This document shows positions 1-64,000 of a stretch of DNA of 64,000 bases, in pieces. This DNA comes from Bacteriovorax sp. MedPE-SWde (lineage in GTDB: Bacteria > Bdellovibrionota > Bacteriovoracia > Bacteriovoracales > Bacteriovoracaceae), in the NCBI GenBank assembly GCA_001874305.1, contig MPCU01000011.1:62001-126000 (forward strand), written 5' to 3'. Position numbers and translations under genes: made by a program. The notes beneath the pieces are model-generated. The model had not been told where the DNA came from. It did not search any database and saw nothing but the letters and a program-made list of their open reading frames with translations. Numbering within the stretch: the first letter of the stretch is position 1; each line of letters begins with the position of its first letter.

Positions 1-1029
1 TTCTCTTCCATATTCAATTTGATCTTTAACAGATTCATCGGAGAAGCAGCCTGGAGCAAAGTCCTTTAGTTGATAGTCATTAGGATTTTGCGCCTGTAGA
101 GAAGAATAAATTTCATCACCATGTCCTTCGGCCTTTGCTAAAGATGCACATGTTGCACGTGGATCACGAAAATCACTGGCCTTTGTATCATCTCCAGTTA
201 TATATCTGTAAGTGTTCCTAATACCTTGATCAACAACATTTAATCCACCGACTGTCCCATTCCAATAAATACCTTCAAGGGATTCATTGAGAACTTTTGG
301 GCACTCTGAAACCTTTTCAAATTCAAAGCAGTTCTTATCTCTAGTTTTTGAGTTAATCTCGTCAAATGTATCTTCAAGGCCTGCGATTATAGACTTCATC
401 TGTGGCTGACTATCTCTTGCACTTGCAATTTTAGCAATCGCTTCATTCAAGATACTACAGGCCTTATATACATCAGACTTTCTATTACATAATTTACCAA
501 CTTCCTTTTGTGTCTTTTGAAAATCAGCCCCTGAAAGTCTTTCTTTTATATCTGCAATACTATTTCCACTCGACTTTAAGCAGGTGTCAGCAATATTCTC
601 ATACTGGTTCTCAACTTCAACACAAACACCATCTCCAAAGAATGTTGGATTACACTGAAACTGACCTTGAGAACAGTTGGACTTATAGCCAGATGATTTA
701 ATATTTTCTGGGTGAAGACAGCTTCCATTAGAAACTTTAGACGCCCATGTTCCTTGAAAACATGACTTTCCAGATATAGCAGCATAACTCTTACCAATAA
801 GTAGATCCAAAAGAACAAAGTCTTTCTTAGCTTCAGGTGCAAGACTATATTGTTTTTCATAGATTGAATCCCTCTCCATTCTAATGAAGAAAGATGTATA
901 ACTTTGGTAAATTGCATTTACTTTATTAAAAGATGAATTTTGGATTTCTAAAGGCGTAAACACATATAAAGGCTTCGCTGAAACCACGCTTGAAATAGAA
1001 ATAAATGTGAATAAGAGTAGTTTCTTAAT
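1..1029 (-). CDS. exported cysteine-rich protein, unknown function (partial, probable ATT start)
   Basis: An open frame of 343 codons runs without a stop from 1029 to the left window edge, so the C-terminus is outside. The first residues, read from an ATT codon at 1029-1027, are IKKLLLFTFISISSVVSA, a textbook signal peptide ending in VSA before KPLYVF. There is an in-frame TAG 24 bases upstream and no ATG, GTG or TTG between it and the signal peptide. A good Shine-Dalgarno GAGGAAG lies just before the ATT. The next possible starts (the GTG inside the signal peptide, or an ATG near residue 50) would destroy the export signal. The mature part has many cysteines (for example GKSCFQG, SNCSQGQFQC, GDGVC), suggesting disulfides in the periplasm or outside. 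I recognise no family. The frame is supported by continuous coding; the non-canonical start is inferred. Confidence 0.72.
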   Translation of the reverse strand, partial: MKKLLLFTFISISSVVSAKPLYVFTPLEIQNSSFNKVNAIYQSYTSFFIRMERDSIYEKQYSLAPEAKKDFVLLDLLIGKSYAAISGKSCFQGTWASKVSNGSCLHPENIKSSGYKSNCSQGQFQCNPTFFGDGVCVEVENQYENIADTCLKSSGNSIADIKERLSGADFQKTQKEVGKLCNRKSDVYKACSILNEAIAKIASARDSQPQMKSIIAGLEDTFDEINSKTRDKNCFEFEKVSECPKVLNESLEGIYWNGTVGGLNVVDQGIRNTYRYITGDDTKASDFRDPRATCASLAKAEGHGDEIYSSLQAQNPNDYQLKDFAPGCFSDESVKDQIEYGRE

Positions 1030-1165
1030 AGCTTCCTCAGATGACTAATGCCTGTCTAATATTATCGGCTATTCGCCTGTGAATATTGAGGAAATTTTAT
1101 AAGTTGTTGAACTTAGGATTATCTAAGGGAAACTTGAGGCACAAATTATTGTCACTTCTAGGGTT

Positions 1166-2356
1166 CTACTTCTTTTTCTTCTTATGCTTAGCTTTTTTAG
1201 GTTCAAGGTCTTTAGGCGTTAGTCCATGAAACTTATGATCTTCATCAATTGGTATTTTTATTCCTATCGACTCTTCTATAACAAGAAGTGCCGAGCGATT
1301 ACTTTCATCACATAGAGAGATCGCCACACCTGTCGCACTTGCTCTAGCAGTTCGTCCAATGCGATGAATATAGTTATCAGTATTTTCAGGAAGACCAATA
1401 TTTATAACGTGAGTTATGTCTGAAATATCAATACCTCTTGCTGCAACATCAGTGGCCACTAAGACTTTAACACTGTCTTTCTTAAAGTGCCTTAAAGCGT
1501 AGTCTCTCTCCCCTTGAGTTTTATCACCGTGTAAGAGAGTGTGTTCTTTATTAATACTTTCAAGAAATGCCGAGACTTCCTTGGCCTCAATTTTCGTCTG
1601 AGTAAAGACAATACACTTCTTTACAGAATTTCTTTTTAATATATTTTGTAAGAGTGATAAACGTAACTTAGGGTGTACCCAATATATTTTTTGATCGATA
1701 CCTTCTACAACTGTTGACTCCCTTTCCACCTCTACACGGGCCGGAGAACTTAAAAGCTCAGAGGCCAGACTAGAGATTTCACTAGGCATCGTTGCAGAAA
1801 AAAGAATCGATTGCTTCTCTTTTGGTAACTCTTTTAAAATTTTATTAACATCTTTAATAAAGCCCATATCAAGCATACGATCAGCTTCATCTAAAACTAA
1901 GAACTCTAATTCATCAAAGAGAATTTTTTCGTCATATATAAACTCAAGAAGTCTTCCTGGTGTTGCAACGACAATGTCACAGCCTTTTAAGAGACTTTCA
2001 AATTGCTTCTTCTTTGGCATCCCACCAGTTAATGTGACAATCTTTTGTCCGAGGCCTTTTCCATAATCTCTAAAACTCTCATGGATCTGTGCTGCTAATT
2101 CACGAGTTGGCGTAAGAACAAGTGCTCTCATTCTAATGGGCTTAACTTTTCTCTTTGTCTTGGAGATATGATCGATTATTGCGAGTGAAAAAGCCCCCGT
2201 CTTACCTGTCCCAGTTTGAGCAATACCTATTAAGTCTCTTCCCTCAAGAAGTAGCGGAATTGCTTGCGCTTGAATTTTTGTAGGCTCACTATAACCCTTC
2301 TTCTCAAGGGCGTGTAAGATTACTTCATTCAATTGAAAGTCTGAGAATTTCGTCAT
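1166..2356 (-). CDS. rhlE: DEAD-box ATP-dependent RNA helicase, RhlE-like
   Basis: A 396-residue DEAD-box helicase with all core motifs: Q-motif region near residues 20-30, Walker A AQTGTGKT (46-53), PTRELA (83-88), TPGR (132-135), DEAD (156-159), an SAT motif near 187, then ARGIDI and HRIGRTAR in the second RecA domain. It ends in a short lysine-rich tail (KKAKHKKKKK), as in RhlE-type helicases that bind RNA through a basic extension. The expected role is ATP-driven RNA unwinding in ribosome assembly or mRNA decay in the cytoplasm. It stands alone and diverges from the gene at 2509. No clear Shine-Dalgarno precedes the ATG; a weak TAAATT box lies 6 bases upstream. The family assignment is certain; RhlE rather than another DEAD paralogue is likely from the length and tail. 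Confidence 0.93.
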   Translation of the reverse strand: MTKFSDFQLNEVILHALEKKGYSEPTKIQAQAIPLLLEGRDLIGIAQTGTGKTGAFSLAIIDHISKTKRKVKPIRMRALVLTPTRELAAQIHESFRDYGKGLGQKIVTLTGGMPKKKQFESLLKGCDIVVATPGRLLEFIYDEKILFDELEFLVLDEADRMLDMGFIKDVNKILKELPKEKQSILFSATMPSEISSLASELLSSPARVEVERESTVVEGIDQKIYWVHPKLRLSLLQNILKRNSVKKCIVFTQTKIEAKEVSAFLESINKEHTLLHGDKTQGERDYALRHFKKDSVKVLVATDVAARGIDISDITHVINIGLPENTDNYIHRIGRTARASATGVAISLCDESNRSALLVIEESIGIKIPIDEDHKFHGLTPKDLEPKKAKHKKKKK

Positions 2357-2496
2357 GGGGCTAATTTAGTCGAGTTTCACTATAAATACAATCGATACTA
2401 TAGTGATTTCAACCTAATAACTCTCATCATAGATGTTCATTATTTATACAGGTAGGTTATTCTTACTCTCAATCACCTATTTATCCGATATTTTAC

Positions 2497-2502
2497 TATT
2501 AT
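2497..2502 (+). promoter_or_regulatory. -10 box TATTAT, leaderless geometry
   Basis: TATTAT ends 6 bases before the ATG at 2509 and no Shine-Dalgarno is present. If used, transcription would begin at or next to the start codon. One hexamer in an AT-rich spacer is weak evidence alone; it counts as part of a pattern seen at several genes here. Confidence 0.4.
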
Positions 2503-2508
2503 ATATCT

Positions 2509-3501
2509 ATGTCAAAATCCTTTAAGTTTCTATTTATATGCTTTATCGCACTTCAAACACTTGCTAGTATCCAGTGTGATCATAGTAAGTCGAAACTTAT
2601 TACGAGTGAATTCTACTTAAAGCCACCTGCCCAAATGGGTTCAATAAATTGCAATCTCGTTGAAAAAACACATCTTCTCGTTGATGATATCTCCTCTATT
2701 TTTGGGGAGTCCCCTGAGATATATCTCTTCTTAGATGAGAGTTCCTATGCCGCTTCCTTTGATCAAGGTCATATTCTTAATGTACCTCAGAGGTTTTTTC
2801 GAAAAAGTAAGAAAGGTAAACTCCATATAAAAACAGGAGATGAAATACTCCCAATTATTGCTCACGAATATGGCCATGCCATTTTCACAAAGAAATTATC
2901 TGATAATTTACCACTTCTTAAACCTATCATTTTTAGAAGAGCACAAATATCTTCGAAGCTTAGAGATGTTAAGCAAATTTTAGAAGATGTAAAGAATCCA
3001 AATCTCACTGGCCAACAACGAAAGCTTCGCCTGGCACAGGTGCAGGTTAAATCTAAAGAGATAAGTGAGATTAAGAAAACCTTTCAATCAAGAGAGATTG
3101 TACAAAAGGTAATTAAAGTTATTGGCCCTTACCATGAGCTCTTTGCCGATATTGTCTCTGTTTACTACTATGACGATCTTGAAATAATGAAAGAGACTTT
3201 ATCTCACCCGGAATATAGTGAAAGCGAAAATAACCTAGTTCTAAGAAGATCGTTCTCTAGTCACGAGCACGAGATTGATGAAAACGACCTACATGGAATC
3301 CTTGGAGCTGTTCGCTCACATATTGGACAGTACTACATGCCAAGTAACAACAATGAAAAGAAGCTATTTCTAAATACTATTTTTAGTGCAATAAAGTCTG
3401 AAGTACGCTTTCAACTAAATCCTCTTAATTCACCCCTTAGTAGCGAGAAGCTCAACTCGCGTCTTATTAATAAAATTGATACAGAATTCCTCAAGTTATA
3501 A
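2509..3501 (+). CDS. exported zinc metallopeptidase-like protein
   Basis: A 330-residue protein with a hydrophobic signal peptide (residues 5-22). The centre carries a gluzincin-type zinc site: HEYGH at 119-123 (two His ligands and the catalytic Glu) and a downstream HELFAD at 209-214 whose Glu is a plausible third ligand. The segment between (about 140-200) is helical and charged, an insertion between the zinc motifs. The Cys near residue 23 follows Gln, so it is a poor lipobox; I read the protein as periplasmic or secreted, not a lipoprotein. It has its own transcription unit, divergent from the helicase. Peptidase activity is inferred from motifs only. I cannot name a MEROPS family. Two other exported proteins in the window (31861, 46072) have a comparable HExxH plus downstream Glu layout. 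Confidence 0.7.
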   Translation: MSKSFKFLFICFIALQTLASIQCDHSKSKLITSEFYLKPPAQMGSINCNLVEKTHLLVDDISSIFGESPEIYLFLDESSYAASFDQGHILNVPQRFFRKSKKGKLHIKTGDEILPIIAHEYGHAIFTKKLSDNLPLLKPIIFRRAQISSKLRDVKQILEDVKNPNLTGQQRKLRLAQVQVKSKEISEIKKTFQSREIVQKVIKVIGPYHELFADIVSVYYYDDLEIMKETLSHPEYSESENNLVLRRSFSSHEHEIDENDLHGILGAVRSHIGQYYMPSNNNEKKLFLNTIFSAIKSEVRFQLNPLNSPLSSEKLNSRLINKIDTEFLKL

Positions 3502-3609
3502 GATTTACAGCTCTTTACACGTCGCAGTAGTCATATATGTTAGGCTTGCCAAACGCGCGCCAAGCTAGGAGAATATCAGGTAGATTATTAATACCAGAAA
3601 GGAGCTTTC

Positions 3610-4128
3610 ATGCGTTTATACGAATATATTCAACAAGGTGGACCAATTATGTACCTCCTCCTACTTATCAATATTGTGGGATGGGCGATTATGCTTTCTA
3701 AGTTCTACTTTCTTTCTGTTGAACTTAAAATGGCCGACCAAACTTCAAGTGACCTAAGTAATGACTTTGCTGGTGGAAAATCAGATCTTGATCCTGCTTC
3801 ATTAATTGAACTTATGAAACAGCAACTTGCTTCATATATTGTTAAGGCAGAAAAAGGTCTTAACACTGTTAAAATTATTGCCTCAATCTCTCCTCTACTT
3901 GGACTACTCGGAACAGTTATCGGTGTTCTTACGGCATTTCATGTTATGTCTGAAACAGGTTTAAGTAATCCATCTTCTTTTGCAAAGGGTATTTCAATGG
4001 CACTTATCACAACTGTTGGTGGGATGATTGTAGCGATTCCTCACTTCGTTGGTCATAACTACCTATTAGGTATGCTAGATAGACTTGAAACTTCTCTAGA
4101 AAAGAAAATAATGGAAAAGGTTCTATAG
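3610..4128 (+). CDS. exbB: MotA/TolQ/ExbB-family proton channel protein
   Basis: A 172-residue inner-membrane protein with the three-helix ExbB/TolQ plan: helix 1 at about 13-35, helix 2 at 90-113 containing SPLLGLLGTVIGV (the family signature), and helix 3 at about 130-150. It is shorter than typical ExbB (200-240) because the cytoplasmic loop is short. It should form a proton-driven motor with the ExbD protein encoded 3 bases downstream, energising TonB-dependent uptake or a Tol-like process. A good Shine-Dalgarno (AAAGGAG) precedes the ATG. No tonB, tolA or tolB is adjacent, so the partner served is unknown. Confidence 0.88.
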   Translation: MRLYEYIQQGGPIMYLLLLINIVGWAIMLSKFYFLSVELKMADQTSSDLSNDFAGGKSDLDPASLIELMKQQLASYIVKAEKGLNTVKIIASISPLLGLLGTVIGVLTAFHVMSETGLSNPSSFAKGISMALITTVGGMIVAIPHFVGHNYLLGMLDRLETSLEKKIMEKVL

Positions 4129-4131
4129 TAT

Positions 4132-4521
4132 ATGGGAAAGCGATCTCGACAAGAAGTTAACCCAGATATCACGCCGATGATTGACGTTGTATTTCTTCTG
4201 TTGATCTTCTTTATGACTTCTACAGTATTTAAGAAAACTGAGCTCGCTCTACTTCTTAACTTACCTAAGACTGAGTCTGGAGAATCTGCAGCAAGTAATA
4301 CAAAGGCACTTGTTATTGAAGTATCAAAAGACAAGACGGCCATTGGTGGAAAAGATCTGACAATGTTAGACCTAGAGAATAGACTCTCTTCAATAAAGAA
4401 AAAGGAAACTCCTATTGACCTAAGAGTTGATAAGAAAGTTGAATACCATAGACTTGTTAAGATACTAGATCTTCTTAAGAAGTTTGACCTAAGCAACCTT
4501 TCATTAATTACAGAAAATTAA
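4132..4521 (+). CDS. exbD: ExbD/TolR-family biopolymer transport protein
   Basis: A 129-residue protein with one N-terminal transmembrane helix and a periplasmic domain. The helix contains the conserved TPMIDVVFLLLIFFM segment (about 15-30), whose Asp is the proton-carrying residue in ExbD/TolR. It begins 3 bases after the exbB stop and is clearly co-transcribed; it has no Shine-Dalgarno of its own, so translation is probably coupled. A strong hairpin follows the stop. ExbD versus TolR cannot be decided from this window. Confidence 0.9.
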   Translation: MGKRSRQEVNPDITPMIDVVFLLLIFFMTSTVFKKTELALLLNLPKTESGESAASNTKALVIEVSKDKTAIGGKDLTMLDLENRLSSIKKKETPIDLRVDKKVEYHRLVKILDLLKKFDLSNLSLITEN

Positions 4522-4530
4522 AAATTTTAC

Positions 4531-4565
4531 GGCCAGGTTTCTTTAATTCTTAAAGAAGCCTGGTC
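4531..4565. terminator. bidirectional intrinsic terminator between exbD and the DUF3592-like gene
   Basis: A near-perfect 16-bp stem: GGCCAGG at the left pairs with CCTGGTC at the right (wobbles allowed), with TTCTTTAA/TTAAAGAA inside and a 3-base loop TTC. The minus-strand side runs into a T-rich tract (AAATTTTTAATTTT); the plus side is weaker. It separates two convergent genes. Confidence 0.8.
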
Positions 4566-4568
4566 ATA

Positions 4569-5444
4569 TTATCTTCTAAGAAATAACGCCATTTGCTTCA
4601 ATGTAGAAAATAGAATTGGAATAATTAATACTCCAGAAAAAGTTAACATTATAAGAAGCTTATTCCCTGCTTTTAACTGTCGCTTTATTTCAGGCAGACT
4701 CTGAACTGGATTTGATAGCAAGTCTATAGTCATCTGTTGAAGACTTCTTGAAGAGTCATTCCAAACGACATAACTGAGACCGACCAGGAAGCCAATAAAG
4801 ATTAAACACACTATCAATCCAACTTTAGAATGTTTAATATGGAAGTCTTCAAGCTCTTTATTAGATGAAATGATGTCCATTTTAGATATTTCATCTTCAG
4901 TTGTTGGCTCTTTATAGAGCATCTTTTCTACACATTCCTTAAAGGTTACCTTTGCTTTTTTCATTTTATATTTAACGAATGAAATAATTATGAAAATATA
5001 ACCAAGAAGATAAGCTAGTCCAATATCTACTCCAACATTACTTATGACTGAAGCATAGAGAAGTATTGAACCTAGAGTTAAGAAAATTAGTCCAAAGAAA
5101 AGTTCATAACTCTTTGCAAATAGATAATAGTTTGGATTGTTATTAAGGATAAAGATATCTTTCGTTGAGCCTATTTCACTACCCATCGTCGAGCTCGATC
5201 CATTTTCAAATATTTTATAGCTTTGTCCCTGATGATCTAACTGAAAGAGTTTCGTATACATGATTCTTTCGCTACGAACATTTCTAGTGGTACTCATATT
5301 ATGAAGCGCTTTTTTATAACCTATCAACTTCGCAGTATGTCGTTTTCCGTGACGTTTAAAATAGAAACTAAGGTAAACAAAAACTAAACCTATGAGAATA
5401 AATATACTGCTTCCCAAACCTGGGATGTGATTTAATGGATTCAT
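4569..5444 (-). CDS. DUF3592-like integral membrane protein
   Basis: A 291-residue membrane protein with five predicted helices: one at the N-terminus (about 11-28), two in the middle (about 113-132 and 138-157), and two in the C-terminal half (about 211-228 and 265-285). Between helix 1 and helix 2 is a beta-rich stretch with a short NNNPNYY motif resembling the YNP...P segment of DUF3592 proteins. Function is unknown. Its start lies 5 bases after the stop of the GT4 glycosyltransferase and has a weak Shine-Dalgarno (TAGG), so the two are probably co-transcribed. Assignment to DUF3592 is by pattern and is moderate. Confidence 0.6.
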   Translation of the reverse strand: MNPLNHIPGLGSSIFILIGLVFVYLSFYFKRHGKRHTAKLIGYKKALHNMSTTRNVRSERIMYTKLFQLDHQGQSYKIFENGSSSTMGSEIGSTKDIFILNNNPNYYLFAKSYELFFGLIFLTLGSILLYASVISNVGVDIGLAYLLGYIFIIISFVKYKMKKAKVTFKECVEKMLYKEPTTEDEISKMDIISSNKELEDFHIKHSKVGLIVCLIFIGFLVGLSYVVWNDSSRSLQQMTIDLLSNPVQSLPEIKRQLKAGNKLLIMLTFSGVLIIPILFSTLKQMALFLRR

Positions 5445-5449
5445 GCGAC

Positions 5450-6592
5450 CTACTTCATTCTTAAGAGTTCTTCATATATATTAATTAAGTTTTCTGATGT
5501 CTTACTTCTATGAAACTTCTCTACAAAGTTTCTTCCATTTTCGATCATTTTGTACTTAAGCTCATCATTTGTTAATACATCTTCAATTGCTTGAGTGAGC
5601 TCTGAAACAGATTCTGATTGAATATAAATAGAGTCAGGACCACCAGCTTCTGGAAAGCAAGACCCTTTAGAAGTAATAACAGGCGTTTTAGAAAAAAGTG
5701 CCTCAATGATAGGAATACCAAATCCTTCAAAGTGAGATGGGTAGCAGAAAAGCTCTGCCGCCTGATAAAAGGCCGGAAGATCCTTATGAGTAACATCAGA
5801 TAAAATTGTAACTCGATCTCCAAGGTCCTTACCTTGAATATAGTTTTCTATTTCAACTTTATAGTCTCCCCCGTTTCCAATGAGAACAAGGTTTCTATTA
5901 GATTCCTTCTTAAGACTAGCAAATGCCTTCACAAGATTTAGAGCATTCTTTCGAGGCTCAATTGCTCCAACATTTAGTATGAACTTCCCACTAATACCAT
6001 ACTTAGAAAGTGTCGAAGACAGCTTCTCTTCAGATAATGGTGAGTAAAATCGAGGGTTGCATGTTTGATATACAACTCTTATCTTCTTCTCATCTACACC
6101 TAGGAAGTTTATGAGATCATTTTTAGTTTGATTACAAATAGCGATAACAAGATCAGCTGCTTCACAAGCGTACTTTACTTTTCTTAAATAAACTTTTCTA
6201 TCTACCCAAGGGAAGAACTTTGGATATCGCATGAATATTAAATCGTGAATTGTAACTACTGACTTTATCCCTGTCTTTTCAATTCCAGGAGGTAGTTCAT
6301 GACTGAGACCATGAAAAATATCAAGATTGTACTTTTTCAATTCACCGCTGAGAAATAGACTTCTCCAAGCTGTGGAGAATTTTTGTCCCATATATGAATC
6401 AGGTGTAACAACTTCAAGAGAGCTATATTCTTCGGCCCATCTGTGTGCACGATCATCTTTTAAAGGTGGTGTAAAAAGAAGGTAATCATGTCGAGAATAG
6501 TATTGTTTTAAACCAGCTAAGAGATCACGGGAATAGTTACCTAATCCTCTAAAGTTATGAAATGCTCTCTTTGCGTCGTATCCTATTCTCAT
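5450..6592 (-). CDS. GT4-family glycosyltransferase
   Basis: A 380-residue GT-B glycosyltransferase. The N-terminal motif MRIGYDAKRAFHNFRGLGNYSR is the acceptor-domain glycine loop; the C-terminal donor domain has NVGAIEPRKN near 215 and the GT4 E-x7-E signature in HFEGFGIPIIEALF near 290. It probably transfers a sugar from a nucleotide donor to a cell-surface glycan at the inner face of the membrane. Two in-frame ATGs exist, at 6598 and 6592. I prefer 6592 because the family usually opens with MRIGxDA and a TATATT box lies 6 bases upstream of it; neither ATG has a usable Shine-Dalgarno. The substrate is not predictable. Confidence 0.88.
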   Translation of the reverse strand: MRIGYDAKRAFHNFRGLGNYSRDLLAGLKQYYSRHDYLLFTPPLKDDRAHRWAEEYSSLEVVTPDSYMGQKFSTAWRSLFLSGELKKYNLDIFHGLSHELPPGIEKTGIKSVVTIHDLIFMRYPKFFPWVDRKVYLRKVKYACEAADLVIAICNQTKNDLINFLGVDEKKIRVVYQTCNPRFYSPLSEEKLSSTLSKYGISGKFILNVGAIEPRKNALNLVKAFASLKKESNRNLVLIGNGGDYKVEIENYIQGKDLGDRVTILSDVTHKDLPAFYQAAELFCYPSHFEGFGIPIIEALFSKTPVITSKGSCFPEAGGPDSIYIQSESVSELTQAIEDVLTNDELKYKMIENGRNFVEKFHRSKTSENLINIYEELLRMK

Positions 6593-6598
6593 AGACAT

Positions 6599-6604
6599 AA
6601 TATA
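6599..6604 (-). promoter_or_regulatory. -10 box TATATT, leaderless geometry
   Basis: On the minus strand TATATT ends 6 bases before the ATG at 6592, with no Shine-Dalgarno for that start. It overlaps the region just before the alternative ATG at 6598. Confidence 0.35.
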
Positions 6605-6624
6605 TTAGATAGATCCCTTATTGG

Positions 6625-7971
6625 CTATCCTTCATAAGGGATATTTAAAACTTGTCCTAAATAAACAACATTATTTCTCATTCTATTAGCAACTTTAATT
6701 TTCTTTACAGAGGTTTTAAACTTTCTAGAAATCTTAGATAGATTATCACCTCTTCTAACTTTATATCTTGAAAGGTTTTTATTAGCAGGTTTTCTTATTT
6801 TTAAGTTCTGTCCAATAAATATCTTTGATCCTTTAATTCTATTTAATTTCTTGATTGTAGAAACACTTACATTTAGTCTTCTTGCGATCTTAATTAAGTT
6901 ATCACCCTTTCTTACTTTATACTTCTTAGACTTAGTCCTTGAAGCTACCCTCTTATACTTCTTTCTCTTCTTTGACTTAACTCTCGTTCTAATTCTTTCG
7001 TTATTAGCGAGAAGCTTATAGTTTGTAGCACCTACAGAAGGAACAAAGAGATTCTGCCTAGAACGTCTTGTTACTTTTACCCATCTTCTCTTTAGGTCAG
7101 GATTTAGAGTCTTTAAAGTTGAAAGTGGTAATTGAAGTTTTTTAGCTAGTTTATAAAGATCAAAAGATTTCTTAACTCTATAAGGTTCAACCTTTTCAAA
7201 AGGACTTACTTTATCTTTTGGTAAAGTTAATCCATGCCCCTCTGGGTTTTCAAAAATCGCTCTTGCTGCTGCAACTTTTGGAACATAATAAATTGTTTCC
7301 TTTGGTATTAGCTTCATTCTTACAAGCTCTTTATAATCTCTCGTATTACCTTTTCTAATGGCATTAATAATACGATACTCTCCGGCATTATATGCACATA
7401 GAGCTAGCTCCCATGAACCAAAAATATTATAAAGATCTTTAAAGTAGCTTGCAGCTCCCTCTGTTGCTTTAATGATATGACTTCTTTCATCAACATATCC
7501 ATCAACTCTCATTCCATAACGAGTCGCTGTTCCCTTTATAAACTGCCAAGGGCCTACCGCAGAAGCATGACTTCTAATTTTTAAATTATATCCACTTTCA
7601 ATTAAACCAACATAGAAAAGGTCTGTAGGAAGTCCATGAGATTCTAAAATTTTAGTAATGACTCTTCTGTACTTTGCACCGTTTCTAGAATGTCTAAGAA
7701 ATCTCTTCTTCTCTCTCTTAGAGAAATAGTTTACCCAAAATTTAAAATGCTTTTCTTTATAATCTAGTTCTAGATCGTGAATGTGATCTAAAGATGTATT
7801 CTTAGTAACACTTCCATTACTAGTATGAACTTTCTTATATTTAATAACCTCTTTATAGATTACTTTTGGTTGAGTTTCTTTATTACTTCCCTCTATTTCT
7901 TTTCTAGAGATAAAAGAACTACATGATGTAGCTAAAATAGTAAGGATTAAAATTGATGATAACTTCGACAA
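6625..7971 (-). CDS. mltD: MltD-like membrane-bound lytic murein transglycosylase with LysM repeats
   Basis: A 448-residue lipoprotein precursor: the signal sequence ends in ILATSC, with Cys17 as the lipidated residue. An SLT (GH23) domain spans about 95-235: the catalytic Glu125 lies in GLIESGYN, followed by SAVGPWQF and CAYNAGE, all SLT hallmarks. Two LysM modules close the protein, both with the YKVR-GDNL opening, near 350-395 and 403-446. A basic linker (KSKKRKKYKR) precedes the first. The enzyme would cleave murein to 1,6-anhydro products in the periplasm. In a predator this could serve its own wall turnover or prey-wall remodelling (inference). The start is TTG, supported by a strong GGAG 7 bases upstream. 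The gene lies just upstream of the GT4 gene on the same strand. Confidence 0.92.
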   Translation of the reverse strand: MSKLSSILILTILATSCSSFISRKEIEGSNKETQPKVIYKEVIKYKKVHTSNGSVTKNTSLDHIHDLELDYKEKHFKFWVNYFSKREKKRFLRHSRNGAKYRRVITKILESHGLPTDLFYVGLIESGYNLKIRSHASAVGPWQFIKGTATRYGMRVDGYVDERSHIIKATEGAASYFKDLYNIFGSWELALCAYNAGEYRIINAIRKGNTRDYKELVRMKLIPKETIYYVPKVAAARAIFENPEGHGLTLPKDKVSPFEKVEPYRVKKSFDLYKLAKKLQLPLSTLKTLNPDLKRRWVKVTRRSRQNLFVPSVGATNYKLLANNERIRTRVKSKKRKKYKRVASRTKSKKYKVRKGDNLIKIARRLNVSVSTIKKLNRIKGSKIFIGQNLKIRKPANKNLSRYKVRRGDNLSKISRKFKTSVKKIKVANRMRNNVVYLGQVLNIPYEG

Positions 7972-8043
7972 AGATCGACTCCTCGGATTATTAAAAGATC
8001 TTTACTATTCTAAAGAATTTCTCAATATTTTATTAGCTGGAAT

Positions 8044-9042
8044 TTAATTCATACTCGATAAAACAACTTTTCCATTGTCCCAAAATACACGATCACTATC
8101 GTCGGTCTTAAGTTTAGTAAACCCATCAAAATCATAGTAGTCAAAGCCATAAGCAACAGAAAAAAGTGTCGCGATACCTACGTTACTCTCAACCATACAA
8201 CCAAGCATAGTCTTAAGCCCAAGCTTTTTCGCCTGATCCATTTGAGAAACAACTCTCATAACACTTAAACTCTTTGGTGCTTTGATCACTATTCCATGGC
8301 AAAGGTCGACAAAAACATTCAAGTGCTTGTGATCCTGGACAGTTTCATCTAAGAATATTTCTATATTTGATTCTTTCTTTAATCGCCTATAACCTTCAAG
8401 ACACATCCTCTCTAGAGGCTGTTCAACAAAGAGGACTTTATCATTAGTGATTTGCTTAAGTGCTGAAAGAACTCCATCAACATCGCTTCCCCATGATTCA
8501 TTTGCATCAAGACAAAAAGGAATAGTTAGCTGATTAATGAAATCTAATTGGTTAGAGAATGTATCTTTTGATATTTTTAACTTATACATTTCAGCTTTTG
8601 ATGCCGACTCCATTAGGTCTTTCCCCTCTTCAGAAGATTCAAATAGAGATATTGAACTAAAAGAATTAACACTCTTTATAGTATTTGTTCCTATTATTCT
8701 CCAAGGTGGTATTTCAGTAGCCTTGGCAAGGTAATCTAAGAAAGCCGCTTCAATAGCAAATCGTATTCGCTTACATTCAAAGTCAATTGTTTCTAAGAAA
8801 CGGGCCATCTCATTAAATTGAGCAACATGTACATCTTTATAGGCATATGAAAAGTTCTCAAGATCCTGTTTCAATGTCTCAATGTCCATCGTCTCTTTAG
8901 AACCATAAGTGACTTCACCTACACCAGTGAACTCACCTTTTGTTGCCTTTATATAAATAATCTCTTTAGAGTTAACTTCGGACCCACAAATCTTCCAAGG
9001 TCCAACTAGTTCACTCTGTATAGTAGCAATTTCCCATTTCAT
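8044..9042 (-). CDS. enolase-superfamily dipeptide epimerase (L-Ala-D/L-Glu epimerase type)
   Basis: A 332-residue enolase-superfamily enzyme of the muconate-lactonising subgroup. Visible catalytic set: KLK (154-156, the KxK base), Asp179 in LDANES, Glu207 in VEQP, Asp232 in LDET (metal ligands), Lys254 in IKAPK (second base), and a C-terminal DFDG (304-307) after MLGCMVES. The last motif is typical of dipeptide epimerases, which use it to hold the substrate amino group. This favours Ala-Glu epimerase, a murein-peptide recycling enzyme, over MenC. The frame extends to 9093, but that would overlap the divergent gene at 9072; I choose the internal ATG at 9042. The neighbouring murein transglycosylase fits a role in peptide recycling. 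Confidence 0.82.
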   Translation of the reverse strand: MKWEIATIQSELVGPWKICGSEVNSKEIIYIKATKGEFTGVGEVTYGSKETMDIETLKQDLENFSYAYKDVHVAQFNEMARFLETIDFECKRIRFAIEAAFLDYLAKATEIPPWRIIGTNTIKSVNSFSSISLFESSEEGKDLMESASKAEMYKLKISKDTFSNQLDFINQLTIPFCLDANESWGSDVDGVLSALKQITNDKVLFVEQPLERMCLEGYRRLKKESNIEIFLDETVQDHKHLNVFVDLCHGIVIKAPKSLSVMRVVSQMDQAKKLGLKTMLGCMVESNVGIATLFSVAYGFDYYDFDGFTKLKTDDSDRVFWDNGKVVLSSMN

Positions 9043-9059
9043 ATACTTCAATATCCTTT

Positions 9060-9065
9060 TACAAT
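9060..9065 (+). promoter_or_regulatory. -10 box TACAAT, leaderless geometry
   Basis: TACAAT (5 of 6 consensus bases) ends exactly 6 bases before the ATG at 9072. The only purine run between is GGA, too weak and short to be a convincing Shine-Dalgarno. Confidence 0.4.
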
Positions 9066-9071
9066 GGATTA

Positions 9072-10052
9072 ATGTTACCAAAACTTCTTTCAAATATCAT
9101 TCTAGCAGTTATTGCCATTGTAGTTCTCTACACACTAGCTCCTCTTATAAAGGAGTTTCTCAACTCATTTACAGGAAAGAAACCAAAAAAGAGCATGAGT
9201 AAGAATGACTTTGACGAAATGGTTAGAAGGAAGTCTGAGCAACTTGCAAGTGGTGCGACACCATCGAGATCACAAGCGGCAGGTCCAACAAAGTCCACAT
9301 CAACAAGAAGTGAATGGGATTACCTTGTAGAAAAAGGCTACTTTGAATCTGATGAAGATAAAGAAAGTATTCAGAAGCTAAAGAAGGCCCTTGAATGGGG
9401 TGTTGATCCCAATATAGAGAAGATTCAAAAATCCTATCTTAAACTAACCGGATTAAAAGAAATCTCCCCCGAATTTAATTCCATTTTAAGTTTATGCTTA
9501 ACAAAGAACAAAGTACTAGAGAGCTTCCCTAAGAAAGAGATTACTTATGATAAGTTTGTTAATAAATTTCTCGTTGAATTATACTTAAAGGGACTTCAAA
9601 CTAACCCTACTCCAATTATAGGAGCACTTTCTAAAAAATTAGCAATTAGTTCTTTAGCAGTGCTTGCAATCATAAAGATAACAATTCTAAATAAGTCTGA
9701 AGAAAAATCTCTTACAACATTAGATATTTTTATAGAGGGTGAAGAGATTTCTCTTTCAGAGAAGCTACTTCTCACAGCAAATGAAGAGTCTCTAAAAGAC
9801 TTCATAATCAAAATTAAGAAAAATATTGATATCATTATTCCGCTTCAGGCGCTTAAAGAAAAAGAAATAAAGAACAAGATCTTCTCTAACGAGAAAGATA
9901 AAACTCTACTTAAGAAAACATATAAGAAAGTAATTACACAATTTCATCCTGATAGATGGACTTTCTTTTCAAAGTCAGAGCTAATAGATAAGAGATTAAG
10001 AGAGAACTTCAATCTCGTCCAAAAGACATATGATACAATGATGGAAGACTAA
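9072..10052 (+). CDS. membrane-anchored J-domain (DnaJ-like) protein
   Basis: A 326-residue protein with an N-terminal transmembrane helix (about 8-25), a basic low-complexity linker (35-80), a helical central part, and a C-terminal J-domain (about 270-326) with the key HPD tripeptide in QFHPDRW. The layout (N-terminal anchor, C-terminal J-domain) resembles DjlA-type co-chaperones, which stimulate DnaK at the inner membrane, though the central domain is not obviously TerB-like. The gene diverges from the epimerase with only 29 bases between starts and runs toward the deaminase-like gene 33 bases downstream, possibly in one transcript. Confident for the J-domain; the DnaK client is unknown. 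Confidence 0.85.
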   Translation: MLPKLLSNIILAVIAIVVLYTLAPLIKEFLNSFTGKKPKKSMSKNDFDEMVRRKSEQLASGATPSRSQAAGPTKSTSTRSEWDYLVEKGYFESDEDKESIQKLKKALEWGVDPNIEKIQKSYLKLTGLKEISPEFNSILSLCLTKNKVLESFPKKEITYDKFVNKFLVELYLKGLQTNPTPIIGALSKKLAISSLAVLAIIKITILNKSEEKSLTTLDIFIEGEEISLSEKLLLTANEESLKDFIIKIKKNIDIIIPLQALKEKEIKNKIFSNEKDKTLLKKTYKKVITQFHPDRWTFFSKSELIDKRLRENFNLVQKTYDTMMED

Positions 10053-10085
10053 ATAAGATATTTAATTATCGATTAAGGATTAATT

Positions 10086-11729
10086 ATGCATAAGAAAAGA
10101 GAACAGGTAATCAATGCGCTGGAACTTGAGCTTACAAGAATAATAAGTGAGACGAATGGGATTAACCTTACAGATACATTAGAACTACTTTGCCACAGTG
10201 AGACTGTAAAAGTTATGCCAAATGTGGAAAAGGGAGTTCACGAGTTCATAAAACTACTCGCCGGATACAGAGTTAACGAAGTAGATATTGATACATTACT
10301 TGGACATCCCTTAACTGATGCCCTATCAACTTTCTTTAGAAAGTTTCCTCTCCCATTTCATGAAGAACATATCCATTTAACTGGATCTCTTTCTGCAGAG
10401 TTTATATATCCACGTTTAAAAATTCTCTTAGAAGGTCCAAATAAAGAAATATACGAAGAACAAATTAAGAAAGTCTATGGAGAGGACTCCATACCTATTA
10501 CTTCTGTAGACGACGTCGACAACCTTATTAGACTTAAAGATGGCGAACAATTCAAAACATATTTAAGAATTCTATTTCTACCAAAGTTAATTTTAACTTC
10601 TAGGCAAGCACATGAAGATGCGGCCTATTTTATGGCAAGTGACCTTTACAATAACTACAATGTCGGAAATATTCGTCTTAAATTTACTCTTTCAAGGGCA
10701 AATAAAATGGATGCCGAGCAGATCCCAGGACTAGGAGATGTCACAGAAGATGATGTAGTAATGGGTCTCTATACTGGTTTTAAAAAGTTTCAAAAGGAAG
10801 TACCAGAGTTTGATTTCATTCTCTCTCCAAGTTTTAGAAAGGAGCTAAACTTCTTTGACAGTGATAATTTTGACAGTAAAGGTGCTCACTTTGATCATCA
10901 AGTAATGTCACTTCTAAAACTGATAGAAAGAAGGCCTGAAATTTTAAAGAACCTACAGGAAGTAGATACAGTTGGTGATGAAAAAGAACTTTACAGAAAG
11001 ACACACTTTAAAGAGCTTCAACCAGGACTTAGACGACTTCAGTACCATGGGTTAAAAATTAGGAGTCACCATGGTGAAACATGGAAAAACCTAAGGCGTG
11101 GTATACAATCAGTAGATAATGCTATGAATATTTGGCATATTGATACACTTGAGCACGGTCTTAGTTTAGGGATAAACCCCAATTACTACTTCCACAGACT
11201 TTATCAACGAGTTATGGAAGCAAATATTAAACATCAGGTTATCCTTCCAAATTCAGCGGAGTGGGAAGAGCTTGAAGATATGAAATTTCATGATCCAGAG
11301 ATTAAAGCAAAGCTCTATCAAGGTATTCCTCTCACAGAAGAAGAAAGGATTAGTTTCCTTAAAACAAAATTCCATACAGCACGAGAAATTGAGCATTACC
11401 AACATGATATATTAAATAGAATGATTCATAAGAATGTTTCTCTTGTGGCCCTACCATCATCTAACTTGAAACTGACAGGTTCATTTCCCGACTATAAAGA
11501 CCATCCATTTTCGTGGTGGGAAAAGAAAGGAGTTCAACTTGGAGTTGGAACAGATAATTACATCACATTAAGCACAAATTTTATCCAAGAAATGTTGATC
11601 CTCCTCTACTCTGATCCGGATAAGCTAAAAATTACAAAACTTATCATGATCACAACAAAGGAAAATAGGAGACCATTTATTAGTCACCTACTTTGGAAAA
11701 TGAGAAAGTCCATAGAGAATAGAGATTAG
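10086..11729 (+). CDS. large adenosine-deaminase-family metal-dependent deaminase
   Basis: A 547-residue amidohydrolase-fold protein. It shows the adenosine/AMP deaminase motif order: HIHLTGS with the metal-binding His95 and His97, a His-Gly-Glu segment in RSHHGETW, DTLEHGLSLG with another ligand His, LPSSNLKLTGS, the HPF segment, and GVGTDN with the catalytic Asp. It is longer than classical adenosine deaminase (about 330-350) because of insertions in the first half, as in AMP-deaminase-like or uncharacterised bacterial ADA-like proteins. A deamination of a purine nucleoside or nucleotide is likely; the exact substrate is unknown. A good Shine-Dalgarno (AAGGA) precedes it. It may feed the purine-degradation locus 5-14 kb away in use of prey or external nucleotides (inference). 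Confidence 0.8.
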   Translation: MHKKREQVINALELELTRIISETNGINLTDTLELLCHSETVKVMPNVEKGVHEFIKLLAGYRVNEVDIDTLLGHPLTDALSTFFRKFPLPFHEEHIHLTGSLSAEFIYPRLKILLEGPNKEIYEEQIKKVYGEDSIPITSVDDVDNLIRLKDGEQFKTYLRILFLPKLILTSRQAHEDAAYFMASDLYNNYNVGNIRLKFTLSRANKMDAEQIPGLGDVTEDDVVMGLYTGFKKFQKEVPEFDFILSPSFRKELNFFDSDNFDSKGAHFDHQVMSLLKLIERRPEILKNLQEVDTVGDEKELYRKTHFKELQPGLRRLQYHGLKIRSHHGETWKNLRRGIQSVDNAMNIWHIDTLEHGLSLGINPNYYFHRLYQRVMEANIKHQVILPNSAEWEELEDMKFHDPEIKAKLYQGIPLTEEERISFLKTKFHTAREIEHYQHDILNRMIHKNVSLVALPSSNLKLTGSFPDYKDHPFSWWEKKGVQLGVGTDNYITLSTNFIQEMLILLYSDPDKLKITKLIMITTKENRRPFISHLLWKMRKSIENRD

Positions 11730-11856
11730 GAAGCCCCCTAGTCTCTTGAAAATTTTATTTAAATTATGCGCTATTGTTACACTAGATTTGTATCAAAACA
11801 TAAGTAATTAGGAGCATTTTTTCTAAATAAGAAAAGCTTAAAAACGATAAAGTTGT

Positions 11857-12135
11857 ATGGAAAATAAATATATAACTTTAGTATCATTAACTTTATTCTC
11901 TTTTTCTTCTTATGCTACATCTAAAGCAAAGAGTGGGTTTCTTTGGAAGGCCTTATCTAGCGAAAACAGTACTATGCTTTACTTTGTTTCTGGTGCAGTT
12001 TTTATTGTAATATTTTTAGTTGCCAAAGGAAGCGAAAAGAAAAACAAAGCCTCTATTAAACACGCTAGAAGGTCACGCTTTCCAATTAAGAAAGTAAAAG
12101 GAAAAGGAGCAAAAAGAAAAGAGATTGAACTTTAG
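11857..12135 (+). CDS. small membrane protein, unknown function
   Basis: A 92-residue protein with two hydrophobic segments, one at the N-terminus (about 6-20, possibly a signal peptide ending SSYA) and one at about 42-56, followed by a strongly basic tail rich in Lys and Arg. There is no Shine-Dalgarno; a GATAAA box lies 5 bases before the ATG. No family recognised. A terminator-like hairpin overlaps its stop. It stands alone between the deaminase-like gene and the convergent TIGR02147 gene. Confidence 0.6.
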   Translation: MENKYITLVSLTLFSFSSYATSKAKSGFLWKALSSENSTMLYFVSGAVFIVIFLVAKGSEKKNKASIKHARRSRFPIKKVKGKGAKRKEIEL

Positions 12136-12158
12136 TTTCTCAATCTTTATCTTTTTTC
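12122..12158 (+). terminator. intrinsic terminator overlapping the stop of the small membrane protein
   Basis: AGATTGA (12122-12128) pairs with TCAATCT (12140-12146) around an 11-base loop that contains the TAG stop, followed by a T-rich run (TTATCTTTTTTCTTTT) that reaches into the 3' end of the convergent gene. Confidence 0.65.
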
Positions 12159-12926
12159 TTTTGCATTAAGAACCATGGGAAATAGCTGTATATTTACTCT
12201 ATACACAGAGTCTGAAGATTCGTCTGCAAAGTAGCATGCGAAGTACTTTCGAAACTCATCTATCATCCTAAATGCTTCTGGAAGTCGATCTTGATCGATA
12301 TAAAATGTAGATCCAGATATCGATCTCTGATCCCTCTGATACTTTTCAATCGATTCTATTGCTAAGGTTATATTTTGCTTATGATGTTCTCGAAGTGACT
12401 CTGGTTTAGCGAAATCTCTTGCACTAATTTTCTTATCTCCAAAGAAGTACCTACCCTTATTTGTATAAATTAATTTAAGCTCTTCAAGCATAATTAAGGC
12501 ATTATCTAGCTTATCACTATCAATATTTATCTTGGAATTAAGAAAGGTTTTACTTGCACCTTTCTTATTTAATTCTAGTACAGATAATATTACATAGTAG
12601 TACCAGTCTTTAATTTTTGAAAATTTAACTTCTTCTATTTCTTGATACATACCTGAACAAGAAAATACTTCGAATTGTGATTTATAACTTTCAATAAAAG
12701 ATAAAATACTATTCTTCTTTATGTTATCAAGCTTCGTTTTATTGATAATATCGATAGATTTCTTTGTACTAAACTTTCTCTTTCTATTTATAAAACTATT
12801 TAATTCTGGCGCAGCAAGATTCAGTTTTCTTGCATAGGCCCTTAACGAGAAAGATTTATTTTTTTCATTTAGTGATTTGAATTCATCTTTTAAAACTTTT
12901 AGTAAAACTCTTTGTAATACTGGCAT
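12147..12926 (-). CDS. TIGR02147-family protein (predicted DNA-binding regulator)
   Basis: A 259-residue protein that fits the TIGR02147 family, common in Bdellovibrionota and Fibrobacteres. The N-terminal helical region has the signature FSLRAYARKLNLAAPELNSFINRKRKFS (about 26-53), which reads like a helix-turn-helix, followed by a DUF4423-like region. The second half has SKIKDWYYYVILSVLEL and a repeated winged-helix-like stretch, then SISGSTFYIDQDRLPEA. These proteins are presumed transcriptional regulators; no target is known. It is on its own, convergent with the small membrane protein. The start has no clear Shine-Dalgarno. Confidence 0.8.
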   Translation of the reverse strand: MPVLQRVLLKVLKDEFKSLNEKNKSFSLRAYARKLNLAAPELNSFINRKRKFSTKKSIDIINKTKLDNIKKNSILSFIESYKSQFEVFSCSGMYQEIEEVKFSKIKDWYYYVILSVLELNKKGASKTFLNSKINIDSDKLDNALIMLEELKLIYTNKGRYFFGDKKISARDFAKPESLREHHKQNITLAIESIEKYQRDQRSISGSTFYIDQDRLPEAFRMIDEFRKYFACYFADESSDSVYRVNIQLFPMVLNAKEKR

Positions 12927-13053
12927 ACGAGATCATGGCCCCTGTTTAATAATAAGGCGCTAATACTATGAGAAAGTATAATTAAAGGCAAAGTATCAAA
13001 TTTATTCTTCGTCCAAAATCATAATATGACGAAGGTCCGATTTGATAATAGAT

Positions 13054-14064
13054 TTACTCTTGAAATGATTCGATTTCTGCTTTTACTCTAGCTGGAGTGA
13101 TATCAACCATACACTTTTGGTAAACATCCTGAGAGCATTTCCCTCTTCCATCCTTTGTACAAGGACGACATGGAAGATCAACAGACAAAGTCTTAGTTGT
13201 TGGGGAAGTTGGAAAGCCAAATGCCGTTGGTCCAATAAGTGCGATACACTTCTTTGCAAGTATATCCGCCACATGAAGGATTCCAGTATCTGCCGAAATA
13301 GTAATTTTTGATTGTTGCACGAAATAACAGCTTTCAATCAGACTTGTTCTTCCAGCAAGGTTTGTTACCCTCTTTGGATCAATGGCCTCTATATCCGCAC
13401 AGAACTTGTCGGCGGGACCACCAAGCACGACGAAATTATGCTCAGGCATTGACGTCACAAGCTCTTTCCAAAACTCTACAGGCCACCTCTTCATCTCCCA
13501 CGCTGCAGAAGGAGCTATTGCGATAAAGTTCTCTACTTCAAATGATTTAAACTTCTTTACAACACTGTCATCAAACTTCCAGTTTTGCTTAAAATTAGTA
13601 TTCCTTCCTTTAAAGTCGATCCAACCTTTAATCGGCTCAAGGTAAGAAATTGCGCCAAGAAATGGCCATGGGAAGAGATTCTTTCTGAAATTAAAAAGAA
13701 GGACTCTCTTTACTCTATCTTTGTAGCGGCGAGCAAATTCAAAAGATCTAAAGATAGAAAGAATGAATACCACAAGTCGTGATCTTATATTTGTGTGGGC
13801 ATCGTAAATATGAGTATAGTTTTCAGAGCGAAGCTGAATTGCGAGCTTAATAAGACCAAGCATGCCAATTTTCTTATCAAACTCTATTATCCGATCTAAT
13901 GAGTCAGACATGCGAAGAACTGACGCAAACTCCTTCTTTACTAGCCAGTGTATTTCACGAGAAAGATCGCCATTTGCTCCTCTTTTTAAAGGGGCCAAGC
14001 AACTCATGTTCTGGACGACATCTCCAAAACTTGAAAGTCTTATAATGAGAACTTTATCATTCAT
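13054..14064 (-). CDS. GT9 glycosyltransferase (ADP-heptose:LPS heptosyltransferase type)
   Basis: A 336-residue GT9 protein. The opening KVLIIRLSSFGDVVQ is the typical heptosyltransferase start (WaaC/WaaF), the middle has IAPSAAWEMKRWP and FVVLGGPAD, and the C-terminal half has LAGRTSL and SADTGILHVA, the nucleotide-sugar binding GT-B motifs, plus a cysteine group CRPCTKDGRGKC near residue 300. It would add heptose to the lipid A inner core at the cytoplasmic face of the inner membrane. It diverges from pilT. No Shine-Dalgarno is obvious. Confidence 0.9.
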   Translation of the reverse strand: MNDKVLIIRLSSFGDVVQNMSCLAPLKRGANGDLSREIHWLVKKEFASVLRMSDSLDRIIEFDKKIGMLGLIKLAIQLRSENYTHIYDAHTNIRSRLVVFILSIFRSFEFARRYKDRVKRVLLFNFRKNLFPWPFLGAISYLEPIKGWIDFKGRNTNFKQNWKFDDSVVKKFKSFEVENFIAIAPSAAWEMKRWPVEFWKELVTSMPEHNFVVLGGPADKFCADIEAIDPKRVTNLAGRTSLIESCYFVQQSKITISADTGILHVADILAKKCIALIGPTAFGFPTSPTTKTLSVDLPCRPCTKDGRGKCSQDVYQKCMVDITPARVKAEIESFQE

Positions 14065-14146
14065 GTATTCTAAACTCTTTTCAATAATTTCCGATAATTA
14101 AGCATAGAACATTCGTCAGATACTGACAATTATAAGGAATATATGC

Positions 14147-15241
14147 ATGGCCTTTACTGACAAGCACCTAAAATCACTTGTCTCCGTAGCAATACAAAAT
14201 GGAGCGAGCGACATTCACATAAGAAGTGATGAGCCACCATGCCTAAGAATCAGAGGTGATTTAGTTCCAGTTAAATCAAATAAAAATATTGATGAAAATG
14301 ATATTAAGAATATCTGTACTGAAGTTTTTCAAGATAAAGAGGTTTTAGAGGACTACGACAATCTTAAGGACTACGATTCGGCCTTTGAAATAGAAGGACT
14401 ATGTCGCCTTAGATTTAACTTCTTTCGCTACAGTGGAACGACAGGTCTAATCCTAAGAATCATCAATATGACGGTACCAACTATTGATGAGTTGAACCTC
14501 TCCCCAGCATTAAAAGAAATAGTTAAGAAGAAGAGAGGCCTCGTTCTAGTTACAGGTGCAACAGGTTCCGGGAAGAGTACTACCCTTGCGGCCATGATTG
14601 ACTATATAAATGAAAAGCAAACAAAGCATATTGTGACTATTGAAGATCCTATTGAGTATCTTCACTCACAGAAGAATTCAAGAATCAGTCAAAGAGAAGT
14701 TGGACGTGACACTGAAACGTTTATGAGTGGTTTAAAGTCTGCTCTTAGACAGGATCCTGATGTAATTCTTCTAGGAGAACTTAGGGATCAGACATCAATT
14801 TCAACTGCTCTTAAAGCTGCTGAAACAGGACATCTTGTTATGGCAACAGTTCACACGACAGATGCTATAGCAACAATTGGCCGTATCCTTTCGATGTTTC
14901 CACCAGAAGAGCTTAAGGACGTGAGAAAACGTCTTGCCGACTCACTCTTTGCAACAATTTCGCAAAGAATGATCAAGGGAAAGAATAAGAAGAAAGCACT
15001 AATTGCTCAAGAAATCATGGTAACAAGCCCTGGAGTAAAGGAGTGTATCCGTGGTGATGAACCAGTAGAAAGAATTATCGCTATGATTGAGGGCGGTGGT
15101 ACCAATGAAATTGGTGTTAAGTGCCAAAGTTTTGATCAGCATATTTTTGAGTTCTACCAAAAAGGACTAATCTCAAAAGATGAAGCAGAAAAAGCTGTAA
15201 GATCTCAGAGCAACTTCCTACAAAAACTAATTATTGAATAA
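14147..15241 (+). CDS. type IV pilus retraction ATPase, PilT/PilU family
   Basis: A 364-residue secretion-type ATPase. It has Walker A GATGSGKST (137-145), the Asp box TIEDPIEY, Walker B region DPDVILLGELRD, and the His box VHTTDA, the standard PilT set. The C-terminal end (SFDQHIFEFYQKGLIS) is closer to PilU, which carries FDQ-L--L---G-I, than to PilT; I therefore leave the symbol open. It powers pilus retraction at the inner membrane, used in twitching and, in predatory relatives, in prey attachment or entry (known of the group). A good Shine-Dalgarno AAGGA lies 8 bases upstream. Confidence 0.92.
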   Translation: MAFTDKHLKSLVSVAIQNGASDIHIRSDEPPCLRIRGDLVPVKSNKNIDENDIKNICTEVFQDKEVLEDYDNLKDYDSAFEIEGLCRLRFNFFRYSGTTGLILRIINMTVPTIDELNLSPALKEIVKKKRGLVLVTGATGSGKSTTLAAMIDYINEKQTKHIVTIEDPIEYLHSQKNSRISQREVGRDTETFMSGLKSALRQDPDVILLGELRDQTSISTALKAAETGHLVMATVHTTDAIATIGRILSMFPPEELKDVRKRLADSLFATISQRMIKGKNKKKALIAQEIMVTSPGVKECIRGDEPVERIIAMIEGGGTNEIGVKCQSFDQHIFEFYQKGLISKDEAEKAVRSQSNFLQKLIIE

Positions 15242-15247
15242 ACTAAC

Positions 15248-15273
15248 GGAGGCGAAGCTTACGCAACGCCTCC
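15248..15273 (+). terminator. hairpin after pilT, weak terminator
   Basis: GGAGGCG (15248-15254) pairs with CGCCTCC (15267-15273) around a 12-base loop, 7 bases after the pilT stop. There is no T tract, so termination would be weak or factor-dependent. Confidence 0.5.
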
Positions 15274-15359
15274 TTACAGTCAAGAAAACTTGTTCGTAGC
15301 GATATTGTAGCAAAATCCTCCAGTTGTTAACATGTGTATAGAATTACTTGGAACTATAC

Positions 15360-16004
15360 ATGAAAACTATTCTTTGCATTGACGACACTGTAGATCATTT
15401 AAACTTCTACAAAGATATACTATCGAATGACTTTAAAGTTATTACCTTATCAAACTCATTAGAAACGAAGCACTATATTGAGAAGTTTAGTCCAGATCTC
15501 ATTCTCCTCGACTTATATATGCCCTTTAAAAGTGGCTTTCAGGTTTTAGAGGAATTGAGATTCTCATCAGAAGTTCCAATTATTGTTATTTCATCCTCAA
15601 TAGAAGATGAAGCAATTGAGAATGCATTTGAGCTAGGTGCAATTGATTTCATCGGAAGACAAATGTCTGAAAAGGAAATACTCGTTAGGCTAAAAGCACG
15701 TTTAAAGTCCAGACCAAAGGAAATTGAGTATCTCGACTACGTTCTTGATATGGGTAAGAGTTCTTTGAAATTCAATGATGAAGAAGTTGATTTAACTCCA
15801 AATGAATACAAAGTTATCTTCCATACTTTTACCAATAACGGTTTAATTTCAAAATCAGACCTCTATACAAGAGCTTGGCCGAACCAAGTCTTTACAGATA
15901 AGACTCTAAATACACACCTTACGAATTTAAGAAAGAAGCTAAATGGGATCTCCTCTAGAGTGATCATAAAGCGAGATGGAAATATACAATTCCTAAAGAA
16001 TTAA
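15360..16004 (+). CDS. OmpR-family response regulator with altered switch lysine
   Basis: A 214-residue regulator: receiver domain (1-115) and a winged-helix DNA-binding domain (about 125-214, LTPNEYKVI ... NTHLTNLRKKL). In the receiver the acidic pair (IDD) and the phospho-acceptor Asp51 in LLDLYMP are present, and the switch Ser is present (VISSS), but the usual Lys-Pro is replaced by Arg-Gln (FIGRQMSEKE). That Lys normally contacts the phosphoryl group, so phosphorylation may be slow or absent. I chose the ATG at 15360; a TTG at 15348 would add only four residues. No kinase is adjacent (orphan). Confidence 0.88.
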   Translation: MKTILCIDDTVDHLNFYKDILSNDFKVITLSNSLETKHYIEKFSPDLILLDLYMPFKSGFQVLEELRFSSEVPIIVISSSIEDEAIENAFELGAIDFIGRQMSEKEILVRLKARLKSRPKEIEYLDYVLDMGKSSLKFNDEEVDLTPNEYKVIFHTFTNNGLISKSDLYTRAWPNQVFTDKTLNTHLTNLRKKLNGISSRVIIKRDGNIQFLKN

Positions 16005-16005
16005 A

Positions 16006-16036
16006 AAAGGCCTTATTTCTAAGGCCTTTATCTTTT
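16006..16036. terminator. bidirectional intrinsic terminator
   Basis: AAAGGCCTTA (16006-16015) and TAAGGCCTTT (16020-16029) form a perfect 10-bp stem with loop TTTC, followed by ATCTTTT on the plus strand and a run of T on the minus strand (TTTTTTAATTC). It ends both the response regulator and the convergent 1565-residue gene. Confidence 0.85.
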
Positions 16037-19000
16037 ATAATTTTGTTATAGCTCTAACTCTATTTACCCCGCCATCTGGATGGGAAATAACACGAATAGC
16101 ACTAATCTCTCTTTCTTCATCAATCTTAAAGAATTTCGACTTTCCTGCGTATCCTTTAATTCCTCTGCGTTGAATAAGGTTCTCCCACTCACCATTGATT
16201 TGTGCGAAGACTTCTAACTCCAAAGGGTTATTATTAACGAAGAAAGTAAAATCAAATTCTAAGCGATTTAAAACTGAAGGCTTTCCTAGCCCCAGAACAA
16301 CTTCATCATAGTGTCCGGCCTCACGACTTCTTGCAGACTCTAGACCATCGAACATACTGATTGGTGGATACGGAGAGATAACTTGTATTGCTGGCCCATA
16401 GTGCTCATTTGAAGAAGAAATAATTCTACCTCCATAAAGAGCAGATGCAACATCATATTCTTCCCCAGAAGCTAATCTCTTTTTTTGAAGCTCAACTTGC
16501 TCCTCAGTAGTAGTGAAATCTATATGCATAGGTTTTAGTGTATGAGGGATTTCCTCACTAAATGCAACACTACCTGCCTTTGAGAGCTCCATATAATTCT
16601 TTACTTCATCACTAGGAAGATCATCACCGTATAGAGAAACTCGACTCAGTCCCCCATCAGGAAAAATAGATATCTTAATTTTAGAAATATCATTGAACTC
16701 ACTATCAAGTTTTATTCTCTTTTGAGAATGTCCATCTATATCAGTTTTAGATAGAATGTCTACCCACTCTGACTTTGTTTCTTTATAACCGTCAATACTT
16801 ACAAATGGTGCATGATTCCCAAAATGATACATTGTCGATAAACAGATATACCTTGGGGAAACTGACTCTTCTAAACTTAAAATCAGTACATCACTTTCTT
16901 CTAGGTTGTGACGAACAGACTCCCAGCTATCCATAATTTTTCCCTGCTCCCCAAAGAGTTCAGGATCAAAGACAGGAAGATATTTAGAAAAAATATTTTC
17001 AGCTCTAGCAAATTTTTGATTTGTAACACTCTCTACTTTAGCTCCCTTTAGAAGGTTAAATTCATAAAGAGGATCAAGAGGACCATGGTCAATGATTTCT
17101 TCAGGTACAGTCGCTTCAAATGCATTAAAGACTAGATTCTTGTAACCAAAATTAACCAGTTCCTCAAAAGGAACATTCTTAGTATCAACTTCAGCAAGAA
17201 ACTTAGAGTAATCAACTCCTGAAAACTTTAAGCCCTTTAATAATAGTTGTGAAATTTTTGAAAGAAGAAGCACTCCTTTCTGATCACCATTACAAGCAAG
17301 AGAGAAACCCTTACCTACGTCAGGACCAGCAAAACAATGAACATAGATACTTCTAAATCCATCATTTGCACCTTGATGAATCGCCAGTTTATTTAACCCT
17401 GCTTCAGCTATGAAAACACCAAGCCCCATAAAAGCGCCCATAAACTCTTGGCAACCTCTATCAGTTCCTAATAGCATTGAAACTGCTGTATCCTGAGAAA
17501 GACCTCCACTTCCACCATCATAAGAGTAGGCCTTAGTTAAGTGATTTAAGAATACTGTCACATCATGAGTTGTAGACATTGCCCCAGCAGCAAATGCCGG
17601 AAACATCTTACGTGTTCCCTCGACGACTTTGCCATCATCAAGAAACCCATGAGCGTATTTTTTCCCTTCAAGCGTTGACTGCTCAAAAGTAAAGTTGCTC
17701 ATTTCAAGCTTTTTAAAGAAGTCACCTGATAACTCTTGAACCTTTTTCCCAGAGATCATATTAATTAAATACTCTAGGACAATAAACCCAGCACCAGAGT
17801 AACTAAACTTTGTTCCCGGTTTATTCTTTACCGCTATCGCTTCATAACCATATTCATCATTTCCTTCTAAGAACTCTGAAATATCAGGCATATTACGATC
17901 AGCAGGCACACCATTTACATAGTGCATATTTAAAGCATTGTGTGACATGAGATGAGCAAGGTTAACCTCATCTGTCGATAGTCTAAAAGTAGACTTTGTT
18001 TCTGCCAGTAGTTTATTAACAGAAGTCTCAAGAGGAATTCCTCTCTCTTTAAAAAACTCTATTGCAAAAGCACTTCCCATAGTTTTACTAAGTGAAGCAA
18101 TTTCAAAGAGAGAATTCTCACAGGCGATAACGCCCTCTGACAACTCACCAAAAGAAAGAGATTGAATTTTATCAATTCCACTAGAAATAGACACTGAACA
18201 CCCTGAGATGTTCAGCTCATTTAGAATATCATTTACTTTTTTTTTTATTTCATCAAGAGGATGTGCATCTAATCTCTTCTTCGTGATTTCAAGTAGAGCA
18301 ACTCTAGCATTGTTTAATTCTTCATCCATTGAATTCTCAATACGAGATTTCAAGATAGATAGCATTTCTGTGCCAGACTTACCTTTAGCACTCACAAGAA
18401 ACTTCATACCAAACTTTGAGAGATAACTAGCTCCAAGGCTTTTTAGTTCATCAGTTATAGCTTGATCTTCATCAAAGACCTTGGCCTGCTCCGCCTGCGC
18501 CATTTGATCAAGAGTCTTCTTACTCTCTCCAATATTTCCATGAAAGTAAGCTGAGTCTAGAATATCTTGTTTATTAAAGTTCATCACCAAATCATCGACT
18601 TGTGCAGTATCTGTAATTGCCGAATTTGCCATAGATTTAGCAAAACCTAGACTTCCACACATTTCAAAGAAGTGATTAAATCTTTCTGTATATAAATCAA
18701 GACTATACTTCTTAGGATTGATTTCATTTAGAACGGCCCAAGGGTCACTTGCGCTTCTCACTGACTCTATTCCAAAAGGTAGTAGTAGTTCTGTTGCAAA
18801 TTCAACAGGATTCTTATCAGTCATTAACTTAATCATTAGTTTAAGAGCAATTGGATACCACTTTTCAGTTCTCTCATCCCACTTAACTTGAACAATCTTC
18901 TTTTCATCTGAAAGATCCTTTCTAATAAAGTGCATTTCTTCATGTGCAATTTTAAAGAACTCCTCAATTGAGAATCGACCATGATAAATTTCGTGCCAAA

Positions 19001-20732
19001 CTTCCCAACGGGATCTCTCAGCTGTCGCCAAGTCATCCATCACTCTTACCGCGTGACCGCCAACAAGTGCAGGAAGGGCAACACAGCCGTTTCCACTAAG
19101 CCAGTCAGTAATATACTGAAGTGATTGAAAGACATTATAGCGAACTTCAATTGGATCATTATTTCGGATATAAGCTGATTCTTTGATATCTGCAACAATT
19201 AGAGATCTATCATATAACTCATCTTCGTAATCAAGACCTTTGATATCCTCTCCATTTATAAAAGAGAATATTTCTTCATGATACTGAACTTGTAAGAGTG
19301 ACTTTACGAGCTCATCAAAGTTTTCTCTTTTACCGTCTTTAAGTTGCTTCCAACCTTCGACTAAGGCCATCCCAATTCTCATAAAGTCAGGGTGAGCAAC
19401 CCAGAAACCGTCAAGGTTTCTCTTCATCTGAGTGACAACGTCTTTAATAAACCCAAAAATCGAAACTTGAAAAGATTCGCTATGGATATCATTAGTAATT
19501 GGAAGTATTCCATACATACCACCAATCTTAATTCCACCTCTTGGACCAACAACATCTGCCAGTAGCTGATGTGACCCCTTAATATAATTAATTACGATAT
19601 CAGGATCGGCCTTTACAGGAATTCTATAATTAGGGTCTTCTTTAAATAACCTCGCAGTTGAACCTAAGTAGTCATGCCACCCAAGAGATGCACCTGCAAA
19701 GTAAGGATAAAGTTCATCCATTAATTCATTAACTCTAAATACAGCTCTTGGATTTTCAAGAACTATCAGAAGTCGAATCGTACCCATTTCATATTCAGGG
19801 TGAAGTTCTTTAATCATCTCTTCAGATGTCTTCATCATATTCTTTATATATCTAGCTTCCTCTTCATTTTCTAATTTAGGAACATAGAAAGTGAGAGCTT
19901 TTGGGTTATGCCAGTTCTTAAATAGGTGAAGAGCAAAATCATAAAGGTGCAGAGGAAGAGGGTTTCCTCTGTAGAATAGAAATGAACAAGGTAGAGCTAA
20001 CCCAGGAAATCTCTTAATTGGTTGAGATAGTTTTTCATCATTTAGTTCATAGACTTTGTTTCTCTTTTCATCCACAACTCTTAATGTTCCGTCAAAACAT
20101 TCAGTAAGGTTCTGTCCGGCAGCTGCAAGATCTTTTCTTAGAGGAGTCTTAGAGTCTTCATCATCAGCTCCCCACTTAGGAACACTTTCATGAGTTTCAA
20201 GAAGTTTACCTACAATTGCAGGCTCATCTTTTAGCGCACGATGAAATGCGTTCATAGCATTTATTGATAACTTAGCACTTTCTGGAGGTCCAAAGAGAGT
20301 AATATGATTACCCTCAAGGTGTTCAGGTATCTTAGCAACTTTAGTTTCTGTTGCATGATAGTAGTCTTTTTTCAAAGGACCAACGACTATTCTTCCCTTA
20401 GCGTCTTCAAGTCCTAAGACCGTCTTATAATCCGTTGTAGTGAACTCATTCTTAGCAGTCTCATTGAATTCATAGCAGGCCTTAACTCGCTTATCTATAA
20501 ACTCACGATCCGTAATTCTTTGCTCTAGAACATCTCCAAGCTCACCCTTAATTTTGTCATAGAGGTCACAAAGAAACTTTAAAGATTCAGTATTTTCTAA
20601 ACCTCCACCACTTCCTACTTCAACAAGGTCATCGATACCTTTATATGTTGAGCCTTCGGCCAAGAGATAGTCTCTTAGTTCTTTTGAAATATAGTCTTGG
20701 TAATATGGTATTTCTATTCTTGATTTGCTCAT
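16035..20732 (-). CDS. four-domain fusion: malate-synthase-like / OHCU decarboxylase / serine hydrolase (beta-lactamase fold) / allantoicase
   Basis: One unbroken 1565-residue frame with four enzyme regions. (1) About 20-620, malate-synthase-like: VPKLENEEEA, metal-ligand Glu326 in VLENPRAVF, Asp354 in GWHDYLGS, DGFWVAHPD (441-449), and the catalytic-base region GNGC...MDDLATAE (547-571); the usual ADFED segment is missing. (2) About 670-822, OHCU decarboxylase: His731, EQA (748-750), then YLSKFGMKFLVSAKGK. (3) About 825-1170, serine beta-lactamase fold: SLSK (Ser880, Lys883), YSG (978-980), HQG (1119-1121). (4) About 1235-1565, allantoicase, with both repeats: MDSWES...FPDGGLSRVSLYG and FDGLESARS...HPDGGVNRV. 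It would act in the cytoplasm: OHCU to S-allantoin, an unassigned hydrolysis, allantoate to ureidoglycolate plus urea, and glyoxylate plus acetyl-CoA to malate. It is the last gene of the puuD operon, 5 bases after the HIU hydrolase stop. Domain calls 2 and 4 are strong, 1 and 3 good; the role of 3 is inference. Confidence 0.88.
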   Translation of the reverse strand: MSKSRIEIPYYQDYISKELRDYLLAEGSTYKGIDDLVEVGSGGGLENTESLKFLCDLYDKIKGELGDVLEQRITDREFIDKRVKACYEFNETAKNEFTTTDYKTVLGLEDAKGRIVVGPLKKDYYHATETKVAKIPEHLEGNHITLFGPPESAKLSINAMNAFHRALKDEPAIVGKLLETHESVPKWGADDEDSKTPLRKDLAAAGQNLTECFDGTLRVVDEKRNKVYELNDEKLSQPIKRFPGLALPCSFLFYRGNPLPLHLYDFALHLFKNWHNPKALTFYVPKLENEEEARYIKNMMKTSEEMIKELHPEYEMGTIRLLIVLENPRAVFRVNELMDELYPYFAGASLGWHDYLGSTARLFKEDPNYRIPVKADPDIVINYIKGSHQLLADVVGPRGGIKIGGMYGILPITNDIHSESFQVSIFGFIKDVVTQMKRNLDGFWVAHPDFMRIGMALVEGWKQLKDGKRENFDELVKSLLQVQYHEEIFSFINGEDIKGLDYEDELYDRSLIVADIKESAYIRNNDPIEVRYNVFQSLQYITDWLSGNGCVALPALVGGHAVRVMDDLATAERSRWEVWHEIYHGRFSIEEFFKIAHEEMHFIRKDLSDEKKIVQVKWDERTEKWYPIALKLMIKLMTDKNPVEFATELLLPFGIESVRSASDPWAVLNEINPKKYSLDLYTERFNHFFEMCGSLGFAKSMANSAITDTAQVDDLVMNFNKQDILDSAYFHGNIGESKKTLDQMAQAEQAKVFDEDQAITDELKSLGASYLSKFGMKFLVSAKGKSGTEMLSILKSRIENSMDEELNNARVALLEITKKRLDAHPLDEIKKKVNDILNELNISGCSVSISSGIDKIQSLSFGELSEGVIACENSLFEIASLSKTMGSAFAIEFFKERGIPLETSVNKLLAETKSTFRLSTDEVNLAHLMSHNALNMHYVNGVPADRNMPDISEFLEGNDEYGYEAIAVKNKPGTKFSYSGAGFIVLEYLINMISGKKVQELSGDFFKKLEMSNFTFEQSTLEGKKYAHGFLDDGKVVEGTRKMFPAFAAGAMSTTHDVTVFLNHLTKAYSYDGGSGGLSQDTAVSMLLGTDRGCQEFMGAFMGLGVFIAEAGLNKLAIHQGANDGFRSIYVHCFAGPDVGKGFSLACNGDQKGVLLLSKISQLLLKGLKFSGVDYSKFLAEVDTKNVPFEELVNFGYKNLVFNAFEATVPEEIIDHGPLDPLYEFNLLKGAKVESVTNQKFARAENIFSKYLPVFDPELFGEQGKIMDSWESVRHNLEESDVLILSLEESVSPRYICLSTMYHFGNHAPFVSIDGYKETKSEWVDILSKTDIDGHSQKRIKLDSEFNDISKIKISIFPDGGLSRVSLYGDDLPSDEVKNYMELSKAGSVAFSEEIPHTLKPMHIDFTTTEEQVELQKKRLASGEEYDVASALYGGRIISSSNEHYGPAIQVISPYPPISMFDGLESARSREAGHYDEVVLGLGKPSVLNRLEFDFTFFVNNNPLELEVFAQINGEWENLIQRRGIKGYAGKSKFFKIDEEREISAIRVISHPDGGVNRVRAITKL

Positions 20733-20737
20733 TATCT

Positions 20738-21061
20738 CTAGCTTCCTCTATAAGTTGTGTAGCCAAAAGGGTTTAGAAGTAAAGGTACATGGTACTTTCT
20801 ATTTGTATCAGTTATATTAAAAATAATTGGGACTGTGACAAAGAAGAACTCTTGCTTATTCTTTGCGTAGTACTCCTCTATTTCAAAATCAAGTCGATAA
20901 ACACCTGCCTCATAGGCACAATCATAAACGATTCTCCCATCATCATTCGTTCTATCTACGCCAATATCTGTCCAAGTATCTCCAGTTTGTTTTTGAAGTT
21001 TTACTTCTACTCCACTTGCTGGATTTCCTAAATGTGTATCTAATATATGTGTACTGATCAT
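20738..21061 (-). CDS. uraH: 5-hydroxyisourate hydrolase (transthyretin-like)
   Basis: A 107-residue HIU hydrolase. It has the N-terminal STHILDTHLGNPA motif with catalytic His and the C-terminal YRGS signature, with an Arg in the middle (DRTNDDGR). It converts 5-hydroxyisourate to OHCU, the step after urate oxidation. It lacks a signal peptide, so it acts in the cytoplasm. A good Shine-Dalgarno (AGAGGTAAAT) precedes the ATG. It lies 9 bases downstream of puuD and 5 bases upstream of the gene for the OHCU decarboxylase fusion, so three consecutive steps are encoded in order. Confidence 0.95.
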   Translation of the reverse strand: MISTHILDTHLGNPASGVEVKLQKQTGDTWTDIGVDRTNDDGRIVYDCAYEAGVYRLDFEIEEYYAKNKQEFFFVTVPIIFNITDTNRKYHVPLLLNPFGYTTYRGS

Positions 21062-21070
21062 ATTTACCTC

Positions 21071-22738
21071 TTATAGTTTTTTAAATGTAAAATCTAAGTT
21101 TGGAAGCTTTCCTTCACCTAGAGTAAAAGTCTTAGTTTGTGTCCCAAGAGACTCATGCCATACTTCAACTGTGTAATCTCCATGAGGAAGGTCTTTTATT
21201 TTAAATTCTCCCTTACTATTAGAAATACTGAAGAATGGGTGATCTAAAATTGCGACATAGGCACCCATCCAAGGGTGAACACTACACTTGGCCTGTAAGA
21301 AAAGCTCAGGTTTCTTAAAAGTTCTAACTAGTCTTTGGTTCTTTCTAGGCATCGCTGCATTGAATTTCTTATTTACTTTAGTGATCGACTTAACGTTATG
21401 AAAGATTGGATCACTATTGATGAATGTAACCTTTTGACCAACTCTTGCACCTACTACTCGTGGAGAATAGATACAACCCTTTTGATCTAGTTCTACCTCG
21501 GCCTTAGGGATATCACTAAATGTTCTACCTTCGAGTCCTTTAGTTATCCTAACAAGTACATTTTTTAATTTACCTGAATTTACGATGATCTCATTTGAGT
21601 AAACATCACCCTTGTGTTGTTTTGCACATGCTCTTGGAAGTCTTAACTTCTTTCCTTTTGGAGCAACACCATCAAATTTAATTACTCCAAAAAGAGTTGA
21701 AGTCTTTTCATCAATCGCAGCAACCACAGCTGCTTTAGTTTCAACAACCTCTTTAACAATTTCTGTTTCGACAACCTTCTTTTCTTCAACTACATGTGTT
21801 TCATGATCTGCAACCACTCCCTCATCACTTTGAGAGTCAGTTGAAACAACGATAGTTAAAAGTAATAGAACAAAACCAAGAACAGCAAACTTATTTGCTC
21901 TGCCCTTATTCTGTACTCTTACAACAAAGTATTCTCTTACAGCTGCACCAGATGCACTAATCATAAGAAGAACTAACCAATTAAGTTCATGACCATATGT
22001 CGCAGGAAAATGATTACTCAACATGATGAAAATTACTGGTAGTGTAAAATATGTATTATGAGTTGATCTATTCTTTGCATTCTTCGCCCATTCTTTATTA
22101 ACAGGCGTTCCAGATTTAGAAGCTTCAACCATCTTCTCTTGTCTTGGAATAATTCTCATAAATACGTTAGCAGTCATCCAAGTCCCTAACATACCACCAA
22201 TATGAATATAGGCCGCTCTACCACTAAGAGTCTTACATAGGATATAAGACATCCCAACAAACCAAGCTAAAGTTAAAATATGACCAATGATTGGCTTTTC
22301 TCTTGTCAGCTTTCTTTCCCAAAGAAAGTCATAGAAGAACCATGATCCTATTAGAGAAAAGAGCCCAAGCATGACACCTTGAACATAAGTTAAGTCAGAC
22401 ACTGATGAATCAAGTAAGAATGTTCCACCACCTGTATAAAAGATCATCCCAACAAGAAAAGTACCACTCATCCATGTCCAATATGACTCCCACTTAAACC
22501 AGTGAAGACTCTCCGGAACTTTTGTCGGTCCCATGAGCATTTTTTCTACGTGATAGAATCCACCACCATGAACCATCCACAACTCACCGACATGACCATC
22601 TCTTTGAGACTGCTCATTAACTTCCAATGTTCTATCAAGCCACATAAAAAATATAGATGTCCCAATCCAAGTTACTGCCACTGTAATGTGAACCCAACGT
22701 CCTAATAGCAATACCCAATCAAACAATTCTTGACTCAC
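21071..22738 (-). CDS. puuD: PuuD-type membrane urate hydroxylase with C-terminal cupredoxin domain
   Basis: I place the start at GTG 22738 because AGGAG lies 5 bases upstream; the longer frame to 22825 (TTG) has no Shine-Dalgarno. The 555-residue protein has a PuuD-like membrane part (1-300) with about eight helices and conserved segments GRWVHITVAVTWIG, HGGGFYHVEKM and SNHFPATYGHE. PuuD oxidises urate to 5-hydroxyisourate and normally ends in a cytochrome c domain. Here no CxxCH occurs. Instead, after a Val/Glu/Lys-rich linker (about 305-340) comes a cupredoxin-like domain (about 345-501) with the type 1 copper set His447 (FHNV), Cys485, His488 and Met491 (CSVHPWM), then a short beta-sandwich tail. 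Copper would carry the electrons instead of haem. It is first in the operon with uraH and the four-domain fusion, and divergent from a purine permease. Confidence 0.88.
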   Translation of the reverse strand: MSQELFDWVLLLGRWVHITVAVTWIGTSIFFMWLDRTLEVNEQSQRDGHVGELWMVHGGGFYHVEKMLMGPTKVPESLHWFKWESYWTWMSGTFLVGMIFYTGGGTFLLDSSVSDLTYVQGVMLGLFSLIGSWFFYDFLWERKLTREKPIIGHILTLAWFVGMSYILCKTLSGRAAYIHIGGMLGTWMTANVFMRIIPRQEKMVEASKSGTPVNKEWAKNAKNRSTHNTYFTLPVIFIMLSNHFPATYGHELNWLVLLMISASGAAVREYFVVRVQNKGRANKFAVLGFVLLLLTIVVSTDSQSDEGVVADHETHVVEEKKVVETEIVKEVVETKAAVVAAIDEKTSTLFGVIKFDGVAPKGKKLRLPRACAKQHKGDVYSNEIIVNSGKLKNVLVRITKGLEGRTFSDIPKAEVELDQKGCIYSPRVVGARVGQKVTFINSDPIFHNVKSITKVNKKFNAAMPRKNQRLVRTFKKPELFLQAKCSVHPWMGAYVAILDHPFFSISNSKGEFKIKDLPHGDYTVEVWHESLGTQTKTFTLGEGKLPNLDFTFKKL

Positions 22739-22869
22739 GTAAACTCCTCTTAATTCAATATTATGAAACGTGATATTAAACCATATTGGCAAAGGGCCTG
22801 CCAACTGAGAACTGTTCATATTCAATGCGCGCTTTGCACAAATCCCATAAATTTAATGTGATTTTTAGT

Positions 22870-22898
22870 TTTACAATTAAATAACTAATCTTGATAAT
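22870..22898 (+). promoter_or_regulatory. sigma-70-type promoter of the purine permease
   Basis: TTTACA (22870-22875) and GATAAT (22893-22898) are separated by exactly 17 bases, 5 of 6 consensus in each box. The predicted transcript start near 22905 leaves a short leader with a good GGGGA Shine-Dalgarno. It lies in the 188-base gap between divergent permease and puuD. I see no obvious operator palindrome or riboswitch there. Confidence 0.6.
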
Positions 22899-22926
22899 TA
22901 ACATGACTAATACTTGGGGAAAAATG

Positions 22927-24225
22927 ATGGAAAACTTCTTTAAACTTAAAGAAAATAACACGACGCTAAAGACTGAGGTCATTGCGGGGCTTACAACATT
23001 TTTGGCCACTGCATACATCATTGTCGTTAACCCATCGATCCTTTCAATTGCAGGTCTGTCCTATAGTGGAGTTTTAACTGCAACTATACTTGTTAGTTTC
23101 TTCTCAACTCTTGCTATGGGTCTATACGCAAAGAACCCAATCGTGCTTGCGCCAGGTATGGGCATAAATGCATTCTTTACCTTTAGTGTAGTTAAAGGAA
23201 TGGGTATCGCTCCCGAGGTTGCACTAGGAGCTATATTTTGGTCAGGAATTATCTTCTTTATCATGAGTATCTTTAATATAAGAGTTCTGCTTTCAAAAGC
23301 AATTCCAACAAACTTAAGATATTCAATTTCATGTGGGATAGGTCTCTTTATAACACTTATTGGACTAGTAAATGCAGGAGTCATTGTTAAACACCCTGCA
23401 ACCTTGATTACTAGTGGTGGTTTTAGTCATAGTGTATGGATATTCTTTTTAGGCCTACTACTCACTTCATTTCTCTTTTTTAAAAAAGTAAATGGAGCTC
23501 TACTTCTAGGTATTGCTGCTACAGCACTAATGTCATTTACAATAAAGCTTCCACCACAATTTCTAAACATCACAAGTGCAAGTAGCTACTTCTCTATACC
23601 AGATTTCTCGCTCATTGGAATTCTTGATATTAAGAACTCTATTGGATTAGGAATGGCGCATGTTGTTTTCAGTCTCGTCTTCACAGATCTCTTTGATAGT
23701 CTTTCTACATTTGTTGCAGTCAGTGAGGCAGGAAACTTAAAGGATGAAAATGGAGATCCAAAAAATTTAAAGAAGTCATTACTAGTGGACTCTTTTGCGA
23801 CTCTTATATCAGGATTCTTTGGAACAAGCTCTGCAACTAGTTATATTGAATCGGCAGCAGGTATTGAACAAGGAGGTCGAACGGGATTAGTTGCAGTTGT
23901 TTGTGCGACACTATTTCTTCCATTTCTCTTTCTCTCACCTCTACTTTCAATGCTGACACCTCTAGCAACAGCACCTGCTCTTGTGCTCGTTGGCTTTCTC
24001 ATGATGAGCTCTGTTTCAAAGATTGATTTTAGCGACATTTCAGAAGGTGTTCCGGCATTTCTCAGTATGATACTTATTCCTCTAAGCTACTCAATTAGCC
24101 AAGGAATAATCTGGGGTTTCCTCTCTTATACAATTTTAAAAGTTCTAACGGGAAAGGCAAAAGAGATTCATGTTGGTCTCTATATTGTCGACGCTCTCTG
24201 CTTAATGTCTATCTTCTTAAAGTAG
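22927..24225 (+). CDS. NCS2 (AzgA-type) purine permease
   Basis: A 432-residue membrane transporter with about 12-14 helices. The start MENFFKLKENNTTLKTEVIAGLTTFLATAYIIVVNP is nearly the AzgA-family consensus opening, and APGMGINAFF, IYSISCGIGLFI-like and GTSSATSYIESAAGI segments are typical of the hypoxanthine/guanine/adenine NCS2 branch. It would import purine bases by proton symport. Divergent from puuD, it links uptake to urate breakdown, although urate is not the usual AzgA substrate. I chose the ATG at 22927 (family start, Shine-Dalgarno GGGGA 7-8 bases upstream). Its 3' end overlaps the convergent peptidase gene by 9 bases. Confidence 0.88.
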   Translation: MENFFKLKENNTTLKTEVIAGLTTFLATAYIIVVNPSILSIAGLSYSGVLTATILVSFFSTLAMGLYAKNPIVLAPGMGINAFFTFSVVKGMGIAPEVALGAIFWSGIIFFIMSIFNIRVLLSKAIPTNLRYSISCGIGLFITLIGLVNAGVIVKHPATLITSGGFSHSVWIFFLGLLLTSFLFFKKVNGALLLGIAATALMSFTIKLPPQFLNITSASSYFSIPDFSLIGILDIKNSIGLGMAHVVFSLVFTDLFDSLSTFVAVSEAGNLKDENGDPKNLKKSLLVDSFATLISGFFGTSSATSYIESAAGIEQGGRTGLVAVVCATLFLPFLFLSPLLSMLTPLATAPALVLVGFLMMSSVSKIDFSDISEGVPAFLSMILIPLSYSISQGIIWGFLSYTILKVLTGKAKEIHVGLYIVDALCLMSIFLK

Positions 24226-25599
24226 ATCATTTAGTTGTTCATCAGTTAAATCTGGATGATAAGGATTTTCATTCTCTGCATGGTCATGGTGATCGTGTGA
24301 TAATGGCATATTATTACCATAGATATACCTTTTAAATTCTTCTTTAAAACTTCTACCTGCGTAGGCCTCAAGATCAGATCTAAAGCTCTCACTAGTTATG
24401 GTTTTAAACTTATTCTTAATATAATATTCTTTAAAAAAATCCTTGAGGCACTTTTCGCCTAATTTGCTGCTCTCTTTCTTTAATAAGTTATTAATATAGG
24501 CCATGAATGATCGACCACTCTTATAAGAGCGCTTATCTGTTTTTCTAACGTACTGTCCGTGGTTTCCTAAATTCATAGAGTCGTACTTAGGCTTTTTTCT
24601 ACTAAGACTAAAGAAATCACGCCAACTAGCTACCGCCTCATCAATCCAACCGGCATCTCCATTAGCAGGCATCACTGATCTTGCAAAATAATTATGTTGC
24701 AACTCATGTCCTACGGCAAACCAGCCACTGACAGCTGCTCCAGCATACTCCATTCCTCCACGAAGTTTACCTGTTCCATATAAGATAAACTGAGGATGTG
24801 GCCATGGACCATAATCCCCTTCTAATTCTTTAATGACTTTATTTACTTTCCTCTTTAATCGACGATTAAGGCGAGTTGATTTTGAATAAATAGTTATGGG
24901 AAGATCTCTTCCATCTACTGAGCGATACTTGTAATCGATTCGCTTGAACTTTGATTTCTTAGTCAGATGAAAATAGAGAGATGAAGATGTGAAGTATTCA
25001 GGGTAAGAAACATGTGTTATACCTTTTTCATCCGTTTGCATTTCTCCGTTAGTGAAAAGCTCATATTTATTACTTTCATCGTTAACATTTATAGATAAGT
25101 TAATTTTAAATTGATCGTACTCATAGTTCGCAGGAATATAGCGCTCAAGTAATTCTCTATCTTTCATGTCCTTCATAAAGAAGCCAGCAGCAAGTTCTCC
25201 CTTTTTGTAACTCACACCTTTAACAATCGGACTCTTGATACTTAGAAGATAAGTCCCTGGAGTTAGTTTTCTATGCGCTATACGAACTTTACTTTCTTTA
25301 TTTGGAGTATCTATTTCTAATTGACCTACCTCTACATTATTAATTTTCACACTAGTTGGTGTACCTAGAACGTCAAATATTGGATAACCAGTCTGAGAGA
25401 TTTCAAAAGTTATTTCACTATAAGCAAATGATTTCTTAGTATTAATATCAAAGAATATATTGTATTTTGCCTTTTTAAAATCAGACCACACCGCCTTCTT
25501 CCCATTTACTATAAATGGTTGAGGAGACTTAATATCAGCAGCATAACAAAGCTGCATAAGTCCCAAAAAAAGAATGGATAGTATTATCTTCTTATTCAT
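24217..25599 (-). CDS. exported M1-like (gluzincin) metalloaminopeptidase
   Basis: A 460-residue precursor with a signal peptide ending CYAA (about 1-20). It has the M1 order: beta-rich N-terminal domain, GGMEYAGA (281-288; the GAMEN position), then HELQH (298-302) and Glu321 in DEAVASW, giving HExxH-x18-E. The tail is His-rich (SHDHHDHAEN), perhaps a metal-catching segment. It would be a zinc aminopeptidase of the periplasm or outside. It is shorter than full M1 enzymes (850 residues), lacking the large C-terminal helical domain. A good Shine-Dalgarno (AGAAGG) is present. It overlaps convergently with the permease, 9 bases. Confidence 0.82.
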   Translation of the reverse strand: MNKKIILSILFLGLMQLCYAADIKSPQPFIVNGKKAVWSDFKKAKYNIFFDINTKKSFAYSEITFEISQTGYPIFDVLGTPTSVKINNVEVGQLEIDTPNKESKVRIAHRKLTPGTYLLSIKSPIVKGVSYKKGELAAGFFMKDMKDRELLERYIPANYEYDQFKINLSINVNDESNKYELFTNGEMQTDEKGITHVSYPEYFTSSSLYFHLTKKSKFKRIDYKYRSVDGRDLPITIYSKSTRLNRRLKRKVNKVIKELEGDYGPWPHPQFILYGTGKLRGGMEYAGAAVSGWFAVGHELQHNYFARSVMPANGDAGWIDEAVASWRDFFSLSRKKPKYDSMNLGNHGQYVRKTDKRSYKSGRSFMAYINNLLKKESSKLGEKCLKDFFKEYYIKNKFKTITSESFRSDLEAYAGRSFKEEFKRYIYGNNMPLSHDHHDHAENENPYHPDLTDEQLNDLL

Positions 25600-25774
25600 T
25601 ACCTTCTAATATATACAAAATGAATAATATATACCTGAGTTTTGAAAGAGTTTCCCCCTCTTAGAAGGATTGTCTATTCTTTTGACACTCCCCATAGATT
25701 CTTCACTTTAACTGTATCTCTTCTCTTTATCTGACATAGTAATGTACTACTAAAAATACTATCAGAGGTTAGAA

Positions 25775-26377
25775 ATGAAGAGTTTTCTTATTTCACTACT
25801 ATGTCTTGTGACATTTTCAGAAGTTATAGCAAAAGACTTTGTCCTAGTTGGCGTTGCCGGATACGGAACAAGAAGACCAGGAAACGAATGGCAGCCAAGT
25901 GGTGCCCATGAAAATCTCCCCTACGGTAATGCTTATAAGAGATTTGAGTTAGTTCACTATGCAAAGAAGAAAGAACTTAAAGCAATTATCTCTGAATTTA
26001 ATTGTAAAGATGGAAAGCAACAATCAGATCTTGGACTCATTGTGATGGCCAATAGTTGGGGCTCAGGAAAAGGAATAAAACTCACTAAAATGTACAAGAA
26101 GGCCTGTGGCAGAAAAGCGGACCTCTTTATAATGGTAGACGGTTTTAAAAAACCACTTCTTCCTCAGGGAAGAAAACCGGTAGCAGATAAGTGTTACAAC
26201 TTCTATCAAACCAAAGGAATTATCCACGGTAAGAAGATAAAGACTTGTGTAAATTATGACTTAACCGATAGAAGGTGCCCAAAGGGTGTTGGTGGTATAG
26301 AGTGTCATATTCGTGTTGAATGGACAGGAACGGCCTATGGAGCGGATATAATAAATGACTATATCCTAAGGCACTGA
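25775..26377 (+). CDS. exported alpha/beta-hydrolase-like protein, unknown function
   Basis: A 200-residue precursor with signal peptide (1-19). The core has LGLIVMANSWGSGKG, where Ser in NSWGSG sits like a hydrolase nucleophile elbow, then DLFIMVDGF with a candidate Asp, and a Cys-rich C-terminal half. The order resembles small lipase/thioesterase-like proteins, but the elbow is not a clean GxSxG, so activity is uncertain. A good Shine-Dalgarno (GAGG) precedes the ATG. Its end overlaps the convergent epmC by 12 bases. Confidence 0.55.
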   Translation: MKSFLISLLCLVTFSEVIAKDFVLVGVAGYGTRRPGNEWQPSGAHENLPYGNAYKRFELVHYAKKKELKAIISEFNCKDGKQQSDLGLIVMANSWGSGKGIKLTKMYKKACGRKADLFIMVDGFKKPLLPQGRKPVADKCYNFYQTKGIIHGKKIKTCVNYDLTDRRCPKGVGGIECHIRVEWTGTAYGADIINDYILRH

Positions 26378-26863
26378 GTAAAAGTCTTTGAGAGCTGTGA
26401 TAAACATACCAGCTCTCTTAGGGAATCCATTTTCTAAATATTGCGAATACCTTTCATTTACTTTTGACTCAAACCCACTTGAGTCATAGTCATCTAGACT
26501 TAAATTATCGACACTGACTTGAAAAGGATAATTACATGCAGCGCTGAATGCTTTTTCAAGCGCCTGTGGGGTTACCTCAACTTTCTCAAAGTCTCTTTGT
26601 TGGTTGATATCTCTACCATCAGGATTATACCAATATCCAAAATCATCCAATGTTCTTCTTTGCTTTCCAGCAACACACCAGTGTGAAATTTCATGAAGAG
26701 CAGAGGCAAAGAAATCACTTCGACATATGATTCGATGTTCATCTTGCTCAGCTTTAGCAGCTTCATAGAAAGGCTCATCAGCACCGTACTCTAGAGATGT
26801 TCTAAACTCTTCTCTAAATGTATCGTGAAATACCTTTTGAATGTCTTCGATCTTGAATTCCAT
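26366..26863 (-). CDS. epmC: elongation factor P hydroxylase (EpmC/YfcM)
   Basis: A 165-residue protein with long stretches that match the EpmC/YfcM family: GADEPFY, HRII, FASALHEISHWCVAGKQRR with the metal-binding HExxH, DFGYWYNPDGRD, FEKVEV-PQAL, CNYPF-VS-DNL. EpmC hydroxylates the beta-lysylated lysine of EF-P, an iron-dependent step after EpmA and EpmB. The conservation with gammaproteobacterial EpmC is striking to the eye. Neither epmA, epmB nor efp is in the window, so the substrate cannot be confirmed here. It has its own start with no good Shine-Dalgarno and overlaps the convergent gene at 25775. Confidence 0.93.
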   Translation of the reverse strand: MEFKIEDIQKVFHDTFREEFRTSLEYGADEPFYEAAKAEQDEHRIICRSDFFASALHEISHWCVAGKQRRTLDDFGYWYNPDGRDINQQRDFEKVEVTPQALEKAFSAACNYPFQVSVDNLSLDDYDSSGFESKVNERYSQYLENGFPKRAGMFITALKDFYSVP

Positions 26864-26890
26864 GGGGTGAAACTACCTCAAAAATTATCA

Positions 26891-26918
26891 AAAAAAAAGA
26901 CCCTCATTGAGGGCCTTG
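26891..26918 (-). terminator. intrinsic terminator of the prc-downstream small gene
   Basis: On the minus strand AGGCCCTC-AAT-GAGGGTCT forms an 8-bp stem (one G-T wobble) followed by TTTTTTTT, 6 bases past the stop at 26924. Confidence 0.85.
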
Positions 26919-26923
26919 ATTCT

Positions 26924-27160
26924 TTATTTATGATCTTTTATTTTTGCGACAATATCATCAACTTCCTTCTTGGCATCATCACACTGGGCCTTCCAGTTAC
27001 CGTGATCAAGCTCTGAATCATGATTCATTAAAAGTTGTCCAAGGGCCTTAGTCTTTGCATTGAACTCTTTTAAAAGTACCACAGCAAGTTCTTCATCAGA
27101 CATTCTTTCAAGAATATCCATAACCTCGTTCATATCTTTATTATCAATCATTTCATTCAT
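26924..27160 (-). CDS. small acidic helical protein, unknown function
   Basis: A 78-residue acidic protein, no signal peptide, predicted helical with coiled-coil-like spacing (MDILERMSDEELAVVLLKEF). It begins only 2 bases after the prc stop and ends at a strong terminator, so it is the second gene of the prc operon. I recognise no family. It might be an adaptor of the protease, but nothing in the sequence shows it. Confidence 0.7.
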   Translation of the reverse strand: MNEMIDNKDMNEVMDILERMSDEELAVVLLKEFNAKTKALGQLLMNHDSELDHGNWKAQCDDAKKEVDDIVAKIKDHK

Positions 27161-27162
27161 TT

Positions 27163-29373
27163 CTATTTCGCCTTTGAGTAAACAACTCTATCTTGAGTCT
27201 GCTCGATTATATCTGCAACAATTTTCATTGCTTCTTCAAGACCAGCATCCTTTTGAAGAGATTCAACCCACTCTTCCTTTCTTTGCTTGAAGTCTTCTTG
27301 CCACTGCTTTTCTTCCCCAGGTCTTACTTTTTCGTGAGACTTAAGAGAAGCTTCAAAGTGAGAAACAACTAAGTTAGTATTTACATCATCAAGCTTCAGT
27401 TTTTCAACCATCTTCTTATTTTCTTTTTCTTCTTTTAACCACTGCTTAAGATTTAGAGTTACTTTTGTCTCTTTTCTTCTCTTTTTCAAGTAGTTAACAT
27501 TCTTAACTATCTTCTTCATTCTCTTATCTTTGCTAACTCTCTTCTTAGACTTATTAATAAGAGATGGAATATCGTAGCTAAACTCTTTCCAAAGGTTGAA
27601 TTTCTTAGCGCTTACTTTATCCCATGGAAGAGAGTACTTAAGATCTTGCTCTCTATTTTCTACATAGCTAAAAGGATCTGGAAGAATAACATCTGGAGTT
27701 ACACCTTTATACTGTGTAGATCCACCATTAATTCTATAGAATTTTTGAATTGTTACTTTTAAAGCTCCAAACTTGTGTCCTAGAATATTTGAAAATGGCC
27801 CTTGGTCAAGATTAAGTACTGCTTGAACAGTTCCTTTTCCGTGTGACATTTCACCACCGACAATTACAGCTCTCTTATAATCCTGTAGAGCTCCTGCAAG
27901 AATTTCTGATGCAGAGGCAGAGAATCTATTAATCATTACAATTAATGGTCCACCATATTCTACAGATGAATCAGTATCTGCAAGAACATCGATTTCGTGA
28001 TTGTGGTTTTTTATTTGTACGATTGGACCTTTTTCAATGAAAAGACCTGACATTTGTTTAGCATCTTCAAGAGCTCCACCACCATTATTTCTAAGATCTA
28101 GAATAACAGCATCAACACCCTGCTTTTTCACTCTCTTTAACTCGGTTCTCACATCATCAGTACAGTTAACACCACCACCAAACTCTCTATAGAACTTTGG
28201 AACATGAATATAGCCAACTTTCATCTTTAGACCTTTCAGTTCAATAACAGATGACTTAGTAAAAGATGCTCCAATTGTGACTACATCTCTTGTGATAGGA
28301 ATTGCTTTTCTTGAACCATCAGCTTTCTTAACATGAAGTTTAACGATAGTTCCTTTCTTCCCTCTAATATATCTAACAGCATCATCAACTCTCATTCCCA
28401 CGAGATCAACGGCTTCTGCTTCCGCATCAGAGTTTCCTTCAGATACAGCGATAATAACGTCTTCTACTTCTAGCTCTTTTTGTCTCCAAGCTGCTCCTCC
28501 AGGAACAATCTTAACAACTTTAATATATCCTTCATCTTCTTGAAGAACAGCACCAATACCTTCTAGACTACCTGACATATCAATATCAAAGTCTTCTTTT
28601 CTCTTTGGTGGCATATAAGTTGTATGTGGATCAAAAATTTCAGAGATAGAGTTATAAAAACGCTCTAAGTAATCCATACGATCATCTTGTAGCTCTCTTT
28701 CAAAGTATCTCTTATACTTTTTAGCTATAGCATCATGCGCTTTAGCAAGCATTTCATCTTTAGTAAGGATTTTTGTACTCTTCTTTTTCTTAGATACTTT
28801 CTTCTTCTTTTTCTTCTTATCTTTTTTTGGATTTTTCAAGTTATCTTGATCTTCCATGATAGAAACATATCTTGCTAATGTAGATTGCTTGAAAGTCTTT
28901 CTCCAAAGCTGTTCAAGATCTTTTTCTTTCTTAACAAACTTTCTCTTCTTAGGATCAACTTCAGCAAACTCTTTCTTCGTGAAGTTAAATCTCTTTTTGA
29001 AATACTTCTTTCTGTAAGACTCGGCCTGCCCTATTCTCTTTTTCATGATCTCAATTGACTGATCAACAACAGGATACTTTCCACCTAACATTTGATCATC
29101 CATCTTAGACTTGTACTTTGCAAGCTTATCGACATCTGATTGTAGTAAGAATTGTTTTGAGTAATCGAGCTTCTCTACATACTGAGTAAATGCCTTTCCT
29201 GAGAGGTCATCATTTACTTCTAATTTTCTGTAGTGATACTTTTCAAGTGCTTCTTTGAGAATTTTCCCAAGAAATTGTTCGCGGTTAACGCTGAATAGAC
29301 CACCTTTTTGATCCTGAGCAAAAGCTGAGCCCATAAGAGTAAAAGTGACTAAGAGAGTGAGGAATTTACGCAT
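27163..29373 (-). CDS. prc: carboxy-terminal processing protease (Prc/Tsp, S41)
   Basis: A 736-residue periplasmic protease precursor with a signal peptide ending SAFA (1-19). A DUF3340-type N-terminal region (20-260) is followed by a PDZ domain (about 265-350, EGIGAVLQEDEGY), the S41 core (about 360-560) with the catalytic Ser in RFSASASEILAGALQDY (about 487) and Lys513 in HGKGTVQ, and a helical C-terminal region. A very basic tract (about 181-200, mostly Lys) lies in the N-terminal domain and is unusual. It trims C-terminal tails and controls murein hydrolases in Gram-negative bacteria. Good Shine-Dalgarno GGAGA. It is followed within 2 bases by the small helical gene. Confidence 0.93.
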   Translation of the reverse strand: MRKFLTLLVTFTLMGSAFAQDQKGGLFSVNREQFLGKILKEALEKYHYRKLEVNDDLSGKAFTQYVEKLDYSKQFLLQSDVDKLAKYKSKMDDQMLGGKYPVVDQSIEIMKKRIGQAESYRKKYFKKRFNFTKKEFAEVDPKKRKFVKKEKDLEQLWRKTFKQSTLARYVSIMEDQDNLKNPKKDKKKKKKKVSKKKKSTKILTKDEMLAKAHDAIAKKYKRYFERELQDDRMDYLERFYNSISEIFDPHTTYMPPKRKEDFDIDMSGSLEGIGAVLQEDEGYIKVVKIVPGGAAWRQKELEVEDVIIAVSEGNSDAEAEAVDLVGMRVDDAVRYIRGKKGTIVKLHVKKADGSRKAIPITRDVVTIGASFTKSSVIELKGLKMKVGYIHVPKFYREFGGGVNCTDDVRTELKRVKKQGVDAVILDLRNNGGGALEDAKQMSGLFIEKGPIVQIKNHNHEIDVLADTDSSVEYGGPLIVMINRFSASASEILAGALQDYKRAVIVGGEMSHGKGTVQAVLNLDQGPFSNILGHKFGALKVTIQKFYRINGGSTQYKGVTPDVILPDPFSYVENREQDLKYSLPWDKVSAKKFNLWKEFSYDIPSLINKSKKRVSKDKRMKKIVKNVNYLKKRRKETKVTLNLKQWLKEEKENKKMVEKLKLDDVNTNLVVSHFEASLKSHEKVRPGEEKQWQEDFKQRKEEWVESLQKDAGLEEAMKIVADIIEQTQDRVVYSKAK

Positions 29374-29520
29374 TTTATCTCCGATATTTTTGTGCTATCC
29401 GTTATTTTATCTCGTCTCTAAGTACTAGAAAAGAGGAAAATATTATTAGATTTTACACCCTATCGGAGGAAATTAATGCAAACAAATGTAATTTTTTTGT
29501 CAAGTTATGAACCCTGCAGA

Positions 29521-30705
29521 TTACTCCACTAATTCACACTTAGTATTGAACTTATATACTTCAGCTTCTCTTACAGCTTTTTTAACAAGTTCTTCACACT
29601 TATGTTCTTCGATGAATCTTTCAAAGTAGCCATCCTTAGGCTTAATTACCGGGTGCTTTGGGGCAAAGAGTGAGCAAGCATCATCGTGTGGAATGACTGA
29701 GATATCGTGTGTACCGATCTTTTGTGCCTCAGTTATAATCTCAATCTTATTATGACCAAGAAGTGGTCTTAGAACTAATTTACTACAGGCCTTATCCAGC
29801 GCCGACATATTATGCATAGTCTGACTTGATACCTGACCAAGAGCGTCCCCCATTAAAAGAGAATCGGCCTTTACTCTATAAGATAAGTAAACAGAACAAT
29901 CCATCATATACTTTCTAAAGAGTAGAGTTCTATATCTCTCATCACATTCCTGAGCAATATAGTTTTGAATATCACCAAAAGGAATGATGTGAAGTTTAAG
30001 ACCATTTTGAAATCTTGAAAGTTCTTTGGCCATCTTAATAATCTTTTCTTTAACTTCTTCACCAACATATGGATAGGCATAGAAGAAAGCAAGAGTTTGC
30101 TTACAACCTCTTTTAGACATGAGGTAACTTGCAACTGGTGAGTCAAATCCACCAGATATCATTGTAACGACACTTCCACTCGTTCCAACAGGAAGACCAC
30201 CTACCGCCTTTAATCTTTCCCACGACATGAGAATAGAATCATTCATTACCTTCACATCAACTAAGAGATCAGGAGTATGAACATCAACTTTAAGATGAGT
30301 ATTTTTTAAGATACCCGTCGCGATATAGCGATTCATATCTTGAGACTTCATCTCAAATTTCTTATTAATTCTTTTAGATTTTACTTTAAAGGTCTTTGCA
30401 TCAGTTCTTAGAGCAAGTTCCTTTATCGCCATATCTACGGCCTTATCAAGGTCTAGCTCAATTCTTCTTACAGGTTGAATTGAATTTAGTCCGGGAAGGT
30501 CCTGTAGTCTTGATATAAGCTCTTCAGAGAACTCTGTTTCACTCTCAGCAGTCAGTCTTTGTTGTTCGTTCTTTAGAACGAATTTCGCTTCATGATAACT
30601 TGTTAGTACCGAGCGAATATGATTCTTCATTGCTTCAAAGTATTGCTTTCTATTCTTACCTTTTAGCCAAAGTTCATCGACATTTAAAACTAGAGTTGTG
30701 TACAT
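29521..30705 (-). CDS. thiI: tRNA 4-thiouridine synthetase ThiI, short form
   Basis: A 394-residue protein: ferredoxin-like N-domain, THUMP domain (about 60-165) and PP-loop pyrophosphatase with SGGFDSP (184-190). It adenylates U8 of tRNA for s4U formation. It lacks the C-terminal rhodanese domain of enterobacterial ThiI, so sulfur must come directly from a cysteine desulfurase. That fits the gene 11 bases upstream (30717), a NifS-like desulfurase, as in Bacillus NifZ-ThiI. Good Shine-Dalgarno AGGTGAAT. Confidence 0.94.
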   Translation of the reverse strand: MYTTLVLNVDELWLKGKNRKQYFEAMKNHIRSVLTSYHEAKFVLKNEQQRLTAESETEFSEELISRLQDLPGLNSIQPVRRIELDLDKAVDMAIKELALRTDAKTFKVKSKRINKKFEMKSQDMNRYIATGILKNTHLKVDVHTPDLLVDVKVMNDSILMSWERLKAVGGLPVGTSGSVVTMISGGFDSPVASYLMSKRGCKQTLAFFYAYPYVGEEVKEKIIKMAKELSRFQNGLKLHIIPFGDIQNYIAQECDERYRTLLFRKYMMDCSVYLSYRVKADSLLMGDALGQVSSQTMHNMSALDKACSKLVLRPLLGHNKIEIITEAQKIGTHDISVIPHDDACSLFAPKHPVIKPKDGYFERFIEEHKCEELVKKAVREAEVYKFNTKCELVE

Positions 30706-30716
30706 AATTCACCTAT

Positions 30717-31811
30717 TTATTTAATTAAGAATGATACTTGTTTAATGACTTCCTTAAATTTCTCTAAGAGAAGGTCAACTTCTTCTTCTGTTGTAGTTGA
30801 TGCAAATGAAATTCGCATAACATTCTTGTGTAGCTTCTCATCTATACCAAGGCCTACAAACATTGGGTTCTTTCCTTTAATTTTAGAAGAACATGCTGTC
30901 GTACTTGAAATATAAACATCTTTAGACTCTAAGTGACGTAAGAGAACATCACTAGGAATCCCTTTGAATATCATGCAAAGGATATAGGGAGAGCTCTCTT
31001 CTATTGAAAAAGGAAACTGTATATTCTTGTGAAGTTTCTCAAAAGAGTTTCTAAGTTTAATATTTAGTTTTTGTATTTTAGAAAAGTTTTCATCTAAGTT
31101 AGAAATTGCTATCTCTAAAGCAAGTTCAAATCCTAAGATTAGTGACGTTGCAGGAGTAGACGACCTTAGGCCTAGCTCATGTCCTCCTCCATCAAGAAGA
31201 ATCTTTAACGGCAAATCCTTTTTAAAAATCAGTGCAGCAACTCCTCGAGGACCACCTATTTTATGCGCAGCTATTGAAATATAATCAATCGCCGATTTCT
31301 CCAAAGAGAAAGGAATCTTCCCTACTCCTTGAACAGCATCAACGAGAATCTTTGTTTCAGGACTCTTCATTTTTATAACTGAAGCAATCTCATTAACATT
31401 CTTAATCGTCCCAGCTTGTGAGTTAACAAGAGTTATAACAACTAACTCAGTTTCCTCATTAACACTTTCAATTAAGTCCTCTGATTCAAGAAGAAACTCA
31501 TCTTCAATACTAAGAGCATTTGAAATACTTGGGTGATCACTTAGGCAGTAGATCGTTTTGCCTAGATCTGAGAATGTTTTAATGACCTGATTATTTGACT
31601 CTGTAGCAGATGATGTGAAGATTAATTCATATCCACTTGCTCCAAGAAGATTCAAAATATTCTTGCGAGATTTTTCAATCTTCTTTTGAAGTTCTGTTCC
31701 TAACTTATGCTTGCTTGAAGGATTCGCAAAATCATCCTTTAGGCTCTTGCATACAAGAGTGTGGACTTCATCTAAAAGTGGAGTTGTAGCTGCGTGGTCA
31801 AAGTAAATCAT
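30717..31811 (-). CDS. cysteine desulfurase (NifS/IscS-like), partner of ThiI
   Basis: A 364-residue class V aminotransferase. MIYFDHAATTPLLDEV is the NifS opening, AAHKIGGPRG carries the PLP-binding Lys (about 187), and TTACSSKIKG holds the active Cys in the mobile loop. It takes sulfur from cysteine as persulfide. Because it is co-transcribed with a rhodanese-less ThiI, it most likely feeds tRNA thiolation, not general Fe-S assembly (inference; no iscU or iscA nearby). A CATTAT box sits 8 bases before the ATG; there is no Shine-Dalgarno. Confidence 0.92.
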   Translation of the reverse strand: MIYFDHAATTPLLDEVHTLVCKSLKDDFANPSSKHKLGTELQKKIEKSRKNILNLLGASGYELIFTSSATESNNQVIKTFSDLGKTIYCLSDHPSISNALSIEDEFLLESEDLIESVNEETELVVITLVNSQAGTIKNVNEIASVIKMKSPETKILVDAVQGVGKIPFSLEKSAIDYISIAAHKIGGPRGVAALIFKKDLPLKILLDGGGHELGLRSSTPATSLILGFELALEIAISNLDENFSKIQKLNIKLRNSFEKLHKNIQFPFSIEESSPYILCMIFKGIPSDVLLRHLESKDVYISSTTACSSKIKGKNPMFVGLGIDEKLHKNVMRISFASTTTEEEVDLLLEKFKEVIKQVSFLIK

Positions 31812-31860
31812 AGTGTCGCATAATGCCTAGCACAGCGTCATCTGTCAACAAGATAAGGCG

Positions 31861-32682
31861 CTACTTCCCTTTGAAAACATCCTTCATAAAGTAGTATTTT
31901 GCAGGACATACGGCCTTTAAAACCTCTGGATGAAGCTTGTACATTGAAGCTGCTTCAGCAAAGCCTTCGTACTTATTCGCCATTGAATACCTTGAGATAT
32001 TGCACCCCGAGTTATAAATTCTTTGCCATTCGATAGTATTTTGGTGGCTTCTTCCTGTGCTACTTCTTCCATAACCAGAACTATGACCTAACTCGTGAAC
32101 AATCACAGCAACACGGTCTTCGCTTTCAAGTTCTCGCCACTTTTTATAGAGATGAATACGAGCATTGGCCAAAGAGTCACCTGCTTCAAAGTTCACAACT
32201 CTAATAAAATTTTGGCGAAAAGAAGGAAGGACACTTCTCTCATAAAATGAAAAGGCCACAACAATGTCGTTCATTTCCTCGAGTGTGAACTCATCATACT
32301 CCGCCTTAAAGTCTCTATTCTTATAAAAATGTGAAGGATTATAACCATACCTTTCTACTAAGTAGAACATTCTCAATGATTTCTGATAACCAAAGGTTGT
32401 GATGATATAGCAATCGAGGGCATTTTTCTCACATGTATCTGAAGAAGTAACTTCCTCAAATTTACTACCTAATAATAGCTTAACAGTTTCACTACTCGTG
32501 TTTCGGGAATTAAACCAATTAAGAAAGAACTCATCATCATAGAGATCAACCTTATCGGAAATACGCTCTCTTACTGCTTCAGAATTGTGAGCAAACCACT
32601 CGATCTGGAAGCTTCCATCGTCATCAAAGTACGATGCATGTATTTGAGAAAAAGTAAGAAGTAGAATAATGATTTTAAACAT
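31861..32682 (-). CDS. exported HExxH metallopeptidase-like protein
   Basis: A 273-residue precursor with a signal peptide (MFKIIILLLTFSQIHAS). Zinc site: VIVHELGHSSGYG (HELGH at 196-200), with YEGFAEAASM about 40 residues on giving Glu candidates for the third ligand. Several cysteines may form disulfides. It probably acts outside the cytoplasm. I chose ATG 32682; a TTG at 32691 would add MAH but is not needed. An extended -10 (TGCTATATT) ends 7 bases before the ATG, and there is no Shine-Dalgarno. The family is not named. Confidence 0.7.
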   Translation of the reverse strand: MFKIIILLLTFSQIHASYFDDDGSFQIEWFAHNSEAVRERISDKVDLYDDEFFLNWFNSRNTSSETVKLLLGSKFEEVTSSDTCEKNALDCYIITTFGYQKSLRMFYLVERYGYNPSHFYKNRDFKAEYDEFTLEEMNDIVVAFSFYERSVLPSFRQNFIRVVNFEAGDSLANARIHLYKKWRELESEDRVAVIVHELGHSSGYGRSSTGRSHQNTIEWQRIYNSGCNISRYSMANKYEGFAEAASMYKLHPEVLKAVCPAKYYFMKDVFKGK

Positions 32683-32689
32683 ATGCGCC

Positions 32690-32698
32690 AATATAGCA
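32690..32698 (-). promoter_or_regulatory. extended -10 TGCTATATT, leaderless geometry
   Basis: On the minus strand TGC-TATATT lies so that the hexamer ends 7 bases before the ATG at 32682, with no Shine-Dalgarno between. It is one of the best examples of the pattern. Confidence 0.5.
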
Positions 32699-32759
32699 CA
32701 AAAGGATTTTAGGAGTTACTAGAACTAAAAGATTACATAGTCCTAAGGATGATAAAGGC

Positions 32760-33491
32760 CTACTCGCCCTTTCCATACTTATTAAGTAATTGATTATACA
32801 TATTCTCTTTATAGATTTGTTCGACAATCCTCTTAATCTTCCTACGCTTATTGACCGGATAGTCCTTGCGAATAAATACCCATTGCTTCTTAGCTTTCTC
32901 AATAAGAATTACATTTCCAAAGTCTTTAGGGGTAAATCCAAGCTGCTTCATCCAGTAGTAATATGCTGGCTCTGAAAAAACAGATGCATCAGAAGCTCTA
33001 TTCTTAGAGAGCAGACTAAGAGATTGCTCATAGCTATTTACGCGAACGATGCTCTTGGGGTAATTCTTTAATTGCTTATATGAAGCTGATCTGTGATAGA
33101 TAAATCGTTTATTTTTTAAGTCTTTGAAAGTTTTAATCTTTGAAGATTTTCTCGTTCCAGCGATGACATCAATATCAAATTGGATAGCAAGTTTATCCCC
33201 TGCAGATAGTGAGGCATCATGCGCCTGAGATGAAACGAGATCAATCTCCCCTTTCTTTAAAAGTGCTAACATTCTTTTAAAGGGAAGAATTTGATTACTA
33301 TAGCTAAGACCAGATCTCTTCCCAATCTCATCATTTAACTCATAAATGATTCCATATTTAGGGCCTGCCTTGTCCTGCCAGCCATAGGGAGGTAGATCCA
33401 TTGTTCCAATTTTCAGAACATCTTCGCCGAGGGCACTTGAAAGCGTCCCCAATAAAGAGAATGTTATTAATAATATTTTGATAAAACCCAT
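32760..33491 (-). CDS. periplasmic solute-binding protein, SBP_bac_3 type
   Basis: A 243-residue precursor with signal peptide (about 1-22). It has the amino-acid-binding-type opening LKIGTMDLPPYGWQDKAGPKYGI, then KRMLALLKKGEIDLV and a second lobe ending in IYKE--YN-LL-KYG. No ABC transporter genes are adjacent, so it may be a free-standing sensor or an orphan binding protein, a common form in this family (TonB- or kinase-independent). A TATAAT box ends 8 bases before the ATG. Ligand unknown. Confidence 0.8.
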   Translation of the reverse strand: MGFIKILLITFSLLGTLSSALGEDVLKIGTMDLPPYGWQDKAGPKYGIIYELNDEIGKRSGLSYSNQILPFKRMLALLKKGEIDLVSSQAHDASLSAGDKLAIQFDIDVIAGTRKSSKIKTFKDLKNKRFIYHRSASYKQLKNYPKSIVRVNSYEQSLSLLSKNRASDASVFSEPAYYYWMKQLGFTPKDFGNVILIEKAKKQWVFIRKDYPVNKRRKIKRIVEQIYKENMYNQLLNKYGKGE

Positions 33492-33595
33492 GCTAAATAA
33501 TTATACATTATATAAATACAATTAGTTAAGTTCTATCTATGAATTCTTTTCAAATTCTTGGCTAAATAAATGAAATAAGGCTAGAGTCTCTAACT

Positions 33596-35260
33596 ATGAA
33601 GAAATACACTATTTTGCTGCTATTTTCGACACTGTTCATTTCTTGCTCTAAGACTGAGACGAGTATGGATCTACACTTCATTGAAAGTGATATTTACGGT
33701 GGTCAGAGAGCGGATAAGAATGAATGGCAAAGTGTTGTATCAATCCTCAAAATCAATTCGAGAGATGAGCTCTCTTCAAGCTTTTGCACTGGAACTTTAA
33801 TTGCCAAAGATATTGTCATTACTGCCGGCCACTGCCTCACAAGAAATAAGAACTACTATATTAAAAATGCTGCCGTATCTAGAGATAGTATAGATTCTAA
33901 CGAGCACCGCTACTCTAGGATAAAAGATATTTCTATTCATCCAAGATTTAATGGAGTTGAAGGCCCATGGGACTATGCCTACATAAAGTTAGAAACGAAG
34001 CTTAATCTAGACCCCTCTCTCTTAAGCAAACTTGCAACACCAAAAGAATTGCAAACTCTTAGCACATCTTCTCCCGTAACTATTGTCGGCTTTGGAAAAA
34101 CCGAAAAAAAAGTAAAGGGAGTAAAGTTTAAAGCTAATACAACAATCACAAGAATTGATTCTCAAGAGTTTCGTGCAGGGGGAAAAGGAAGGGACACATG
34201 TAGTGGTGATTCAGGAGGTCCTGTTTTCTATAACTTTAATGGTGTAGAAAAACTAATAGGTATAACTTCTAGAACTCCTCGAGACGCTACCATTTTTTGT
34301 GGTCAATCAACAATATATGGAAAATCATCAGATGCGAGTACTTGGTTTGAAGCAGAGATGCTCTATGAAGAAGCTCTTAAATTCAATGCACAATCTTTTC
34401 AAAAAATAAATAAGGCGATCTCTTCAATTGATTACTCTTACAAGTATTATGTCCTAAGAGCGAAGCTTTATATAGAATTAGAAAAACTTGAAGAGGCCTC
34501 CAAAGATTTAACAAAATCAATTTCACTAAACCCAAAGGATATTGAATCACTTAAACTCCTTTCTGATTTATACCTTGAACTCGGTGACAAAGTACAAGAA
34601 GAAACTATCTTAAAAAAACTGCTAAAGCTTACCCCTAATGACGATAAGCTTTTCTCTCGCCTTTTATTGATTTCACAAAAGGATGAGGTTTCTCTAATTA
34701 GAGCACAAGGCCACTTCTCCTGGGGACAATATCAAACAGCGCTTGAGTTACTTAATGATATTCAACACCTCGACCAAGCAAGGTATCTTTTAGGATTTGC
34801 TAAATTAAAAATTGATGAGCCATTAGAAACTATAAAGCTATGGAGTTCCATAGTAGATAAGAAGTCAGTTTATACTAATACAACAGACTCCAATGGTGAT
34901 GCTTCACTCTTTTCAACTATTAAATATAATAGCCTAGAGCTCTCTGGTCTTTATTTTCAATTTAATTTTCTCCCTAGTCATCAAGATACTTATGGAACGC
35001 TTCCAACACAAATTGTATGGACACAGAAGAGATTAGAACTGCTTAAGCTATTCACTGATAATGGAATTCCTTTTAATGTCCAAAGAAACTATGACGAGTT
35101 CCTCTACTTAGTTAAGAATAGTAAGATTGAACTCATAGAGATTCTCATCAATCTTGGCATAGACTTTAACGTTAAAGGTAGAGATGGCATAACAGCAAAA
35201 GAACTTGCGTTAAAGGTTGGTAACCCTCGCGTAATAGAGTTATTTGAGAAATCAGAGTAG
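33596..35260 (+). CDS. trypsin-like (S1) protease fused to TPR and ankyrin repeats, putative lipoprotein
   Basis: A 554-residue precursor. The signal sequence ends ...LFISC with a possible lipidated Cys17. The S1 domain spans about 33-255 with the full triad: His79 (TAGHC), Asp126 (WDYAY), Ser206 (GDSGGP). Then comes a helical TPR-like stretch (about 265-340, two repeats around YVLRAKLYIELEKLEEASKDL and SLKLLSDLYLELGD) and, at the end, ankyrin-like helices (about 495-550). The triad is intact, so activity is likely. The repeats suggest it binds a protein partner or substrate. Possible role in prey degradation at the cell surface (inference). Confidence 0.85.
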   Translation: MKKYTILLLFSTLFISCSKTETSMDLHFIESDIYGGQRADKNEWQSVVSILKINSRDELSSSFCTGTLIAKDIVITAGHCLTRNKNYYIKNAAVSRDSIDSNEHRYSRIKDISIHPRFNGVEGPWDYAYIKLETKLNLDPSLLSKLATPKELQTLSTSSPVTIVGFGKTEKKVKGVKFKANTTITRIDSQEFRAGGKGRDTCSGDSGGPVFYNFNGVEKLIGITSRTPRDATIFCGQSTIYGKSSDASTWFEAEMLYEEALKFNAQSFQKINKAISSIDYSYKYYVLRAKLYIELEKLEEASKDLTKSISLNPKDIESLKLLSDLYLELGDKVQEETILKKLLKLTPNDDKLFSRLLLISQKDEVSLIRAQGHFSWGQYQTALELLNDIQHLDQARYLLGFAKLKIDEPLETIKLWSSIVDKKSVYTNTTDSNGDASLFSTIKYNSLELSGLYFQFNFLPSHQDTYGTLPTQIVWTQKRLELLKLFTDNGIPFNVQRNYDEFLYLVKNSKIELIEILINLGIDFNVKGRDGITAKELALKVGNPRVIELFEKSE

Positions 35261-35367
35261 CGCCCAGAACTGACTAAAGAAGTGACAGTGTACTATTTAG
35301 ACAGCTAAATCATTCGTAATCAATCGTCTAACCACCTAGAAGTACATACTACTTTTGGCACTACTAT

Positions 35368-35376
35368 TGCTTATAT
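35368..35376 (+). promoter_or_regulatory. extended -10 TGCTTATAT, leaderless geometry
   Basis: TGC-TTATAT ends 6 bases before the ATG at 35383; the gap is ATAAGT with no Shine-Dalgarno. Confidence 0.45.
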
Positions 35377-35382
35377 ATAAGT

Positions 35383-35850
35383 ATGCAAAGACTTCTTATC
35401 TTAATCACATTCACAGTTCTCGCTCAGGTCAGCTCAATGGCCTCACCGACGAAGCTTTTAAAAGCAATGGATATGATTAAGATGGTCGAGTCTCTACAGA
35501 CTGTAGAAATGGGTCATTCTGCAAATTCAGAACTTAATAAGATCCATGCAATCCTTACTAATATTGAACTTGAGTCTCTAAGCGAATATCAACTTGAGAT
35601 CTTCGAAAATGTAAGTGATAGAGCTGAAAAACTTCAAAAGAAAACTATCACATCAACTAGCTCATGCGATTATTTTAACAAGATAGCAAATAAAGAAATA
35701 ACGAAAATTCAAAACTTAATTACTAATAAGAAAGTTTATAAGTCTTCAATGAAAGCGAGACTTCTTGGACAACAGGTTAAAGACAAGAAGTACTGCCCAC
35801 AATATACAGAGTGGACAGCAAGTATAATTAAGTTATTCAAAAATGTTTAA
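35383..35850 (+). CDS. exported small helical protein, unknown function
   Basis: A 155-residue precursor with signal peptide (cleavage after about SSMA). The mature part is helical with two Cys (SSCDYF and KKYCPQY), possibly one disulfide. No recognised family. It ends 4 bases from the convergent lipoprotein at 35855. Confidence 0.65.
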   Translation: MQRLLILITFTVLAQVSSMASPTKLLKAMDMIKMVESLQTVEMGHSANSELNKIHAILTNIELESLSEYQLEIFENVSDRAEKLQKKTITSTSSCDYFNKIANKEITKIQNLITNKKVYKSSMKARLLGQQVKDKKYCPQYTEWTASIIKLFKNV

Positions 35851-35854
35851 GTCA

Positions 35855-36631
35855 CTACTCCCATAAGTAATAGAAATTTACACCAAGAGGAATATTAGTA
35901 TCATCGTAAGCGCCATTCCACTCGGCCTTAACAACACCGGCCTCTAGAATTACTCCAGCTTTTCTCTTATCATTAATCAGATCAACTCCTAATAAGAAAC
36001 CTTGTGTTTTTGCTGTTACATTTATATTTTCATCATCAAATGAATCTGACTTTAGTTCTGTATCGGTGTCGTAGTTTGCATAGTTTAAGTTTCCATAGAC
36101 AAGGACATTCTTATTATAGCGATAACCATAGATCAGTTCGACTTCCCAAGCGTCTATATCAAGTCTTGCTTTATAAAGCCTTTCAGTGGAATCACTCTTA
36201 ACCTTATGGGCGTCTTTATCTTCACTCCCCTGTCCTAGTCCGGCCATGATTGCGATTTTGTGACCTTCTTGATCATGTGTACCCAAAGGCTGATACTTTA
36301 ATCCAAACACGGCAGCTGAATCATGAGTGGCCCTATAATAGGCATCTAGTTTTTCTATAACTCCAAGCTGGGCATCAAGAGTAAAGCCTTCACTTGCTTG
36401 AATCTTTCCATCCGTATTCTTAGTTGCCCCAGAGCCAAAAATGGTGTCCCCATAGAGAGAAGCTGTTTCGTACTTATGGGCCTTTCCATATCCAAGCTGA
36501 ACACGTCTATTTAGTGTATCGCCTGTTACCTCTGGTCCATGGAATCTATTACCAGGTGTTTTAAAATCAACGGTGGTAGAACATGATGCTAAAAGTGCCA
36601 TAAGTGCTGAATATTGTATAAGTCTCTTCAT
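35855..36631 (-). CDS. lipoprotein with beta-barrel-like repeat pattern
   Basis: A 258-residue lipoprotein precursor: LLASC gives lipidated Cys17. The remainder alternates aromatic and polar residues (LVYGNLNYANYD, VELIYGYRYNKNV, FYYLWE) and ends in a C-terminal aromatic strand, the pattern of an outer-membrane beta-barrel. It probably sits at the outer membrane. Good Shine-Dalgarno GGAGATATC. Function unknown. Confidence 0.65.
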   Translation of the reverse strand: MKRLIQYSALMALLASCSTTVDFKTPGNRFHGPEVTGDTLNRRVQLGYGKAHKYETASLYGDTIFGSGATKNTDGKIQASEGFTLDAQLGVIEKLDAYYRATHDSAAVFGLKYQPLGTHDQEGHKIAIMAGLGQGSEDKDAHKVKSDSTERLYKARLDIDAWEVELIYGYRYNKNVLVYGNLNYANYDTDTELKSDSFDDENINVTAKTQGFLLGVDLINDKRKAGVILEAGVVKAEWNGAYDDTNIPLGVNFYYLWE

Positions 36632-36770
36632 GATATCTCCTAATCCCTACCATTCTATCAATAAGATAAATTTTTCTCACCTCGTGAGATAATTCCCCAC
36701 TTGCGCATCAAGTCGTGATATTTAATTCATAAAGTGATTTAGTTTTATAAACTTAAATAAGGGGAATGAA

Positions 36771-37544
36771 ATGAAATTTCTACTGGTCCTACTTCTTGGA
36801 TATTCAGCACTTGCCAAAACTGTTCTTGTTACTGATATCGATGACACTTTAAAAGTTGCACATATAAGAAGCACTATTGGAACTGTCTCCAATGCATTTA
36901 GAACTAAAAATATCTTCCTTGGTATGAATGATCTTATCGCTTCAGTAAAAAAAGATGCAAACGCAGATATTTACTATTTAACTAATGCGCCAGCTGTACT
37001 CATGGGTGCTTCTCATAGAGCACTTCTTAGAAATGGTAAATTTCCAGCAGGAACACTTCTTCTAAGACAATCAGGTGTTTCATCTGATGTTCATAAAATC
37101 AATGCTCTTAATACACTTATTCAAAGAGAGTCACCTGATACAGTCATACTGATTGGTGACAACGGTGAAAGAGATAATAAATTCTATAAGACCATCATGA
37201 ATACATATCCAGGAATCAATTTTAAAACATATATTAGAATTGCCTACAGTATCGATAATGATCATAAACCTCTTAGAGGACAAAGCGGCTTTATTTCATC
37301 TCTTGAAATCGCTGCTGATCTTTATAAGGAAGGTCTCATAGACTTATACAGCGTTGATAATCACTTCAATAGACATGCTCCAAAATTCATTGCGGACACA
37401 CAGAGAAATAAAACAGGTATGATGTATCTTCCTAAGTGGTTAAGGTGCCAGGGCCATACCTCATTCAATACGCTCTTTGCCTTTGAACACCCTTGGTTAT
37501 CAATTGTAAAAAAGAAAATTCAAAAGGTCTGCTCACGACTATAA
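36771..37544 (+). CDS. exported APP1-like phosphatidate phosphatase (HAD fold)
   Basis: A 257-residue protein with a short signal peptide (about 1-15). Immediately after it VTDIDDTLK is the HAD nucleophile motif (DxDDT), IYYLTNAP is motif 2, and LIGDNGERD carries motif 4 acids. The whole matches the APP1 catalytic domain (DUF2183), which dephosphorylates phosphatidic acid. Location outside the cytoplasm suggests action on envelope or prey lipids (inference). Good Shine-Dalgarno AAGGGG. A hairpin encloses the stop. Confidence 0.82.
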   Translation: MKFLLVLLLGYSALAKTVLVTDIDDTLKVAHIRSTIGTVSNAFRTKNIFLGMNDLIASVKKDANADIYYLTNAPAVLMGASHRALLRNGKFPAGTLLLRQSGVSSDVHKINALNTLIQRESPDTVILIGDNGERDNKFYKTIMNTYPGINFKTYIRIAYSIDNDHKPLRGQSGFISSLEIAADLYKEGLIDLYSVDNHFNRHAPKFIADTQRNKTGMMYLPKWLRCQGHTSFNTLFAFEHPWLSIVKKKIQKVCSRL

Positions 37545-37552
37545 TAGTCGTG
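37534..37552 (+). terminator. hairpin with the stop codon in its loop
   Basis: CACGACTA (37534-37541) pairs perfectly with TAGTCGTG (37545-37552); the 3-base loop is the TAA stop of the APP1-like gene. Only GGTTTAAG follows, so the T tract is poor. It may terminate weakly or protect the 3' end. Confidence 0.5.
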
Positions 37553-37615
37553 GGTTTAAGTTGGTTAATTAATTAATCAATTTTGACAAAAATATCTTTT
37601 ATGTACTCAACTGTT

Positions 37616-37624
37616 TGATATAAT
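37616..37624 (+). promoter_or_regulatory. extended -10 TGATATAAT, leaderless geometry, DUF1501 operon
   Basis: A perfect TATAAT preceded by TGn ends 6 bases before the ATG at 37631, and no Shine-Dalgarno exists between. Transcription should begin at the start codon of the five-gene operon. Confidence 0.6.
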
Positions 37625-37630
37625 TTATCA

Positions 37631-39268
37631 ATGGGAATTAGCAGAAGAGACTTTTCTAAATTATCTTTCTTATATAGTTTGGGATCTTTAATTTCACCTC
37701 AAACAACATTTGCAAAAAAGCCTGAGCAGATTGAAGATTTCTATCTTCAAATAAATCTCTTTGGTGCACCTTCGCGCTGGCAATACGACCTTCCCATAAC
37801 GCCATTTGATGGCGATAAGCTCAAAGAAAATGGTCATGTGATTACATCTCTTAATATAAGAGATGATCAAGTTACATCATCCTATAAGACGAATAAAATA
37901 AATGGCATTAACCTGCCGCCTCTTTGGTCAGAGAAACTTGATATTCTAGGAAAAAGCACCTCTCAATCCATCATATACAATAATATGCTAACTATTAGAG
38001 GGTGTGACATGGCCATTGATGGTCATGAAATTAACAGTCGAAAACTTGTTAATCCTTTTGGTACAGGAAACTCACTGACTGGACATATTAGTAATATGTC
38101 AAAAGCTCCTTACCCTGCAATTCAACTACTTGGTAAGGCATCTCCTCTATCAACAGCACCAGGGGCTTTTCATTCCACGCTCGGAATTAATCCTATCAAT
38201 ATCGCTTATAATGAAAGTTATGGGAAAAGTATTTTAAGTTTTGGAAAGTATGAGAAGTACTTACAGATTGAAGATAGGATTCTAAATATTCTTGAGGGTC
38301 GAGAGAGTAAGAATAGAAAATCAGTAACTAAGCTTTTAAAAAAGAATCTCGATGAAATATTTGATTTCTATGAAAATCGAGTTAAAAGCTACGAGAAAAT
38401 AATTAAAGCAAATACTAAGTTTTCCAAAGAATTTAAAAATATTCCAGGATACCAATTTAAGAGAAAAGCAAGTGATTATGAAACTGACTCCATAAGATCT
38501 ATGCTTGGTGAGTTCTATATTGACGGTTATTTTCTCTGTGGAGAAAACCTCACAGATATGGCCAAAGACCTCGACTACTCTGATCTGGCAAAGCGTTTTG
38601 CGATATCAGAAACTATTATTAAATATGAGTTATCATCCTCATGTCTCATGATGGTAAATCCAGTCGAAGGACTCAATATCAAAGGAGCTTATCTTGAAGA
38701 TGATCTACATATTGAAAAATCCTCTGGTCTAATTGTTCCTAAAAAGGGAGTTAAGCCTAGAACAATCAAGAGAGACTTTACTTTTGATCCCCACGACATA
38801 GGTCTCATAACTGAGACAATTATGAATGATCAATTCTATAGGTGCTTTCAATCGTGCCTCCTAGAGTTTGTTCAGACTCTAAAGAAGCAGGGAAAGTTCG
38901 ACAATACACTAATTCATATAACATCTGAATTTGATAGAACGCCGAGACTTGATCTTTCAGGAAGTGATCACGGCTGGCAAGGACATACCTCAACTTTCAT
39001 AACTGGAAAAATTTCTGGTTCTTATGTAACAGGTAATATCTATGTGGATAATCCTCGAAAGGATGCTCTACACTTTGGTAATGGAACTTGGGGAGCAGCG
39101 GCCCCTAACAAAGAATTACAAAATCGACATATGAGTTATAGAAATATAGTTAGTACCATTTGTAATTTTTTAAATATCAAAAGCATTACACCATCTGACA
39201 TGGCCTTAATATCAATTAAAAATGATAAAAAGGTCAACCTACTACTTGGAGATGCAAAGAATGTTTAA
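37631..39268 (+). CDS. Tat-exported DUF1501-like protein
   Basis: A 545-residue protein with a twin-arginine signal (SRRDFSK at 4-10, then a hydrophobic stretch ending TTFA). It shares the DUF1501 features: a late TSEFDRTPR segment and GSDHGWQGH, typical of this alkaline-phosphatase-superfamily relative. No CxPxR sulfatase motif is present. DUF1501 proteins occur with c-type cytochrome-like partners, as here. It begins a five-gene operon (37631-43105). Function of the family is unknown. Confidence 0.8.
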   Translation: MGISRRDFSKLSFLYSLGSLISPQTTFAKKPEQIEDFYLQINLFGAPSRWQYDLPITPFDGDKLKENGHVITSLNIRDDQVTSSYKTNKINGINLPPLWSEKLDILGKSTSQSIIYNNMLTIRGCDMAIDGHEINSRKLVNPFGTGNSLTGHISNMSKAPYPAIQLLGKASPLSTAPGAFHSTLGINPINIAYNESYGKSILSFGKYEKYLQIEDRILNILEGRESKNRKSVTKLLKKNLDEIFDFYENRVKSYEKIIKANTKFSKEFKNIPGYQFKRKASDYETDSIRSMLGEFYIDGYFLCGENLTDMAKDLDYSDLAKRFAISETIIKYELSSSCLMMVNPVEGLNIKGAYLEDDLHIEKSSGLIVPKKGVKPRTIKRDFTFDPHDIGLITETIMNDQFYRCFQSCLLEFVQTLKKQGKFDNTLIHITSEFDRTPRLDLSGSDHGWQGHTSTFITGKISGSYVTGNIYVDNPRKDALHFGNGTWGAAAPNKELQNRHMSYRNIVSTICNFLNIKSITPSDMALISIKNDKKVNLLLGDAKNV

Positions 39269-39803
39269 AACTCTCATCCCCTTAATAGTTATATACTTCT
39301 CTAACTGTTTTGCCAGTATCACTCATGTGGAAGTACTTGCTAATAAATACTATATTTCAAAAAAGCTCATTTCTATTTATGGAAAACAGGCCAAACCTTA
39401 TATAAAAAAATATATCCTCTCTCAAAGTAAAGTCTTTGGAGGATCATGTGATCCGTATAGCTTCGAGAAAGAAAATAAAAAGGTATCTGGTCAAAAGTAT
39501 GAGTGCTTCAAAGGCCTGGCCTCTCTTCGATCTGGCGATTATGGACATCAATCAGTAACAAGAGAGTTATTGATGGAGAAGGCCTGCCAAGCGATTACAA
39601 AAGATAAAATCATTCAAAAAGGCCTTAGAAAGAATAAGTTCTCATACCATCTTGTGAACAACTACTACCATAAGTTCATAAGAACAAATGACTTCAAAAA
39701 GTCCGCCTACGTAGAAATTAATAAAATGAAGATCCCTATATCTAAGAAATGGACATTGCTTTCAAAAGTTCTTTGCCGATCAAAAGAGTGGCAAAAGATA
39801 TGA
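39261..39803 (+). CDS. exported protein of the DUF1501 operon, unknown function
   Basis: A 180-residue precursor with signal peptide (about 1-18). The start is placed at 39261 because GGAG lies 9 bases upstream; the preceding stop overlaps it by 8 bases. The mature part has three visible Cys and a conserved-looking core (ECFKGLASLRSGDYGHQSVTREL). No family recognised. Being second in the operon, between DUF1501 and the cytochrome, it may belong to the same envelope system. Confidence 0.65.
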   Translation: MFKTLIPLIVIYFSNCFASITHVEVLANKYYISKKLISIYGKQAKPYIKKYILSQSKVFGGSCDPYSFEKENKKVSGQKYECFKGLASLRSGDYGHQSVTRELLMEKACQAITKDKIIQKGLRKNKFSYHLVNNYYHKFIRTNDFKKSAYVEINKMKIPISKKWTLLSKVLCRSKEWQKI

Positions 39804-41545
39804 AGAGACTTCAAGTACTACTACTTCTTGCCATACTTTCCTCTTGTTCATCTAGAGATGAAATAGACCTCTCAAAAGTCGATGATCGCGAGTTTGCAGA
39901 ATTTCTCATGGTTATGGATTCAAAGTGTATTGAATGTCATAAAGACTATGGAAACACAGATTATAAATATTGGATAAAAGAAGGTCTCGTCGTGCACGGA
40001 GACCCGAATAAATCTCCTATTTATAGATCTATCAGAGGGAGTAAGTCTGGAGGTATTCAAAGTATGCCTCCGCTTAAGAGTGCACAAATAACAGAAGAAG
40101 AGTTAAGTAAGATCAAAAGTTGGATTCTTAAACTAGATAAGATTCAAAAGACTGATAAGAAGTTAATTGTAAGCTTCGATCCTTCTAATAAGCTAACTTC
40201 AGGAGAATTACTTGAAAGATGCTATAAACAATTTACTCTCACTCCTCTTCCAATAAGTTCTGAAATTAAAAAGTGTGAAGATCTTCTTAAATATCTCTCT
40301 TATGACCAAGGCTCTTTAGTTACTACAGATATTAGAAAGAAAGTATTTAAAACATTTCAACTCTTTCACTCGAACTGGGCTAATGAGTATAATTTCTACA
40401 CTAAGACAGAGAACTGGGCGACCTTCGAACTATTAGATACAGCACAAAATGCATATGCTTTTACCCATAATCTATTTTCATCTAACGGTAGAATAAAAGA
40501 TCTCTTTCAAGGTGAATTAAACTATATTTCTAAGAGAATAAATAAACTAAAAAGTAATTTCCTATTAGTTAAGCAAGACGGTCGTCTCTACAGGCCTGAA
40601 GACCGCTATAAATGGGTCCTTGGTAACAACGATGAAAAAATAAGATACTGGTCCCCTTCTCCTTCAAAAGTAGCCAGAGGTGAATTGACAGGTGTCGCAA
40701 TACAACAACGAAATATTAATAAAATTTATGAAGTATACAAAGATATTCATGAGCGAGAAAAGCATAATATTAACACTGATATCAATGCTGGTTTTGGAGC
40801 AGGAGTTTTAGGTAGCCCTAGTTATCTGACCCTAACTTTTGGCCACGATAACATGAGAATGATGGATGGTGGTCGCCATACGATGAGAACATGGTCTAAG
40901 AACGTATTTAAGGACTTCATGTGTAGATCTCTTCCTGTCCTAGAACTTCATGATACTTATAAATATGTGAATAAGAAATCAAAGCTGTCCTTTCAGCAAA
41001 ATAATACATGTATGAATTGTCATGCAACGATAGATCCCCTATCCGGAGCGATGAGAAACTTTAGTATTGGGTTTAATAATATTATCGCTAATAAGGTAGA
41101 TCTAAAAAGTAATGATATGGGACATCTTCAAGTAAGCATCCCATTTGATATTCAAAGAAATTCTCATCTTGAAAAAATTCCTTCATACGCTCTTAAAAAG
41201 AGATCTGGAACACTTAGGTATCGTAACTACCGAGGAGAACTCATAGAGAGAGGTTTCTCTAATCCAGATGAGCTTGGCCAAGAGATGATGAAACAGATCG
41301 ATCCTTATATTTGCTTCTCAAAAAGGTACTTAGAGTACTTCACAGGAGTAAAAATAGATCTCGATACCCTAATTAAAAATAGAAACTTTCATACTGCACA
41401 AGAGAGGTTCTACTACGAACTTCTCCTTGAACTAGGATTAGATCTACAAAAATCTCAGAATTTAAAAGATCTTGTTAAGAATATCATCTCTCATCCTATT
41501 TATAGTCAAAGGGATTTTAAGGCCAGAGTTAAGTATGAAGATTAA
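39800..41545 (+). CDS. lipoprotein with two c-type haem motifs, DUF1588/DUF1592-like
   Basis: A 581-residue lipoprotein: LSSC gives lipidation at about residue 16. Two CxxCH motifs: CIECH near residue 43 in a cytochrome-c-like N-terminal domain, and CMNCH near 412 within NTCMNCHATIDPLSG, which resembles DUF1588. The middle is helical (DUF1592-like). The ATG overlaps the previous stop (ATGA), so translation is coupled. It probably acts in electron transfer with the DUF1501 protein (known as neighbours in planctomycete-type systems). Confidence 0.8.
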   Translation: MKRLQVLLLLAILSSCSSRDEIDLSKVDDREFAEFLMVMDSKCIECHKDYGNTDYKYWIKEGLVVHGDPNKSPIYRSIRGSKSGGIQSMPPLKSAQITEEELSKIKSWILKLDKIQKTDKKLIVSFDPSNKLTSGELLERCYKQFTLTPLPISSEIKKCEDLLKYLSYDQGSLVTTDIRKKVFKTFQLFHSNWANEYNFYTKTENWATFELLDTAQNAYAFTHNLFSSNGRIKDLFQGELNYISKRINKLKSNFLLVKQDGRLYRPEDRYKWVLGNNDEKIRYWSPSPSKVARGELTGVAIQQRNINKIYEVYKDIHEREKHNINTDINAGFGAGVLGSPSYLTLTFGHDNMRMMDGGRHTMRTWSKNVFKDFMCRSLPVLELHDTYKYVNKKSKLSFQQNNTCMNCHATIDPLSGAMRNFSIGFNNIIANKVDLKSNDMGHLQVSIPFDIQRNSHLEKIPSYALKKRSGTLRYRNYRGELIERGFSNPDELGQEMMKQIDPYICFSKRYLEYFTGVKIDLDTLIKNRNFHTAQERFYYELLLELGLDLQKSQNLKDLVKNIISHPIYSQRDFKARVKYED

Positions 41546-42323
41546 GCACTTATTCATTGTACTCCTACTCTTTCAATTCCCAGTTTTGTCTCAAGCTATT
41601 TCAGGTCATTATTTCATATCAGTAAAGAGGGGGCAGTATATTGTAAAAGACGAAGTTGCAAAATATCGCCTTAAGGTTTCTTCAAGCTTCGAGATTATGA
41701 AAACCGAAGTAACACAGAGAATGTTTTTTGAAGTTACAGGATTTAATCCTTCTTATTTTAGGTTTAAAAAATACTGCAGCAAAGAACATGTAATTATAAA
41801 GAAAGAGCAGTTATGCCCAAGTCATCCCGTTGAATCAATTACAAACTCAGATATAGAAATTTTCTTAAAGAAATTAAATACTATCGATAAGAAATATACT
41901 TATAGGTTACCTACTCATCTCGAATGGGACAAGGCCGCGAGAGGAGTCTATAGAGACTCAAAAGTTCCACTGGATTATGATCAGTATCTCAATGAGATTG
42001 AAAATGTCGCTTGGGTAAAGAATAACTCAAAAGGACAAACTCACCCTGTGGCACAAAAACAGAAGAATGAAATTGGTGCTCATGACTTTCGTGGAAATAT
42101 CTGGGAAGTCCTTGGTGTTTCTACGGATAGTGAAGACTTAGAAAGCTTCAGCTTTATGAAAGTTAATCCATTTTTAGAATTTAATAAAGGACGTTATCTT
42201 GTTATGAAAGGCGGCCCTTGGTACTACGACAAAAACTTTGTACTCTTATCTGAATTCAGTATGGAGTATAGAGATGTTTCTACAAATGTAATGGGCATAA
42301 GACTGGTTAGGACACTTAAATGA
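41535..42323 (+). CDS. exported SUMF1/FGE-fold protein (first of two paralogues)
   Basis: A 262-residue precursor with signal peptide (about 1-21). It has the SUMF1 order: EIMKTEVTQRMFFEVTG, HPVESITN, YRLPTHLEWDKAAR, HDFRGNIWE, YLVMKGGPW and GIRLVR. The two C-terminal Cys that do the oxidation in true formylglycine-generating enzymes are absent, so it should not make formylglycine. A Cys pair (KKYC...QLCP) likely forms a disulfide. ATG overlaps the previous stop by 11 bases. Confidence 0.82.
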   Translation: MKIKHLFIVLLLFQFPVLSQAISGHYFISVKRGQYIVKDEVAKYRLKVSSSFEIMKTEVTQRMFFEVTGFNPSYFRFKKYCSKEHVIIKKEQLCPSHPVESITNSDIEIFLKKLNTIDKKYTYRLPTHLEWDKAARGVYRDSKVPLDYDQYLNEIENVAWVKNNSKGQTHPVAQKQKNEIGAHDFRGNIWEVLGVSTDSEDLESFSFMKVNPFLEFNKGRYLVMKGGPWYYDKNFVLLSEFSMEYRDVSTNVMGIRLVRTLK

Positions 42324-43105
42324 GAAAATTACTCCTTAGTATTATAGTTATTCATCCAGTACTTGCACTAGACTTTAACCCTGTTTTTAAAGAGGTCTCA
42401 TCTGGAGATGCTATTCTTCCTGAAAAGAATCTACAGAGTGACTCTACGGTATTAAAAGTCAAAAAGTTTGAAATGATGAAAGCTGAAATTACTCAAAGTC
42501 AGTGGTTAAAGTTCATGCCTAATAATTCGGCTTACTTTAGTCGTAAAAAATATTGTCCAGACTCTTTTCGCTATAAGGGTATAAATAGATTATGCCCAGA
42601 TCTTCCAATGGAGAATGTTAACTTTCATCAGATAGAAGAGTTTATCGACAAGCTCAATAAATCATCTAAAAAGTACTATTACTCATTACCAAGTATTGCA
42701 GAATACCACCTCGCCTATTGGGGGGCAGTAAGGTCTAAAAACTATGAGAGAGAACTTAAAATAAAGATGGAGAAGTTTCACCGTGACTTATCTCAGCTTG
42801 TTCATCAAAGAAGAACACGTGCTGTTAACTCTGATATTAAGAGTAATAGTAAATTCTCATATCTTATTGGCAATGTCTGGGAATGGAGTCGTGACAAACT
42901 AGTATATGAACGACCAATGTACAAGTCCCCCTATATGAGAGACTCTGTCTTAAAAATAAAGAATAAGAAAGCACCTGTGAATGCTGCATTCTTTGGTGGA
43001 CACTTTGGTAGTGAGTATATGGTCAAAGAGTCTATAGTTGAAAGTGATCGCTTGGCCTGGGCGTCTAACATGCTAGGTTTTAGACTTATCAGACGTAGAA
43101 GGTAA
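42320..43105 (+). CDS. exported SUMF1/FGE-fold protein (second paralogue)
   Basis: A 261-residue precursor, signal peptide about 1-16. It is a paralogue of the previous gene (shared KKYC...RLCPDLPMENV, GNVWEWSRD, GFRLIRRRR). It too lacks the catalytic Cys pair. ATG overlaps the upstream stop by 4 bases. The doubled gene suggests two binding partners or a heterodimer. It is the last gene before a bidirectional terminator. Confidence 0.82.
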   Translation: MRKLLLSIIVIHPVLALDFNPVFKEVSSGDAILPEKNLQSDSTVLKVKKFEMMKAEITQSQWLKFMPNNSAYFSRKKYCPDSFRYKGINRLCPDLPMENVNFHQIEEFIDKLNKSSKKYYYSLPSIAEYHLAYWGAVRSKNYERELKIKMEKFHRDLSQLVHQRRTRAVNSDIKSNSKFSYLIGNVWEWSRDKLVYERPMYKSPYMRDSVLKIKNKKAPVNAAFFGGHFGSEYMVKESIVESDRLAWASNMLGFRLIRRRR

Positions 43106-43110
43106 AAAAA

Positions 43111-43130
43111 AGCATGCCCTAGGACATGCT
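43111..43130. terminator. bidirectional terminator
   Basis: AGCATG and CATGCT pair, with CC/GG inside. The plus side has CTTCTCATTTTT and the minus side TTTTTTT, so it ends both the SUMF1 operon and the convergent FG-GAP gene. Confidence 0.75.
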
Positions 43131-43157
43131 CTTCTCATTTTTAAATATACTTCTTTT

Positions 43158-45707
43158 TTATCTTTGAGAAATAGTATTAGAGTCAATCCCCTGTTCAATT
43201 AAATGAAATCCAGGTTTAACATCTTTCATAATAGTCTTTCTTCCAGCTGGCCAAAAGATAGTGATCTTATCTATCTTCTTACTCTTTCCCATTCCAATAT
43301 GAATGATTTTTTCAGACTGTGCTGTACCATTATTACCGATAAGCCCTCTATGAATAGTCTTATTACCAACCTCAGCAACAATACGAGCCCCAACAGCATC
43401 TTTGTTAGAGTATCTGGCCTTTAGCTTAAATACAGCAGACTTACCTTCCGTATTAATGTTTTTAAACATTTCAACTGTTGGAAACTTAGCATCAACAGAT
43501 CCAGGATCACCATTTCTTAGAATAAGATCTAGTTTTCCATCTCTATTCATATCCGTATAAGCTAGAATATAACCATCAGCTTCACTATCTACACCTTCAA
43601 GGTATGCAACATCAACAAAGTTACCATCGCCCATATTTCTATAGAGTCTGTTTCTTTGAAAACCTGCTAGTGATGGACGAATCCCTTTAGCTTTTTTAGA
43701 ACCAGAGTTTAGGATATCACCTTTATAGTGAGCAAGTATATCCATAATAGAAGACTGTGATTTAGATTGATACTTTAGTGAGTAAAGATCATCTTCATAT
43801 CTTCCATTTGCCATAGGCTTACCTGTTGTTTTAATCTCATCTTCAAAAATTCCACTTGAAGATGCTCTTACAAACATACTACCTAGATCTTGATTATTCT
43901 CTCTATCATTTCCTGACCAAAGTCCATTAGCAACATAGATATCAAGGAGACCATCATTATTGTAGTCAACGAATTCTACACCTGCGACACCTTCACCAAC
44001 GTTAAGTCCCTTAGCAGTTTCTGTATAACCACCACCTTTCTTACCCATGAAAAGTCTTAGACCTTTTTGGCCCACTGGAATTCTATTAACGTAATTCCAA
44101 TTTGCTTCACATGAGTTATTGATCCTAGCTGTTGCATGAAAATTAACATTTGTTACAGCGATATCAGTTATACCATCGTTATTAAGGTCACCTGTTGCAA
44201 TTCCCATTGCATAGTCCTCATTAATAACACCAAGTTTCTTGTTGGATTGAATGAACTCTCCATTTCCAAGGTTTTCATAAAGTGGACTTATATTACCTCT
44301 ATCGTCAGCAACGATTAAGTCCATATCTCCATCATTATCATAGTCAGTTGAAACAGCAGAGTGAGGATAGATATTGATATCAAATGAAGAGTCCTTTAGA
44401 GACTTCTTACTATTGTCAACAAAACCATCTTTCTTATTATTTAGGTAGATACCTTGAACTTGATAATTCTTATTAGACGTCACTCTCTCTTTTAGAGTCG
44501 TAAAGTCTTTTGCTCCAGGGAAACCAATATAGAAATCTAAGAAGCTATCGTTATTGTAGTCCGCCATAGCAACTGGCATAGCGTAACGACTTTGAAATCT
44601 CTTATCAAATATATTTGCCTGTCTTTTAAATTTTCCATCTTTATTCTTATAAAGAACAATATCAGATGAATTGGTCACATTCTCTTCACCTGGAGTAAAT
44701 CTTATAACCAATAAGTCACTATCACCAGTATTGTAAAAGTCTCCAAACACAGCGGACTTTACAAGAGTATGGTCATTTATTCCAAGAGCTTTATTATCTA
44801 CCTTATTAAAGCTGAAGTTCTTATCACCAGTTAAGAGCGTTGCATTTCCTGATGCTCCAACATACATATCGACGATGCCATCTTTATTAAAATCCTCAAT
44901 AGCTAGAGAGTAACCTCCCCTACGAATGGCCTCAGATCTTACATGAGTATCAATATTCATTGCTAGACCAGATTGCCTAGTAAGGTCTTTAAAAGAAGAG
45001 CCAGTACTTGTTATGTAATCAATATTTACAAACTCAAGAGAATCAATACTAAAGTTGTTTGACTTGTCTGAAGAAACAATTAATTTAAGACGACCATTTT
45101 GTTGTGCTTTCTTATCTGTCTTAGAAAGATATCTCATATCAAAGTTCATGAAGAGTTCAAGCTTTGAAAACTTAATTCCATTCTTTCTCATCTTCTTAGG
45201 AGAGAAGTATCTATCAACTACAACTTCAGAAAAATCTACTTTGGCCACATCGGAAAAGAGAGAAGAAAAGATCTCTGTAGCTTTCTTATTAGTAGATTTA
45301 ACAAAATTGAAACTTCTCTTCTCAGTATAGATATTACCAAAGCTCTTTTCAGTATGGGCCTTTGGCCTTCTAAGATCAGAGATTTGAATATTCTTTGATA
45401 AGAATGAAGATATAAGACTTGCATCCTTCTTAGAGAGTGCTTCTTTGATTCCCTTAACTACACTTCTTTCAACTTGAAGATAGAGTTGCTCATCAGCATC
45501 GCACAGAGAAGGTCCGATATCATCGAAGCTCTTAGGAAGTTGTTGGCTTACCGACTGGTTAGTAACAAGCTGAGACTGAATTCTATTTAAAGTCTTACTT
45601 GCACTTGAATAGTCCCCAAAACTTTCTGCTAAAACAGATGGAGATTGGGCCAAGAGAGCGAAAGACGAAAATATTAACGCCGATCTACACATTTTCTTCG
45701 AGTTCAT
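43158..45707 (-). CDS. large exported FG-GAP / UnbV (CRTAC1-like) protein
   Basis: An 849-residue precursor with signal peptide ending VLAE (about 1-27). At least six calcium-type DxNxDG repeats (DFNKDG, DYNNDS, DYDNDG, DLNNDG, DYNNDG, DMNRDG) form a beta-propeller, followed by a C-terminal ASPIC/UnbV domain (about 770-840, KIDKITIFWPAG). It probably binds Ca2+ and a partner on the surface. It is convergent with the DUF1501 operon; DUF1501, cytochrome and UnbV proteins often occur together in other phyla. Good Shine-Dalgarno AGGGA. Confidence 0.88.
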   Translation of the reverse strand: MNSKKMCRSALIFSSFALLAQSPSVLAESFGDYSSASKTLNRIQSQLVTNQSVSQQLPKSFDDIGPSLCDADEQLYLQVERSVVKGIKEALSKKDASLISSFLSKNIQISDLRRPKAHTEKSFGNIYTEKRSFNFVKSTNKKATEIFSSLFSDVAKVDFSEVVVDRYFSPKKMRKNGIKFSKLELFMNFDMRYLSKTDKKAQQNGRLKLIVSSDKSNNFSIDSLEFVNIDYITSTGSSFKDLTRQSGLAMNIDTHVRSEAIRRGGYSLAIEDFNKDGIVDMYVGASGNATLLTGDKNFSFNKVDNKALGINDHTLVKSAVFGDFYNTGDSDLLVIRFTPGEENVTNSSDIVLYKNKDGKFKRQANIFDKRFQSRYAMPVAMADYNNDSFLDFYIGFPGAKDFTTLKERVTSNKNYQVQGIYLNNKKDGFVDNSKKSLKDSSFDINIYPHSAVSTDYDNDGDMDLIVADDRGNISPLYENLGNGEFIQSNKKLGVINEDYAMGIATGDLNNDGITDIAVTNVNFHATARINNSCEANWNYVNRIPVGQKGLRLFMGKKGGGYTETAKGLNVGEGVAGVEFVDYNNDGLLDIYVANGLWSGNDRENNQDLGSMFVRASSSGIFEDEIKTTGKPMANGRYEDDLYSLKYQSKSQSSIMDILAHYKGDILNSGSKKAKGIRPSLAGFQRNRLYRNMGDGNFVDVAYLEGVDSEADGYILAYTDMNRDGKLDLILRNGDPGSVDAKFPTVEMFKNINTEGKSAVFKLKARYSNKDAVGARIVAEVGNKTIHRGLIGNNGTAQSEKIIHIGMGKSKKIDKITIFWPAGRKTIMKDVKPGFHLIEQGIDSNTISQR

Positions 45708-46071
45708 AATAATCCCTATTAAAAGTTATACTTAAGTTCTTCTATAAAAATAGATAGTTAAAAATGTTTCTTGTTGATATTTTCAAGGCAAATTGAAATT
45801 TAGTCAAATCGGTAAGAAAACACATGTAACATAGAGCTCATTAGAGTAGAAAGTTATCAATAATAACAGACACTTATAACAATTAAGAAATATTCGCATT
45901 TCAACGCCCAAATTCTAAAAAAACTTGATAAATAGTCCACAATTATGGTCGCTCCTAGGTCCTAGCTCTCTTGAGAGTTGTCAAAAATATCAACAACAAC
46001 TGTATATATTACAAGCGACATTGAGAGCGACACCTCTCTGGGATACTATGCAATGAATCAATGGAGAGAGA
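45708..46071. other. 364-base gap: divergent promoter region
   Basis: No gene of useful length is seen on either strand. It lies between two divergent exported-protein genes. A plausible plus-strand promoter is at 46021-46049. I see no riboswitch, tRNA or repeat. Confidence 0.6.
46021..46049 (+). promoter_or_regulatory. putative promoter of the DUF4105 gene
   Basis: TTGAGA (46021-46026) and TACTAT (46044-46049) are 17 bases apart. The leader to the ATG contains a GGAGAGAGA Shine-Dalgarno. Confidence 0.4.
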
Positions 46072-47883
46072 ATGAATATCAAACTGATACTAGTTACATC
46101 GATAATTGCCACTACTAGCTTTGCTGGCGACCTCTCTCAATTTACAGAAAAAACACTATCACTACTTCCTGCAAAAATGGCGAAAGTTGTTAAACGCAAG
46201 AAAGTATCTGTACGGTTTAAAGACCTCAATAAGAAATTTGGAAATGATTTACCTAACCCTTGTGAAACTAAGGGCTTCGTCTATGGAAAATATAGGCTTG
46301 GTAAGATAACTCTTGATAAGAGGTTTGAAGCTGTAATCACTAAAGGCGAAAGTAAAACTCAAGAGTTTCCTTGTAAGCAGAAGACATATTACAAATTGGC
46401 ACAAGCAACACTTCTTCACGAAGCATCACATGCCTTTGATAATAAATTCCTATGGTTAAAGAGATCATCAAATGACAAGTCTATTAGGGCCTTTGGATTT
46501 TGGGATGTAGAGGGAATAAAGAATAAGAACTTTAATACATATCATAAGAGATCCCCTGATCAGTATGAATATACAAAGAGAAAAGAATTCTTCGCAGTCA
46601 ACTTTGAATACTTTATTCTTGATCCAGAATACCAGTGTAGAAGACCAAACCTCTACAATTACTATAAGAATGAATTAAATCATACTCCATTTAAGAATGT
46701 TAATTGTGAAGTAAACAGAGTAATTAATTTCACTACAGATAATGGACTACATACAGTAAGTCTTGACCCTGACCTAATCAAAGAAGTCCAATTTCTCTTT
46801 GCTGCAGAAGGACCAAAGATGTTCAGTAAGTGGGGACATTCAATGTTCAAGCTTGTTGTTTGTAAAAATAAAAATGACACAATTGAGCAGTGTAGAAAGA
46901 ATACAAAAGGACATGTGGTTCTTAGCTTTCTTGCCTATATCGATGAAGTTGGAATTGATGGCCTTAAAGGTATTTTTGGAAAGTATCCTTCAAGAATGAT
47001 GGTCTCTGATATAAATAGCGTAAAGAGACAATATACAAGAGCAGAGTTTAGAAGTTTAAAATCTCTTCCTCTAAAGTTTAATAAAGATCAAAGAAAGAGA
47101 TTCCTTAATCATGTACTTAGAATTTACTGGGAATACGCAGGAAGATATTTTTTCTTCGCAAATAACTGCGCGGATGAAGCATACAAAGTTGTACAAGTAG
47201 CAATTAACGAAAGAAAGACTTATAAAGAAGATCTTATGACTCCCCTAGGACTCTACAAGAGACTTCTCAAAAAAGGCTTAACAGACGAGAGCATTCTAAA
47301 AGATAAGAAGAATGCAGCAGCTAGTGGCTTCTTCTACCCTAGTTTTGGAGACAAGCTCAATATTGTTTACGAGAAAGTTAAAACGAACTTTCCATCTACA
47401 GACTGGCCAAAGAAGGTTGAAGAGTATGCAAGACTTCACCCAGAAGATAGAAGAACAATACTGATTCACTTATTAAATCCAGAAAATACAAGTCCTAAGA
47501 AAGCACACCTCTATGGACTACTTGGAATAGAAGGACATGCTCAATACCTAGATGCTCAAATGGCAATGGCCAAAGTTAGTGATTTTAAAGCACTAGATGA
47601 GCTTGGAGATGAATATAAATTAATGCTTGAGGAAACAGTAGAGCTTAAGAATGTTTACCTCTATGGTGCGGCAAAAGAAGAAAGAGGATATGGCATTCCA
47701 CTTCTTAAAGACTTAAGAATGGATGACACGGTAATCAGAGAAGAAAGCGATACTCAGCGTGCAGAGATTATGGAAATCGTTAAGAGGGCCGTAATCGAGA
47801 ACAACCAAGAAGTTTTCAAAAGATATGACATGGCAAAAGAAAATATAAATTTAATTAAGACTACATTAAGAAATTCAAACTAA
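46072..47883 (+). CDS. exported HExxH domain joined to a DUF4105 (Lnb-like) domain
   Basis: A 603-residue precursor with signal peptide ending SFAG (1-18). The N-terminal domain (about 20-210) has LLHEASHAFD (HEASH 116-120) and KEFFAVNFEYF (Glu172 as possible third ligand), zinc-peptidase-like. The central part (about 225-400) is DUF4105/Lnb-like: SKWGHSMFK, then FFFANNCADE with an Asn-Cys pair. The third part is helical. Related bi-domain proteins are common in Bdellovibrionota. It was probably secreted or periplasmic. Good Shine-Dalgarno. Co-transcribed with the gene at 47918, 34 bases away. Confidence 0.8.
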   Translation: MNIKLILVTSIIATTSFAGDLSQFTEKTLSLLPAKMAKVVKRKKVSVRFKDLNKKFGNDLPNPCETKGFVYGKYRLGKITLDKRFEAVITKGESKTQEFPCKQKTYYKLAQATLLHEASHAFDNKFLWLKRSSNDKSIRAFGFWDVEGIKNKNFNTYHKRSPDQYEYTKRKEFFAVNFEYFILDPEYQCRRPNLYNYYKNELNHTPFKNVNCEVNRVINFTTDNGLHTVSLDPDLIKEVQFLFAAEGPKMFSKWGHSMFKLVVCKNKNDTIEQCRKNTKGHVVLSFLAYIDEVGIDGLKGIFGKYPSRMMVSDINSVKRQYTRAEFRSLKSLPLKFNKDQRKRFLNHVLRIYWEYAGRYFFFANNCADEAYKVVQVAINERKTYKEDLMTPLGLYKRLLKKGLTDESILKDKKNAAASGFFYPSFGDKLNIVYEKVKTNFPSTDWPKKVEEYARLHPEDRRTILIHLLNPENTSPKKAHLYGLLGIEGHAQYLDAQMAMAKVSDFKALDELGDEYKLMLEETVELKNVYLYGAAKEERGYGIPLLKDLRMDDTVIREESDTQRAEIMEIVKRAVIENNQEVFKRYDMAKENINLIKTTLRNSN

Positions 47884-47917
47884 TACCCTTAGAGGGGTTA
47901 AAAAGCGGAGAGGAATT

Positions 47918-48337
47918 ATGAAAAAGTTTTTAATTGTTACAGCAGTACTATTAACAGCAGCACAAGCTTATGCTCATACTCGTTATGAAAGAGTTTGTAG
48001 ATACCACACAAATAGATGGGGTGACGAAGTAAGAAGATGTAGAACAGAGGCAGTAGCTCATAGACATCACGATGGATATGCTGACGGTTTCTTTGATGGA
48101 ATGGTTTCATCATCATACCTTGTTCTTACAACTTCAGATATTTTTGATGGTTCTGATAAAGCAGATGCTCTAGAAAGTGAAATGACTCTTAACCTTGCCC
48201 TTATGGCAGAAGGTATTGAGACAGAGCTTAGCCAAGAGCTAAGAGAAATCGTTGAAGATGTAAAGGCTAACGACGAAACACTTGCAGAATCAAGTGATAG
48301 CGAAGTTCTTGATCTTATTCTTTCAACAAAGAACTAA
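47918..48337 (+). CDS. small exported protein, unknown function
   Basis: A 139-residue precursor with a clean signal peptide (cleavage after AYA, about 19). The mature N-terminus is His- and Arg-rich (HTRYERVCRYHTNRW, HRHHDG), the C-terminal half acidic. Two Cys may pair. Strong Shine-Dalgarno (GGAGAGGA). Probably in one operon with the DUF4105 gene. A terminator follows. Confidence 0.72.
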   Translation: MKKFLIVTAVLLTAAQAYAHTRYERVCRYHTNRWGDEVRRCRTEAVAHRHHDGYADGFFDGMVSSSYLVLTTSDIFDGSDKADALESEMTLNLALMAEGIETELSQELREIVEDVKANDETLAESSDSEVLDLILSTKN

Positions 48338-48353
48338 TAAAAATATAAGTGAG

Positions 48354-48379
48354 TGGGCCCCAACAATGGGCCCATTTAT
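48354..48379 (+). terminator. intrinsic terminator
   Basis: TGGGCCC (48354-48360) pairs with GGGCCCA (48368-48374), loop CAACAAT, then TTTATTT. It lies between convergent genes. Confidence 0.8.
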
Positions 48380-49362
48380 TTAACTATCATCCTTCTATAC
48401 TTCATTAACATTCTATAAGCTTCTCTAATTTCAAATATTGATTTAAAATCTGACTTCTCTTCTAAAGACTCTTTTATTTGTGGAAAGTGTGACAATATAG
48501 TCCTTTCAAGATCAATCATAGAATCAATCATTCTTCTCATCTTTCCTTGTTCAAGAGCACTAATGACTGAAGAGATCATTTCAAAGTATCGAAGGGGCTT
48601 TTCTAAAAAGAAAATATTCTTATCCAGCAAAATACTTTCAAATGTATCTTTTGAAATATCTGAAGTCATAAATATAGTTGGTATATTCTTTTTCCTGACA
48701 TGTTGATTATAAACATCTACTCCCTTTACCGATTCAAGATGGTAGTCCATCATAATAAGATCTGGCTTAATATCTGCTAAAGTGGATACAAAACGATCTG
48801 GGGATGAAAAAGTCATAACAACCATATTAAGATTAGAGAAAGATTCTTTTATAGACTTTAGGATATCTCTTTCATCATCTAGAACAAAGACAACACCAAC
48901 ATCTTCAGGAATAATACTGCTATCGACCTTTTCATAAGTTGTATCCTTAAATGACGTATCTCCATCCACGATATCACTTACAATTGCCCTTACATCTTTT
49001 CTCTTTACTTCTTTTCCAAGGGACTCAATTTGCTTTAGAAGATGATCGTCATAGCAGTCCATCTCATCAAGAAAGTGCTGTTCAATAGAATTAATACTAA
49101 TTAAATAAACATCAACATATTCCTGAATATAATCAATTTCAAAGGCCAGGAACTTCGTCTCTAGGTGATGTACAAACTCTCCTAATTGGTCAAAGCCAAT
49201 CATTTGCATCGTTCCTTTTAGGTTATGTAACAACCTCATTATCTCTTTGGAGTTTGAATTTTCACATGTTCTTTCAAGGCTTATTAAAAGCTCAGCAAGA
49301 CGACTAAACGTATCAAGGATTTCACCTTTATCTTCTGAAGAAATTTCTATTAAATTACTCAT
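48376..49362 (-). CDS. Hpt-domain plus receiver-domain signalling protein
   Basis: A 328-residue protein: N-terminal Hpt domain (about 5-100) with the phospho-His in LLHNLKGT, and C-terminal receiver (about 170-290) with DD, phospho-Asp in MMDYHL, Thr in FMTSD and Lys in LEKPL. It should sit in a phosphorelay with the kinase encoded upstream. The start is at ATG 49362, preceded by GGGAAGG; it overlaps the kinase stop by 8 bases. No DNA-binding domain. Confidence 0.85.
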   Translation of the reverse strand: MSNLIEISSEDKGEILDTFSRLAELLISLERTCENSNSKEIMRLLHNLKGTMQMIGFDQLGEFVHHLETKFLAFEIDYIQEYVDVYLISINSIEQHFLDEMDCYDDHLLKQIESLGKEVKRKDVRAIVSDIVDGDTSFKDTTYEKVDSSIIPEDVGVVFVLDDERDILKSIKESFSNLNMVVMTFSSPDRFVSTLADIKPDLIMMDYHLESVKGVDVYNQHVRKKNIPTIFMTSDISKDTFESILLDKNIFFLEKPLRYFEMISSVISALEQGKMRRMIDSMIDLERTILSHFPQIKESLEEKSDFKSIFEIREAYRMLMKYRRMIVK

Positions 49363-50728
49363 TTGCCTTCCCATTATTAAGTCTAAGTATAAAGTCTTTC
49401 TTTTGGCAGATCTGCTCTAGAGTAAGATCGCCTCCCATTTTTTGTGCCATATCCTTAGATATAGACAAACCTATGCCTGTCCCCATATCCTCAGATTTTG
49501 TCGTAAAGAACTCTTGAAAAATTTCCTTTTTAATTAAGTCATTAATCAGTTGGCCATTATCACGAACGATAATTTCTAAATAGTCTTCGTGTTGCTTAGT
49601 TAGAACCTGAATTTGAGCATCTGATGAAAATCGAACAGCATCAAAAGCGTTACTAATAAGGTTTATGAGGATTTGAACAACATAATCGTAGTTCGCATAA
49701 GCTGATATAGAGTTGGCCTTAAAAATTAAACTTACTTTTTCTTCTTTTGATCTCATCGAAAAAATTGAACTCAAATGATCAAAGACATCACCAACATTAA
49801 AGCTTGTTAAGTTAGAAGTTTGACTTTTTCTTGATCCTCTTAAAATAGACTCTGCAATAGTTTCAATTCTTTTGATATTTTTTTCAATAAGACTACCGGC
49901 TTCTCTCTCTTTATCAGACTCTCCCATAATCTTCATTCTTGTTGCAACGGTGCTTATGACACATAAGGGATTATTTATCTCGTGAGATAAACGTGCAGCA
50001 ACCTTACCAATACTTGCAAGTTGAAATTGACGTTCTAACTTCTTTCTAAAATTATTCTTTATTTCTGTTATATCCTGGGAGATTGAAACAAAGTATTGAA
50101 AGCGGTCAAACTCATCAAAGACAGGAACAATAGTAGTATCTAGCCAAAAGTAATTACCGAGCTTACCTACATTTCTAATCTCTTCTTGAAATATATTACC
50201 TTTGAGGACTTTTCTCCACAGATCCTTCCAAAACTCTTTACTATGGAAACCAGAGTTTAAAATCTTTACAGGACTTAAGAGTATTTCATCTTGAGAATAA
50301 CCAGAAACCTCCAAGAACCTCTCATTAACTTCCGTTATTCTTCCTTGTTTATTAATTACCATTAAAACGGCATGCTTATCTATTGCCTTTTTAAACATCC
50401 CTAGTGTTCGGTTCTCTCTAAGGAGGGCCTCTATACTTCCTTGCCCGTTTTTCTTTTTTAAGATTGAAAGGCCCGATAGTTCATCATCATCATCAAATAA
50501 TGGTGAAATAAAAATATCAAAATGATTGCGACGGTGATCCTGAAAATCAAAAGAGAATGGACTCCAGTTCTCTTTCCTTAAATAGAGTTTGATTTTTGTA
50601 TATAGAAACACATCGAATTCACGATCACCTGATTCGAGTTTCTTAAATAGTTTTCCCTCATGTATGTCCAACCTAAACAACTCTAATTGATTGTTTTTCA
50701 CGTCAATATTCTTTGCCAATTTTTCCAT
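49355..50728 (-). CDS. PAS-domain sensor histidine kinase
   Basis: A 457-residue soluble kinase. PAS domain about 110-225 (VINKQGRITEVNERFLEVSGY), dimerisation helix with HEINNPL (about 250), and an ATPase domain with LINLISNAFDAV, DNGQ and TGIGLSIS. No transmembrane helices, so it senses a cytoplasmic signal. Its stop overlaps the Hpt-receiver gene, giving a kinase to receiver and Hpt relay. Good Shine-Dalgarno. Divergent from the XRE-PAS regulator. Confidence 0.92.
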   Translation of the reverse strand: MEKLAKNIDVKNNQLELFRLDIHEGKLFKKLESGDREFDVFLYTKIKLYLRKENWSPFSFDFQDHRRNHFDIFISPLFDDDDELSGLSILKKKNGQGSIEALLRENRTLGMFKKAIDKHAVLMVINKQGRITEVNERFLEVSGYSQDEILLSPVKILNSGFHSKEFWKDLWRKVLKGNIFQEEIRNVGKLGNYFWLDTTIVPVFDEFDRFQYFVSISQDITEIKNNFRKKLERQFQLASIGKVAARLSHEINNPLCVISTVATRMKIMGESDKEREAGSLIEKNIKRIETIAESILRGSRKSQTSNLTSFNVGDVFDHLSSIFSMRSKEEKVSLIFKANSISAYANYDYVVQILINLISNAFDAVRFSSDAQIQVLTKQHEDYLEIIVRDNGQLINDLIKKEIFQEFFTTKSEDMGTGIGLSISKDMAQKMGGDLTLEQICQKKDFILRLNNGKANE

Positions 50729-50922
50729 AGCATCCCACCTTGCTTGCTATAGTATCGACTGAAATTTTATTTAGTATACGAGGGTCTAATTCATTAAAAT
50801 CACAATTACGTGGTCCTTGCCACGTACATAAATCACTATTTTTTGCAATTATTTATCATATAGATTTAAAGTTATTAGTAACTTATAAAGTTTATAACTA
50901 AGAAACCTCAAGAGGAAAAAGT

Positions 50923-51648
50923 ATGTATCGTACAGACTTTTCAAGAATCATAAAGGCCAAGAGATCTGAGCTCAAGATTGGTCAGGTTGATATGGCAGCA
51001 CTCCTCGATATAAGCTACCGTCACTACCAAGATATAGAGACAGGTAAAATAAATTTACGTCTCGATACTATTGTAAAAATATCAGAGAAATTAAATATTC
51101 ACTTCTGCATTCAAAATGGAAGAATTCATGAAGGCCTTAAAAGTGGCGAGATGACTGATCTTCAATTAATAAATCAGGTCTCAACACAAATGGAAATAGG
51201 TGTAGCAATATTTAATAAAGATACTTCTTATTTCTTTATTAATGATTTTCTTGCACAAATAAACAGCGTCCCTCCTAAGAATCACTCTGGAAAGAAAATT
51301 TCAGATATCGTTCCAGAGATTGCAGTTAAGCTAGAATTGTCCATTCATAAATGTATAAATGACAAGGAAGTAATCTTTAAAGAGATTTCAGGGCTTGTTC
51401 CAAGGGATCTCTTCGAGACACATTATCAGGTAGCGATGATTCCCTATGATGAAGATAAAGTCCTTATGCTAGTTAAAGATAGAACACTCTATAAGGCCGC
51501 TCATGAGAGCTTTAAAGAATTATCAACAAAGCTCAAGTTACAAATATCGATTCCTTCTATGGAAATACCTCTAAGAAAAATGGACAGGGATGCAGCTCTT
51601 GGTAATTGGGATTTTTTAAAAACACTACTCATGCAACTCTACCGTTAA
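50923..51648 (+). CDS. XRE-family regulator with PAS-like domain
   Basis: A 241-residue protein. Helix-turn-helix XRE domain at about 6-66 (IGQVDMAALLDISYRHYQDIE), then a PAS-like sensor domain (about 85-190) with FNKDTSYFFINDF. It may sense a small molecule or redox state. Its start lies 195 bases from the divergent histidine kinase, so it may regulate or share a pathway with it (inference). Strong Shine-Dalgarno. Confidence 0.85.
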   Translation: MYRTDFSRIIKAKRSELKIGQVDMAALLDISYRHYQDIETGKINLRLDTIVKISEKLNIHFCIQNGRIHEGLKSGEMTDLQLINQVSTQMEIGVAIFNKDTSYFFINDFLAQINSVPPKNHSGKKISDIVPEIAVKLELSIHKCINDKEVIFKEISGLVPRDLFETHYQVAMIPYDEDKVLMLVKDRTLYKAAHESFKELSTKLKLQISIPSMEIPLRKMDRDAALGNWDFLKTLLMQLYR

Positions 51649-51651
51649 GCT

Positions 51652-52854
51652 CTAAAAGAAAAGTCTAAGCTCCGCCGAAAACAAAGTAGTATTAGGAATA
51701 TTTCTTCCAGCGAGTACTTTCTTATAATTTACACCAATACTTCCTGGAGCTTGAAATTCCTTATTCATATAGGCCTTCACAGTAGTAAAATCGATTCCAA
51801 CATTTAATGTTGTAGACTCCCATGAACTTATAGACTCTAGTTTTTGATCATAGTATTCAACTTGAGAGATGTAGTTATCTTCTAATTTAATTTCATAGTC
51901 TATTCCAGAGTGTATCTGCCACCATGAATTAATATGATAAGAATATGAGGGCGAGATTGTGAACTTAGGTCCAGGGTTTATTTTATAATTATTCTTTTCA
52001 ACAGTGAGATCAGAATTAGATGAAGACGGTCTCAATTCTTTTTCAGTAGGAAGTGAGAAGTGTGCCCTCGCAGAAAAATTAAAGTCATTCTTCTTATAAC
52101 TTTGACCAAGGCCTGATTCTATAAAAACACCCCAGTGTCCACTTCCAAATCCAATATCTTGAATGATATCAGGATTATCCAAGCGCCCTGTTGGGATACT
52201 CAGACCAGTAGAAACTAATGCTCCCCCATCTCTCCACACTTTATAGCGGTGTTTAACACCAAGTTCAATATCACCAAGCCCACTTGCTTGCCATTCTCCA
52301 AGTGCTTCATAGCCATAGAAGTTTTGGACTGCTGACTGAATAAGACCTTCATCAGCATCAGGAAGAGAGTTCATATCGAGAACAACTCCATTATTATTAG
52401 ATGAGTTTTTTAAAATTTCGTTAACTTCATTATAATTATTTCCCTGGGTCCTCACAGGTGTCACATTTATATTTGCTCTGTAATATGGAATCACTCCATA
52501 GAATGTTGTCCTATTTGTTATTCCGTAACCAAAACCGAAACCTGTAACGTTAACCTTGGCCTTTACATCAAAGCGATAATTAGCAGCAACCAACTTATCA
52601 TAGGCCTCGACACTATTTGATTTTAAGTCTTTAAGTATATATTCATTTACCAAGTCAATTTCTGATAGAGACTGAGAATCTAGTTTAAAATCTACTGAGT
52701 AATTTTCTTTTGTTCCTGAAATATTTTGAAAACTATCTACTCTATCTGACTGAACTTGTCTGACGGCAAGAAGACGAACACCTTTGGGAAGTGTTTCATC
52801 GTAGCGGGCCAATGCTAGAAAAGGAATGGTTAGTAGAATTAGAATGATTTTCAC
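51652..52854 (-). CDS. predicted outer-membrane beta-barrel protein
   Basis: A 400-residue precursor with a signal peptide (1-16, FLALA). The rest is a row of amphipathic strands (FGFGYGITNRTTFYG, LGVKHRYKVWRDG, GHWGVFIESGLGQSY) ending in a C-terminal Phe, the outer-membrane signature. The start is GTG at 52854 with no Shine-Dalgarno; an extended -10 (TGGTAGTAT) ends 6 bases upstream. Perhaps a transporter-like channel; substrate unknown. Confidence 0.75.
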   Translation of the reverse strand: MKIILILLTIPFLALARYDETLPKGVRLLAVRQVQSDRVDSFQNISGTKENYSVDFKLDSQSLSEIDLVNEYILKDLKSNSVEAYDKLVAANYRFDVKAKVNVTGFGFGYGITNRTTFYGVIPYYRANINVTPVRTQGNNYNEVNEILKNSSNNNGVVLDMNSLPDADEGLIQSAVQNFYGYEALGEWQASGLGDIELGVKHRYKVWRDGGALVSTGLSIPTGRLDNPDIIQDIGFGSGHWGVFIESGLGQSYKKNDFNFSARAHFSLPTEKELRPSSSNSDLTVEKNNYKINPGPKFTISPSYSYHINSWWQIHSGIDYEIKLEDNYISQVEYYDQKLESISSWESTTLNVGIDFTTVKAYMNKEFQAPGSIGVNYKKVLAGRNIPNTTLFSAELRLFF

Positions 52855-52860
52855 AAGTGA

Positions 52861-52869
52861 ATACTACCA
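52861..52869 (-). promoter_or_regulatory. extended -10 TGGTAGTAT, leaderless geometry
   Basis: On the minus strand TGG-TAGTAT ends 6 bases before the GTG at 52854 with no Shine-Dalgarno. A leaderless GTG start would be unusual, so the real start may differ. Confidence 0.35.
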
Positions 52870-52990
52870 AATTTAATAATATTTAATAGATTAAATAACG
52901 CACCATGTAAACATTTCTAAACCTAGGATATTTATATTTCTTTCTGGTATAAACTCTTACGTTTAAAACTTTAATGCACACTGGAGCTCA

Positions 52991-53692
52991 ATGAAAAAAA
53001 CCTTCGCGCTATTATTTTCAATCACTCTCATACTCTTAAGCTGTAAGGGTGAAGAGATAGATTCTAAGCATGAAGTTAGAACTGCTACTGCTCAACAACA
53101 CGACAAAGCACCCTCTCCTATGGGGACGAATAGCTCTAAGCCTGGAAAGAAGCAAGATAGAGTTTATAAAATTAAGGGGACTTACTATTTAGATACTATT
53201 GAAGTTAATAAACCCATAGAAGGCGGCCCTAGAATTATCCAAGGTCTTGGCAATCTTATTGCTGACTTGATTGTTAGAATTGGCGGTAACTTTGATGTCT
53301 CAGTTGATCCCATACCATTTGATGTAACTGATATAGACCTCGATGTTGTAAAGCAAGCAGTTGTGAAGAAGATTAATATTGAAGTTGTTGATAAGAAGAA
53401 AAAGGCAAAACTTAACTTCATAAAGAAGCTAAAACTTCACTTAGAAGACCCTAATGACAAGTCTAAGTCTGTGACTCTAATTAATGCTCGCTACAAGGAC
53501 AGAAATAAGAATGCTGCCTGTGGAGACTATTGCTTTGAAATAGATGTAAAGAACCTAAACCTTATAGACTTTATTGGAGATACAAGAGAGATCATTGTTA
53601 TCCCAGAAGTTGAGATAGGAAAGACACCAAAAGATAACTTTACTATTCAAGTAGCTATCGAGTTTGAAATTGGCGTAAAAATGCCTCTTTAG
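52991..53692 (+). CDS. lipoprotein, unknown function
   Basis: A 233-residue lipoprotein precursor: ILLSC with Cys about 18. After a flexible linker comes a beta-rich domain of alternating strands. No family recognised. Good Shine-Dalgarno (GGAG). A hairpin follows. Confidence 0.72.
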   Translation: MKKTFALLFSITLILLSCKGEEIDSKHEVRTATAQQHDKAPSPMGTNSSKPGKKQDRVYKIKGTYYLDTIEVNKPIEGGPRIIQGLGNLIADLIVRIGGNFDVSVDPIPFDVTDIDLDVVKQAVVKKINIEVVDKKKKAKLNFIKKLKLHLEDPNDKSKSVTLINARYKDRNKNAACGDYCFEIDVKNLNLIDFIGDTREIIVIPEVEIGKTPKDNFTIQVAIEFEIGVKMPL

Positions 53693-53703
53693 CCCATCTA
53701 ATG

Positions 53704-53728
53704 GGGCCGTCTAAAGTTTTGACGGCCC
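53704..53728 (+). terminator. hairpin after the lipoprotein gene
   Basis: GGGCCGTC pairs with GACGGCCC around a 9-base loop; the following bases (TTGTAATCCCTT) are only moderately T-rich. Confidence 0.6.
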
Positions 53729-53803
53729 TTGTAATCCCTTCAACAAAGCTCATAAAGACCATCCTAATTGATACAATAGCAAAAAAATAATAAGGAGAAT
53801 TCC

Positions 53804-54460
53804 ATGAAGAAGATACTTTCGGTACTTGTATCGTGCCTAATTTTTGCTAATGCTCATGCTGTCATTATCAAGGCAGAAGACACCTCTAATCAATTCATTA
53901 GAGCGACAGAACAAGCTGATGGCTACGTTTTTACTCAATGTAAAGTGGTCCAAGATAATGAAGAATGCTCTCCACTATTTAACGGTGTGAAGTTTTCAAG
54001 AACGGAGCTCAATGATCTCTCTGATCAGAATGCTCGATATGCACTCTATGCTGCAGTTGGTGATGGTGCTGCCATCGTTGGAGGATTTGTAGTTGGTCTT
54101 TATGCAGGACTAGCATTTCTAAGTTATAACGGTGCAGCTCTAGCGGCCGGTGCTTTTCTATATGGAGGAGTTCCAGGAGCGGCAACAGGAATTGCGGCGG
54201 ACTTTGCATTTGATGACCTTGATCCATTTGTTCATAGAGATACTTCTATTGCTTATGATGCAATCATTGGTGTTGCTGACAGTGGAGACCTTGAAGATGT
54301 TGATTCATTTGAAATTAATGACGAGCTTGTTGTCGTAATTGAGGATATCAACTTTGATCAACTAAAAGATAAAGTACAAGGTCAACTTGCAGACATAAGA
54401 GACCTTGAGATCAATGAAGACGACAAAGAAAATTCAGATTCTGGTTGGAGTCTTTTCTAA
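53804..54460 (+). CDS. exported protein with Gly/Ala-rich hydrophobic segment, unknown function
   Basis: A 218-residue precursor with signal peptide ending AHA (1-19). In the middle a Gly/Ala-rich hydrophobic stretch (about 83-130) may span or insert in a membrane; the C-terminal third is very acidic. No family recognised. Strong Shine-Dalgarno (AAGGAG). It overlaps convergently with tauE by 4 bases. Confidence 0.65.
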   Translation: MKKILSVLVSCLIFANAHAVIIKAEDTSNQFIRATEQADGYVFTQCKVVQDNEECSPLFNGVKFSRTELNDLSDQNARYALYAAVGDGAAIVGGFVVGLYAGLAFLSYNGAALAAGAFLYGGVPGAATGIAADFAFDDLDPFVHRDTSIAYDAIIGVADSGDLEDVDSFEINDELVVVIEDINFDQLKDKVQGQLADIRDLEINEDDKENSDSGWSLF

Positions 54461-55251
54461 GATAACGAATAGAAAGTTTTAAAAGCAACAATAAATAAGA
54501 ATATCACAAATATCTTTTTCATTCTCTCCTGCGGGAGAGAGTGTGAAAGCTTTGCTCCGATTTTAGTAAAGTAGGCACTTGTTAGAACAACCCCAAAGAA
54601 TCCAGGTAAGTATACATATCCCAAACTCATTTCAGGTAAACTCTCCACTTTCATTCCAGAGAGAATATAGGAAGTACTTCCAATCAAGGCGATTGGTATA
54701 CCTAAACTAGCAGAAACTCCCACGGCCTTCTTCATCGCAACACCTCTCCAGCTCAGAAAAGGAATACTAATTGTTCCCCCTCCGATTCCAAGAATTGCCG
54801 ATTTAAAACCTATGACGAATCCCACTAAAGAATAAAGAAGAAGAGATGTCTTCTTCATTTCCCCTTCAATCTTTTTATCGAATAACATCTTAAGAGATAC
54901 TAGCGTGACGTAGACACCAAATATAATTTCTAACGTTCTTGGACTAAGAGTATTTGAGAATTGTGCGCCTATGGCGGTACCAATCATAATGGGAATAATA
55001 AGTTTTAAGACTATCGCTTTATCAACTCCACCTTTCTTATAGTGTCGATAAGTTGAGTTACTAACAGTCACAAGAATAATCGCCAGGGATGTTCCAATCG
55101 CCATATACACAGCAAGGTCATTTGGTATTGCACTTGTATACTTAAAGCAGAAAAGCAATGTTGGGACAATGACAAGTCCCCCACCAATTCCAAAAAGGCC
55201 AGAAAGAGTTCCAGCAAAGATTCCAAGTAAGAGATATATCAGATAAGTCAT
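54457..55251 (-). CDS. TauE/SafE-family sulfite/anion exporter
   Basis: A 264-residue membrane protein, seven to eight helices, with GxGGGxxxxPxL near the N-terminus (GIGGGLVIVP) and a repeat GIGGGTISIPFL in the second half, both family signatures. It probably exports a sulfur-containing anion such as sulfite; substrate unknown. No Shine-Dalgarno; TACAAT ends 7 bases before the ATG. Confidence 0.9.
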   Translation of the reverse strand: MTYLIYLLLGIFAGTLSGLFGIGGGLVIVPTLLFCFKYTSAIPNDLAVYMAIGTSLAIILVTVSNSTYRHYKKGGVDKAIVLKLIIPIMIGTAIGAQFSNTLSPRTLEIIFGVYVTLVSLKMLFDKKIEGEMKKTSLLLYSLVGFVIGFKSAILGIGGGTISIPFLSWRGVAMKKAVGVSASLGIPIALIGSTSYILSGMKVESLPEMSLGYVYLPGFFGVVLTSAYFTKIGAKLSHSLPQERMKKIFVIFLFIVAFKTFYSLS

Positions 55252-55258
55252 AGGCCTG

Positions 55259-55264
55259 ATTGTA
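55259..55264 (-). promoter_or_regulatory. -10 box TACAAT, leaderless geometry
   Basis: On the minus strand TACAAT ends 7 bases before the ATG at 55251. The nearest purine run (CAGG) is only 3 bases from the ATG. Confidence 0.4.
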
Positions 55265-55280
55265 GACTTAAAAATATGTA

Positions 55281-55308
55281 AAAAAAAGGGCCACTAAGTT
55301 AGCGGCCC
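55281..55308 (-). terminator. intrinsic terminator of the response-regulator operon
   Basis: On the minus strand GGGCC-G-CTA pairs with TAG-T-GGCCC, followed by TTTTTTTT, 10 bases past the stop at 55318. Confidence 0.85.
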
Positions 55309-55317
55309 ATAATAGAG

Positions 55318-56001
55318 TTATACTTTGATAACATCTGGAATTAGAGACCAACGTCCCCCACCCTCAGATCGGATTATATATCCATGGTCGTGAAGCTTTC
55401 TTCTAAGATTATAAAGATGCACATCAACTGTTTTTGGATGTACTGAAGTATCTCCCCAAACATGATCAAGGATATCGTCACGGCTTACGACACGGTCAGA
55501 TGCATTAAGGAAAAGACTTAATAATTGCTTTTGTTTACTAGTTAAGTTCTCAACTTCTCTTCCATCAAGAACCATAGATCTATGGCTTCCAGTAGTTGGA
55601 GCTGGAGCAACCTTTCGTCCAACACCTGAGAAAATATTCTCAATCTTAACAATCAGCTCATTCTTCTTAAATGGCTTTGTTAAATAATCAAGCGCACCTT
55701 CCATAAAGCAGAACCTAAGAGCGTCGATATCGTCAATTGAAGAAACAATTATAAATGGTATTACCATTAAGCTTGGATGCTTTGCTGTATTCAGGTAAGT
55801 CATGAAGTTTCCATCATCGAGCATAAGATCTGCGACGATTAGAGATGGCGGGTTTGAAGTTTCTTCTATTGCCGATTGAAATGAAGCAATAGTCGTAAAG
55901 TATCTCGTCTTATATCTATGATCTAGGGTCTGCTCATAAACAAACTGGCACCCTTTATCGTCTTCTAGAATCCAGATTTCCTTATCCGTAGTAATTGTCA
56001 T
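55318..56001 (-). CDS. OmpR-family response regulator
   Basis: A 227-residue regulator: receiver (about 8-125) with EDD, phospho-Asp in VADLMLDDG, Ser in IVSSID and Lys in LTKPFKK; winged helix (about 145-225, LTSKQKQLLSLFL ... VHLYNLRRKL). All receiver residues are intact, unlike the regulator at 15360. Its ATG overlaps the upstream stop by 4 bases (ATGA), so it is coupled to the histidine-kinase-like protein. Confidence 0.92.
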   Translation of the reverse strand: MTITTDKEIWILEDDKGCQFVYEQTLDHRYKTRYFTTIASFQSAIEETSNPPSLIVADLMLDDGNFMTYLNTAKHPSLMVIPFIIVSSIDDIDALRFCFMEGALDYLTKPFKKNELIVKIENIFSGVGRKVAPAPTTGSHRSMVLDGREVENLTSKQKQLLSLFLNASDRVVSRDDILDHVWGDTSVHPKTVDVHLYNLRRKLHDHGYIIRSEGGGRWSLIPDVIKV

Positions 56002-56684
56002 AGAGATAACCTCACTTTAAAAAATTCATCTTCAGAAATATATTCAAAACGTCCGCCAAAGCCCTCAATTGTTTGAGCACCGACCTGTCGACGTAGAGAC
56101 TTTTCATTCTCATTACCAAATTTTAAGATTTCTTCTACTTCTTGTCTACTAACTTTATTTACAGAAGAGTTTATATCAACAATTCCAGCAGTTGAGTCAA
56201 GAACACTTATCTCAAGCTTCACATTTCTCACCTTTTGCTGAATAGCAAAGTGACAAATTAGTGAGCATGACGCAAATATGGCCTCGGCCATTACTATTCC
56301 CTTTGCCAGTGGCAGCTCTAATTCACCTTCAACATCATAGTCAATCTCATCAAGAAATTTCTGATTATACAGACTAGCAAGACCAACACCTCTCTCAACC
56401 ATAGACAATAATGTCATTTCATTAGTTGGATCTAGGAACCTTGTACATATCTTCCAGAGTTTATTTAAGCTCTCTAGTTTAGTCACACCCTCTTCGAGTT
56501 TAGACATTAATTGATTATCATCATTCTTTTCAGAGATTAGCTCATCAATACAGAACCTTAGTAGGTGTAAATGGCCTGATATCTCATGGGTACAAATTCT
56601 ATGCGTCTCATTCATTGAGCGAGCAAAGTTTGAGAGAGTGTCCACAAGGACTCCTTTTTTTAAATCAAATCTATTTTCACTCAT
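55998..56684 (-). CDS. histidine-kinase-like protein with degenerate ATPase domain (ChpT-like phosphotransferase candidate)
   Basis: A 228-residue soluble protein. An N-terminal helical hairpin carries THEISGHLHLL, a phospho-His box, and the second half has the general strand-helix pattern of an HATPase domain but no recognisable N, D or G boxes. It therefore probably cannot bind ATP. Size and layout resemble histidine phosphotransferases such as ChpT. It is co-translated with the OmpR regulator, its likely partner. Start: ATG 56684; an ATG at 56693 would add three residues. TATTAT lies 7 bases upstream on this strand. Confidence 0.7.
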   Translation of the reverse strand: MSENRFDLKKGVLVDTLSNFARSMNETHRICTHEISGHLHLLRFCIDELISEKNDDNQLMSKLEEGVTKLESLNKLWKICTRFLDPTNEMTLLSMVERGVGLASLYNQKFLDEIDYDVEGELELPLAKGIVMAEAIFASCSLICHFAIQQKVRNVKLEISVLDSTAGIVDINSSVNKVSRQEVEEILKFGNENEKSLRRQVGAQTIEGFGGRFEYISEDEFFKVRLSL

Positions 56685-56690
56685 AAGGCC

Positions 56691-56697
56691 CATAATA
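56691..56697. promoter_or_regulatory. overlapping divergent -10 boxes
   Basis: Plus strand CATAAT (56691-56696) ends 5 bases before the ATG at 56702; minus strand TATTAT (56697-56692) ends 7 bases before the ATG at 56684. Only 17 bases separate the two start codons and no Shine-Dalgarno serves either. Confidence 0.45.
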
Positions 56698-56701
56698 GGA
56701 A

Positions 56702-57496
56702 ATGGAAAATCTTTCTCTGGACAAATTGGGCCCCAAGATTTACTTTGCCAGAACAGGAAATAACTCTATGCGTGATGAAGTATTTAAGAATGAATTAAAT
56801 AAGATATCTGATTTCGACTTTAATGAAGCCGTTGCCAGTGTATTCGATGATATGGTCGAAAGATCTATCCCCAACTACCATGAGATACATAAGATCATTG
56901 CTGACATGTGTCGTAGAGCATATACCAGTGGAAAGATATACGACCTTGGATGTTCTACAGGTACAACGCTGAGAATAATCGGTGAAGTCTTTAGAAAGAT
57001 GGAAAAAGAGCTCCCTGAAATGGAAGGAGTAGACTTATCCTCTCCCATGCTTGAAAAGGCGAGAACCAAGATTAAATCCCATGGATTACAAGACCATATA
57101 ACTTTCACAAAAGCTGGGCTAGAAGATATAAGTCTTGATGACTGTGGAATGGTTATCATGAACTATACCCTCCAGTTCCTTCCTCTAGAAAATAGGCCTG
57201 CGCTAATTAAGAAGATCTATGACTCCCTCAAACCCGGAGGGCTCTTTATCATGGCCGAAAAAATTAACTGCCATGACGATTCTGTAAACGATCTCGTCGT
57301 TGATCTCTATTATGACTTCAAAAGAAGAAATGGTTATAGTGAGATGGAGATCAGTCAAAAAAGAGAAGCTCTTGAAAATGTTATGCGCCCTATCACTCCA
57401 ACAGAGCAAATCGATATGTTGAAATCGGCCGGATTTGATAAGTGTGAAATGGTTTTTAGATGGTATAATTTCTGTTGCTATCTAGGAGTAAAATAA
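56702..57496 (+). CDS. cmoA: carboxy-S-adenosyl-L-methionine synthase CmoA
   Basis: A 264-residue methyltransferase-fold protein. FDFNEAVASVFDDMVERSIPNYHEI is the CmoA N-terminal region, YDLGCSTGTT the SAM-binding loop, and PGGLFIMAEK the end of the core. CmoA converts SAM and prephenate to Cx-SAM, used by CmoB for wobble uridine 34 (cmo5U) in tRNA. The cmoB gene follows with a TAATG overlap. AGGA is one base from the ATG, too near to serve. Confidence 0.93.
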   Translation: MENLSLDKLGPKIYFARTGNNSMRDEVFKNELNKISDFDFNEAVASVFDDMVERSIPNYHEIHKIIADMCRRAYTSGKIYDLGCSTGTTLRIIGEVFRKMEKELPEMEGVDLSSPMLEKARTKIKSHGLQDHITFTKAGLEDISLDDCGMVIMNYTLQFLPLENRPALIKKIYDSLKPGGLFIMAEKINCHDDSVNDLVVDLYYDFKRRNGYSEMEISQKREALENVMRPITPTEQIDMLKSAGFDKCEMVFRWYNFCCYLGVK

Positions 57497-58479
57497 TGCC
57501 TTTACAATATTTAGAAAACTATAGGCCTTTCGTTAATTTAGATGCCTTAAGAGATATTCATAAAGAAAAAGAAAGCTGGAAAACAGGTAAGCTCACTTCA
57601 AAATATATTGATATTTTAAATGAGGTCAAAGAAATTTCTCATATTGAAGGAGAAACTCTAATCGACGACTATGTCGAGTTCAAGGCAGACATCTCTTGCG
57701 ATGATGCTTCAAAAATAGAAAAAATAGCAAAGGACCTGATTCCTTGGAGAAAGGGTCCATTCAAAATTAATGATCTCGACATTGATACGGAGTGGAGATC
57801 AAACCTCAAGTGGCAAAGGATCCAAGATAAGATCGGTAGCCTAGAGGGAAAAACAGTTTTAGATATTGGCTGTAACAATGGCTACTACATGTGGCAAATG
57901 CTCAAGGATGATCCAAAGCTTGTTCTTGGAATAGATCCTGTTCCACACAATATGGCGCAATTTGAGTTTATTAACTCCCTGACTAAGAAAGATAATCTTA
58001 AATTTGAGTTATTCGGAATAGAAGACATCACAAATTTTAGATGTCTTTTTGATGTTATCTTCTCAATGGGAATTATCTATCATCATCGTCATCCTCTTGA
58101 GCAACTTATCGACATGAGAAACGCTCTAACTTCAGAGGGAACTCTTATTCTTGAAACTATTGGAATACCAGGAGAAGGAAGTCACTGTCTCTTTCCTGAG
58201 GGACGATATGCAAAAATGAGAAATGTTTGGTTTCTACCAACTCTTGAGTGCTTAAAGAACTGGATGAGCCGCACTGGCTTTACAGATATTGAAGTTCTTT
58301 CTGTGGCGGAAACTACTAATGAAGAACAAAGGCTGTCTCCTTGGTGTCCTCCTCCATTTCAGTCCCTTGAAGAGTTCTTAGATCCTAACGACAAGACTAA
58401 GACAGTTGAAGGGCATCCTGCTCCAGTTCGTTTTTGCATAAAGGCCAAGAAGAAGGTCTCTCCTCAAGTAGGTTTTTAA
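57496..58479 (+). CDS. cmoB: tRNA U34 carboxymethyltransferase CmoB
   Basis: A 327-residue protein with CmoB features: WRKGPFKI, EWRSNLKWQRI, DIGCNNGYYMWQM, GIDP, MGIIYHHRHPLEQL, MRNVWFLPT. It transfers carboxymethyl from Cx-SAM to 5-hydroxyuridine 34 of tRNA. ATG 57496 overlaps the cmoA stop (TAATG), with AGGAG 7 bases upstream; the longer frame to 57475 lies inside cmoA. Confidence 0.95.
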   Translation: MPLQYLENYRPFVNLDALRDIHKEKESWKTGKLTSKYIDILNEVKEISHIEGETLIDDYVEFKADISCDDASKIEKIAKDLIPWRKGPFKINDLDIDTEWRSNLKWQRIQDKIGSLEGKTVLDIGCNNGYYMWQMLKDDPKLVLGIDPVPHNMAQFEFINSLTKKDNLKFELFGIEDITNFRCLFDVIFSMGIIYHHRHPLEQLIDMRNALTSEGTLILETIGIPGEGSHCLFPEGRYAKMRNVWFLPTLECLKNWMSRTGFTDIEVLSVAETTNEEQRLSPWCPPPFQSLEEFLDPNDKTKTVEGHPAPVRFCIKAKKKVSPQVGF

Positions 58480-58857
58480 ATGCTACAAAAGACTAGAAAA
58501 TTCATCTTTCTATGTTTGGGTATATTAACGACTCTCCTTGCAATTGTTGGAATGGCACTACCTATTCTACCGACGACTCCCTTTTTAATTCTTAGCGCCT
58601 ACTTCTTTTCAAAAAGCTCTGAGCGCTTACATAATTGGTTATTATCTCATAAATTATTTGGACCAATAATTGGAGACTGGGAAAGGCATGGAGTTATAAG
58701 ACTAAAGGCAAAGATCATTTCTTCAATAATGATTTGCTCTCTTTTCTCCTATACTCTCTTCTTTGTCGAAGTTGAGCAGTGGATAAAAGTCATCGTCGCA
58801 CTTTCAGGTGTAGGAGTTTTAGCCTTTCTTTTAACAAGGCCTGGTCAACCTAATTAA
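58480..58857 (+). CDS. DUF454/YbaN-family inner-membrane protein
   Basis: A 125-residue protein with three to four helices, one of which holds LPILPTTPFLILSAYFFSKSS, the DUF454 signature, then HKLFGPIIGDWERHGVI. It begins right after the cmoB stop and is probably co-transcribed. Function unknown. It overlaps convergent pepE by 8 bases. Confidence 0.88.
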   Translation: MLQKTRKFIFLCLGILTTLLAIVGMALPILPTTPFLILSAYFFSKSSERLHNWLLSHKLFGPIIGDWERHGVIRLKAKIISSIMICSLFSYTLFFVEVEQWIKVIVALSGVGVLAFLLTRPGQPN

Positions 58858-59512
58858 TTTTAACTTTCTTTCCTTGAAAGAATGAAAAACACTTTCCCTC
58901 AAAGGCAAGAGTTCCTTCTTTTACAATTATTCCACTTCCATCTGGACACGCATAGATTGGTCGATCGAGACCCTTTGAGTGCTTTATCAATTCAGAATCA
59001 TATCTTTTAGAATTTCTATAATGAGGAAAGAACTCAAAGCGAACAAGGTTCATCGCCTTAAGGTTTTTTATATTGTCTTCATTTTCATCTTTATCAAACT
59101 CGGGAAATCCTGCAGTACAAATAGAAGGGGTCATTAAAATTGCACCCGCACTTAGACCAGTTAGAACACCACCTCTTTTTACAAAGGCCTTCAATTCTTT
59201 AAGCATTCCCTTTCTTCTTAAGTGTTTAAGAAAGTAATAAGTATTACCACCAGAAAGATGAATGATATCGCTTAGGAAAGCCTCTTTCTTTATTGTCTCA
59301 TCAAAATCTATATCTACAGGAAAGTGTATAAAGCGAGATATACCAAGTGCTCGGTAGTGCCTTATAAAGTCGTTAAAATCTATTTCTGAATCATACGAGC
59401 ATGATGGAATATATGTGATAGAAGGGTTTTCTTTATCTGCAAGTTCTAATAATTTTCGATCTAAAGAAATATTTTCTTTCTCAAATCCCCCACTATATAA
59501 TACGAGATTCAC
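58850..59512 (-). CDS. pepE: peptidase E-like (S51) alpha-aspartyl dipeptidase
   Basis: A 220-residue class I glutaminase-like fold: LSGGNTYYFL, the nucleophile elbow GLSAGA (Ser about 121) and a His in FEFFPHY (about 162), the S51 set. It would cleave Asp-X dipeptides in the cytoplasm. GTG start with GAGAGGG upstream. It lies 12 bases after the SelO-like gene. Confidence 0.85.
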   Translation of the reverse strand: MNLVLYSGGFEKENISLDRKLLELADKENPSITYIPSCSYDSEIDFNDFIRHYRALGISRFIHFPVDIDFDETIKKEAFLSDIIHLSGGNTYYFLKHLRRKGMLKELKAFVKRGGVLTGLSAGAILMTPSICTAGFPEFDKDENEDNIKNLKAMNLVRFEFFPHYRNSKRYDSELIKHSKGLDRPIYACPDGSGIIVKEGTLAFEGKCFSFFQGKKVKIN

Positions 59513-59524
59513 TCGCCCTCTCTC

Positions 59525-61345
59525 TTAAATACCTTCACGAAACTCTCTTACAATTTGAAGCATACCCTTCATCATCTTAGAGTGTTCTGACTTCTTTACT
59601 TTAACTGTTCTCTTATTATCAGGATCTAGATTTTGATATTCAGAAAACTCATGCATTATTTGGAAGAGTTCATTTGCACCAAGTTTTGGTCGCCTCTTCA
59701 TTACCTTTTCTACAATATTAGAAATACTATCACCAGTAACACGGTCATACTTATTGATAACTGAAGACCTCATCATAATCTGCAATAGAGTATCCGACTC
59801 TTCTCTATTAAACTTCCTAGAAAGCTTACTTACCAACTTCCAATATAGTGATTGAAATTCGTCTATTTTCTTAGCTCTGTAGCTTGATATTTCTAAGTCA
59901 TCGTATGTTGCATATGTCGATTTAATAATATCTATGAACTCGCTTCTTTCTATAGAACTTCCTCTGTGTAGAAGAATTTGAGGGAGCTCTCTAAGAATGT
60001 CTCTCATGCAAAATATAGCATTCCAATTTACTCCATCTGCAACAGTATGTAGACCTTCAGCAGATTTTGCTCTTTCAAAATAAGAGAATACTTTTCTAAA
60101 ATCTGTGACAAATTTAAATTGAGACTGAAGCAGGTACTCCCTCTCTTTAGTTGCAACCCCTATCTTCTTAAGAAGATTTTCATTCTTTCTTCTTTCAAAG
60201 ATTTCATCAAACTTAGACATTGCTCTATGGTCATTAAAGTTTGCCAGAGGTTCTCTATCCCCAGTTATGAGATATTCAGAAATTTGGATAAATGTTTTAG
60301 CTATTAGTTTCGCTTTCTCTTTTTGTTCTTTAATTGAAGTTGAGTATCGTTGAACATCATCAAACCTATATTCGTGGTGAAATAGTCCAAATTGTCTAAT
60401 AGAGCCATAGTCAATGATTCCACCATCCATTAAAATATTATCTCCATCCCAATCAAGCCAACAAAAGATATAATCGTCTTCAAAGTCAGCTGAGAGATTT
60501 GCGAATACTTCGACTTGCTTATCTACAAAGTATCGATACTGTGCTTTTTGAGTTTTTGGAAGTTCTGTCCAAACTTTATTAGTAACCTGCTTATCGATAT
60601 AGAAATTTACAATATCTTTTAGCCCTTCATAGTTACCTTGTTTTAGGTGATTAAACATATGTGAAGGTCTTAATAGGTTTTCATGCGCTCGTATATTGAT
60701 CGATATTCCATTACTAAACTCTATAATACCTAATACTCTTTCTGTTTGATGACCATTCTTCCTTAGAACTTCACTAAAAAAGAGAGTCGCTAGACCTTCA
60801 TCAATTTCAGAATATCCGCAACCATATGAGATTGTCGGGTCCCCTGTTTGAAAGTATTTCTTTTGAATATGTGTTGCTGGACTGAGACGGGTTGCACCTG
60901 TTCCACAACTTGAAATATCCCAAGTTTTTCCTGAGTGTCTTATCTCTCCATTCCAAATACTTCTTCCATCTCCAGAGGTTTTACCTTGTTTATTAGGATG
61001 TTGAAGCTGAAGATAGCGTGTCGCCATATAATGATTTGGAAGTATATCTTCTTCTGGAAACTCAATATCATTTATTATGTCATATTCATTAATGATTACG
61101 ATTGAAAATGTGTCGAGAATCTTTTCCTCTAAATCACCATTCATCTCATGCTCGTGATTTTTCGGAATAAGGCCCATCTCTTTGGCAAGTTCAAAATTAA
61201 AGAAAGCAACCTTTCCACCCTTTCTCTTTCTTGCCTTGTAAGGAACAAAGGATTCGGGACACTTCTTTTGAAGTGCATGTTTTCCATTTACTTGATGGAA
61301 TTTTGAGTACTTTCTTTTTTCAAATTTCTTTAGTGGTGTTCCCAT
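59525..61345 (-). CDS. divergent SelO-like protein (pseudokinase-fold AMP transferase)
   Basis: A 606-residue protein. GDGRSIWNGEI (SelO: GDGRA), WDISSCGTGATRLSP (SelO: LKGAGPTPYSR), DWDGDNILMDGGIIDYGSI (SelO: NTDNMSILGLTIDYG) and NLLRPSHMF match SelO in order. SelO transfers AMP to Ser/Thr/Tyr by an inverted ATP binding. Conservation elsewhere is low and the C-terminal half is unique. I use ATG 61345; a TTG at 61405 gives 20 more residues but no better Shine-Dalgarno. A TATAAT lies 9 bases upstream of the ATG. Co-directional with pepE. Confidence 0.75.
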   Translation of the reverse strand: MGTPLKKFEKRKYSKFHQVNGKHALQKKCPESFVPYKARKRKGGKVAFFNFELAKEMGLIPKNHEHEMNGDLEEKILDTFSIVIINEYDIINDIEFPEEDILPNHYMATRYLQLQHPNKQGKTSGDGRSIWNGEIRHSGKTWDISSCGTGATRLSPATHIQKKYFQTGDPTISYGCGYSEIDEGLATLFFSEVLRKNGHQTERVLGIIEFSNGISINIRAHENLLRPSHMFNHLKQGNYEGLKDIVNFYIDKQVTNKVWTELPKTQKAQYRYFVDKQVEVFANLSADFEDDYIFCWLDWDGDNILMDGGIIDYGSIRQFGLFHHEYRFDDVQRYSTSIKEQKEKAKLIAKTFIQISEYLITGDREPLANFNDHRAMSKFDEIFERRKNENLLKKIGVATKEREYLLQSQFKFVTDFRKVFSYFERAKSAEGLHTVADGVNWNAIFCMRDILRELPQILLHRGSSIERSEFIDIIKSTYATYDDLEISSYRAKKIDEFQSLYWKLVSKLSRKFNREESDTLLQIMMRSSVINKYDRVTGDSISNIVEKVMKRRPKLGANELFQIMHEFSEYQNLDPDNKRTVKVKKSEHSKMMKGMLQIVREFREGI

Positions 61346-61471
61346 ACAACTATAATTATAAGAAATCTCGACAATCTTTTTTAGGCGGAAACATTTAACC
61401 GACAATTTTGCTCTTCATTAGATTATAGTAACTTGAGTACCTGATCAAAAAGCACGTTCATTCTTTTTTCG

Positions 61472-61480
61472 TGATATAAT
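61472..61480 (+). promoter_or_regulatory. extended -10 TGATATAAT, leaderless geometry
   Basis: A perfect TATAAT with TGn ends 5 bases before the ATG at 61486; the intervening GGAAT is too close to act as Shine-Dalgarno. It is the same nonamer as at 37616. Confidence 0.55.
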
Positions 61481-61485
61481 GGAAT

Positions 61486-62199
61486 ATGGACAAGTTTTTT
61501 ACCTTCATATTGGCCCTTCTCTTAGGAGTTGCTCCTCTTGCTGCATACGCCGAGAACTATGGAGATATGAAAATGGAAAGAGAAAAAATGGTGAGAGATA
61601 TTGTCTCTTATGGGGAGTTTGAAAACTCTTCTGTTCTAGATGCAATGAGGGATATACCAAGAGAAAACTTTGTTCCCGCACCACTTAAGTCCTACTCTTA
61701 CTCTGACGGCCCTCTTCCTATAGGCTCAGGACAAACAATATCCCAGCCTTTCATTGTTGCCTATATGACTCATTTGTTGAAACTAAAGCCCTACTATAAA
61801 GTTCTAGAAATAGGGACAGGTTCAGGCTATCAAGCAGCGGTTCTTTCTAAATTAGTAAAAGAAGTCTACACGATTGAAATCGTACCAGAGCTTGGAGAGC
61901 AGGCGAAGATTCCTCTAAAACCTTATACTAATGTTAAGGTTAAGATTGGTGATGGCTATATTGGCTGGGGCGAGTACTCCCCATTCAATGCTATTCTCGT
62001 TACTGCTGCTCCAAATAAAGTGCCTCAACCTCTTATTGATCAGCTTGCAGAAGGTGGTACTTTGGTAGCTCCAATTGGGGATGAAGGATCAATCCAAAGA
62101 ATAGTTAGAATTACCAAGAAAGACGGTAGTATTTATAGAGAGTATTTAATGTATGTAAGATTTGTCCCAATGACAGGTCAGGCACAAACTACAAAATAA
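61486..62199 (+). CDS. pcm: exported protein-L-isoaspartate O-methyltransferase
   Basis: A 237-residue PCMT with a signal peptide (about 1-21, AAYAE). The PCMT core is complete: MRDIPRENFVP, IGSGQTISQPFIVAYM, LEIGTGSGYQAAVL (SAM loop), IEIVPEL, GDGYIGW, ILVTAAP and PIGD. It would repair isoaspartyl residues using SAM. Export is odd because SAM is cytoplasmic; the substrate source is unclear. Alternatively the N-terminus is a membrane anchor. Leaderless-type -10 upstream. Confidence 0.9.
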   Translation: MDKFFTFILALLLGVAPLAAYAENYGDMKMEREKMVRDIVSYGEFENSSVLDAMRDIPRENFVPAPLKSYSYSDGPLPIGSGQTISQPFIVAYMTHLLKLKPYYKVLEIGTGSGYQAAVLSKLVKEVYTIEIVPELGEQAKIPLKPYTNVKVKIGDGYIGWGEYSPFNAILVTAAPNKVPQPLIDQLAEGGTLVAPIGDEGSIQRIVRITKKDGSIYREYLMYVRFVPMTGQAQTTK

Positions 62200-62216
62200 A
62201 AAGGGCCGAAGCCCCT
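62199..62216. terminator. bidirectional terminator with UUCG-type tetraloop on the minus strand
   Basis: GGGC-CGAA-GCCC on the plus strand reads GGGC-TTCG-GCCC on the minus strand, the stable C(UUCG)G loop, followed there by TTTTTATTTT. It ends the ppiA operon and perhaps pcm. Confidence 0.85.
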
Positions 62217-62220
62217 CATA

Positions 62221-62769
62221 TTATTTCTTTACTGTGATATTTTCGATGATAACATTTGAAGTAGGGATATTTTGAAATGGACCATTTCTTGTTGTTCCCA
62301 TCTTTTTAACTCTATTAACAACAGACATACCTTTTATCACTTTTCCAAATACAGCATAACCATAACCACTAGGGTCCTTAGATTTGTGATTAAGAAATGT
62401 ATTATTATTCACGTTAATAAAGAATTGGGCAGTAGCACTATGAACATCACTTGTTCTTGCCATTGCCAGCGTCCCTACTTCATTAGCAAGTCCATTGTCA
62501 GCTTCATTCTTAATTGGTGCCATAGTCTTCTTCTTAGTTAGATTAGAAGTAAAACCGCCACCCTGAACCATGAAGTTATCAATTACTCTATGAAAGATTG
62601 TTCCTTTATAAAAACCAGTCTCAACATACTTAAGAAAGTTCTTTACAGTAATCGGTGCCGCCTTATCAAAGAGCTCTATCTCAAGCTCACCTTTATTTGT
62701 CTTCATAATTACTTTTGTATTCGCCATCGTCGATGACACTACTAATAGTGCTACTAAAAATTTAAGCAT
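62221..62769 (-). CDS. ppiA: exported cyclophilin-type peptidyl-prolyl isomerase
   Basis: A 182-residue precursor with signal peptide (about 1-16). Cyclophilin core: FHRVIDNFMVQGG, TSDVHSATAQFFINV, GYAVFGKV, close in form to PpiA. It assists folding of periplasmic proteins. The ATG overlaps the upstream gene's stop by 8 bases, with AAGGAGAAAAGG upstream, so the two are co-transcribed. Confidence 0.93.
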   Translation of the reverse strand: MLKFLVALLVVSSTMANTKVIMKTNKGELEIELFDKAAPITVKNFLKYVETGFYKGTIFHRVIDNFMVQGGGFTSNLTKKKTMAPIKNEADNGLANEVGTLAMARTSDVHSATAQFFINVNNNTFLNHKSKDPSGYGYAVFGKVIKGMSVVNRVKKMGTTRNGPFQNIPTSNVIIENITVKK

Positions 62770-63418
62770 CCTTTTCTCCTTCTAATATTTTTACAAATCT
62801 ATTAAATTCCAATTCTATATTCTTACTTGTTTGCGAAACTTCTTCTTTAACAAAGCGAAGAGAATCTAGACCCCAAAATGTCTCGGCACCAACTTTAAAA
62901 GTTGGGACTCCAAATATTCCAAGCTCAACCGCTTGCTTAATATTTGACTTCAACCCTTTTCTCGCAGATTTCTCATTGTCTAACTCAGAGTATTGATCTA
63001 CAGAAATGTCACACTCCTTGCAGATAAAATCCCTTAAACCTTCATAGTTTTCAAAGTCACTTCCCTCGCGCCAGCCATACCTAAAGACAGCGGTGATAAC
63101 TTTTCTTTGTAATTCTCTATCCTGCTCAGCAGCAATGGCTAACCTTAAAACCCCCATCGGGTTAAATGGTAGAGACTTTGGTGCTCTAAGCACAATATCA
63201 CTCTCTGAGGCCTTTCTTAAACAGTCCTTAAAGAGATATTCTCTTTTGGGCTTAACTTCCCCAGGGCCAATACTTCCGGCCTCAGATATGAGTTTCCCAA
63301 CCATTACAGGAATAGGATTAAGCACTAATGACTCGTCTCTTAAAAGAGTTTCCCATGCCAAATATGAATAAGGTGATGTAAAATCGAAGTAGAAGTCTAC
63401 TTCTTCTGTATTAGTCAT
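62762..63418 (-). CDS. DsbA-fold 2-hydroxychromene-2-carboxylate isomerase-like protein
   Basis: A 218-residue thioredoxin-fold protein of the kappa-GST/HCCA isomerase group: FYFDFTSPYSYLAW near the N-terminus (Ser as the glutathione-activating residue, no CxxC), and FGVPTFKVGAETFWGLD near the C-terminus. It may isomerise aromatic catabolites with glutathione, but no pathway genes are near. It is first in the operon with ppiA. The Shine-Dalgarno is weak. Confidence 0.85.
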   Translation of the reverse strand: MTNTEEVDFYFDFTSPYSYLAWETLLRDESLVLNPIPVMVGKLISEAGSIGPGEVKPKREYLFKDCLRKASESDIVLRAPKSLPFNPMGVLRLAIAAEQDRELQRKVITAVFRYGWREGSDFENYEGLRDFICKECDISVDQYSELDNEKSARKGLKSNIKQAVELGIFGVPTFKVGAETFWGLDSLRFVKEEVSQTSKNIELEFNRFVKILEGEKDA

Positions 63419-63595
63419 AATTATCTCACTATTTTTATCAACTTATCTTATATTTTGGGCACCGGCTTTACAACTATCTAATGCTCAATACTTAACCACA
63501 TTAGTAAGAATTTCTAAGTGGTGGAAACTCTTATCATATTGAAAATAATTAAGAGCAGGAATAAAATCAATAAAACACAATTAGCAGGATATATT

Positions 63596-64000
63596 ATGGC
63601 CTATACACCTTTGAGAATTTCTACCGTTAAACCAAATCGTGATCTGACTTTTGATCTCTATATTTTCTTTAAAGAAACCTATCTTAAATATCATGATAAA
63701 GGCGCAGGCCTTGACGAAGAAAAGTACGGAAAACTTAGAAAGCAAAAGATTGCAAAGTTCTATATCACTGAAGATGATGAGCCACACTATCAAGCTTTTT
63801 TAGACAAACTACTTGAAGACACTATGTCTGATCCTAATGTTTCAGTTGATGAGAAGGTAAACGTTGTAGATGGTGCTTGTTCGACAGCAATTGAAAGAAT
63901 GCAAGAAGATCCAGAAAGTGAGCAGTCGTACAAAATGACTAATAAGGCCGCTAAGAGTTTAAGACAAGTTGTAGAACAAAACCCAGAAGCACTTAAAAAG
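63596..64000 (+). CDS. partial gene, N-terminal domain possibly of an HD-GYP-type protein
   Basis: A 135-codon open frame reaches the right window edge; ATG 63596 has AGGA 8 bases upstream. The opening TPLRISTVKPNRDLTFDLYIFFKETYLKYHDKG and KLRKQKIAKFYITEDDE resemble the N-terminal domain that precedes HD-GYP phosphodiesterases in Bdellovibrionota and spirochaetes (pattern memory, not a search). The catalytic part is outside the window. If so it would hydrolyse cyclic di-GMP. Confidence 0.65.
   Translation, partial: MAYTPLRISTVKPNRDLTFDLYIFFKETYLKYHDKGAGLDEEKYGKLRKQKIAKFYITEDDEPHYQAFLDKLLEDTMSDPNVSVDEKVNVVDGACSTAIERMQEDPESEQSYKMTNKAAKSLRQVVEQNPEALKK

Follow-up and report, generated by a model that had tools for sequence, protein, structure and literature searches.

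The window analyzed here, a 64,000-nucleotide stretch of the Bacteriovorax sp. MedPE-SWde contig MPCU01000011.1 (positions 62,001 to 126,000), carries on its minus strand a single uninterrupted frame of 1,565 codons. The plus strand across the same interval (window:16035-20732) contains many stops, and the chance that a random chain of the same base composition would stay open for 1,565 codons is ~4e-50. The encoded protein joins a malate synthase-like (MS) part, an OHCU decarboxylase domain, an SxxK serine hydrolase (SH) domain, and an allantoicase (ALC) domain, and all four regions scored above their Pfam gathering thresholds. The domains are divergent, and none reached an NCBIfam equivalog cutoff. 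A sequence-only reading had described an unbroken 1,565-codon frame with these four enzyme regions. The open frame and the Pfam matches agree with it, OHCU decarboxylase and allantoicase included, and the residue ranges that it gave were right to within about 20 to 40 residues.

Genes for 5-hydroxyisourate (HIU) hydrolase and a PuuD-type urate oxidase lie directly upstream of the fusion gene (Table 1), and judging by gene order, the three genes form a tight urate operon. At a locus of Planctomycetota (L121), the fusion has genes for uricase, HIU hydrolase, and xanthine dehydrogenase as its neighbors; the planctomycete fusion therefore also sits within a full purine route. The sequence-only reading had assigned the frame to urate and allantoin breakdown and had called it a near-complete catabolic line; the neighboring genes in both phyla bear out the former, and the four enzyme regions together with this urate context support the latter.

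Table 1. Features of the fusion gene and its surroundings (window coordinates; residue numbers are those of the fusion protein)
Feature	Position	Strand	Basis or remark
Four-domain fusion MS-OHCU-SH-ALC, 1,565 aa	16035..20732	-	Open frame and Pfam; homologues in Bdellovibrionota and Planctomycetota
Malate synthase A-like part, residues 1-655	18768..20732	-	Pfam and alignment with 3cuz
OHCU decarboxylase domain, residues 656-824	18261..18767	-	Pfam; H731 and E748-Q749 conserved
SH domain, beta-lactamase/DD-peptidase fold, residues 826-1170, proposed allantoinase	17223..18257	-	Pfam, AlphaFold2, Foldseek
S880-L-S-K883 nucleophile/base motif	18084..18095	-	Invariant
Y978-S-G980 motif, YxN position of beta-lactamases/DD-peptidases	17793..17801	-	Invariant; common to unfused serine hydrolases
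H1119-Q-G1121 motif, KTG/HTG position, start of HQGANDGFR	17370..17378	-	H1119 and G1121 in 53/53
Allantoicase domain, two repeats, residues 1230-1565	16038..17045	-	Pfam, 1sg3 alignment, tree
HIU hydrolase gene	20738..21061	-	TIGR02962, 129.2 bits (cutoff, 87.45); 5 bases upstream of fusion
PuuD-type membrane urate oxidase	21071..22825	-	PF06181, E = 1.7e-104; 9 bases from HIU hydrolase gene
Xanthine/uracil-family permease, divergent	22891..24225	+	PF00860
Terminator-like hairpin and T-run just past fusion stop codon	16006..16029	-	Consensus match only

A carboxypeptidase-regulatory-like stretch lies in the C-terminal part of the window urate oxidase, as does a region (458-524) that weakly resembles amicyanin/cupredoxin. 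PuuD has been described with a cytochrome c in its C-terminal part (PMC4562309), whereas the window protein has the cupredoxin-like match in its place, and its electron acceptor may differ from that of PuuD. About 4 kb past the 3′ end of the fusion gene, the plus strand (window:10086-11729) encodes a 547-aa adenosine deaminase-like protein (PF00962, 36.5 bits), possibly another purine gene.

Conservation and origin of the fusion

Of 291 genomes from the phylum, 42 have an essentially full-length fusion in one frame; they belong to several families, and the proteins show 48 to 72% identity. Searching named genomes with the SH domain yielded 80 loci, from Bacteriovoracaceae, Halobacteriovorax, Bdellovibrionales, Oligoflexia, and about a dozen Planctomycetota. 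In every locus, SH was joined to at least one other fusion domain, and normally all four were present. Domain boundaries and order are constant among the fusions. An alignment of 41 fusion proteins contains 391 near-invariant positions. Eighteen catalytic or motif residues selected for comparison show no variation among the 53 fusion proteins checked, which represent two phyla and include 12 proteins outside that alignment: R241, E326, D354, and D567 in the MS part; H731, E748, and Q749 in the OHCU decarboxylase domain; and S880, K883, Y978-S-G980, H1119, G1121, H931, H937, N1123, and R1127 in SH. The chain from the OHCU decarboxylase domain to the C-terminal end was modeled by AlphaFold2 with a pLDDT of 90.9 and a pTM of 0.88.

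We give virtually no credence to the idea that four neighboring genes were merged by an assembly or frame artifact. The frame is broken in a few relatives, once each and at differing places (L075 in G190, L076 in G170, L135, and L149); these are metagenome assemblies, and the breaks are either sequencing errors or real splits. Against an artifact stands the recurrence of the same unbroken frame in the 42 phylum genomes, which are independent assemblies, and in Planctomycetota, together with the constant domain boundaries and order. The same recurrence extends the domain order of the sequence-only reading to other Bdellovibrionota and led us to reject an assembly join, which that reading had named as a way for its claim to fail.

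The allantoicase tree also speaks against an artifact: domains from fusions group in a single clade (support, 100), separate from that of the unfused domains (100). Within the fusions, the Planctomycetota form one clade (99). This topology makes it probable that the fusion arose once and then moved between phyla. One record titled Chitinophaga pinensis (L124) carries a planctomycete-type fusion that is nested among the Planctomycetota in this tree, and it is probably a mislabeled bin.

Domains and active-site motifs

In the N-terminal part, Pfam (PF01274/PF20659) matched MS_TIM-barrel at residues 242 to 458 (E = 1.3e-21) and MS_C at residues 529 to 648 (1.6e-10). In the alignment, the four invariant residues R241, E326, D354, and D567 fall on malate synthase active-site positions, where we take them to be the metal site (Arg/Glu/Asp) and the catalytic Asp, so that TIM barrel, C-terminal domain, metal site, and catalytic residue are all present. 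These features are shared with Escherichia coli malate synthase A (3cuz), but the fusion part is divergent, has a longer N-terminal part, and is joined to other enzymes. It scored 137.7 bits against the MSA profile (cutoff, 594.5), and the GRWDY of MSA is GWHDY in the fusion. Many fusion genomes carry a second malate synthase-like gene.

The next domain matched OHCU_decarbox (PF09349) at residues 710 to 822 (E = 2e-18; 67.8 bits against a gathering score of 24) and has the invariant His and Glu-Gln motif (H731, E748-Q749) of the family; its scores fell below the stricter NCBIfam equivalog cutoffs. At the C-terminal end, both repeats of Allantoicase (PF03561) were recognized, the best at residues 1230 to 1370 (1.9e-43; 148.3 bits against 27), which places the domain in that family, and yeast allantoicase (1sg3) could be aligned over both repeats. 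Against the NCBIfam equivalog, the domain scored 159.6 bits, under the cutoff of 277.9.

SH matched Beta-lactamase (serine; PF00144) at residues 839 to 1150 (E = 4.1e-20; 72.6 bits against 27), and it carries the SxxK, Tyr, and H-x-G motifs of PF00144-like hydrolases on a beta-lactamase fold. Foldseek grouped its confident AlphaFold2 model (pLDDT, 94.7; pTM, 0.93) with the R61 DD-peptidase (3pte; TM, 0.76), LACTB, and class C beta-lactamases. SH shares fold and motifs with this superfamily but is only about 20% identical to it, has Gly for the Asn of YxN (YSG), possesses fusion-specific Y938 and R1127, and lies within a chain of urate enzymes. Its score against the NCBIfam class C beta-lactamase model was 48.2 bits, far below the cutoff of 415. 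One planctomycete has HHG for HQG, and some planctomycete fusions also show changes elsewhere in SH at positions that are otherwise nearly invariant (e.g., N935 and Q1120). Related unfused hydrolases have the SxxK, YSG, PAAG, and HxG motifs in common with SH but differ at Y938, V939, and R1127, making these three residues candidates for determining specificity.

High-scoring SH domains (300 bits or more when full length) occurred only inside this fusion, and no standalone SH gene was found in urate clusters in the named-genome scan or in the planctomycete order described below. Of four distant planctomycete matches (112 to 122 bits), three are separate hydrolases outside urate clusters, and the fourth lies in a region without a clear frame. 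The invariant catalytic residues disfavor SH as inert filler.

Alternation of the fusion with AllB-type operons

AllB was scored as a TIGR03178 match above 357.85 bits and PuuE as a TIGR03212 match above 424.6 bits. Urate degraders of the phylum that lack the fusion encode PuuD, AllB, allantoicase, OHCU decarboxylase, HIU hydrolase, and usually DUF6986 in split operons, while fusion-set genomes have PuuD, HIU hydrolase, and MS-OHCU-SH-ALC without AllB or PuuE. Both sets serve the same pathway with the same intermediates. They differ in that the split enzymes are encoded by separate genes and their allantoicases form a distinct clade from the fused ones; metal-dependent AllB takes the place of SH, and DUF6986 or AllA (the latter in G031, G131, and G192) that of the MS part.

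Among the 291 genomes, SH was found in 50 and AllB above the cutoff in 22, with two more partial AllB genes at contig ends; a single genome (G262) had both. This exclusion gave a Fisher P value of 2.9e-18 among urate-degrading genomes, uncorrected for kinship, and a P value of 0.09 over all 291 genomes, which is uninformative because most of them lack the urate pathway. An rpoB tree of 53 genomes contained about eight changes of SH/AllB state and seven independent pairs; AllB was opposite to SH in 6 to 7 of the seven pairs and changed in the same direction in none (median P = 0.0156). Even sister genomes of one genus can differ in state (G131/G172 and G183/G195). In a planctomycete order (301 genomes), 15 genomes had the fusion and 13 had AllB, with no overlap.

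AllB above the cutoff was absent from all 30 genomes of a second set of further fusion genomes, many of them planctomycete. No PuuE above its cutoff turned up in the 74 urate genomes or in these 30, and PuuE was rejected as a replacement for AllB. In the window genome, no protein exceeded the TIGR03178 cutoff, and the fusion protein did not match the AllB profile. The best AllB-like protein there is a dihydroorotase (613 bits against its own cutoff of 482), which disposes of a hidden AllB.

The one genome with both enzymes, G262, is an exception that counts against the replacement of AllB by SH. It encodes an AllB-OHCU decarboxylase fusion (617 aa; L071:9877-11730), two stand-alone fusion-type MS parts, and, at a contig edge, an SH-allantoicase fragment beside a class V aminotransferase; the MS parts and the fragment lie at L046:2-5752 and L047:699-2828. 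The fragment has HHA in place of HQG, and its allantoicase part has changed at 10 of the 61 positions that are near-invariant in the fusions. One partial gene though it is, it fits a lost need for SH where AllB is present; the fragment and the stand-alone MS parts are perhaps a decaying or re-split system. Another same-pathway fusion, PuuD-AllB (875 aa), is found in G189 (L070:1338-3965).

The swap indicates that, by gene content, the split set and the fusion set are interchangeable in urate degraders of the phylum. AllB is lost with the split operon as a block. Its absence is therefore part of the swap and alone no proof that SH takes its step; that assignment comes from comparing the contents of the two sets.

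A predicted serine-type allantoinase in urate breakdown

Urate is degraded through HIU, OHCU, (S)-allantoin, allantoate, and ureidoglycolate to glyoxylate. The window operon covers steps 1, 2, 3, and 5 and a glyoxylate sink; a known allantoinase (step 4) is missing, and SH lies between the step 3 and step 5 domains. The layout PuuD, HIU hydrolase, (MS), OHCU decarboxylase, SH, ALC follows pathway order 1-2-3-4-5. When the two sets are compared, OHCU decarboxylase and allantoicase are common to both, the fusion set has a classical enzyme for the step of every split-set enzyme except AllB, and every fusion domain except SH has a counterpart. Because of this elimination of the other parts and the pathway-ordered layout, SH is most likely an allantoinase, of a third, non-homologous class that would use serine rather than metal chemistry. 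The sequence-only reading had given the serine hydrolase no step in the pathway. With SH as the predicted step 4, the chain would lack no step between OHCU and ureidoglycolate and would also dispose of glyoxylate.

In the proposed scheme, PuuD would convert urate to HIU and HIU hydrolase would convert HIU to OHCU, from which the OHCU decarboxylase domain would produce (S)-allantoin. SH would open the hydantoin ring, turning allantoin into allantoate: Ser880, activated by the base Lys883, would attack the C4 carbonyl, the C4-N3 bond would break, and the resulting acyl-enzyme of allantoate would be released by water. The allantoicase domain would yield urea and ureidoglycolate, the latter would break down to glyoxylate, and the MS domain would combine glyoxylate with acetyl-CoA to form malate. 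Channeling of intermediates by the fusion is a conjecture.

We consider it quite unlikely that SH has some other job (structural spacer, regulator, or esterase/peptidase) and that allantoin is opened by an unrecognized enzyme elsewhere in the genome. The allantoinase search covered the AllB and PuuE families only, and planctomycete fusion genomes can carry a D-hydantoinase that might act weakly on allantoin. However, several few-contig fusion genomes (e.g., G211, G226, and G234) contain a single weak AllB-like match (115 to 126 bits), the catalytic Ser, Lys, Tyr, and His are identical in the 53 proteins of two phyla, as would not be expected of an inert spacer, and the domain order puts SH at step 4.

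It seems very improbable that the substrate of SH is not allantoin but ureidoglycolate or some other late intermediate. Such a role would account for the absence of the ureidoglycolate lyase AllA (PF04115) from all fusion genomes searched, but most split-operon genomes also lack AllA and yet keep AllB without SH; loss of AllA therefore does not call for SH, whereas loss of AllB does. Some allantoicases also act on ureidoglycolate. Since AllA was not found in the fusion genomes searched, the ureidoglycolate step there is left to such a side activity or to spontaneous decay. Ureidoglycolate is known to decay spontaneously to glyoxylate and urea (PMC3793230), a further reason why SH need not act on it.

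The sink at the end of the route could also be read differently. AllB-type urate operons are the only setting of DUF6986 (PF22484), which lies at L054:10137-11477 and in 16 further split operons and is missing from the split genomes with AllA (G031, G131, and G192). It may be a glyoxylate or ureidoglycolate enzyme of the split operons; our literature search returned no paper on it. Like DUF6986, the N-terminal part of the fusion may in practice not be a malate synthase and may handle ureidoglycolate or another glyoxylate adduct. This distribution of DUF6986, the divergence of the N-terminal part from MSA, and the other malate synthase-like gene of many fusion genomes favor such a role, but we regard it as unlikely: the four positions aligned with the active site are invariant, and in the allantoin route of yeast, glyoxylate is known to be removed by a malate synthase, DAL7 (PMC3646786). 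A function other than malate synthase would be compatible with SH as an allantoinase.

Taken together, the gene and domain content suggests that the fusion is a single-chain multienzyme for lower urate breakdown with SH as its predicted allantoinase, which we judge to be likely. We also think it probable that SH founds a third independent allantoinase class (metal-free Ser-Lys, beta-lactamase/DD-peptidase fold), found only in a four-enzyme OHCU-to-malate chain that arose once, has been repeatedly exchanged with the AllB set in Bdellovibrionota, and occurs in Planctomycetota as well. SH would share its proposed reaction, (S)-allantoin to allantoate, with AllB (a cyclic amidohydrolase) and PuuE (polysaccharide deacetylase fold), but it is unrelated to either in its serine beta-lactamase/DD-peptidase fold and SxxK nucleophile. 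To our knowledge, no serine hydrolase allantoinase is known. Among open-licence papers, we found none on the four-part fusion, which the sequence-only reading likewise did not know as described, or on a serine-type allantoinase. PuuE itself provides a precedent, since genomic reasoning led to its discovery as a non-homologous allantoinase (Ramazzina et al. 2008 JBC, as cited in PMC6983136).

Consecutive enzymes of one pathway are joined in one chain elsewhere, as in the OHCU decarboxylase-HIU hydrolase fusion of plants and in arom-type multienzyme chains. Cryptococcus has an allantoicase-ureidoglycolate hydrolase fusion (PMC3646786). None of these chains contains a malate synthase or a serine hydrolase, however, and none spans OHCU to malate. 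As a natural single-chain system, the fusion lends itself to asking whether OHCU, which is unstable, and glyoxylate, which is toxic, are channeled, and it could serve as a compact enzyme for sensing allantoin or in preparations that degrade urate. If SH is an allantoinase, a fold of cell wall and antibiotic enzymes would have been recruited for hydantoin ring opening, a step for which only AllB and PuuE enzymes are known would gain serine (acyl-enzyme) chemistry, and a gap in urate degradation would be closed for two bacterial phyla.
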